Below, piece after piece: positions 1 through 33,211 of a stretch of DNA of 33,211 bases (position 1 is its first letter; every line of letters begins with the position of its first letter). The notes below the pieces were generated by a model, which did no database searches, was not told where the DNA came from, and was given only the letters and a program-made list of their open reading frames with translations. The position numbers and the translations under genes were made by a program. Source of the stretch: a bacterium (GTDB lineage Bacteria; Patescibacteriota; Minisyncoccia; UBA6257; JAGOQP01). The DNA is taken from positions 1-33,211 of the forward strand of contig JAKAHY010000009.1 in assembly GCA_021814695.1 (NCBI GenBank). The letters run 5' to 3'.

Positions 1-316
1 TGTATACATACCCCTGATCCCAATAGTCGTCGGGCCAGTACCTGATATTGTAGTGGTGCCGGTGGCCACAGAGCTTGCAGACGACATCAATTCTAAAGTG
101 GTCATCGCCCGGGCACTTTACCGCCAGGGTTTCATAGGACGCACCTACATACGGGCAGACCATCTGAACCTTTATCGTTTCCACTCCCGGATCTCCCGGA
201 GTGCATGCAATTTTCGCTTGTGCCGAACTTTGATAATAAGGCACACAACCGACAATAACAGTCGTGAACAATCCGGCAACGGCGAGAAATAGTGAAATTA
301 AGATTGTCTTTTTCAC
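1..316 (-). CDS. Putative secreted lipoprotein, Cys-rich, partial (runs off the window start)
   Basis: Not in the ORF track because of a GTG start. Reverse-strand reading from GTG (314-316): VKKTILISLFLAVAGLFTTVIVGCVPYYQSSAQAKIACTPGDPGVETIKVQMVCPYVGASYETLAVKCPGDDHFRIDVVCKLCGHRHHYN...; upstream AAGGAG ribosome-binding site; signal peptide ending in a lipobox-like VGC. Confidence 0.7.
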   Translation of the reverse strand, partial: MKKTILISLFLAVAGLFTTVIVGCVPYYQSSAQAKIACTPGDPGVETIKVQMVCPYVGASYETLAVKCPGDDHFRIDVVCKLCGHRHHYNIRYWPDDYWDQGYVY

Positions 317-472
317 TTTCCCGCTCCTTCCCCGGTTTTTTCCGAGGTGCTAAAGCTATATTATCATTGCTCAAATTGGCGTCAAGTTTATTATGGGCGT
401 AAAAATCGGTTGCACATTGATTTAATCAAATTTGATATCTAATATGGTAATCAGTATTTTGGGGAGGATTAA

Positions 473-793
473 ATGACGGTTGAATTTAACGAACTTGAGT
501 GTTGTGCTCTTTGCAAAGCATTCGAAGAAAATCCTCAATTGATAGCCGAGTTTGATAAATTCATGCCAGATGACAGGATAGAGATTTATCAGGAGATATT
601 GGTAAATACGTCGGGAATGAGATTTCCACTAACCGACGAAGCGGCCGATATTTATCGCTCATTTGCACTAAGCGAACTTAAACGATTGGGGGAGTTGGAT
701 CAAAATAAACAACTTTCTTGCGCACATTTGGTGAGCAAACACATTAAATCCCTTCAAGCGGTAGTCAAAAAAATGAATTCGGAGGCAAATTAG
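473..793 (+). CDS. Hypothetical protein, 106 aa
   Basis: ORF track; GGGGAGG upstream of ATG; followed directly by a terminator hairpin. Confidence 0.65.
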   Translation: MTVEFNELECCALCKAFEENPQLIAEFDKFMPDDRIEIYQEILVNTSGMRFPLTDEAADIYRSFALSELKRLGELDQNKQLSCAHLVSKHIKSLQAVVKKMNSEAN

Positions 794-815
794 CGGCTTT
801 TAGCCGCTCTTTTTT
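792..815 (+). terminator. Rho-independent terminator
   Basis: AGCGGCT-TTT-AGCCGCT followed by a T-run. Confidence 0.8.
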
Positions 816-844
816 ATGGGTTGTTTTTCTGGTAGTATGCGGAC

Positions 845-1063
845 ATGAGAAAAAGGCTATGGAATTGGCTTTTATATATCACCAATAACGAGAATAAATC
901 CAGACATGAAGAGATGTTTGATTCCTTGTTTTTTATAATAAATACTATTGCTGTTTTATTCGGTGTTGCTATGTTTATCATCCACAGCGAACCTCAGTGG
1001 ATACCGGTTCTGATAATCGAATATACTTGGGCATTGGATAATATGCGCCACAATCGGCCGTAA
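845..1063 (+). CDS. Small membrane protein, hypothetical
   Basis: 72-aa ORF with hydrophobic segment LFFIINTIAVLFGVAMFII. Confidence 0.5.
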   Translation: MRKRLWNWLLYITNNENKSRHEEMFDSLFFIINTIAVLFGVAMFIIHSEPQWIPVLIIEYTWALDNMRHNRP

Positions 1064-1074
1064 CAACAAAAGTC

Positions 1075-2307
1075 ATGGCTGGACTAATCTTTTATGTAAT
1101 TTTAATTCTTATACTGGACGGAATCGTTTCGGCTTCCGAATCGGCTATTTATACGGTTCCGATGCATCGGGTTGAAGCTTTGGCTAAAAAATACAAAGCG
1201 GGAGAAACCTTGCGCGGTTTGAAAAAATCTATGGAAAAGCCGATCGCGGCTTTAAATACCTTATCTACTTTTATAACGATTGTCGGAAGCATATTTGCCG
1301 GAATTATTGCCGGTAGGGAATTTGGCGATTTGGGAGTAGGAGTTTTTGCCGCCGCCCAAACTCTTTTGGTTATGATTGTCGGAGAAATGGCACCAAAGCG
1401 TCTTGGTGAGCGGTATGCCGACAGAGTTTCTCTTGTTGTGGCTCCGGCTGTTGAATTGTTCTCCAGGATTTTGATGCCTTTAACTTGGATTGTGGATAAG
1501 ATTACTTCTCCGTTCATGACCAAGACCACGCGGACCGTTTCTCAGGAAGATATAGAATTTTTAGCCGATATAGCAACAAAAGAGGGGGCGATCGGGTCGG
1601 GAGAGGGTCAACTCATAAAAAGTGTTTTCAGATTAAACAACATAACCGCCGGCGATATAATGACCACCAAACCGATGGTTGATTTTATTGATGGTACAAA
1701 AACAATCGGAGAAATGAAGCAAGCTATAGAAAACGCCAAACACTCCAGATTACCGGTTTATGAAGGTGACCAAAATAATATTACCGGCATTGTCCATCAG
1801 CGAAATCTTTTGATTGCTCTGGCAAAAGGGGAATTTACCCGCCTTATAAAAGATTATGCCTGGGATATTATGGTCGTTCCCGACTCGCGCCCCATAGACG
1901 ACTTGCTTAAAGATATGCGGGACAAAAGGAGCCAGTTGGCATTGGTGGTTTCCGATTACGGAAACGTTGTCGGGGTGGTGGGTATCGAGGATATTGTTGA
2001 GGAACTTGTCGGAGAAATTATAGACGAAAAGGACGTGGCTCCGGAGTTTATAAAAAGAATTTCAAAAAACGAAATCGTTGCTCATGGACAGACGAGAATT
2101 TCATACATTAACCATTTTTTTAATACCGAGATAAAAAGCAAAAAAAATCTTAACGGATTTTTGCTGGAACAATTCGGAGAATTGCCCCAAGAGGGGGAAT
2201 CTATTGAATACGATGGAATAAAATTTATTGCCGAATCCGTCGGCTCCAGAACCATAGATAGAATACATATAATAAAAAAACCTCTGGCCGAAGAGCCAAA
2301 GGTATAA
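1075..2307 (+). CDS. CNNM / HlyC-CorC family transporter (DUF21 + CBS pair + CorC_HlyC domain)
   Basis: N-terminal membrane region ASESAIYTVPMHRVEALAKK, APKRLGERYADRVS, then DIMTTKPMVDFID / HSRLPVYEGDQNNITGIVHQRNLL CBS motifs and DYGNVVGVVGIEDIVEELVGEIIDE. Confidence 0.9.
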   Translation: MAGLIFYVILILILDGIVSASESAIYTVPMHRVEALAKKYKAGETLRGLKKSMEKPIAALNTLSTFITIVGSIFAGIIAGREFGDLGVGVFAAAQTLLVMIVGEMAPKRLGERYADRVSLVVAPAVELFSRILMPLTWIVDKITSPFMTKTTRTVSQEDIEFLADIATKEGAIGSGEGQLIKSVFRLNNITAGDIMTTKPMVDFIDGTKTIGEMKQAIENAKHSRLPVYEGDQNNITGIVHQRNLLIALAKGEFTRLIKDYAWDIMVVPDSRPIDDLLKDMRDKRSQLALVVSDYGNVVGVVGIEDIVEELVGEIIDEKDVAPEFIKRISKNEIVAHGQTRISYINHFFNTEIKSKKNLNGFLLEQFGELPQEGESIEYDGIKFIAESVGSRTIDRIHIIKKPLAEEPKV

Positions 2308-2401
2308 GATCTGTACTAGTGGTTAAAAAGAGTGAAGGTTGTAAGGGATTTATCGCTGATTTTGAGTTCCAGCGTGTCCTTGCCCTCGGACGTGCTTAAA
2401 T

Positions 2402-2428
2402 AAAAAATAAAGCCGAAATGGCTTTATT
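2402..2428 (-). terminator. Terminator hairpin of the SPFH gene
   Basis: AATAAAGCC-GAAAT-GGCTTTATT; on the minus strand followed by a T-run. Confidence 0.6.
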
Positions 2429-3140
2429 AGTGAACAACAGAAGAGGTCGGATTCGCCGAACCTGTAAAAAGGCGATAGGCGCGGGTTTCGGCAATCTGGA
2501 TGATATTGCAATATTCAACCTCCACTCCATATTGTTTCAGGCAGCTGCGGGTGATTGCGGTCAGCAATTTTACGACCGGGGTCATTTCCAATTCTTCCCC
2601 GTCTTCCAGGCGCTTGATGAGGCTTTCCATATTTTCTTCCTCATCGACTTGCAGCGCTGATTTTCTGATTGTGTCGTAATCGAAATGGGCAGCGACAGCC
2701 GGGGCAGCCTTGAGCGCAATTTCTCCGATGGTCTCGTCGGGATGGTATGTCTCCACGACTACGGTTCTTGGATCGCTGATCCGGTAAACGATAAGAGTCT
2801 GAACCGTCATCGGTTTTCCATCCTTGGTAATAATGGATTGAGGTTCCAATGGAATTGCCTGGCGGTTAACGATCTGAGGCTCAACCTCGGTTACGAGTCC
2901 CCAGTAGAAATAAACTCCCGGTTCCAGAGTTGTCGGCTCCTCCTGTTCAAGCACTCGTTCGGGCCGGTCCTCTTTCCAGAAAGTGACCCACTTTTTGAAA
3001 AAGTTACTGAAAACAGGAGTCCGAAAACGCACGTAGCGAACCATAGGAGTAACAATAATATGCCGTGGTAAAACGATATCTCTGATTTCGGTTAGCAAGT
3101 CACCCAGAAAGTTCCACAGGGAAGTACCCATTGCCAACAC
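2427..3140 (-). CDS. SPFH / band-7 domain protein
   Basis: GVYFYWGLVTEVEPQIVNRQAIPLEPQSIITKDGKPMTVQTLIVYRISDPRTVVVETYHPDETIGEIALKA resembles the prohibitin/SPFH core. Start may be the internal Met (MGTSLWN). Confidence 0.7.
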   Translation of the reverse strand: MLAMGTSLWNFLGDLLTEIRDIVLPRHIIVTPMVRYVRFRTPVFSNFFKKWVTFWKEDRPERVLEQEEPTTLEPGVYFYWGLVTEVEPQIVNRQAIPLEPQSIITKDGKPMTVQTLIVYRISDPRTVVVETYHPDETIGEIALKAAPAVAAHFDYDTIRKSALQVDEEENMESLIKRLEDGEELEMTPVVKLLTAITRSCLKQYGVEVEYCNIIQIAETRAYRLFTGSANPTSSVVH

Positions 3141-3230
3141 CCCCTCTCAAAAAACTGGTATAATTATAGTGCCATCTAAAGCGAATTGGCAAATTTTAAG
3201 GTCGGGTTTAAAATTAAACATATATTACTT

Positions 3231-3485
3231 ATGCTTATTGAATTTTATGGGACAGAGTGTCCACATTGTAAAAATATGGATCCATTAGTTTCTAGGCTGG
3301 AAAAAGAAGCCGGAATTAAAGTGGATAAATTTGAAGTTTGGCACAATGAAGAAAATGCCCGAAAGATGGAAGGCTACGACAAAGGCAGATGCGGGGGAGT
3401 GCCGTTTTTTATAAACACGGAAACGGACGACACTATCTGCGGGGAAGCTCCATATGAGGAGCTAAAAAAATGGGCCGGCGTTTAG
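3231..3485 (+). CDS. Thioredoxin-like protein (CPHC active site)
   Basis: MLIEFYGTECPHCKNMDPLVSRLEKEAGIKVDKFEV...CGGVPFFINTET. ATG at 3231 preferred over the TTG at 3186 in the ORF track. Confidence 0.75.
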   Translation: MLIEFYGTECPHCKNMDPLVSRLEKEAGIKVDKFEVWHNEENARKMEGYDKGRCGGVPFFINTETDDTICGEAPYEELKKWAGV

Positions 3486-3603
3486 GAAATATGAATACCC
3501 CTACCTGATGATTTTTTGATATAATTACCGGTAGTTTAAGATATTCTGGAATCAATTGGTCGATAATAAGTAATTAAGTTAATTAAAATTAATAATAATA
3601 AAC

Positions 3604-4281
3604 ATGAAAAACAATAAAATTTTGTTTTTGTCGGCATCTCTGTTGGTTATAATGGCGATGGTATTTTTTGTTTCGGGTTCGAGTAATGTTTTTGCCCAAA
3701 ACGAAGGAGAGGGCGGTGATTCCTCTTCGGCTACCTCGGTTAATGGATCCTCTTCCGGTTTCGGATTAGGCATCGGAACGCCCATAGCCCCGGGCCTTAA
3801 GGTGAGAGCGGAAAATGAAAATAAAGTTCAGACTAATTTAAACGAGGCCTTCGACGCGGGTTCCAATTCTTCTCCGGACGCAACGCCTCTTAGCATGAGC
3901 ATTGGCCCTCAAGGTCAGGCTAGGATAACCAATGGCAGCGTAACGGCAGTTAACGGCAATATGCTTACGGTTTCTGTATTTGGCGTCAACTTCAGCGTTG
4001 ATTCGTCAAATGCGAATATTGTCGGGGCGACGGCACTGCCTCCGATTCCAAATACCGCAACAAGTTCGGCAACTTCAACCGGCACAACTTCTTCGACGAC
4101 ATCAATCAATGTCGGAGACAAAGTTGTTGTTCAAGGAACCATTGATTCTTCTACGGGGATAATCAAAGCAAATACTATCCGCAATTTATCGGCTCAAGTT
4201 CAGTCTAATAGTGATATTGCCAACAGGATTAATCAGTTGTTGCAGATGATTAATCAGCTTAGGGCTCAGCTTGGAATGTAA
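3604..4281 (+). CDS. Secreted DUF5666-like protein
   Basis: Signal peptide (ILFLSASLLVIMAMVFFVSGSSNVFAQ), ITNGSVTAVNGNMLTVSVFGVNFSVDSSNANIVG and INVGDKVVVQGTIDSSTGIIKANTIRNL pattern. Confidence 0.65.
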   Translation: MKNNKILFLSASLLVIMAMVFFVSGSSNVFAQNEGEGGDSSSATSVNGSSSGFGLGIGTPIAPGLKVRAENENKVQTNLNEAFDAGSNSSPDATPLSMSIGPQGQARITNGSVTAVNGNMLTVSVFGVNFSVDSSNANIVGATALPPIPNTATSSATSTGTTSSTTSINVGDKVVVQGTIDSSTGIIKANTIRNLSAQVQSNSDIANRINQLLQMINQLRAQLGM

Positions 4282-4300
4282 TACTCTTTGTGGCATCTTA

Positions 4301-4329
4301 AAACATCCCGCAGATGCGGGATGTTTTTT
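4301..4329 (+). terminator. Rho-independent terminator
   Basis: ACATCCCGC-AGAT-GCGGGATGT followed by T-run. Confidence 0.85.
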
Positions 4330-4463
4330 ATGAGGATTTATTAGATCACAAGCACATAATTGGAAAGGAAAGACTTATAGTTTTTGTGGTTATTTAAGGA
4401 TTTGACTATGGCCTCCAAACCGAAACAAAAACGATAATCAGCAATAGTATTCCGCATATGAAT

Positions 4464-4492
4464 AAAAAACGCGCCATTGAGGCGCGTTTTTT
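4464..4492 (-). terminator. Terminator for the NUDIX gene (symmetric, possibly bidirectional)
   Basis: AAAAAACGCGCC-ATTGA-GGCGCGTTTTTT. Confidence 0.8.
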
Positions 4493-4952
4493 AAAGCGTT
4501 AATTTATCCATAAGGCGGTCGATAAATGCCGCTTGGGCGGGATTTATTTTTATTTTTGCGGCATGAATATCGAAATATTCAACCCGTTCAATTTCGGGAA
4601 CACTTATTTTCTTTCCCGATTTCGGCGGCCACTCCATTTCAAACGTATTACTTTTTGATTTACTCACGTCATATTCTCCTTCGCCGGCCCAGGCGTATAC
4701 GGTTTTCCCGTTTTTTTGAATGACGCTCCCAAGTTCGATAAGATTTTCTGGCGGCACAAAGCCGGTCTCCTCATTAAACTCCCTTTGGGCTGTTTTTAAG
4801 AGTTCTTCATCGGCGGAATTTTCTCCTTTGAGTATGCTCCAGGCTCCTTCGTCTTTTGATTTCCAGAAAGGTCCTCCGGGGTGAGCTAAAAGAAATTCAA
4901 TTCCGGCATCCGTTTCTCTGTAAATTAATATTCCGGCACTTGTTTTGTTCAT
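4491..4952 (-). CDS. NUDIX hydrolase
   Basis: MNKTSAGILIYRETDAGIEFLLAHPGG..., NUDIX box-like ...TAQREFNEETGF. The Met at 4952 is preferred over the 4997 start. Confidence 0.85.
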   Translation of the reverse strand: MNKTSAGILIYRETDAGIEFLLAHPGGPFWKSKDEGAWSILKGENSADEELLKTAQREFNEETGFVPPENLIELGSVIQKNGKTVYAWAGEGEYDVSKSKSNTFEMEWPPKSGKKISVPEIERVEYFDIHAAKIKINPAQAAFIDRLMDKLTL

Positions 4953-5071
4953 TGGGTCGATTATATCACATAAAATACCCCTATTTATGATTGACATTTA
5001 ATAATTTTTGTGATACTCTATTTTGAACCTTCTGAAAAGATCTTTGTAATTATTCAATTTCAACACAAATA

Positions 5072-6217
5072 ATGAAATTACTCACAAATATTCGATTCTA
5101 TAAAGTTGCGGGAATTTCACAAACTCTTGTATCTTTCGCAAATTATATAAAACAAAACACCGACCAGAATGTCACATTGGTCGGAGTTGACGTCGTAAAT
5201 GATGCCATCTACAAAAATTCTCCAAAAACAACTACGGTTAATGAGAGGAATTTTAAACTTATAACTTTGGGTGTTTCTTTTACGGAAATCGGCCCCGCAA
5301 TTAAGGACTCAAAAACTCTTTGCGATATCGAGCAAAAAATGCACCCTCTTATTGAAGCTTATGAAAAGATTATTAAAAAGGAAAAGCCGGATGTTGTGCT
5401 TGTAAATGGAACGTATTATTTGCCTTGGTGCTTATATCAGGCGGCAAAACGCCAAAAGATAAGAACTGTTTTGCATTATCACGGTAGCCTTGTAAAAGAA
5501 ACAGAAAATTGGGATCCGAAATCCAAAGAAATATTCAGGCAGATGGAGTCATCCTTTGATGCAAAGGGAATTTTTTATATTTTCCCGTCGGCATTTGCGA
5601 AACAGTCTGTTGAAGCCGATATATTCGGCCATACGATAAAAAACGTCGCGGTATTGCCTAATCCTATACCTCTTCATTTTTTTGACGCTCCGCAAAGAAA
5701 AAGTAAAAAAAGAGGCAAGGTTGGTATTGTCGGGAGATGGGCAAGGGTAAAAAATCCCCAGTTCGTCGAAAGATTTGCCAAATATAACGCCAGAAACGGC
5801 AGCTCATTTTCTATTGAATCCGTATCGGATATAAGAAAAAATTCGGCTCATTACAAGAAAATGAAGGACATCGTAAAGTTTCGTCATCCGATAGAAAACG
5901 AAAAACTTCCGTCGTTTTACAATAAAATGGATGTGATTTTAAGCCCGTCTCATTTTGAAACTTATGGCAACGTAGCTCAAGAGGCCATAGCCAGCGGGAC
6001 GCCCGCTCTTGTCAGCGCCAACATGGGAGTAGTGGAGACATTTAAAAAATTTGGTTTGGAAAATTGGATAGTAGAATTCAATTCGGCCGCTAAGGTTTAT
6101 AAAAAGATTTCGGAAGTGGCAGGCCAAACCGTTTCTTCCGAAACCAGAGAAGAGATGAGAGCGAGTCTCAATCCCGAAATTATTCATAAGCAGCTTCTGG
6201 ATACTTTAAGAGCCTAA
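5072..6217 (+). CDS. Glycosyltransferase family 4-like protein
   Basis: VGIVGRWARVKNPQFVERFAKY..., PSHFETYGNVAQEAIASGTPALVS typical of GT4 C-terminal domain. Confidence 0.85.
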   Translation: MKLLTNIRFYKVAGISQTLVSFANYIKQNTDQNVTLVGVDVVNDAIYKNSPKTTTVNERNFKLITLGVSFTEIGPAIKDSKTLCDIEQKMHPLIEAYEKIIKKEKPDVVLVNGTYYLPWCLYQAAKRQKIRTVLHYHGSLVKETENWDPKSKEIFRQMESSFDAKGIFYIFPSAFAKQSVEADIFGHTIKNVAVLPNPIPLHFFDAPQRKSKKRGKVGIVGRWARVKNPQFVERFAKYNARNGSSFSIESVSDIRKNSAHYKKMKDIVKFRHPIENEKLPSFYNKMDVILSPSHFETYGNVAQEAIASGTPALVSANMGVVETFKKFGLENWIVEFNSAAKVYKKISEVAGQTVSSETREEMRASLNPEIIHKQLLDTLRA

Positions 6218-6228
6218 AATGTAGTACA

Positions 6229-6253
6229 AAAAATCGGCCTAGCGCCGATTTTT
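6229..6253 (+). terminator. Rho-independent terminator
   Basis: AAAATCGGC-CTAGC-GCCGATTTTT. Confidence 0.8.
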
Positions 6254-6285
6254 GATTTTTGTCTTTGCGGGCGTAATATTATGGG

Positions 6286-7431
6286 ATGGAACCGTTAGCT
6301 TCAAAAATAAGACCCCTATCTTTAAAAGAATTCATTGGACAAGAGCATTTGGTGGGACCGGAAAAACCCATAGCTGTTGCGATAGAAAAAAAGCATCTAT
6401 TTTCATTTATTCTTTGGGGTCCGCCCGGATGCGGAAAAACGACTCTGGCAAAAATTTATTCCAAGAGTTTGGATGCTCAACTTTATGAATTATCGGCCGT
6501 ATCGGCCGGAAAAGAAGATATCAGAAGAATCGTAGAAGAAAACTCATGGGGAAAACCAAAAGTTTTGTTTCTGGACGAAATCCACCGGTTTAACAAAGCC
6601 CAGCAGGACTTTCTTTTGCCTTATGTAGAAAGGGGAGTTATTACGCTTATCGGAGCAACAACCGAAAATCCGAGTTTTGAAGTTATCCCGGCGCTTCTCT
6701 CGCGTTGCCGGGTTTTTGTTTTAAATGAACTTTCCTCCGATGAAATTAAAAAAATAATCAAAAGAACTGGATATAAACTGGATGCCAAATCAACCGAATG
6801 GCTTGTAAATATGGCAAACGGCGATGCCCGGCAGGCGATAGCGATGCTGGAAAATACGCAGCTGCTTTACGGGAAAATTACTCTGGAAAATCTTGTAAAC
6901 ACGCTTCAGTCAAAGTTTTTGCGTTACGATAAAAAAGGGGAAGAGCACTACAATTTAATCAGCGCTTTTATAAAGAGTATGCGGGCCTCTCAACCGGATG
7001 CGGCATTATACTATATGGCGCGGATGATAAAATCCGGAGAAGATCCTAAATTTATTGCCAGGAGAATGGTTGTTTTTGCCAGTGAGGATATTGGAATGGC
7101 CCAGCCCACCGCTCTGGTGGTTGCCAATGACGTTTTTAGGGCTGTTGAAACAATCGGTCTTCCGGAATGCGGTGAAAATTTAGCTCATGGTGTCGTTTAC
7201 CTTTCGCTCTGTAAAAAAGACCGCAGCGCCTACAACGCTTATCTGGCCGCTATGGAAGACGCGGAAAAGTTAGGCAATCTTCCGGTTCCCCTTAAAATCA
7301 GGAATGCTCCCACAAAACTGATGAAAGAACTGGAATACGGCAAAGGCTACGAGAAATATACCAAAGACGACTTGCTTCCGGAAAAGTTGAAAGGCAGAAA
7401 ATATTTTTCTCCCAAAAAAGAGGATAAATAA
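6286..7431 (+). CDS. rarA: Replication-associated recombination AAA ATPase RarA/MgsA
   Basis: [82 protein letters not shown]. Confidence 0.93.
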
Positions 7432-7444
7432 AAAAAGGAGCCGT

Positions 7445-8164
7445 TCAGCAGCTCCCCAACGCCTTCTTTTCCAGTGCGTCCATTACCACACCGGCGACTT
7501 TTTCGACCATTGATGTTTCGTCCATCCGGGTCGTGTCTATAAGGTGCAAATTCGGATTGTCCGGGCGCAATTGCTTGTATGCATATCTATAGCGGGCGGC
7601 AAGTGACTTGATGGTCTGAGGATTTGTCGTTTCCCCGAGTTTTCTGCTGAGGGCTATCCTCAGTTCGCGCTCCATCGCCGTTTTCGGGCTGCAGACCATG
7701 AAGAAGACCGCGTCCAGGGCAGCTGTCCAGAACGGCGACAGAAAGAATGTCTGGATCAATTTTGTTTCATCGTCCGTCAGCTGATTCTTTTCCTTCCAAT
7801 ACAGCATCCAGCAATATGCGTCGAAAATGCATCTGTCAAAAATCACGACATCATACTGATGGCCGTGGCTCAAGTCGACGAGCAGGGACAGCGCATATAA
7901 TCCGGTTCTCAAATTATAAAGAGGGGTAGAGCGTGAAATGTGCCGGATGACTTCGGCTCCTTCCTGGGGTCGTAACACTCTGAAACCCTGCCTGCGCAAG
8001 AATTTATCCAGTTCGGTGATGGTGGTCGTTTTTCCGGCCGAAGGAGAGCCGGTAAACTCAAGAAAGAACGGCCGGGGTAAAAATCCGTCATCGTATCTTA
8101 TGTGGCTTTTGAGATACTCCAGAATCTTTTGGGCTTTTTTCTCCAGCGGATTCTGTTTGCTCAT
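7445..8164 (-). CDS. P-loop kinase / AAA-like nucleotide-binding protein
   Basis: Walker A GSPSAGKTTT, DVVIFDRCIFDAYCW (thymidylate-kinase-like DR motif), lid-like RELRIALSRKLGE. Start chosen at MSKQN (8164). Confidence 0.65.
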   Translation of the reverse strand: MSKQNPLEKKAQKILEYLKSHIRYDDGFLPRPFFLEFTGSPSAGKTTTITELDKFLRRQGFRVLRPQEGAEVIRHISRSTPLYNLRTGLYALSLLVDLSHGHQYDVVIFDRCIFDAYCWMLYWKEKNQLTDDETKLIQTFFLSPFWTAALDAVFFMVCSPKTAMERELRIALSRKLGETTNPQTIKSLAARYRYAYKQLRPDNPNLHLIDTTRMDETSMVEKVAGVVMDALEKKALGSC

Positions 8165-8272
8165 CTGTTTTTCCTCTTTCTGTGCTGAATGTATTATATA
8201 TGCAATTTTATTTTGCTCAAACAAGAGACGGTTTGTGATATAATTTCCGTGTAGTTTTAGAATACTTAAATT

Positions 8273-8602
8273 ATGAGAGTGATAAATTCATACGGAAAAA
8301 CTATTGTGGATAATCTAAAAATCGCTTTATCTGTAACAGAAAGAACTAAGGGGCTGATAGGAGCGCTTGAACCCTTTCCTTTACTCATCCGAACGCGTTG
8401 GGGGATCCATACCTTCGGTGTAAAATTCCCGCTGGATATTGTTATTTTGGATAACGAATACAGAATAAGATCTCTTCGTCCGAGCCTTGTTCCGAGGAGA
8501 ATATTTTTTTGGAATCCGAAATTTTCAATCGTAATCGAACTACCGGATGGAGCAATAAAAAAATCGGACCTGAAAGTTGGCAATCAACTCGTCCTGGAAT
8601 AA
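8273..8602 (+). CDS. DUF192 domain protein
   Basis: ERTKGLIGALEPFPLLIRTRWGIHTFGVKFPLDIVILDNEYRI...VIELPDGAIKKSDLKVGNQL. Confidence 0.8.
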   Translation: MRVINSYGKTIVDNLKIALSVTERTKGLIGALEPFPLLIRTRWGIHTFGVKFPLDIVILDNEYRIRSLRPSLVPRRIFFWNPKFSIVIELPDGAIKKSDLKVGNQLVLE

Positions 8603-8611
8603 AGGTAAGGT

Positions 8612-9211
8612 TTAGAGATATTTTCGGATAAGTTTAGAGACGATTTCTCCTCCTATGACAAAGATTATCAATATAGCCAGAAAACCTATCTCAAAATATT
8701 GAATACGGTGCCTTATGAGCGCAAACGATGCTCCGGATGCATATCCCAGAAAACCGATTATGAATATCCAAACGGTTGTGGCTATAAGGTCGGTTTTTAT
8801 GATTTTCTTGAAATCGATGTGGAGAGTGCCTGCCCGCAACAAAAGCAGATGGTGAAGCCCATAGGTAAATTTGGAAAGGAAGATTGTGTGGAATGTGCGC
8901 TCTTTAATATGATTATCAAATTTGGAAGTAAGGCGTTCGGAAAGATTTAAAAACCACAAAGAAAAACGGTTTGTGGGTTCCGAGGTGTGTCCGACAAAAT
9001 ACCACAATAAATCTCCAATAATAGCTCCAGAAAATAGAGCGATAACCGTTCTGTAAAATTCAAAAATTCCGGCATGCACAAGAAAAAAGGAAGTAAAGAT
9101 AACGGCGTCTCCTTCTATCATCATTGCGACAAATAAAACCAGATAGATAATCGGATGAAGTGTGGATATTTGCGATAAAAAAAGCGATCTCGTGTGCATT
9201 GTTTGGTTCAT
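8612..9211 (-). CDS. DedA family membrane protein
   Basis: MIEGDAVIFTSFFLVHAGIF, GAIIGDLLWYFVGH, then C-terminal membrane segments. Confidence 0.75.
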   Translation of the reverse strand: MNQTMHTRSLFLSQISTLHPIIYLVLFVAMMIEGDAVIFTSFFLVHAGIFEFYRTVIALFSGAIIGDLLWYFVGHTSEPTNRFSLWFLNLSERLTSKFDNHIKERTFHTIFLSKFTYGLHHLLLLRAGTLHIDFKKIIKTDLIATTVWIFIIGFLGYASGASFALIRHRIQYFEIGFLAILIIFVIGGEIVSKLIRKYL

Positions 9212-9298
9212 TCAGGCTATCACGGAGATATTATGGTGTAAACCGGCAGACATTTTTTGCTACTTTTTCATTATTCTTATGTCTGATATCATTATTAC

Positions 9299-9931
9299 AT
9301 GCAAACATATAAATTAATTTTAAGAGCGATAGTAATTATTATTTTAGTCACCGTTCTGGGATTGGTCTTAATAAGAATTATCGGTCCGGAAGATTATTGG
9401 CTGTGCCGGAACAATCAGTGGGTTAAGCACGGGAATCCTTCCGCGGCTATGCCGTCAAACGGTTGTGGGTCAGACGAATCGGCCGTGTTATGGAAAACTT
9501 ACTCGAATCAAAAGTACCAGTTTGAGATAAAACACCCTGAATCTTGGGCCGAAGAGGAATATGCTTTGACCAAAGTAACATCCGGGAAAATATTTGAGGT
9601 TATCTTGGCTCAACCGGGGGTTGAAGAAAATCCATCCAGACAAGTTTATTGGCAGATAGATGTCTGGAAAAAAGGAACTTCCGATTCTCAAATTGCCAAA
9701 GATTCTGGATTTTCCAGTTTTGATATAAAAAACGTTCAGATTGGAAATCAAACTACTACGCAAACAAGCGCCGGTGGTCCGGACCAAATTCAAGATAAAG
9801 CAAGTGTTGCATATCATCTCTATACAATTCAGGGTAGTGACTATATATATTCACTGCAATCAAAAACTTGCCAAGACGAACAATCGGCTGAATGTATGGG
9901 AATACTCTCGTCATTTCGCATTCTGCCTTAA
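9299..9931 (+). CDS. Membrane-anchored / secreted hypothetical protein (PsbP-like domain possible)
   Basis: N-terminal TM segment; WLCRNNQWVKHGNPSAAMPSNGC and YQFEIKHPESWAEEE patterns. Confidence 0.55.
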   Translation: MQTYKLILRAIVIIILVTVLGLVLIRIIGPEDYWLCRNNQWVKHGNPSAAMPSNGCGSDESAVLWKTYSNQKYQFEIKHPESWAEEEYALTKVTSGKIFEVILAQPGVEENPSRQVYWQIDVWKKGTSDSQIAKDSGFSSFDIKNVQIGNQTTTQTSAGGPDQIQDKASVAYHLYTIQGSDYIYSLQSKTCQDEQSAECMGILSSFRILP

Positions 9932-9940
9932 TTTAAAATT

Positions 9941-10645
9941 ATGCCGCTAATTATAGTTGGACACAGGGGAGCCAGAGGTCTTGCTCCTGAAAATACCATC
10001 AAAGCCTTTGAAATCGGATGCAAGTATTCCGATTATGTAGAGTGCGACATTCATTTGTCGGCCGACGGCCGGCTTGTTGTTATCCATGACGGAACGCTAA
10101 GAGGAACGGCTCATCAACCCGGATATATATCGGATTATTCTTTGGAAGATTTGAAAAAATTCGATTTTGGGCAGGGTGAAAAGATTCCGACGTTAGAGGA
10201 AGTTATCGATGTTGTCGAAAGGAATAAAAAGGGATTAATTATAGAAATAAAAGGATTAACTCAGGAAGAAGCCGATAGCGTGGAACGTAAGTTGGCTGAA
10301 TTTATGAAATCGCGCAGTTTTTCGGTCCCTATATTTGTGTGTTCTTTTTGGCACAAATCTTTGGAGCACTTTAAAAATGTTTTACCCGAAATAAAGACAT
10401 TTATTGCCGTTGATGATTCCGAAACCGCCGGAAAATCTTCGGAATTAATTTATAACTCCAACGCAGATGGAATCGGAATCAAATCCGAGCTTATCTCCAA
10501 AGAGATAGTTGATGATGTCCATAAAAATAAATTTTTTGTCGATGCCTGGACGGTAAACGAAGAGAAAGAATTCAAGCGGTTAAAAGAACTTGGAGTCGAT
10601 TGGATTACTACTGATTATCCGGACAGATTTCGGGGGTCTGAATAA
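9941..10645 (+). CDS. Glycerophosphodiester phosphodiesterase family protein
   Basis: VGHRGARGLAPENTIKAFEIG, ECDIHLSADGRLVVIHDGTLRGTA, IPTLEEVIDVV, DAWTVNEEKEFKRLKELGVDWITTDYPD. Confidence 0.93.
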   Translation: MPLIIVGHRGARGLAPENTIKAFEIGCKYSDYVECDIHLSADGRLVVIHDGTLRGTAHQPGYISDYSLEDLKKFDFGQGEKIPTLEEVIDVVERNKKGLIIEIKGLTQEEADSVERKLAEFMKSRSFSVPIFVCSFWHKSLEHFKNVLPEIKTFIAVDDSETAGKSSELIYNSNADGIGIKSELISKEIVDDVHKNKFFVDAWTVNEEKEFKRLKELGVDWITTDYPDRFRGSE

Positions 10646-10704
10646 TAGTTGTGTGCATAATTTTGAATAACTTGTTATAGTCAATAAAAGTAACCCCAAT
10701 AAAC

Positions 10705-11004
10705 ATGGCATCAATTTTTAAGTATGGGCATGATCCGATAGGCCGCATAGAAGGAGACGGCCACGTATTTGATCAGGCTAGCGAGCCTATGGGAAGGGTC
10801 GAGGACGGTCAGGTGTATGACAACGACGGCGATTATGTCGGTAAAGTTACTCCCGACGGAAGAGTTTATGATTTTTCCGGAGAGCCTATAGGCCTGGTTG
10901 CCGATGATGGCCGCATATTAAACAACGAAAGTGAAGAGCTTGGAGAGTCGGAGTCGCCCCATATGCAGGAAGGGGGAGCCGCATTTTTGCTTCTTTTGAG
11001 GTAA
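10705..11004 (+). CDS. Short-repeat beta protein (4-fold beta-flower-like)
   Basis: Four units of about 18 aa: DPIGRIEGDGHVFDQAS / EPMGRVEDGQVYDNDG / DYVGKVTPDGRVYDFSG / EPIGLVADDGRILNNES. Confidence 0.65.
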   Translation: MASIFKYGHDPIGRIEGDGHVFDQASEPMGRVEDGQVYDNDGDYVGKVTPDGRVYDFSGEPIGLVADDGRILNNESEELGESESPHMQEGGAAFLLLLR

Positions 11005-11022
11005 ATCCGAGATAGTTTTTGT

Positions 11023-11061
11023 TGGCCCCTATTCCGAGAGTTTTGGAGTGGGGGTTTTTGT
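11023..11061 (+). terminator. Probable rho-independent terminator
   Basis: GGCCCCTATTCC...GGAGTGGGGGTTTTT imperfect stem and T-run. Confidence 0.55.
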
Positions 11062-11088
11062 GATATAAGTACTATTGTCAATAAATTT

Positions 11089-12048
11089 ATGTTTTGGGAT
11101 AAACTAAAAAAACCGTTTTTTGCTTTGGCTCCGATGCACGATGTAACCGATGTCGCTTTCAGGGAAGCCGTGGCCCATTTCGGAAAGCCGGATATTCTCT
11201 TTACCGAATTTGTTTCCGTTGACGGCCTTTGCCACGACAAATCCAGAGAAAAAATGAAACGTTATTATCTTCAATTCACCAAATTACAGCGTCCGATTGT
11301 GGCTCAAATTTGGGGCAATAATCCCGATCATTTTTTTGAAGCGGCAAAATACGTTGCGTCGTTGGGTTTTGACGGAATAGATATAAATATGGGATGCCCG
11401 GACAAGAGTGTTATTAAGCAAGGCGGGGGAGCGGCGTTGATTCTTGAGCCTCAAAGAGCCAAAGAAATAATTGAGGCCACAAAAAAAGGTTCGGGAAAAC
11501 TTCCTGTTTCTGTCAAAACAAGGACCGGTTTTGACGATGCGACTATCGATGAATGGATTCCCGAACTTATTTCCGTTCATCCGGTGGCCATTACCGTTCA
11601 CGGCCGTACTAAAAAAGAACTTTCCAGAGTTCCGGCTCATTGGGATTTAATAGGCAGGGCGGCATCAATAGCCGCTGGCAGCGGAGTCTATATTTTGGGG
11701 AATGGAGACGTCTCATCAAAATCAGAGGGGATTAATCTTGCTGAAAAATATAAATTAGACGGAATTATGGTCGGCCGGTCGGTTCTGGGAAATCCCTGGT
11801 TTTTTTCCGACAAAGACGAAGCGGATTACGTTTCCGCAAGAAAACGCATTGAAGCGTTGGGATATCATGCCGAAAAATTTGACGAATATTTTTCTGAAAT
11901 AAAAAGATTTGCCCATTTTAAAAAACATATCAAAGGATATCTTTCGGGTTTTGATGGCGCTAAAGAATTACGCTCCAAGATTATGGAAGCAAAAAATTCA
12001 ACCGATTTGAAAAATTTATTGGATAAATATTCAGGTCGGTACATCTGA
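11089..12048 (+). CDS. tRNA-dihydrouridine synthase
   Basis: FALAPMHDVTDVAFREAVAHFGKPDILFTEFVS, DGIDINMGCPDKSVIKQGGGAALI, VSVKTRTGFD, ITVHGRTKKE, DGIMVGRSVLGNPWFF. Confidence 0.92.
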   Translation: MFWDKLKKPFFALAPMHDVTDVAFREAVAHFGKPDILFTEFVSVDGLCHDKSREKMKRYYLQFTKLQRPIVAQIWGNNPDHFFEAAKYVASLGFDGIDINMGCPDKSVIKQGGGAALILEPQRAKEIIEATKKGSGKLPVSVKTRTGFDDATIDEWIPELISVHPVAITVHGRTKKELSRVPAHWDLIGRAASIAAGSGVYILGNGDVSSKSEGINLAEKYKLDGIMVGRSVLGNPWFFSDKDEADYVSARKRIEALGYHAEKFDEYFSEIKRFAHFKKHIKGYLSGFDGAKELRSKIMEAKNSTDLKNLLDKYSGRYI

Positions 12049-12074
12049 TCGAAAATATTTGCTATAGTCTAATT

Positions 12075-12716
12075 ATGGATTTTGTTTCAGGAATCATAGC
12101 GCTACTTGCCCAGTGGATTGCAGAAATTATCCGCGGGTCGGGGTATCTGGGGATTTTTATATTAATGTCGCTTGAAAGCGCCAATATTCCGATTCCGTCC
12201 GAAATTATAATGCCATTTTCCGGGTTCCTGGCTTCCATGGGGAATTTTAGCCTTTGGGGTGTAATAATAATCGGATCATTGGGAAATTTATTCGGTTCAA
12301 TTCTTTCTTATTTTCTCGCCTCTTATATAGTGAAAAACAGGCATAAAGTCGGAATTTTGAGAATGCTTATATCCGATGATTTTTTGGAGAGAGCCAACGG
12401 ATACTTCAAACGTTACGGAAGCGCCTCGGTATTTTTTTCCCGCGTTCTTCCGGTTATCCGTACGTTCATATCTCTTCCTGCCGGACTTGGAAAAATGAAT
12501 TTTGCCAAATTCTCATTATTTACCCTGGTCGGATCATTTTTCTGGTCTGCGATGCTTGCTTATCTCGGGTGGGTGTTGGGAAATAACTGGGGGATTTTGG
12601 AATCGTATTTCAGAAAATTTGACGTAATTGTTCTGGCCGCTCTTATAGCCGCAGGGACATATTGGTTCATCCACCATTTTAATGTTAAAATTAAGAAAAA
12701 TAGGACCCGGGTATGA
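12075..12716 (+). CDS. DedA family membrane protein
   Basis: LMSLESANIPIPSEIIMPFSGFLASMG, GSLGNLFGSILSYFLA, FFSRVLPVIRTFISLPAGLGKMNFAKF. Confidence 0.92.
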   Translation: MDFVSGIIALLAQWIAEIIRGSGYLGIFILMSLESANIPIPSEIIMPFSGFLASMGNFSLWGVIIIGSLGNLFGSILSYFLASYIVKNRHKVGILRMLISDDFLERANGYFKRYGSASVFFSRVLPVIRTFISLPAGLGKMNFAKFSLFTLVGSFFWSAMLAYLGWVLGNNWGILESYFRKFDVIVLAALIAAGTYWFIHHFNVKIKKNRTRV

Positions 12717-13444
12717 AAAAAAGAATCATAGCATTCAATTGGAAAATGAATCCCTCGGATGCCAAAAGCGCATCGGCTCTTTTTCGTTTTGCCTCAAAGT
12801 ACGCAAAACAGCCGATTATTGTGGCCCCGCCCTTTGTTTATCTTCCGCTCGTTTCGGGTCTTAAGTCAAAACTTCATTCAAAAAATATTTTTTTGGCCGC
12901 TCAAGATGCATTTGTCGGATCGTCGGGCGCTTTTACGGGAGCGATAAGTCCGGCAATGCTTTCCGAGTTCGGAGTTTCTTATGTTATAGTCGGCCATTCG
13001 GAAAGAAGATATGTTTTCGGCGAAAGCGATCAACTGATACATGCAAAAATATCCGGACTTCAAGATTTTGGGATAACCCCGATTCTTTGTGTAGGAGAAA
13101 GAAAAAAAAGTTCATTTGAGGCTTCGTGGAAAATAGTCAAAAATCAACTCGATAAAGACTTAAAACATGCCAAAAAGAATAATTTGATAATAGCTTACGA
13201 GCCGGTCTGGTCTATAGGAGGAAATAAACCCACCGATGCCTCGCACTCCGTTCGTATGATCAGTAAGATAAAATCTTTTCTGCATACTGCATATAGCATA
13301 CGGGTTCCGGTCTTGTATGGGGGCAGCGTGAATTGCAAAAATATCGACAAATTTCTACAATATAATGAGATTGACGGATACTTAGTCGGTTCTGCCAGTC
13401 TGAAAAAGGACCAATTGTCCTGTTTGATTAATAAAGTAATTTAA
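12713..13444 (+). CDS. tpiA: Triosephosphate isomerase
   Basis: FNWKMNP, AAQDAF...GAFTGAISPAMLSEFGVSYVIVGHSERR, AYEPVWSIGGNKPTD, VLYGGSVNCKN; 4-nt overlap with the upstream DedA gene. Confidence 0.95.
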   Translation: MKKRIIAFNWKMNPSDAKSASALFRFASKYAKQPIIVAPPFVYLPLVSGLKSKLHSKNIFLAAQDAFVGSSGAFTGAISPAMLSEFGVSYVIVGHSERRYVFGESDQLIHAKISGLQDFGITPILCVGERKKSSFEASWKIVKNQLDKDLKHAKKNNLIIAYEPVWSIGGNKPTDASHSVRMISKIKSFLHTAYSIRVPVLYGGSVNCKNIDKFLQYNEIDGYLVGSASLKKDQLSCLINKVI

Positions 13445-13451
13445 TTTTTTT

Positions 13452-14219
13452 ATGGAAAAATCAAAAGATTTTCTATACAAGGTTCTTGCGTGTTTTGTCG
13501 GTGTTTTGGCGATAGTTGTTATTTATGTAGTTTTTTTCGGTCCGCTCGGAAACTACACCGGTTCTCTTATGAGCGCCCGCACAATGTCGGTATCGACATC
13601 GGATAAAGTTACGGCTACGCCGGACATTGCCCAATTTTCGTTTTCTGTAGTAACCGAAGGAAAAAATATTTCTCAGATTACCAACGACAATAATGCCAAA
13701 ATAAACCAGGCCATCGGGATGCTTAAAGAAAAAGGAGTCAGCGACCAGGATATTAAAACAACCGAATACAATCTCTATCCCGTTTATACTCAACCGACCA
13801 AAACCTCTACGGGCGATTTCATTCCTGTAATTGCAAAATATTCTTTGACTCAAACCGTATCGGTTAAAATCAGGGACTTTACGAAAATTTCGGATATTTT
13901 AGGATCTCTTCCGGGGATGGGAATAAACAAAATTGGGAGCATTTCTTTTTCGATTGATGATCCCGAAACATATTTGACTCAGGCCAGGGAGAAGGCTTTC
14001 AAAAAGGCTCACGATAAGGCTGTTGCTATGGCACAGCAGAACGGCGTCAGTATCGGTAAAGTTATCGGAATATCCGATTATTCCCAAAGTGCTTACCCCG
14101 TATATCGTGATATGGCTGTGGGTATGGGAGGAGCCGCAACGCCTTCGGCTGCGCCTCAGATTCAGCCCGGTAGCCAGGACGTATCAGTAAACGTTACTGT
14201 AGTTTATGAAATTAAATAA
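13452..14219 (+). CDS. SIMPL (DUF541) domain protein
   Basis: VSTSDKVTATPDIAQFSFSVVTEGKN...NNAKINQAIGMLKEKGVSDQDIKTTEYNLYPVY. Confidence 0.88.
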   Translation: MEKSKDFLYKVLACFVGVLAIVVIYVVFFGPLGNYTGSLMSARTMSVSTSDKVTATPDIAQFSFSVVTEGKNISQITNDNNAKINQAIGMLKEKGVSDQDIKTTEYNLYPVYTQPTKTSTGDFIPVIAKYSLTQTVSVKIRDFTKISDILGSLPGMGINKIGSISFSIDDPETYLTQAREKAFKKAHDKAVAMAQQNGVSIGKVIGISDYSQSAYPVYRDMAVGMGGAATPSAAPQIQPGSQDVSVNVTVVYEIK

Positions 14220-14292
14220 AGGTATAAAAATTGCAGTCGTCATTCTTTTAAGTTTGATGACTATTGTGATGTTGTCGGGATCATTTTTCTGA
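14206..14292 (+). CDS. Possible 28-aa small membrane peptide
   Basis: MKLNKGIKIAVVILLSLMTIVMLSGSFF*, overlapping the 3' end of the SIMPL ORF by 14 nt; below the ORF-track length cutoff. Confidence 0.3.
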   Translation: MKLNKGIKIAVVILLSLMTIVMLSGSFF

Positions 14293-14318
14293 TGATTCGG
14301 CGCAAATAAGAGCACCAT

Positions 14319-14972
14319 ATGTATTCCCAAGTTGAACTTAGGACATCGGACGGGAAAAATCTTTCGGCAAATCTGTTTGAAGTTCAAAACGCCAAAGGGG
14401 GTGTGGTTTTCCTTCATATGATGCCGGCGACAAAAGCTTCCTATACCGACCTGGCTCAAAAATTTCAGGATCTGGGATGGGAAGGAATTGCGGTGGATTT
14501 CAGAGGACACGGAACTTCCGACGGCGGTCCCGAGGGGTATCTTGAATTTGGCGACAAACAACATCAGGAAAAATATCTTGATATTGAGGCTGCGACTGAT
14601 TATCTAAAAAAACATAATATAAGTGAGGATAAAATCTCTATAATCGGAGCATCTATCGGTGCAAATCTGGCGTTAAAATATCTCGCCCTAAATGAAAAAA
14701 TTAAATCCGCAGTCTTACTCTCTCCGGGAATAAATTACAGGGGAGTTACTACGAAAGATTTGGTTACCAAACTCAGTAACGGCAAAAGAATTCTTTTTAT
14801 CGGAAGCGAAGATGATAATTACACCAAAGAATGCATAGACGAATTGTACGGATTGACTCCTGAGGGGGTGGAGAAACAAAAACAAATCTACAAAGATGCC
14901 GGTCATGGCACTACGATGTTCGAGCGTAAGGCCGATTGTGCGGAAATTATAATTAATTTCATTACCAAATAA
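14319..14972 (+). CDS. Alpha/beta hydrolase
   Basis: GGVVFLHMMPATKASYTDLAQKFQDLGWEGIAVDFRGHGTSDG, IIGASIGANLALKYLA, DAGHGTTMF. Confidence 0.85.
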   Translation: MYSQVELRTSDGKNLSANLFEVQNAKGGVVFLHMMPATKASYTDLAQKFQDLGWEGIAVDFRGHGTSDGGPEGYLEFGDKQHQEKYLDIEAATDYLKKHNISEDKISIIGASIGANLALKYLALNEKIKSAVLLSPGINYRGVTTKDLVTKLSNGKRILFIGSEDDNYTKECIDELYGLTPEGVEKQKQIYKDAGHGTTMFERKADCAEIIINFITK

Positions 14973-15589
14973 TGTTATCGAAAAAGGATTATCTTTTAGT
15001 CGCGTTCATCGGTCTGTGCTTTGGTGTTTTTTTGATTCCGGTTCTCAATAATATTCAGATAGGAATTCCATTAAGCGCGTTGGTTATTGCCGGAATCGTA
15101 ATTTCATTCACATTATTTGCCGTGATTGCGTTGTGGGTGTCGGGTATGATTGCAAAAAAGATTCCCGTGATATTGCAAATAGCCAAATTTGCTGCCGTGG
15201 GAGCTTTTAACACCCTTCTTGATGCGGCTATTCTTAACGTTCTTATTTATCTTACCTCCATTGCCACCGGCATAGGATACGTTGGCTTTAAGGGTACGTC
15301 ATTTATAGTTGCAAATATCGCCAGTTATTATTGGAACAGATATTGGACTTTTACAATGTCGGACAAGGCGACTACTAGAGAATTCGGTAAATTTTTCGGA
15401 GTCAGTGTTGTGGGTCTTTTAATTAATATCGGGGTCGCGGCCTTAGTAGTTAATGTTATTGGCGCTCCGATTGGAATTTCTGCCGGCAGATGGGCAAATG
15501 TAGGGCTGTTGTTTGCAACATTAGCCGCTCTTTCATGGAATTTTGTCGGTTATAAGTTTTTTGTGTTTATTTCAAAAAAGAGTGAGTAA
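14972..15589 (+). CDS. GtrA family membrane protein
   Basis: AKFAAVGAFNTLLDAAILNVLIYL, ANIASYYWNRYWTFT, WNFVGYKFFVF; start overlaps upstream stop (TAATG). Confidence 0.88.
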   Translation: MLSKKDYLLVAFIGLCFGVFLIPVLNNIQIGIPLSALVIAGIVISFTLFAVIALWVSGMIAKKIPVILQIAKFAAVGAFNTLLDAAILNVLIYLTSIATGIGYVGFKGTSFIVANIASYYWNRYWTFTMSDKATTREFGKFFGVSVVGLLINIGVAALVVNVIGAPIGISAGRWANVGLLFATLAALSWNFVGYKFFVFISKKSE

Positions 15590-15617
15590 TCAAAAACTGG
15601 TTTTTTGCGGGGTTGAT

Positions 15618-15635
15618 CCCGCACCTTTTTGTTAC
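15618..15635 (+). repeat. Left arm of inverted repeat flanking a GIY-YIG gene
   Basis: CCCGCACCTTTTTGTTAC; matches the reverse complement of 15899-15916 at 17/18 positions. Confidence 0.8.
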
Positions 15636-15648
15636 ACATCGTCAGTAT

Positions 15649-15921
15649 ATGTATTACGTTTATATCCTAAACAATAAATTAGATGATAAGCTGTATATAG
15701 GTTATACAAACAATCTTGCGAGAAGGATTCACCAACATAATTCGGGTAAATCCTTATACACAAAAAGAAGCAAAGTCTGGGCACTTGTTTATTTTGAAGG
15801 CTACGCCTCTCAAGACGACGCCCAATACAGGGAGCAACAGCTTAAGGCCTACGGAAAAGTTTATTCTCAACTTAAGAGGCGAATACGGCGTAGCCTTAGT
15901 AACCAAAAGGTGCGGGGTTGA
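15649..15921 (+). CDS. GIY-YIG domain nuclease-family protein
   Basis: MYYVYILNNKLDDKLYIGYTNNLARRIHQHNSGKSLYTKRSKVWALVYFEGY; ATG 15649 preferred over 15613. Confidence 0.88.
   Translation: MYYVYILNNKLDDKLYIGYTNNLARRIHQHNSGKSLYTKRSKVWALVYFEGYASQDDAQYREQQLKAYGKVYSQLKRRIRRSLSNQKVRG
15899..15916 (-). repeat. Right arm of inverted repeat; encodes the GIY-YIG C-terminus
   Basis: GTAACCAAAAGGTGCGGG. Confidence 0.8.
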
Positions 15922-15945
15922 CAATCGGTTAAAAGCGAGTATAAT
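15918..15945 (+). promoter_or_regulatory. Consensus sigma70-type promoter
   Basis: TTGACA (15918-15923), 16-nt spacer, TATAAT (15940-15945). Confidence 0.8.
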
Positions 15946-15950
15946 TGAGC

Positions 15951-16040
15951 TTGAGTGAGTGATAGGCAGGCCTGGGCGATGATATCGATCTAGGTTTGTC
16001 CCTAATTGTTCCCCCCATCCTGCAAAGGGTGGGGGGTTTT
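15951..16040 (+). ncRNA. Putative small RNA (about 90 nt)
   Basis: Starts just after a consensus promoter and ends at CCCCCCATCC-TGCAAA-GGGTGGGGGG-TTTT; no substantial ORF. Confidence 0.5.
16011..16040 (+). terminator. Strong GC-rich terminator
   Basis: 10-bp stem CCCCCCATCC/GGGTGGGGGG then TTTT. Confidence 0.8.
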
Positions 16041-16069
16041 GGTTAACAATTATCTTGATTATTGTGCGA

Positions 16070-16096
16070 AACCTCCCCAAAGTGGTGGGGGGTTTT
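16070..16096 (+). terminator. Second GC-rich terminator-like hairpin
   Basis: AACCTCCC...GGGGGGTTTT (8 bp with one G-T); shares GGTGGGGGGTTTTGGT with the first. Confidence 0.6.
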
Positions 16097-16113
16097 GGTA
16101 TGCGGCATTATGA

Positions 16114-16141
16114 TTGCAATGTAGAGTGTTTTTTGTATAAT
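16114..16141 (+). promoter_or_regulatory. Promoter
   Basis: TTGCAA (16114-16119), 16-nt spacer, TATAAT (16136-16141). Confidence 0.65.
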
Positions 16142-16145
16142 AATT

Positions 16146-16275
16146 ATGGTAGCGGACGAGCACTCACTCAATAAAAAAACAAGGAGGTCACCGCCGCTAC
16201 CATCGAAAATATCCGGGGAACCAGGAAAATATATCCCCAAAAATGCCGAGCCGCAAAAATAAGGGCTCGGTATTT
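16146..16275 (+). ncRNA. Putative structured RNA, or leaderless mRNA for a 38-aa peptide
   Basis: 10-bp perfect inverted repeat ATGGTAGCGG (16146-16155)/CCGCTACCAT (16194-16203); ends with CCGAGCC...GGCTCGG + T-run. An ORF 16146-16262 reads MVADEHSLNKKTRRSPPLPSKISGEPGKYIPKNAEPQK*. Confidence 0.45.
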
Positions 16276-16279
16276 TTTT
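16244..16279 (+). terminator. Rho-independent terminator
   Basis: GCCGAGCC-GCAAAAATAAG-GGCTCGGT-ATTTTTTT. Confidence 0.8.
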
Positions 16280-16349
16280 ACTATTTTTTGGATAATTGAT
16301 AATATAGGAGTGGTAAAAGAGCGCACTTACCGGTAAGGGTCTTTATTTT

Positions 16350-17252
16350 ATGCAAATTAGAAAAAATGTTTTATTAAAAAATTATAGCGGTTATAAAATC
16401 GGAGGACCGGCTGATTTCTTTTGCGAACCAAAATCAAAAAAAGAACTCTTAACGGCCCTAAAGTTTTCAATTAATAAAAATATTCCAATTTATGTATTGG
16501 GTGGAGGGTTTAACGTTTTGATTTCGGATAGCGGTTTTAGGGGTTTGGTAATAAAGCCAAAAATTAATTCTTTGGTTATTAAGAATAACAATATAATAGT
16601 AGGAGCCGGCGTTGATTTGGGCAGGGCAATACGAGCTTCTTTAAAAAGCGGACTTATCGGACTTGAGGAATTTTCCGGAATTCCCGGAACGATCGGCGGC
16701 GCCTTGTATATGAACATCCATTATTATCAGGCGCTCTTAAGTAATTTTGTAGAATGGATAGAGTGCGTTGACGATAAATTGAATTTATATACCGTTAATG
16801 CCAAAAATAAAAATTGGAAATATGAATTTTCTCAGATCCAAGCAAACAAACTTATCGTCATTCGGGCATGTTTTAAACTAAAGAAGGTCGGTTCCGAAGA
16901 AAAATGGAAAACGATCGGTAAATCCGATGAAATTATCCGAACGCGTTTTTATAAATATCCCAAAGAACCGTCTGCCGGAAGCGTTTTTCAGAACATCGAT
17001 ACCAAAAAGTTCTATGGAGCGCCGGCAATATCAGCAGCTCATTACATTGACCGTCTGGGTATGAAGGGGACAAGAATCGGTGGGGCGGAAATTTCCGGAA
17101 GACACGCAAATATGATTATAAATAGAGGAGGAGCTACTGCCAAAGATGTTATCGCGCTGGCTTCTTTGATCAAAAAGCGAGTAAGGAGTAAATTTGGGAT
17201 AGAATTTAAGCCGGAAGTTCAGTTTGTGGGATTTAAAAAAAATCCTTTTTAA
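16350..17252 (+). CDS. murB: UDP-N-acetylmuramate dehydrogenase
   Basis: YKIGGPADFFCEPKSKKEL, VLGGGFNVLISDSGFRGLVI, GLEEFSGIPGTIGGALYMN, EPSAGSVFQN, GAEISGRHANMIINRGGATAKDV. Confidence 0.95.
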   Translation: MQIRKNVLLKNYSGYKIGGPADFFCEPKSKKELLTALKFSINKNIPIYVLGGGFNVLISDSGFRGLVIKPKINSLVIKNNNIIVGAGVDLGRAIRASLKSGLIGLEEFSGIPGTIGGALYMNIHYYQALLSNFVEWIECVDDKLNLYTVNAKNKNWKYEFSQIQANKLIVIRACFKLKKVGSEEKWKTIGKSDEIIRTRFYKYPKEPSAGSVFQNIDTKKFYGAPAISAAHYIDRLGMKGTRIGGAEISGRHANMIINRGGATAKDVIALASLIKKRVRSKFGIEFKPEVQFVGFKKNPF

Positions 17253-17341
17253 TGAAAATTTAATAACTTTTAATTTTTTAGTCAGTCATTTCAAATTTTA
17301 TTTTTATTTTTTATTTTTTTGGAGTTATCCACTTTTTTTTG

Positions 17342-17369
17342 TTTCATAATAAAATAAATACTCTATAAT
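17342..17369 (+). promoter_or_regulatory. Possible promoter of the Lys-rich micro-ORF
   Basis: TATAAT at 17364-17369 with a weak -35 (TTTCAT, 16-nt spacer). Confidence 0.4.
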
Positions 17370-17445
17370 TAAAGTAGAAGATTAAATCAATATCGTCAGT
17401 TGGGCGGTTGCTAGTCGACAATCGTATGGCTGACTAAAATTAATA

Positions 17446-17490
17446 TTCCTTTTTGCATTTTCGTGGCCACGAAAATGAGAGCAAAAGGAA
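17446..17490 (+). promoter_or_regulatory. Palindromic leader hairpin
   Basis: Perfect 22-bp palindrome CATTTTCGTGG|CCACGAAAATG (17456-17477) inside an outer TTCCTTTTTGC...GCAAAAGGAA stem whose right arm holds the SD-like AAAAGGAA. Confidence 0.7.
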
Positions 17491-17501
17491 CATTTTTATA
17501 A

Positions 17502-17591
17502 ATGGCAAAGAAAAAGATGACCAAGAAGAAAGTAAAGAAGGTAAAGAAAGTAAAGAAGGTCAAGAAAGTAAAAAAGAGTAAAAAAAGATAA
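17502..17591 (+). CDS. Lysine-rich 29-aa micro-ORF
   Basis: MAKKKMTKKKVKKVKKVKKVKKVKKSKKR*; AAGGA upstream and a terminator directly downstream; below the ORF-track cutoff. Confidence 0.6.
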   Translation: MAKKKMTKKKVKKVKKVKKVKKVKKSKKR

Positions 17592-17605
17592 GGATTAACC
17601 TTGTC

Positions 17606-17640
17606 AAAAAAGCCTCCAATGTGATTTGGGGGCTTTTTTT
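17606..17640 (+). terminator. Rho-independent terminator
   Basis: AAAAAAGCCTCC-loop-GGGGGCTTTTTTT. Confidence 0.8.
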
Positions 17641-17715
17641 GCGGAAAAATCTGTGATATACTGACATCGTTAATGTGGTCCTTATAAAACAATAAGAATA
17701 TAAAACCAATTATCC

Positions 17716-18069
17716 ATGAAAATTATTATAAAAGCGACGGAATTAGAGCTTAACGACGCCTTAAAAACTTACGTTACCGAAAAGTTCGCCCCAATGGAAA
17801 AAATAGTCAAAAGCTTTGAAGCTAACGGAGGGCTCCTATTAAAGGTAGAAATAGCCCGGACAACCCATCATCACAATAAGGGAAATGTTTTCTATGTGGA
17901 ATGCTCTATTACTATAGGAGACAAAGTTCTCAGGATCGAACAGACCGAGCAGGATATGCACGCAGCGATAGATCTCGCACAAGGAAGGCTAAAAGAGGAG
18001 TTGGAGCAGTTTAAAAAGAAAAAAATGGAAAAGAACCGCAAGGAAATAGATAGGATCAAAAACAAATAA
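17716..18069 (+). CDS. hpf: Ribosome hibernation promoting factor (HPF/RaiA family)
   Basis: MKIIIKATELELNDALKTYVTEKFAPMEKIV...VECSITIGDKVLRIEQTEQDMHAAIDLAQGRLKEELEQFKKK. Confidence 0.88.
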   Translation: MKIIIKATELELNDALKTYVTEKFAPMEKIVKSFEANGGLLLKVEIARTTHHHNKGNVFYVECSITIGDKVLRIEQTEQDMHAAIDLAQGRLKEELEQFKKKKMEKNRKEIDRIKNK

Positions 18070-18087
18070 AAGATTATCTTCATTAGT

Positions 18088-20655
18088 ATGTCTCTGCTGG
18101 ATAAAATATTCTCTCCGATAGGGAGTTATAAGAAAATTGTTGAATCAATAAACGCCTTGGAACAAGGCGTTGTTAATCTATCGGATGAAGAAATCAAAAA
18201 TAAAGGCGAGGCGCTCAAATCTAAAATCAGGGACGGAAGTCTTTCCGTGGAAGATGCCCTACCCGAAGCATTCGCTCTTGTCAGAGAAGTTTCCAAAAGA
18301 ACCCTAAGCCAGCGCCACTACGATGTTCAGCTTATCGGAGGCATTGTAATGTCCGAAGGAAAGATTGCCGAAATGGCTACCGGAGAGGGAAAGACGTTGG
18401 CGGCAACTGCACCGGCATATTTGCACGGCCTTACCGGGAAAGGCGTACACGTTATCACCGTCAACGATTATCTGGCACAGCGTGATGCCGTCTGGATGGG
18501 ACAAATTTACGACACTCTCGGTCTTTCTGTGGCTTGCGTTGTTCATGACAATGCATTTATGTATGACCCGAATTGGCACATAACCGAGCAAGGAGACCAG
18601 ATGATAGACAAAGAAAGGGACATAACCGGAAGCTTTCGTGTGCAAAAAGAATATCTAAGGCCGGCTTCAAGAAAAGAAGCATATATGGCCGATATAGTTT
18701 ATGGCACAAACCACGAATTCGGTTTTGATTATCTTAGGGATAATCTTGCGTACTCCACCGGCCAGCAGGTTCAGCGCAAGCCTTATTTTGCGATAATCGA
18801 CGAAGTCGACAGCATTCTCATCGATGAAGCCAGAACTCCTTTGATTATTTCGGCTCCGGACACTCAAGCGGCGGAATACTATAAACTTTTTGCCAGAATC
18901 GTTCAGGCGTTAAAAAAAGACTCCGACTATACCGTCGACGAGAAAGCCAGAGTTGTTCAGATAACCGACGAAGGAATCGGAAATGTTGAAAAAATTCTTA
19001 ATATAGAAAATTTATACGATGCCCAAAATCTTAGGCTTGTGCATTATCTGGAAGAATCTCTTAAAGCCAAAGCCCTTTTCTTTAAAGACAGGCATTATGT
19101 AATAAAAAATCAGGAAATCATAATTGTTGATGAATTTACGGGACGTCTTATGCCCGGAAGGCGTTATTCCGGAGGACTTCATCAGGCGCTTGAAGCCAAA
19201 GAAGGAGTCAGAGTACAGGAGGAACAAAAAACTTTCGCTCAAATTACCATACAAAACTATTTCAGGTTATACGAAAAAATATCGGGTATGACGGGAACAG
19301 CCGCTACTTCATCGGAAGAGTTTAATAAAGTTTATGGGCTTGAAGTGGTGTCAATTCCGACAAACAAGCCTTCACAAAGAAAAGACCATCCGGATTATGT
19401 ATTTAAAACCAAGGAGTCCAAATACGAAGCCATCGTCAAAGAGGTCAAGGAACGGCAAGCCAAAGGGCAGCCTATTCTTGTTGGTACAACTTCTATAGAT
19501 GAAAATCAGCTGCTTTCTACGTATTTCGGCAATGCGGGTATTGCTCACGAGGTTTTAAACGCCAAAAATCACGAAAGAGAAGGAGAGATTATTGCTCAGG
19601 CCGGAAGAGCCGGAGCGGTTATGCTCGCCACCAACATGGCAGGAAGAGGAGTTGATATCGTGTTGGGGGGAAATCCTCCCGAGGCGGATAAAGCGGAAAA
19701 AGTAACAGATGCCGGAGGATTATTCGTTATCGGAACACAGCGCAATGAAGCCAGAAGAATCGATAACCAACTTAGGGGGCGTTCCGGAAGGCAGGGAGAT
19801 CCGGGGGAAACCAGATTTTTCCTATCTCTTGAAGATGAATTGATGAGGGTTTTTGGAGGGCCAAAGATCCAATCATTAATGACAACTCTCAAACTTCCCG
19901 AAAACATGCCGATAGAATCCGGTATGGTTGCCAGAGTTGTTGATGAGGCCCAAAAGAAAGTTGAGGGTATAAATTTTGATGTCCGCAAACATCTGTTGGA
20001 ATACGATACGGTTTTAAACAAACAGAGGCAGACTGTATACAAGAGGCGTCAGAATATGATGGAAAGAATAGAAAAAGGAGAGACAAATGAAGTTGTAAAA
20101 GAAATAGCGTCCGAAACGCTCCAAAAAAATAGCCTGACATTTGAAAGGGAAGAATTTGAAAAGTGGGTTAAAACAGCCGGCTTGTCTGAGAGCATATCCG
20201 AGGATGATTACGATAAAATAAAGCTAGGCGAGCTGCCAAAAAATATAATCGATAAAATAGACGAAGTTTCAAAAAGTCCGGAAACGGGAATGAGAGTTTT
20301 GGCGTCTATCGATATATTCTGGACCAACCACCTGGAAAACTTGGAGGCATTAATGGAATCGGTACGTATGCGCGCTTATGGACAAAGAGATCCTCTGGTT
20401 GAATATAAGCGGGAAAGCTTTCAGCTTTTTCAGAGTCTTATTGCAAATTCCAACGAGTGGGTTATTAACAACATCTTTCTTATAAGAAACGAGGTTCCGG
20501 CTCAGGCGGTTTCATTCGCGTCAAATAATGACGGACACAAAGAAATCGGCAGAAACGATCCTTGTCCCTGCGGAGCGATTAACCCGGAAACAGGTAGGAT
20601 ATATAAATACAAACATTGCGGATTAATAAATGCCCCTTATCATAAATCAAAGTAG
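18088..20655 (+). CDS. secA: Preprotein translocase ATPase SecA
   Basis: RHYDVQLIGGIVMSEGKIAEMATGEGKTL, HEFGFDYLRDNLA, GMTGTAATSSEEFNKVYGLEVVSIPTNKP, NMAGRGVDIVLGG, C-terminal NDPCPCG...HCG zinc-binding tail. Confidence 0.97.
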   Translation: MSLLDKIFSPIGSYKKIVESINALEQGVVNLSDEEIKNKGEALKSKIRDGSLSVEDALPEAFALVREVSKRTLSQRHYDVQLIGGIVMSEGKIAEMATGEGKTLAATAPAYLHGLTGKGVHVITVNDYLAQRDAVWMGQIYDTLGLSVACVVHDNAFMYDPNWHITEQGDQMIDKERDITGSFRVQKEYLRPASRKEAYMADIVYGTNHEFGFDYLRDNLAYSTGQQVQRKPYFAIIDEVDSILIDEARTPLIISAPDTQAAEYYKLFARIVQALKKDSDYTVDEKARVVQITDEGIGNVEKILNIENLYDAQNLRLVHYLEESLKAKALFFKDRHYVIKNQEIIIVDEFTGRLMPGRRYSGGLHQALEAKEGVRVQEEQKTFAQITIQNYFRLYEKISGMTGTAATSSEEFNKVYGLEVVSIPTNKPSQRKDHPDYVFKTKESKYEAIVKEVKERQAKGQPILVGTTSIDENQLLSTYFGNAGIAHEVLNAKNHEREGEIIAQAGRAGAVMLATNMAGRGVDIVLGGNPPEADKAEKVTDAGGLFVIGTQRNEARRIDNQLRGRSGRQGDPGETRFFLSLEDELMRVFGGPKIQSLMTTLKLPENMPIESGMVARVVDEAQKKVEGINFDVRKHLLEYDTVLNKQRQTVYKRRQNMMERIEKGETNEVVKEIASETLQKNSLTFEREEFEKWVKTAGLSESISEDDYDKIKLGELPKNIIDKIDEVSKSPETGMRVLASIDIFWTNHLENLEALMESVRMRAYGQRDPLVEYKRESFQLFQSLIANSNEWVINNIFLIRNEVPAQAVSFASNNDGHKEIGRNDPCPCGAINPETGRIYKYKHCGLINAPYHKSK

Positions 20656-20660
20656 CGGAG

Positions 20661-20690
20661 TCCTCCGAAGCTTGTTTAAGCGAAGGAGGA
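20661..20690 (+). repeat. Hairpin repeat, TCCTYCG-AAGCTT family
   Basis: TCCTCCGAAGCTTGTTTAAGCGAAGGAGGA, 5 nt after the secA stop. Confidence 0.5.
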
Positions 20691-20752
20691 GTGTGGAAGT
20701 GGAAAAAAATATAAAAAATGCCATGGGGCCTAGAAAATAATTATTAATGTTT

Positions 20753-20782
20753 TAAAAAACCGGCCTAGAGCCGATTTTTTTC
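20753..20782. terminator. Terminator hairpin between convergent secA and pilin genes
   Basis: AAAAAACCGGC-CTAGA-GCCGATTTTTTT. Confidence 0.65.
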
Positions 20783-20800
20783 TGTAATTGAATAATAATA

Positions 20801-22858
20801 TTATTTAATTTGACACTGACCAGTGATTCCGCATGTCCTGGTATAAATAGTCATATAGGCGCTGTAGTTGGATAGAGTGCCGCTTGCCACAGTGCATACT
20901 CCGGTTGATGCATTCCTATAAGAGTTATACCCAAAATTAGTAGAACAAGAGCCCGTCGCTAGTCCATCTTGGTTATAGTTATAATAATTTCCGGAACTTG
21001 GACAAGAAAAACCAGTAGTCACTAAAGCGCTACCGGTACAATTCGATGAGGAATAATACCAAGTTACTGCAGTGGGAGATCCGGTGCAATCTCCAAAATT
21101 ATTACTGCTTCCGTGATAACCGATAATTGACAAAAGGTTAGTTGAAGGATTGGTATACATAACATTATCACAAGCTAAATTGGAGGTAGATGTGGAAGTG
21201 GGATAATATCCTACATATTTTCCAACCAATGTCGTTCCATCGCTTTGGTAAACGCTCAAACTCCCTCCTCCCACAGCCGCATCAACATAGGCTTTATTGG
21301 CGGCGTCGGCGCTGCCCGTTGGAGTGGCGACGTTGATTATTCTATTGCTTCCGGCATCAATTGATGCGCCGCTGACATTGGTTGCCACAACAAGTCCGGC
21401 GGTTGTGGGGGTATCCGTTCCGATCCCAACATTGGTGGAAGTTAATACCATAGTATTGGATGTATTATTATATCTGAAAGCGAGCTTTCCGGGTAAAATT
21501 CCTGTAGTCATGTCCCACCTTTGCCCCCCAGTTCCTTTATCAATAAGAACAACTCTCGCTCCTATGCCGACGGAAGGATTATCTGTAATATTTTGACCAG
21601 TCTGTAATGATGCTAACGTTTGTGTATCATTTCCTCCCACAAAAATCATAGGTTTGTTAGCAAGCAATCCTCGGACATCAAGATTAACCTGTGGGGTAGT
21701 TGTCCCGATGCCGACGTTGCCGGCAAAATAGTTATAAGCATTTGAGTCCGATTGGAATAATCCAAATGGCTTATTTGTCTGAGTTCCCATAGTGACATTT
21801 CCGATATAGACACCATAAGTATTGCCGATAGTGGCGTTGTTGGTAGAAAGATCGGTATAGATACCGGTTGCGCTCGTAACAGTACCCGGTCCGTAGTTTC
21901 TTAAGTTGGCATATATAGCAGTACCATTTGAAACTGTTCCGCTGCCTTGATTGCCGAATAGATATTTTATTCCATAAAGAGCTCCTGTAATATTTGCAGT
22001 CGTCCCGGAATTAACCCAAATCGAGCCGATAATTCCTGCCTGGCTTACTGCAACGTCGGCTGTTGGAGAAAGAGTAAGGCCTATTTGTCCTCCGTAATAA
22101 GACGCGCTGTTTCCGGTATAATTTCCTACGGCATTAAGGAAAACGTTTGATGTTGGGGCTGAGTTGATACCTACATTACCGACAATATAAGCGACACCAT
22201 TAGGAGAAGGAGACGTCGTTGTTCCAACGCTTAAACCTGTCGCTACACTGACATTTCCCGAAAATGCTCCGTTAAGCCAGCGAGTAGAAGGATTGGCGCC
22301 AACACTCCATTTATTATCGGTTCCGGGTATTAAATCATAATCAAATGTTGCTGCATTTACTCTGGAGAAAGCGGAACGCAAAGCCCGTGAAATTGTCTGG
22401 CCCGCTGCCGGTTGGACTTCGGATACCGATAAATCTACCTGGACAATATCTCTTCCCGGCGGCTGGGATAATTTTTTAAATTGAAGTGAGTCTACATTTA
22501 CTTTATCGCTGGTAATGCTTTGGGCAGCGCCCGTTCCTTGTTGAACATAAACTTGTCCATTGGAAAGATAAACCAAGGTCGGGTCGTTTGCCAAAGCGCT
22601 CATTCTAAGCTGGAGAGTGCTCGTGGCGACTCCGGAATCCATCTGAATCATGCTTGAATCTCTGACAAGGCGTTGGACCGTGCTCATTACGAAATTCAGT
22701 TGGTCGGTTACTTCGTTTTGGGCAGATTCTTGGACTTGAGTCTTGGTAACTGTGGATAAAATTCCAACCAGCATTCCCGAAACAACGCCGATTATTCCGA
22801 TGTAAATCAACAGCTCGACCAGTGAAAAGCCTTCATTTTTAGTCAATTTTTTAAACAT
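20801..22858 (-). CDS. Type IV pilin-like N-terminus fused to a phage-tail-fibre-like repetitive region
   Basis: NEGFSLVELLIYIGIIGVVSGMLVG prepilin motif; later GNVGIGTTTPQVNLDVRG, NVGIGTDTP and NRIINVATPTGSADAANKAYVDAAV tail-fibre-like motifs; Cys-containing C-terminus. Confidence 0.85.
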   Translation of the reverse strand: MFKKLTKNEGFSLVELLIYIGIIGVVSGMLVGILSTVTKTQVQESAQNEVTDQLNFVMSTVQRLVRDSSMIQMDSGVATSTLQLRMSALANDPTLVYLSNGQVYVQQGTGAAQSITSDKVNVDSLQFKKLSQPPGRDIVQVDLSVSEVQPAAGQTISRALRSAFSRVNAATFDYDLIPGTDNKWSVGANPSTRWLNGAFSGNVSVATGLSVGTTTSPSPNGVAYIVGNVGINSAPTSNVFLNAVGNYTGNSASYYGGQIGLTLSPTADVAVSQAGIIGSIWVNSGTTANITGALYGIKYLFGNQGSGTVSNGTAIYANLRNYGPGTVTSATGIYTDLSTNNATIGNTYGVYIGNVTMGTQTNKPFGLFQSDSNAYNYFAGNVGIGTTTPQVNLDVRGLLANKPMIFVGGNDTQTLASLQTGQNITDNPSVGIGARVVLIDKGTGGQRWDMTTGILPGKLAFRYNNTSNTMVLTSTNVGIGTDTPTTAGLVVATNVSGASIDAGSNRIINVATPTGSADAANKAYVDAAVGGGSLSVYQSDGTTLVGKYVGYYPTSTSTSNLACDNVMYTNPSTNLLSIIGYHGSSNNFGDCTGSPTAVTWYYSSSNCTGSALVTTGFSCPSSGNYYNYNQDGLATGSCSTNFGYNSYRNASTGVCTVASGTLSNYSAYMTIYTRTCGITGQCQIK

Positions 22859-22947
22859 ATTTATCGGTATAATTATACCATTTTTAGATAAAGATATGTG
22901 AATAACCCTCTAAATCCTCCTGCTCCCTTTCTTTATGGAGGGGGAGC

Positions 22948-22995
22948 AAATCCCTCCCTGCCTTACGGCAGTACTCCCTTTAGCAAAGGGAGAAT
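22948..22995 (+). repeat. Dual-hairpin repeat, type A copy 1
   Basis: AAATCCCTCCCTGCCTTACGGCAGTACTCCCTTTAGCAAAGGGAGAAT. Confidence 0.85.
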
Positions 22996-23006
22996 TATTT
23001 TTTTTA

Positions 23007-23050
23007 TTCCTCCTTTCCTAAAGGAGGTGGCACGAAGTGCCGGAGGATTT
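23007..23050 (-). repeat. Dual-hairpin repeat, inverted variant B1
   Basis: Reverse complement AAATCCTCCGGCACTTCGTGCCACCTCCTTTAGGAAAGGAGGAAT has the type A architecture. Confidence 0.75.
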
Positions 23051-23062
23051 GTAGTTATTCAG

Positions 23063-23113
23063 AAATCCCCTCTGCCTTACGGCAGTACTCCCTTTAGCAA
23101 AGGGAGAATAAAT
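23063..23113 (+). repeat. Dual-hairpin repeat, type A copy 2
   Basis: AAATCCCCTCTGCCTTACGGCAGTACTCCCTTTAGCAAAGGGAGAATAAAT. Confidence 0.85.
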
Positions 23114-23114
23114 C

Positions 23115-23501
23115 CTATTCCTCCTTTTTTAAAGGAGGTGGCGAGTCCGCGAACCGGAGGATTTCTGACTTTATAGCTTGTATAACTCCTGCTAAATTAT
23201 TCCTTACCTCAACATCCCTAAATCTGATAATTTTAACTCCGAGTGATTTTAGCGATTTCTGCCTGATTTCATCTCTGTCAATTTTAAAATCGTGACTAGC
23301 GGCTCCATCAATTTCAATAGCTAGATTTAATGAATGACAATAAAAATCAACTATATATTTTCCTATCGGTCTTTGACGCAAGAAACGATATCCAAGTTTG
23401 TTATTTTTTAACTCATTCCATAAGATAACTTCTGATAAATTTCCTGATTGACGTAATTTCCGGGAGTAATTCTTTAAATGTTTTTGATAATGTAATTTCA
23501 T
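23115..23501 (-). CDS. DUF559 endonuclease-domain protein (VSR-like fold)
   Basis: LRQSGNLSEVILWNELKNNKLGYRFLRQRPIGKYIVDFYCHSLNLAIEIDGAASHDFKIDRDEIRQKSLKSLGVKIIRFRDVEVRNNLAGVIQAI. Confidence 0.92.
   Translation of the reverse strand: MKLHYQKHLKNYSRKLRQSGNLSEVILWNELKNNKLGYRFLRQRPIGKYIVDFYCHSLNLAIEIDGAASHDFKIDRDEIRQKSLKSLGVKIIRFRDVEVRNNLAGVIQAIKSEILRFADSPPPLKKEE
23117..23164 (-). repeat. Dual-hairpin repeat, inverted variant B2; overlaps the DUF559 3' end
   Basis: Reverse complement AAATCCTCCGGTTCGCGGACTCGCCACCTCCTTTAAAAAAGGAGGAAT. Confidence 0.75.
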
Positions 23502-23509
23502 GTGTTAAT

Positions 23510-23560
23510 AAATCCCTCCCTGCCTTACGGCAGTGCTCCCTTTAGAAAAGGGAGAATAAA
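23510..23560 (+). repeat. Dual-hairpin repeat, type A copy 3
   Basis: AAATCCCTCCCTGCCTTACGGCAGTGCTCCCTTTAGAAAAGGGAGAATAAA. Confidence 0.85.
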
Positions 23561-23609
23561 TCCCTCCCTGCCTTACGGCAGTACTCCCTTTAGAAAAGGG
23601 AGAATAAAT
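23558..23609 (+). repeat. Dual-hairpin repeat, type A copy 4
   Basis: AAATCCCTCCCTGCCTTACGGCAGTACTCCCTTTAGAAAAGGGAGAATAAAT, tandem with copy 3. Confidence 0.85.
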
Positions 23610-23650
23610 CCCTCCCCCTAACGGGTACTTCCTTCATAAAATGGAGAATA
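23606..23650 (+). repeat. Degenerate type A copy 5
   Basis: AAATCCCTCCCCCTAACGGGTACTTCCTTCATAAAATGGAGAATA. Confidence 0.6.
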
Positions 23651-23666
23651 TATTTAAATTTTCTAT

Positions 23667-24320
23667 CTATTTATTAATGATCACTTTCCCTACAATATCC
23701 GATTTGCCTATGAGTCCGAATCGGACGCTATCAATAGAACCTTCCGAAAGATTTCCTAAAATCAGATATGTATTAGCGGGGATGATGGGATAACTTACTG
23801 AATAGAGTTTTAAGATTTGTATTCTTCCGGTCGGTATCTGATAAATTTCGCCCCTGCTCGTTTTGAGCGGATTACCGTTGACTATTATTTCGTATCCCTG
23901 GCTATCAAGTTTTATAGTCCACTTATCTCCGGGAATTGCCCTGACGATTTTTATCAGAGGATCCGGATTTCCGGCATAGTTATAAATAACGACATCGTTT
24001 CTTTTAACCTCATTGCAGGAGTAATAGTTTTTTAACACCGTTATCTTTTGTCCGTCCTCTACGATTCCGCTCATCGAACCCCCGCTGACCGTGTCGGATA
24101 TTTCCTGTATTTTGCAATTTGCCGAAGGTGATGGAGGTGTGGAAGTAATATTTTCGGTCGGATTGGTTATTATGTCGGATGATGAGGCTGTAATTTGCGG
24201 AGCATTTTTATCAAGCGGTTTATTCAGATGCTCAACTGTTATAAATCCATATACAAGAACCGCCGTTGCAAGCAGCAGAATCAAAAAAAGAGAAAGCAAA
24301 ACTATATTTCGTAATTTCAT
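23667..24320 (-). CDS. Signal peptidase I-like (S26) membrane protein
   Basis: TM anchor, GGSMSGIVEDGQ (Ser), RNDVVIYNY, LIKIVRAIPGDKW (Lys), ILGN...SVRFGLIGKSDIVGKV. Confidence 0.8.
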   Translation of the reverse strand: MKLRNIVLLSLFLILLLATAVLVYGFITVEHLNKPLDKNAPQITASSSDIITNPTENITSTPPSPSANCKIQEISDTVSGGSMSGIVEDGQKITVLKNYYSCNEVKRNDVVIYNYAGNPDPLIKIVRAIPGDKWTIKLDSQGYEIIVNGNPLKTSRGEIYQIPTGRIQILKLYSVSYPIIPANTYLILGNLSEGSIDSVRFGLIGKSDIVGKVIINK

Positions 24321-24370
24321 TTTTGTTGCGAATAACCCGTCTTTTCATTATACTACAACCGTAAATAAGC

Positions 24371-26194
24371 ATGGAGAATACAAGAAATTTCGTAATCATA
24401 GCCCATATCGACCACGGCAAAAGCACCCTTGCGGACCGCTTGCTTGAAATTACCGGAACCATAGAAAAGCGAAGGATGAAGGAGCAGTATCTGGACCAAT
24501 TGGAGCTTGAGCGTGAACGGGGAATAACCATAAAAATGGCTCCGGTAAGAATGGAGTACAAAAATTTCATCTTAAATCTTATAGATACTCCCGGACACCC
24601 CGATTTCGGATACGAGGTTTCAAGGGCCTTGGAGGCGGTTGAGGGGGCGATATTGCTTGTTGACGGCACTCAGGGCATACAAGCTCAAACACTTTCCAAT
24701 TTCTATGCGGCAAAGAAAGCCGGACTTAAAATTATCGGCGCCGTAAACAAGGTTGATTTAAACATTCCTGATATTGATACTTCGATCGAAGAATTAGCTG
24801 CGCTTTTGGAAGTTCCAAAATCCGAAATCCATCGGATTTCGGGAAAAACAGGATTTGGCGTGGCTGAATTGCTTGATGATGTTATAAGCCGGGTTCCGTC
24901 TCCCAAAACTACATCATCCGGAAATGATATAAACAAAGGCCTCATTTTCGATTCATTTTATGATGACCATAAAGGCATTATTGCCGTAGCGAGAGTGTTT
25001 AGTGGAAGTTTTAAGGCGCTTGATGAAGTTCAACTTCTGGCTGTTAATGAAAAACTGAAAATCAAAGAAGTCGGTTATTTTGTCCCCGAACAAAAAAAGG
25101 TTACCGAAATCAGCGAGGGCAATATCGGATATTTTGTTACCGGACTCAAGGATCCTTCTAAAATTAAAATCGGAGATACCGTTGTCCATTTTAAAAATCA
25201 GATATCAAATCCGAAACAATATTCTCTTCCGGGATATAAAGAACCAAAGCCGGTTGTGTTCGTCTCGTTTTATCCGGATAATGCCGATGAATACGACGAG
25301 TTAAAAAAATCCTTAGAGAGGCTGAGTCTTAACGATGCCTCGTTTACTTTTGAGCCGGATTTTAATGAAGTTTTGGGCAGGGGATTTAAGGGCGGATTTT
25401 TGGGAAAATTGCATTTTGAAATTATTTCCCAGCGTCTCGAAAAAGAATTCGGAATAAAGACAATCACATCGTTTCCTTCCGTGGCTTATAAAATAAAAAC
25501 CAAACGAGTCACCAGAACTTTTCATGGAATAAGCAAACCGGACGAACAGGGATATTCGCTCATCTTAAACCCGAGGGACCTTCCGGATGAATATGAGGAA
25601 ATTCTCGAACCCATGATAAAAGTTGAAATTATTTGTCCCCATCGGTTACTTGGGCCGGTGCTTAACCTAAAGGAGCTTTTCAGGTGGGGGGATGTTAATA
25701 CGCGGATGTTGGCTGACAAAATTATCATAGATACGATAATGCCGCTGGCTGAGCTGGTCTCGGATTTTGACGACAGGCTTAAGTCGGTATCGGGAGGTTT
25801 TGCATCTTTCAGTTACGAAGATGCCGGATTTAAAAAGAACGACCTTGTGAGAATGGACATCGTGGTTGCAGACGAACTAGTTCCCGGACTCTCGAGAATT
25901 TTGCCCAGAAAAGGGATTGAATATGAAGCCAGAAAAATGGCCGAACTTCTGAAAGAAACTCTACCCCGACAACAATTTCCGCAGGCAATCCAGGCAAAGA
26001 CTCTGGGAAGAATTATTGCCAGAGAGACTATACCGGCGATGAAAAAACAGCTTGGTAATTTCGGCAAAAATGGTGGAGATAGAACAAGAAAAATGAAGCT
26101 TTGGAAAAAACAACAAAGAGGAAAAAAGAAGCTCTTGTCTATGGCAAAAGTCAGGATTTCAGCGGAAGATTTTAAAAAACTCTTATCCAAATAA
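24371..26194 (+). CDS. lepA: Elongation factor 4
   Basis: NFVIIAHIDHGKSTLADRLLE, LELERERGITIKMAPVRM, DTPGHPDFGYEVSRALEAVEGAILLVDGTQGIQAQT, C-terminal NGGDRTRKMKLWKKQQRGKKKL. Confidence 0.97.
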   Translation: MENTRNFVIIAHIDHGKSTLADRLLEITGTIEKRRMKEQYLDQLELERERGITIKMAPVRMEYKNFILNLIDTPGHPDFGYEVSRALEAVEGAILLVDGTQGIQAQTLSNFYAAKKAGLKIIGAVNKVDLNIPDIDTSIEELAALLEVPKSEIHRISGKTGFGVAELLDDVISRVPSPKTTSSGNDINKGLIFDSFYDDHKGIIAVARVFSGSFKALDEVQLLAVNEKLKIKEVGYFVPEQKKVTEISEGNIGYFVTGLKDPSKIKIGDTVVHFKNQISNPKQYSLPGYKEPKPVVFVSFYPDNADEYDELKKSLERLSLNDASFTFEPDFNEVLGRGFKGGFLGKLHFEIISQRLEKEFGIKTITSFPSVAYKIKTKRVTRTFHGISKPDEQGYSLILNPRDLPDEYEEILEPMIKVEIICPHRLLGPVLNLKELFRWGDVNTRMLADKIIIDTIMPLAELVSDFDDRLKSVSGGFASFSYEDAGFKKNDLVRMDIVVADELVPGLSRILPRKGIEYEARKMAELLKETLPRQQFPQAIQAKTLGRIIARETIPAMKKQLGNFGKNGGDRTRKMKLWKKQQRGKKKLLSMAKVRISAEDFKKLLSK

Positions 26195-26229
26195 AAATTG
26201 TTCATTTTCGTGTGTTATACTGAATATCG

Positions 26230-26508
26230 ATGAATCTTAAGCGAATTATCACCATAATTTTGTTGTTTGCGGCCGTTGCCTTTTTTGTGACTGAAATTTT
26301 TTTGACATTACGCGAATCAAAAGTTTTGGCATCAAAAGACAGTGAAATATCCAAGCAGCTGGAATCGTTGTCGGCTGAAAAAAGTAAAATCTCACAGGAT
26401 TTGAATTATTATGCGAATCCTCTTAATTTGGAAAAACTTTTGAGGGAAAAGTTCAACTATAAATTGCCGGGCGAGAAAATGATTATAGTAGTTCCCGGAC
26501 AACAATAG
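26230..26508 (+). CDS. FtsB/DivIC-like septum formation initiator family protein
   Basis: Short N-terminal TM, coiled coil, NPLNLEKLLREKFNYKLPGEKMIIVVPG. Confidence 0.7.
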   Translation: MNLKRIITIILLFAAVAFFVTEIFLTLRESKVLASKDSEISKQLESLSAEKSKISQDLNYYANPLNLEKLLREKFNYKLPGEKMIIVVPGQQ

Positions 26509-26521
26509 ATATGAAATAGAT

Positions 26522-27091
26522 ATGAAAAAAATATTTTTGTTAAATAAAGTGACATTTCTTTGGACAATCCTGATTTTTTCGGGAATTGTGTTTGCTGTTC
26601 TTATTATTTGGACTTTCAATCTCTATCCGGTCGCTTTTGTTAATTACCGACCGATTATGGCCTATACATATTTCAATAGCGTTAACGTATCGGAAAAATA
26701 TTACGGCAATATGATAAACATGTCCGATGCTTCAAACATAAAAACTCTCCGCCAGGCGGTACTTCAGGGATTAATAGACGAAGTTGCCATAGATAAACGC
26801 TTAAGCCAGGACATGACGTCGGCTGAAGTTCAAAGTAAAATTGATTCTCAATCGAAGTCTCTTATAAATGACCCGAATGTCCAAAAAGGACTTTCTCAGA
26901 GGTCCATCTCTATAAGCGATGCCGAAAAATATTTTTTCCCGATAGCCATAAAAAATGAAATCCTTACGGGACAGCTTGAGCTCGAAGGTAAAGACCTGAC
27001 CTCCTGGCTTGTTGGCGCAAGAAAAGATCTAAAAGTTGTTATATTGCTTCCGGGTGTGAATTGGATATCCGGAGAGGTTAAATTTGATTAA
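26522..27091 (+). CDS. Membrane-anchored hypothetical protein, possibly SurA-N-like
   Basis: Single TM then helical TLRQAVLQGLIDEVAIDKRLSQDMTSAEVQSKIDSQSKS; no PPIase domain evident. Confidence 0.6.
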   Translation: MKKIFLLNKVTFLWTILIFSGIVFAVLIIWTFNLYPVAFVNYRPIMAYTYFNSVNVSEKYYGNMINMSDASNIKTLRQAVLQGLIDEVAIDKRLSQDMTSAEVQSKIDSQSKSLINDPNVQKGLSQRSISISDAEKYFFPIAIKNEILTGQLELEGKDLTSWLVGARKDLKVVILLPGVNWISGEVKFD

Positions 27092-27121
27092 AAGCCAAAA
27101 AAGGATAAAATAATGCCTTGT

Positions 27122-27192
27122 GCGGGTATGGTTTAGTGGCAGAACGAGACCTTCCCAAGGTTTAGGCACGGGTCCGATTCCCGTTACCCGCT
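27122..27192 (+). tRNA. tRNA-Gly (anticodon CCC)
   Basis: GCGGGTA...TACCCGC acceptor; anticodon loop TTCCCAA; T arm ACGGGTCCGATTCCCGT; CCA not encoded. Confidence 0.9.
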
Positions 27193-27239
27193 CACTTCTT
27201 CGCTCTGGCGAGCTACGAAGTGCAAGCCAGGCGAAAAGT

Positions 27240-27268
27240 GTCCTTCGAAGCTTTATGCGAAGAAGGAC
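27240..27268 (+). repeat. Hairpin repeat, GTCCTTCG-AAGCTTTA family
   Basis: GTCCTTCGAAGCTTTATGCGAAGAAGGAC; near-identical to 30619-30646. Confidence 0.8.
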
Positions 27269-27276
27269 TGTAAATT

Positions 27277-27525
27277 ATGTATTACGTTTACATACTACAA
27301 AGTCTAACTGCAAATAAACAGATTTATATTGGAATGACAGAAAATATTGTTAATAGATTAGAGTCCCATAATAGTGGGGCAAGTCTACACACTAATAAGT
27401 TTAAACCTTGGAAAATAATTTGGTATTGTGTGTTTAATAATAAAAATAAGGCCGCATTGTTTGAAAAATATTTAAAAACCGCATCAGGTATTGCATTTAG
27501 AAGAAAAAGATTAACGTTAATTTAG
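27277..27525 (+). CDS. GIY-YIG domain nuclease-family protein
   Basis: MYYVYILQSLTANKQIYIGMTENIVNRLESHNSGASLHTNKFKPWKIIWYCVF. Confidence 0.88.
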   Translation: MYYVYILQSLTANKQIYIGMTENIVNRLESHNSGASLHTNKFKPWKIIWYCVFNNKNKAALFEKYLKTASGIAFRRKRLTLI

Positions 27526-27528
27526 ATT

Positions 27529-28650
27529 ATGAAATTTTTAAGCCAAATTCCGGGGAAAAAACTTTCGGGTAAAACCGTTATTTTACGGTTGGATCTGAAT
27601 ATCCAAAATAACGAACTTAAAAACTCTTTAAGGCTACAGCGTTCGGCAGCGACAGTTATGTATTTGTTGCGCAATAAATGTTCCGTTGTGATTCTTTCCC
27701 ACAAAGGAAGGCCCGATATGAAATCCAAAGATGCAGTCAAGCTTTCCTTAAAACCGATAGGAAATGAACTCGAAAAAATAATCGGACAGAAAATACATTT
27801 CATAAGTTTTGCTGATTTTAAGAATGCGGTAAAAATACTTTCAAATAAAAAACAAGGCGAGGTCTTTCTTGTTGAGAATTTAAGATTTTGGAAAGGGGAG
27901 GAAAAAAATGATGTGAAATTTGCCAAAAACTTGTCGAAGCTGGGAGATATTTATGTTAATGACGCTTTTGCCGTCAGTCATAGAAAAAACGCCTCGGTTG
28001 ACGCTATTACAGGATTTATTCCGTCTTATGCCGGTTTGGAATTGGAATCGGAACTGGAAGCTTTCAAAAAGGTTATTATTAAGCCTAAAAAACCGTTGGT
28101 TCTCATTATTGGTGGCGTTAAAATCAGCGACAAGATAGGGGTGATAAAAAAATTCATTACTAAAGCGGATTGGGTACTGACCGGAGGGGGAGTGGCTAAT
28201 ACTTTTTTTGCGGCAAAAGGAATTCCTGTGGGAAAATCCGTATTCGATAAAGACTCTCTATCACTTGCCAAAAAATGGACATTAAATAAAAAGATAGTCT
28301 TTCCCGAGGATGTTTCCGTAGATAGCGGAGAAATTCTGGATATCGGACCGAAAACAGTCGCTCATTACTCTAAAATAATTTCCAATGCGAAAACCGTTAT
28401 TTGGAATGGTCCGATGGGAATGATAGAAAAAGAAAAATATCAGGCCGGAACGGTCGGGTTGGTAAAATCAATGGCCCGATCCAAAGACTTTTCTATTGTT
28501 GGGGGAGGGGAAACCACCTCGTTAATTTTGGAAAAAAATCTTCAATCTAACATATCGTTTCTTTCAGTCGGAGGCGGCGCTATGTTGGAATATCTTTCCG
28601 GAAAGAAACTTCCGGGTATCGAAGCTCTGAAAAAAAGTAAAAAAGTATAA
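27529..28650 (+). CDS. pgk: Phosphoglycerate kinase
   Basis: VILRLDLNIQ, VVILSHKGRP, VFLVENLRFWKGEE, YVNDAFAVSHRKNASV, VWNGPMGMIE, VGGGETTSLI, LSVGGGAMLEYLSGKKLPGIEAL. Confidence 0.96.
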   Translation: MKFLSQIPGKKLSGKTVILRLDLNIQNNELKNSLRLQRSAATVMYLLRNKCSVVILSHKGRPDMKSKDAVKLSLKPIGNELEKIIGQKIHFISFADFKNAVKILSNKKQGEVFLVENLRFWKGEEKNDVKFAKNLSKLGDIYVNDAFAVSHRKNASVDAITGFIPSYAGLELESELEAFKKVIIKPKKPLVLIIGGVKISDKIGVIKKFITKADWVLTGGGVANTFFAAKGIPVGKSVFDKDSLSLAKKWTLNKKIVFPEDVSVDSGEILDIGPKTVAHYSKIISNAKTVIWNGPMGMIEKEKYQAGTVGLVKSMARSKDFSIVGGGETTSLILEKNLQSNISFLSVGGGAMLEYLSGKKLPGIEALKKSKKV

Positions 28651-28722
28651 GTATATAAAAATTTAAATAAATAATTTTTTAATATTCATATCTTTAAATA
28701 TTTAAATCTTGAAACTAAAATT

Positions 28723-29562
28723 ATGAAACCTATCGTTGTTTTATATCACGCCAAATGCTGGGACGGCTTTGGAGCCGCTTGGGCTGCGTGGAAAAAATTG
28801 AAAAACAAGGCCGATTATATTCCTGTTGAACATCAGGTTCCTCCGCCGAAGGGTTTGAAAAATAAAACCGTGTATATGGTTGATTTTTGCTATCGCGAGG
28901 AAATTATGAAATCGATAGTAAAAGCGAATAAAAAAGTTGTTGTTATAGATCATCATGCCGGACGTCAGCAAGCGGCATCCGTGGCAAGTGAGAGTGTATT
29001 CGACAACGGCCATTCGGGTTCGGTTTTGGCGTGGATGTATTTTCATCCTAAAGAAAAAACTCCTTGGCTTTTAAGGCACGTTGAAGATTCCGACTTGTGG
29101 GAATTCAAGTGGCCCCATTCCAAAGAGTTATTACTCGCTCTTGATCTTATGCCCTACACTTTTGAGACGTGGGATAAGGTTGCTCGAGAATGGGAAAAGA
29201 AAGACGGAATCAAAAAATATCTTATTGAAGGCAACGCCATAATGGCCTATGTAAGAAATATGGTGGATGAATTAGCCGCATTGGCTGATAAGGTTGAATT
29301 CGAGGGACATAAGGTTTTGGCTGTAAACGGGCCGAGATTTTTGCGTTCGGATTTGGGAAATAAACTTGTCAAAATGGGTTCTCCCTTCGGGATAGTCTGG
29401 TATTTAAAAGGTAAAGAAGTTCATGTTTCTCTCAGGGCTGAGGGCAAGGTGGATGTTTCAAAAATTGCCGAAAAATACGGCGGAGGGGGACACAAGAACG
29501 CCTCCGGGTTTACTTTCGAGGCTCATTTATCAAAAAGTTTTCCGTGGAAACTGGTTAAATAA
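28723..29562 (+). CDS. DHH-family phosphoesterase
   Basis: VLYHAKCWDGFGAAWAAW, VYMVDFCY, VVVIDHHAGRQ, VEDSDLWEF, AEKYGGGGHKNASGFTF. Confidence 0.9.
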   Translation: MKPIVVLYHAKCWDGFGAAWAAWKKLKNKADYIPVEHQVPPPKGLKNKTVYMVDFCYREEIMKSIVKANKKVVVIDHHAGRQQAASVASESVFDNGHSGSVLAWMYFHPKEKTPWLLRHVEDSDLWEFKWPHSKELLLALDLMPYTFETWDKVAREWEKKDGIKKYLIEGNAIMAYVRNMVDELAALADKVEFEGHKVLAVNGPRFLRSDLGNKLVKMGSPFGIVWYLKGKEVHVSLRAEGKVDVSKIAEKYGGGGHKNASGFTFEAHLSKSFPWKLVK

Positions 29563-29597
29563 CGTATACCGAATACCGTAGACCGTATGCCGTATGT
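29563..29597 (+). repeat. Degenerate 7-bp tandem repeat, five units
   Basis: CGTATAC CGAATAC CGTAGAC CGTATGC CGTATGT. Confidence 0.75.
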
Positions 29598-29612
29598 TAA
29601 ATAAAAAATAAA

Positions 29613-30053
29613 ATGACTAAAGGCAGCCATAACAGAATAGTAGTGTACACCGACGGCGGTTCTCGCGGGAATCCGGGACCGGCTGCTTCAGGTGTTTATT
29701 TTGAAACGCTGGGCAAAAAATACGGCAATTACCTCGGTCAGGCTACAAATAACGTCGCCGAATATGAAGCGATGATTTTTGCTTTAAAAAAAGTTAAGGC
29801 GCTAATCGGCAAAGACAATGCCGACAAAACGGAAATTGAAATCAACTCCGACAGCCAGTTGATTGTCAGCCAGCTGAACGGCGACTTTAAACTCAAAGAA
29901 GAGAGTTTGTGGAAATATTTTATAGAGATTTGGAACTTGAAGCAGGATTTTAAAAATGTTTCTTTCAACTATATTCCGAGGGAAAAGAACAAAGTTGCCG
30001 ATGCCGTTTTAAACGAAACTCTTGATGAACACACAAAAAAGGGGTTGTTTTGA
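29613..30053 (+). CDS. Ribonuclease HI family protein
   Basis: VVYTDGGSRGNPGPAASGVYF, NNVAEYEAMIFALKKV, INSDSQLIVSQLNGDFKLKEE, VSFNYIPREKNKVADAVLNE. Confidence 0.92.
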   Translation: MTKGSHNRIVVYTDGGSRGNPGPAASGVYFETLGKKYGNYLGQATNNVAEYEAMIFALKKVKALIGKDNADKTEIEINSDSQLIVSQLNGDFKLKEESLWKYFIEIWNLKQDFKNVSFNYIPREKNKVADAVLNETLDEHTKKGLF

Positions 30054-30137
30054 TTTATGGCAGGTGTATATCGGTTGTTTCGGCATAATTATCAGGATTT
30101 AAATACAATAAATAGCTCTTCGGGGTTATTTTTTATT

Positions 30138-30175
30138 TGTCCAGGTTATTTCACGGTCGTGAAATAACCTGGACA
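30138..30175. repeat. Long perfect-arm palindrome upstream of rnpB
   Basis: TGTCCAGGTTATTTCACG-GT-CGTGAAATAACCTGGACA: 18-bp arms, 2-nt centre. Confidence 0.9.
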
Positions 30176-30205
30176 TTGACTAAGTTGGTGTTTTTGTAGT
30201 ATAAT
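30176..30205 (+). promoter_or_regulatory. rnpB promoter
   Basis: TTGACT (30176-30181), 18-nt spacer, TATAAT (30200-30205). Confidence 0.75.
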
Positions 30206-30210
30206 TACAA

Positions 30211-30742
30211 AGCAAGGTAAGTCAGACGGCTACCCCCAGCCACTTGTGGTGAGGGGAGGAAAGTCCGGACACGCCTTCGCTGAAGCTTCGGCGTGCAAGC
30301 ACGCCATTGATAAAACTTTGGAATGCAAACGCGTTATAGGTAAATCAGCGAAGAGAATGGTAGTGGGTAATACCCATCGTCTGTAAGGATTGAGGTGCGA
30401 ACAGAGACGTCAAAGTTCGAAAGAATTTTGAGTCCTCGTTATGTAAATAGTGAGGATAGTCCCCATCATGCAAATGAAGGGGGGTGAAACGGCTAAATCC
30501 TTACCTGCGTGCAAGGCCGTACTCCAAAAGAGTGTGCCGCTCGAGCCCGAGAGTAATCGAAGGCCCAGATAAATTGCCGCACCGATTTTATCTGCTGCGA
30601 GCAGTTATAAAATCGAGTGTCCTTCGTAGCTTTAGCGAAGAAGGACAAATCCACCTTCGTTAAAACTTCGGCGGATGCTCGATTCTATATATTCGCTTTG
30701 CTCATATAGAATCGGCACAGAATCCGGCTTATGACTTGCCCG
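30211..30742 (+). ncRNA. rnpB: RNase P RNA (type A-like), expanded by hairpin insertions
   Basis: GAGGAAAGTCCGGAC, ACAGAGACGTCAAAG, GGTGAAACGGCTAAATCC, GAGAGTAATCGAAGGCCCAGATAAA, ACAGAATCCGGCTTATGACTTGCC; 5' GGTAAGTC pairs with 3' GACTTGCC. Confidence 0.93.
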
Positions 30743-30757
30743 GCAAAAACATCAAGG

Positions 30758-30784
30758 ACTCCGCCACAACGGCGGAGTTTTTGT
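30758..30784 (+). terminator. rnpB terminator
   Basis: ACTCCGCC-ACAAC-GGCGGAGT-TTTT. Confidence 0.85.
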
Positions 30785-30812
30785 TGACAGCGTCGCTGAC
30801 GTCATATATAGA
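30784..30812 (+). promoter_or_regulatory. Promoter of the downstream hypothetical gene
   Basis: TTGACA (30784-30789), 17-nt spacer, TATAGA (30807-30812). Confidence 0.55.
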
Positions 30813-30843
30813 TATAACAGATCTTACGAGGATGGAATAAAAA

Positions 30844-31248
30844 GTGGGTTACCGCAAAGACCAGTTTGTTGCAGGAGTAAGGGAACAGATTGCAGATATG
30901 TTTCTTTTGGCGGGTTTGACGGGCGTTTCGGTTGAATCGCGTATGACGCCCGAATATTTTCTGAGAGAGGGCGCAAAACCCCAAATGCCTGCTGTTGTCG
31001 GAGCGCTTTTTAAAGGCTGGTTTAGAGTCAGCTCCGATCAAGGAAATTTTAACTTCGGCTTTGTGACAGAAGACGTTCCCATTTTTGACCTAACGGATAG
31101 CGGAATTACCGCAAAAGAAATATTGTATAAAATCGGCGACTCGGACGAAGCTGACCAAATCTCCGATGAGGAAATTTTCTTTATGCCCGCGACCGATATG
31201 GAAATAGTCCGCGCTTTTGCGGACATCCTGAAATCCAAGAAGCATTAG
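30844..31248 (+). CDS. Hypothetical protein, GTG start
   Basis: 134-aa ORF preceded by GAGG and a promoter, followed by a terminator. Confidence 0.7.
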   Translation: MGYRKDQFVAGVREQIADMFLLAGLTGVSVESRMTPEYFLREGAKPQMPAVVGALFKGWFRVSSDQGNFNFGFVTEDVPIFDLTDSGITAKEILYKIGDSDEADQISDEEIFFMPATDMEIVRAFADILKSKKH

Positions 31249-31276
31249 CCTCTGCCTATCGGTAAGAGGTTTTTAT
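31249..31276 (+). terminator. Rho-independent terminator
   Basis: CCTCTGCC-TATC-GGTAAGAGG + T-run. Confidence 0.7.
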
Positions 31277-31331
31277 TTATTGTCAAAAAAATATTTTTGA
31301 GCTATATTGAAATTCGGGCCAAAAATCGAAT

Positions 31332-32402
31332 ATGTATAAGAAATTTCAGGAAACGTTGAGTTTCGATGATGTACTATTAGTGCCGCGATACTCGAATATA
31401 TTATCCAGAAGCGAGGTAGATACTCGCACGGTTCTTTCAAATAACAAAAAAACATTCTCTCTTTCCATACCTATAATTTCGGCTAATATGGACACCGTTA
31501 CCGAAAGCGAAATGGCTATTGTTATGGCCAAAATGGGAGGTCTTGGAATAATTCACCGCTTTAACCAGATTCATCAGCAGGTGGCCGAAGTAAAAAAGGT
31601 TAAGGAGCAGAAATTGATTGTTGGAGCGGCTGTCGGCGTCAAAGACGGAGAATTGGAAAGAATAAAATCCCTTGTTGAGGCGGGAGTGGACTTATTGGCG
31701 CTTGATATAGCTCACGGACATTCAAAATATGCCATTGAAAAGGTTAAGGTTATAAAAAAAGATTTTCCTTCCGTTTTTGTAGTTGCCGGAAACGTCGCAA
31801 CGGCCGAAGGATTCAAGGACTTGGTTGATGCCGGAGCCGATGCCGTTAAAGTCGGAATCGGCGCCGGTTCAATTTGCACGACTCGTATAGTCACGGGTTT
31901 TGGAATTCCGCAGATTTCTGCGATTATGAATTGCGCTCCGGTTGCTAAAAGAACTAAAGTTAGCCTGATATCGGATGGCGGAATCAAATCATCGGGGGAT
32001 ATTGTCAAAGCATTGGCTGCCGGCGCTGATGCGGTTATGATGGGAAACGTTTTGGCCGGAACGGACGAAGCTCCGGGAAAATTGATAACCATTGACGGAA
32101 AGAAGTTTAAATCTTACAGGGGAATGGCTTCGCTTCAGGCGAACCTGGACAGGCCCGACACCAAACAAAACAAAGATGAAATAATTGAAGAAGGAGTTTC
32201 GGCATACGTTCCTTATAAAGGAAGCGCTGAAGACATAGTCAAAAAAATGATAGGCGGAATGCGTTCGGGATTAAGTTATGCCGGAGCCAGAAATATAAAG
32301 GAGTTACACGACAATGCTATGTTTGTAAAAATTACCCAAGCGGGATTGCGTGAAAGCAATGCCCACGATGTTTATCTTTTAAACGGGAATCCGGAAAAAT
32401 AA
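31332..32402 (+). CDS. IMP dehydrogenase / GMP reductase family protein lacking CBS domains
   Basis: TLSFDDVLLVPRYSNI, IPIISANMDTVTE, MGGLGIIHRFN, VKVGIGAGSICTTRIVTGFGIPQ, ISDGGIKSSGDIVKALAAGADAVMMG, YRGMAS, GLSYAGARNIKEL. Confidence 0.92.
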   Translation: MYKKFQETLSFDDVLLVPRYSNILSRSEVDTRTVLSNNKKTFSLSIPIISANMDTVTESEMAIVMAKMGGLGIIHRFNQIHQQVAEVKKVKEQKLIVGAAVGVKDGELERIKSLVEAGVDLLALDIAHGHSKYAIEKVKVIKKDFPSVFVVAGNVATAEGFKDLVDAGADAVKVGIGAGSICTTRIVTGFGIPQISAIMNCAPVAKRTKVSLISDGGIKSSGDIVKALAAGADAVMMGNVLAGTDEAPGKLITIDGKKFKSYRGMASLQANLDRPDTKQNKDEIIEEGVSAYVPYKGSAEDIVKKMIGGMRSGLSYAGARNIKELHDNAMFVKITQAGLRESNAHDVYLLNGNPEK

Positions 32403-32403
32403 T

Positions 32404-32817
32404 ATGAAAAGAGACAAAGAAATAAGAGGATTTTTCTTTAAAGAATTTTGGAGATACATGACCAATATTTGGACGGTCCTTTTTATCGGTGTCGCCGTGT
32501 CCGATTTTGTATCTAAAGGGCAATATCATTATCTGATGGCGCCATTTGCGGTTATTTATGGAGCGGTTTTGAGCATATTTGTCGGTACCAAGGAGTTCAG
32601 CCGCTGGTATGACCTGCATGAAGGCCGTAAACATCCGGGGGAGATATTCGTTGTTTTATGGAGCGTCCTGCTTTTTATAATGGTTGTTTATTCCTGGATT
32701 TTTGGGATTGACTACGCGATTCCTTCGGATATAATCTCCGTTTATATTATGGTCTTAACGGTCTTTGCCATCACCCAGAGTTCCAAGACTGTTTACAAGA
32801 ATAAAAAACACAAATAA
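32404..32817 (+). CDS. Small membrane protein, hypothetical
   Basis: 137-aa ORF with several hydrophobic segments. Confidence 0.6.
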   Translation: MKRDKEIRGFFFKEFWRYMTNIWTVLFIGVAVSDFVSKGQYHYLMAPFAVIYGAVLSIFVGTKEFSRWYDLHEGRKHPGEIFVVLWSVLLFIMVVYSWIFGIDYAIPSDIISVYIMVLTVFAITQSSKTVYKNKKHK

Positions 32818-32829
32818 AATAAAAATGTT

Positions 32830-33211
32830 ATGAAAGAAAAAGGAGCATTCATAGCAATAATTATATTTTTAACAATAGTCGTCGGCGTGGGTATTTGGGG
32901 AATTTTAAGCCAGAACAACGGCGATAATTCTTCCTCTCAAGTATCGGTAACTACTACGGATGGGCAAACAGCCACCGGAACAGTGGACCAAAATATTAAC
33001 TTAGGAACAAAAAATTTTATGCACAAAGTAACAATCAAAACCAACTACGGAACTATCCAGTTTGAGACCTACGATGCGGATGCGCCCAAGACCGTCGAAA
33101 ATTTCATCAAATTAGCCGATAAAGGTTTTTATAACAGCTTAATATTCCATAGGGTCATAAAGGACTTTATGATTCAGGGCGGAGATCCCAACGGCAACGG
33201 AACCGGGGGAC
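32830..33211 (+). CDS. Membrane-anchored peptidyl-prolyl cis-trans isomerase (cyclophilin type), partial
   Basis: Open at window end, so not in the ORF track: [25 protein letters not shown]...[64 protein letters not shown]. Confidence 0.92.

Follow-up and report, generated by a model that had tools for sequence, protein, structure and literature searches.

A lysine-rich micro-gene behind a predicted DnaA site and a folded leader suggests a miniature histone-like protein tied to replication in Paceibacteria

A gene for a lysine-rich microprotein of 29 residues was found behind a predicted DnaA site and a folded leader RNA in a 748-kb Paceibacteria genome, part of which forms the window (the whole stretch of 33,211 nt that was analysed). 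The gene is conserved in many of these ultra-small bacteria, and in many families the folded leader, of a new kind, accompanies it. This arrangement suggests a miniature histone-like protein whose production may be tied to replication. The reading that we favour, and to which we give about an even chance, is that of a monocistronic micro-polycation resembling histone H1 tails, which would bind nucleic acid, most likely the chromosome, and would be subject to DnaA-linked transcription and leader-controlled translation. As far as databases show, the gene and its leader hairpin family are novel, and a partial coverage of the literature on lysine-rich proteins, nucleoid proteins and DnaA boxes in CPR/Patescibacteria returned nothing on the gene.

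Organization of the locus

The lysine-rich open reading frame (ORF; 17502-17591, plus strand) is translated as MAKKKMTKKKVKKVKKVKKVKKVKKSKKR and ends with TAA. It is located between murB (16350-17252) and hpf (17716-18069), the latter being followed by secA (18088-20655), as assigned with Pfam and NCBIfam. The Shine-Dalgarno sequence AAAGGAA (17484-17490, plus strand), read directly in the sequence, is separated from the ATG by 11 nt, which is a long spacing. Further upstream, the -10 element TATAAT (17364-17369, plus strand) is aligned with the -10 of the family leaders and would place the transcript start near 17376. Downstream of the ORF, the fold contains a Rho-independent terminator, AAAAAAGCCTCCAA...TTGGGGGCTTTTTT (17606-17639, plus strand), although a strict pattern scan for terminators did not list this stem. 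A hairpin with a T-run was also recognized by eye between the ORF and hpf in the family. An extended -10-like sequence, TGATATACT (17654-17662, plus strand), was read directly 3' of the terminator and is probably a separate hpf promoter; similar sites of the TGN-TANNAT/TANACT type were seen by eye in most family members. With this -10-like site placed between the terminator and hpf, the lysine-rich gene appears to form its own transcription unit.

The order of elements in the window is thus DnaA-box 9-mer, -10, hairpin 1, hairpin 2 burying the Shine-Dalgarno sequence, ORF, terminator and then hpf. The region 17380-17640 folds with z = -5.2, none of 200 shuffles being as stable. A first-pass annotation of this DNA had already pointed out the ORF, the TATAAT, an AAGGA-type Shine-Dalgarno sequence, a 22-bp palindrome with arms pairing to it, an imperfect upstream hairpin and the terminator, all of which are in place. 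It overlooked the DnaA-box 9-mer, the conserved GUCGR loop of hairpin 1 and the extended -10-like site of hpf.

Conservation of the module

The same order, DnaA box, T-rich DNA, -10, hairpin 1, lysine-rich ORF, terminator and hpf, was found in 13/13 family genomes anchored on hpf, with ORFs of 24-51 aa. Counterparts defined by position and composition were identified in these 13 genomes and in dozens more. When all 271 bp of the region were compared at the DNA level with 100 relatives, most of what was retrieved was lysine-codon repeats, and outside the family the comparison told little. For a covariance search of relatives, as proposed in the first-pass annotation, a model (R1) was built from the 13 family leaders, from the DnaA box to hairpin 1, and contained no ORF sequence. 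At E<=0.01, covariance-model E-values being rough, R1 matched 53/245 genomes of the order, and 40 of these 53 were new, found by the leader alone. An ORF of at least 12 codons with at least 50% K+R, starting 90-180 nt downstream of the match, was present in 29/37 inspected matches outside the family, and at 20/30,000 random positions of the complete genome G005. Among the eight misses, G241 carries the 9-codon ORF MAKKRKKKK and G226 is cut by a contig end. A second model (R2), built from 49 matches, matched 75/245 order genomes. When the requirement was relaxed to at least 9 codons and a start 85-210 nt downstream, a K/R-rich ORF was found in 18/21 of the newly inspected order matches. When R2 was applied phylum-wide to 385 genomes, it gave seven matches. 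Three were in the order, one of them being the genome of the window; the other four, about the number expected by chance, lay outside it and had no lysine-rich ORF (0/4). Coverage is not universal, many families of the order giving no leader-model match; the model is short and its sensitivity limited.

Named secA-anchored loci from other Paceibacteria (n=80; Zambryski-, Vogel-, Nomura-, Campbell-, Wolfe-, Niyogibacteria and others) include about two dozen in which hpf or secA is preceded by a K/R-rich ORF. These mostly carry GTTATCCACA 127-200 nt before the ORF start and GGTCG in the leader, and the leader hairpin is often not evident. In one Staskawiczbacteria locus (L085:126-212), the lysine-rich ORF upstream of hpf has a Cys-rich end (MAKKSKAKKPVAKKAMKECGCKSKCKCK) and is perhaps a metal-binding variant. 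In another locus (L039, from G008), the hpf match includes one in-frame TGA, which may be a match end effect, an assembly error or a broken gene.

The downstream neighbour is not constant. In many genomes the module adjoins hpf; in family f15 it precedes a DegP-like protease, identified by eye, and elsewhere it lies directly before secA. The location next to hpf mentioned in the first-pass annotation is true of the window and nevertheless looks incidental, hpf being apparently a separate unit and some relatives having the module beside the protease. The same variation bears on the possibility that the ORF is a lysine-coding leader peptide, in which ribosomes stalling at Lys codons would control the terminator before hpf. 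Such attenuation would fit a short lysine-rich ORF followed by a terminator and then by hpf, a starvation gene. However, the link to the downstream gene that an amino-acid attenuator requires is broken by the alternation of hpf, secA and the protease, ORFs of up to 79 aa occur and include Ala, Arg, Thr and Pro residues, a -10-like site belonging to hpf lies 3' of the terminator, and it is the leader upstream of the ORF that is conserved. The attenuator was rejected, and we regard it as very improbable.

DnaA box and promoter geometry

The DnaA-box 9-mer TTATCCACT (17325-17333, plus strand) was read directly 39 nt upstream of the -10 element. The form found in most relatives is TTATCCACA, and the family leaders carry TTATCCAC in 12/13 cases and TTATGCAC in G007. 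The distance from the box to the -10 falls into three classes, one helical turn apart, that follow lineage: 30-33 nt in families f6, f15, f27 and f13; 39-41 nt in the window's own family f1 and a few others; and 49-51 nt in Zambryski-, Vogel-, Campbell-, Nomurabacteria and others. As lineages share ancestry, these classes, like the hairpin counts given below, represent few independent events. A spacing that is fixed within lineages and quantized in steps of one turn, as computed here, is the pattern expected of a protein touching RNA polymerase from a fixed DNA face.

DnaA is the natural candidate for this protein since the same 9-mer marks the origin near dnaA and since DnaA is a known transcription factor (PMC8203912). 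In G005, TTATCCACA is present at both the origin and the lysine-rich locus, the 8-mer core being common to both. The locus thus shows what is expected of a DnaA-regulated promoter, a 9-mer matching the organism's own origin boxes near promoter elements. We infer that DnaA binds the box and acts as an activator there.

Similar arrangements occur elsewhere in these genomes. All family genomes contain several-fold more copies of TTATCCACW than of the reversed 9-mer. Each also has 2-21 sites at which TAWAAT follows TTATCCAC at a distance of 16-46 nt, compared with 0-1 for the reversed control. The spacings at 69 such sites, orthologues included, group at 28-32, 37-41 and 48 nt, and gaps separate these groups. 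In G005, a -10-like hexamer lies 28-42 nt downstream of TTATCCACA in 6/8 cases versus 3.9% of random positions. A DnaA regulon is a possible reading of the DnaA-box promoters in G005 and the 13 family genomes. DnaA-box 9-mers phased upstream of -10 elements are found in G005 at C1 24042, 173939, 307654 and 457528, and the genes downstream of phased boxes in this genome include, as identified by eye, one for a MraZ-like protein, with which the division cluster begins, one for a prepilin-like protein and one for a predicted membrane protein. Type IV pilin-like genes at two further loci, L238 (G228) and L213 (G054), have a DnaA box or a near match and GGTCGA in the leader. The occurrence of a box and a nearby GGTCG before other genes (pilins, the predicted membrane protein) is a hint of a wider regulon, and GGTCG may serve other genes besides the lysine-rich one.

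In almost every relative T-rich DNA follows the box, which could also mean that the region is the chromosomal replication origin, with the DnaA box as a part of it. The complete genome G005 refutes this for that organism: its GC-skew minimum is at 124.8 kb, inverted boxes are at 125.1 kb and dnaA at 131 kb, whereas the locus is at 301.4 kb, about 176 kb away, and has a single DnaA box instead of several boxes at a skew minimum. We therefore give this explanation next to no weight. The origin candidate of G005 itself spans C1 124771-131536, with the GC-skew minimum, the inverted DnaA-box pair and dnaA about 6 kb away. A second inverted pair, about 65 nt apart, is located far from the origin at G005:C1 457463-457535, upstream of the MraZ-like gene; similar clusters of boxes on both strands with the same spacing are present at G002:C16:5239, G003:C15:18504, G004:C3:5944 and G007:C4:66688.

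The leader RNA

Folding of the leader region (17380-17510) gave z = -3.7 relative to shuffles, and two hairpins were distinguished. Hairpin 1 (17395-17434, plus strand) consists of a stem P1, an internal loop and a stem P2, and was assigned from the fold and from covariation in both stems. Its apical loop NNNGUCGR (17411-17418, plus strand), closed by UUG/CAA, is conserved across the family leaders: GTCG is present in 13/13 and the closing pairs are nearly invariant, while the outer stem varies freely in sequence and retains its pairing. In the stem, 75/104 cells are paired versus 51+-4.4 when partners are shuffled among sequences (0/2000), and 33-52 when partners are slid. In the wider hairpin set, native pairing of P1 is 14.7 versus 9.0+-0.46 with partners from other genomes (0/5000), and pairs 4-5 of P2 occur as many pair types. 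The leader thus has the covarying base pairs that define a structured cis-regulatory RNA, and the stems that the first-pass annotation wanted sought in relatives do covary in P1 and P2. Rfam gave no match at the leader at gathering or relaxed thresholds, and assignment to a known RNA family was rejected.

Hairpin 2 (17446-17490, plus strand) buries the ribosome-binding site. Its arms TTCCTTTTTGC...GCAAAAGGAA pair the Shine-Dalgarno AAAGGAA, which has a probability of being unpaired of about 0.03, and enclose the perfect 22-bp palindrome CATTTTCGTGGCCACGAAAATG (17456-17477). The Shine-Dalgarno-like stretch is buried in 12/13 folded family genomes (probability unpaired at most 0.40). Hairpin 2 is missing in G008 and seemingly absent in families f6 and f15. 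Its sequences are unrelated between genera, and conservation of the palindrome sequence across the family was not found; what is kept is the position of hairpin 2 and its pairing with the Shine-Dalgarno sequence, and the perfect palindrome is one of the local ways of achieving this. The first-pass idea of a structured regulatory leader is supported for hairpin 1 by its covariation; its expectation that relatives would keep palindrome and ORF together is borne out for the ORF, but not for the palindrome.

Ribosomal-protein leaders and CsrA-type hairpin loops likewise combine a conserved-loop hairpin upstream of the ORF with sequestration of the Shine-Dalgarno sequence. The leader described here shares both traits, but has no Rfam match, and GUCGR has no known reader.

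The microprotein

The 64 proteins collected have a median length of 25 aa (range 12-79 aa) and consist of K 49%, A 18%, R 10%, T 6.5%, S 4%, V 4% and P 2%, with about 0.3% acidic and hardly any aromatic residues. The shortest members have 9-15 aa, e.g. MAKKKVAKKKKK. Substitutions between close pairs fall mainly at third codon positions (G001/G002 6/8, G187/G191 6/7, G191/G192 5/6, G026/G185 4/5); the evidence is limited to these pairs, wider pairwise totals having been set aside as biased by the selection of similar pairs. This bias indicates that the peptide is kept and not merely a purine-rich tract, which answers the question of amino-acid constraint raised by the first-pass annotation. Its proposal of a self-contained polycation gene is well supported by the presence in 13/13 family genomes, the recovery by the leader alone in the order, the third-position bias and the different neighbour in one family. 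An AT- or purine-rich intergenic stretch with an accidental ORF and palindrome was also considered, as runs of AAA/AAG arise easily in an AT-rich genome. It is refuted by the 13/13 synteny, the recovery of lysine-rich ORFs through the leader hundreds-fold above background, the covariation and the codon-position bias, and its probability is negligible.

The window protein matched nothing in Pfam or NCBIfam. Among the relatives, the longest match the Pfam family PF07382 (HC2) below its cut-off of 40 bits, with 18.8 bits for L059 and 15.2 bits for L118 at best, and HC2 membership was rejected. The 64 proteins do belong to the H1-tail-like compositional class, being Lys/Ala-rich and of low complexity with few acidic or bulky residues: the peptide is H1-tail-like by composition, judged from its predicted sequence, and not an HC2 member. 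HU is present in 11/13 family genomes; its replacement by the lysine-rich peptide was rejected, and the peptide would thus not be the sole nucleoid protein. The other two genomes, G004 and G010, gave no HU (PF00216) match though they are 96% complete. If this absence is real, the peptide may take on a larger share of the nucleoid load in these two genomes.

Proposed function and comparison with known systems

In the favoured reading, RNA polymerase would read the promoter jointly with a protein bound to the DnaA box; the simplest candidate is DnaA, acting as activator, and this activation would link peptide supply to replication state. The mRNA would start with hairpin 1, whose GUCGR loop may be the recognition element of an RNA-binding factor. 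Hairpin 2, in the window's own family, would close the ribosome-binding site and keep translation low or gated. The disordered polycation would then coat nucleic acid, and we infer that its target is DNA, most likely the chromosome; it may also feed back on its own gene through the leader. The conserved loop, set against a peptide that varies freely in length and order, argues against the peptide as the specific reader and makes a separate RNA-binding factor as likely a reader as the peptide. A more complete circuit, coupled to replication, would have a polycation of 9-79 aa, activated by DnaA on one helical face at three distances and restrained by the GUCGR hairpin, with the polycation possibly being the reader; this version is put forward tentatively and is rather doubtful.

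The main rival is a polycation serving RNA, either as a basic peptide associated with ribosomes or rRNA or as a gene-encoded polyamine substitute, with leader control like that of ribosomal-protein operons. At 9-15 residues, the shortest members would be unusually small for histone-like proteins, which counts against a micro-histone, and they are more polyamine-like; the structured 5' leader, the presence of hpf as a neighbour in many genomes and the HU already present point the same way. Conversely, the promoter has a DnaA box, the longest members resemble H1 tails and match HC2 weakly, below the threshold, and a protease replaces hpf in family f15. We consider a role in RNA possible, though on the unlikely side.

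For the micro-polycation on the chromosome, several systems offer partial parallels. Chlamydial HC2/HctB is Lys/Ala-rich, of low complexity and variable in length through the number of Lys-rich pentamers (PMC2848022). The lysine-rich peptides share these properties, but HC2 has 165-237 aa compared with 9-79 aa, and gene context and leader differ. The C-terminal tails of AlgP and PhaF have histone H1-tail composition and bind DNA, AlgP being also found on polyphosphate granules (PMC9239181). The peptides resemble H1, HC2 and AlgP tails in composition; in AlgP, however, an N-terminal domain of about 120 aa precedes the tail, whereas here the whole protein is tail-like. In Borrelia, DnaA activates dnaX-ebfC, and the nucleoid protein EbfC, an antiactivator, binds the 5' UTR as DNA and RNA (PMC9879097). 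This is a precedent for the proposed DnaA-activated nucleoid-protein gene with a product binding its own 5' UTR, although EbfC is a nucleoid protein of the usual kind, its gene is cotranscribed with dnaX, and the sites are in the UTR, not helically phased upstream of the -10. At E. coli nrdAB and other DnaA-regulated promoters, DnaA at nearby boxes can activate or repress (PMC8203912), whereas Paceibacteria show one box at three distances about 10 bp apart, at several promoters per genome.

Significance

Most Patescibacteria have not been cultured; their genomes are tiny, and few of their regulators are known. The lysine-rich gene is widespread, below the normal length of annotation, and combines a new RNA family with a promoter that appears to be phased to a DnaA box. 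It offers a testable case of DnaA activating transcription from phased positions, and of a minimal protein, polycationic throughout, that selection has kept across a large evolutionary distance. If the proposed reading is true, it would give a handle on how replication is linked to chromosome state in Patescibacteria.
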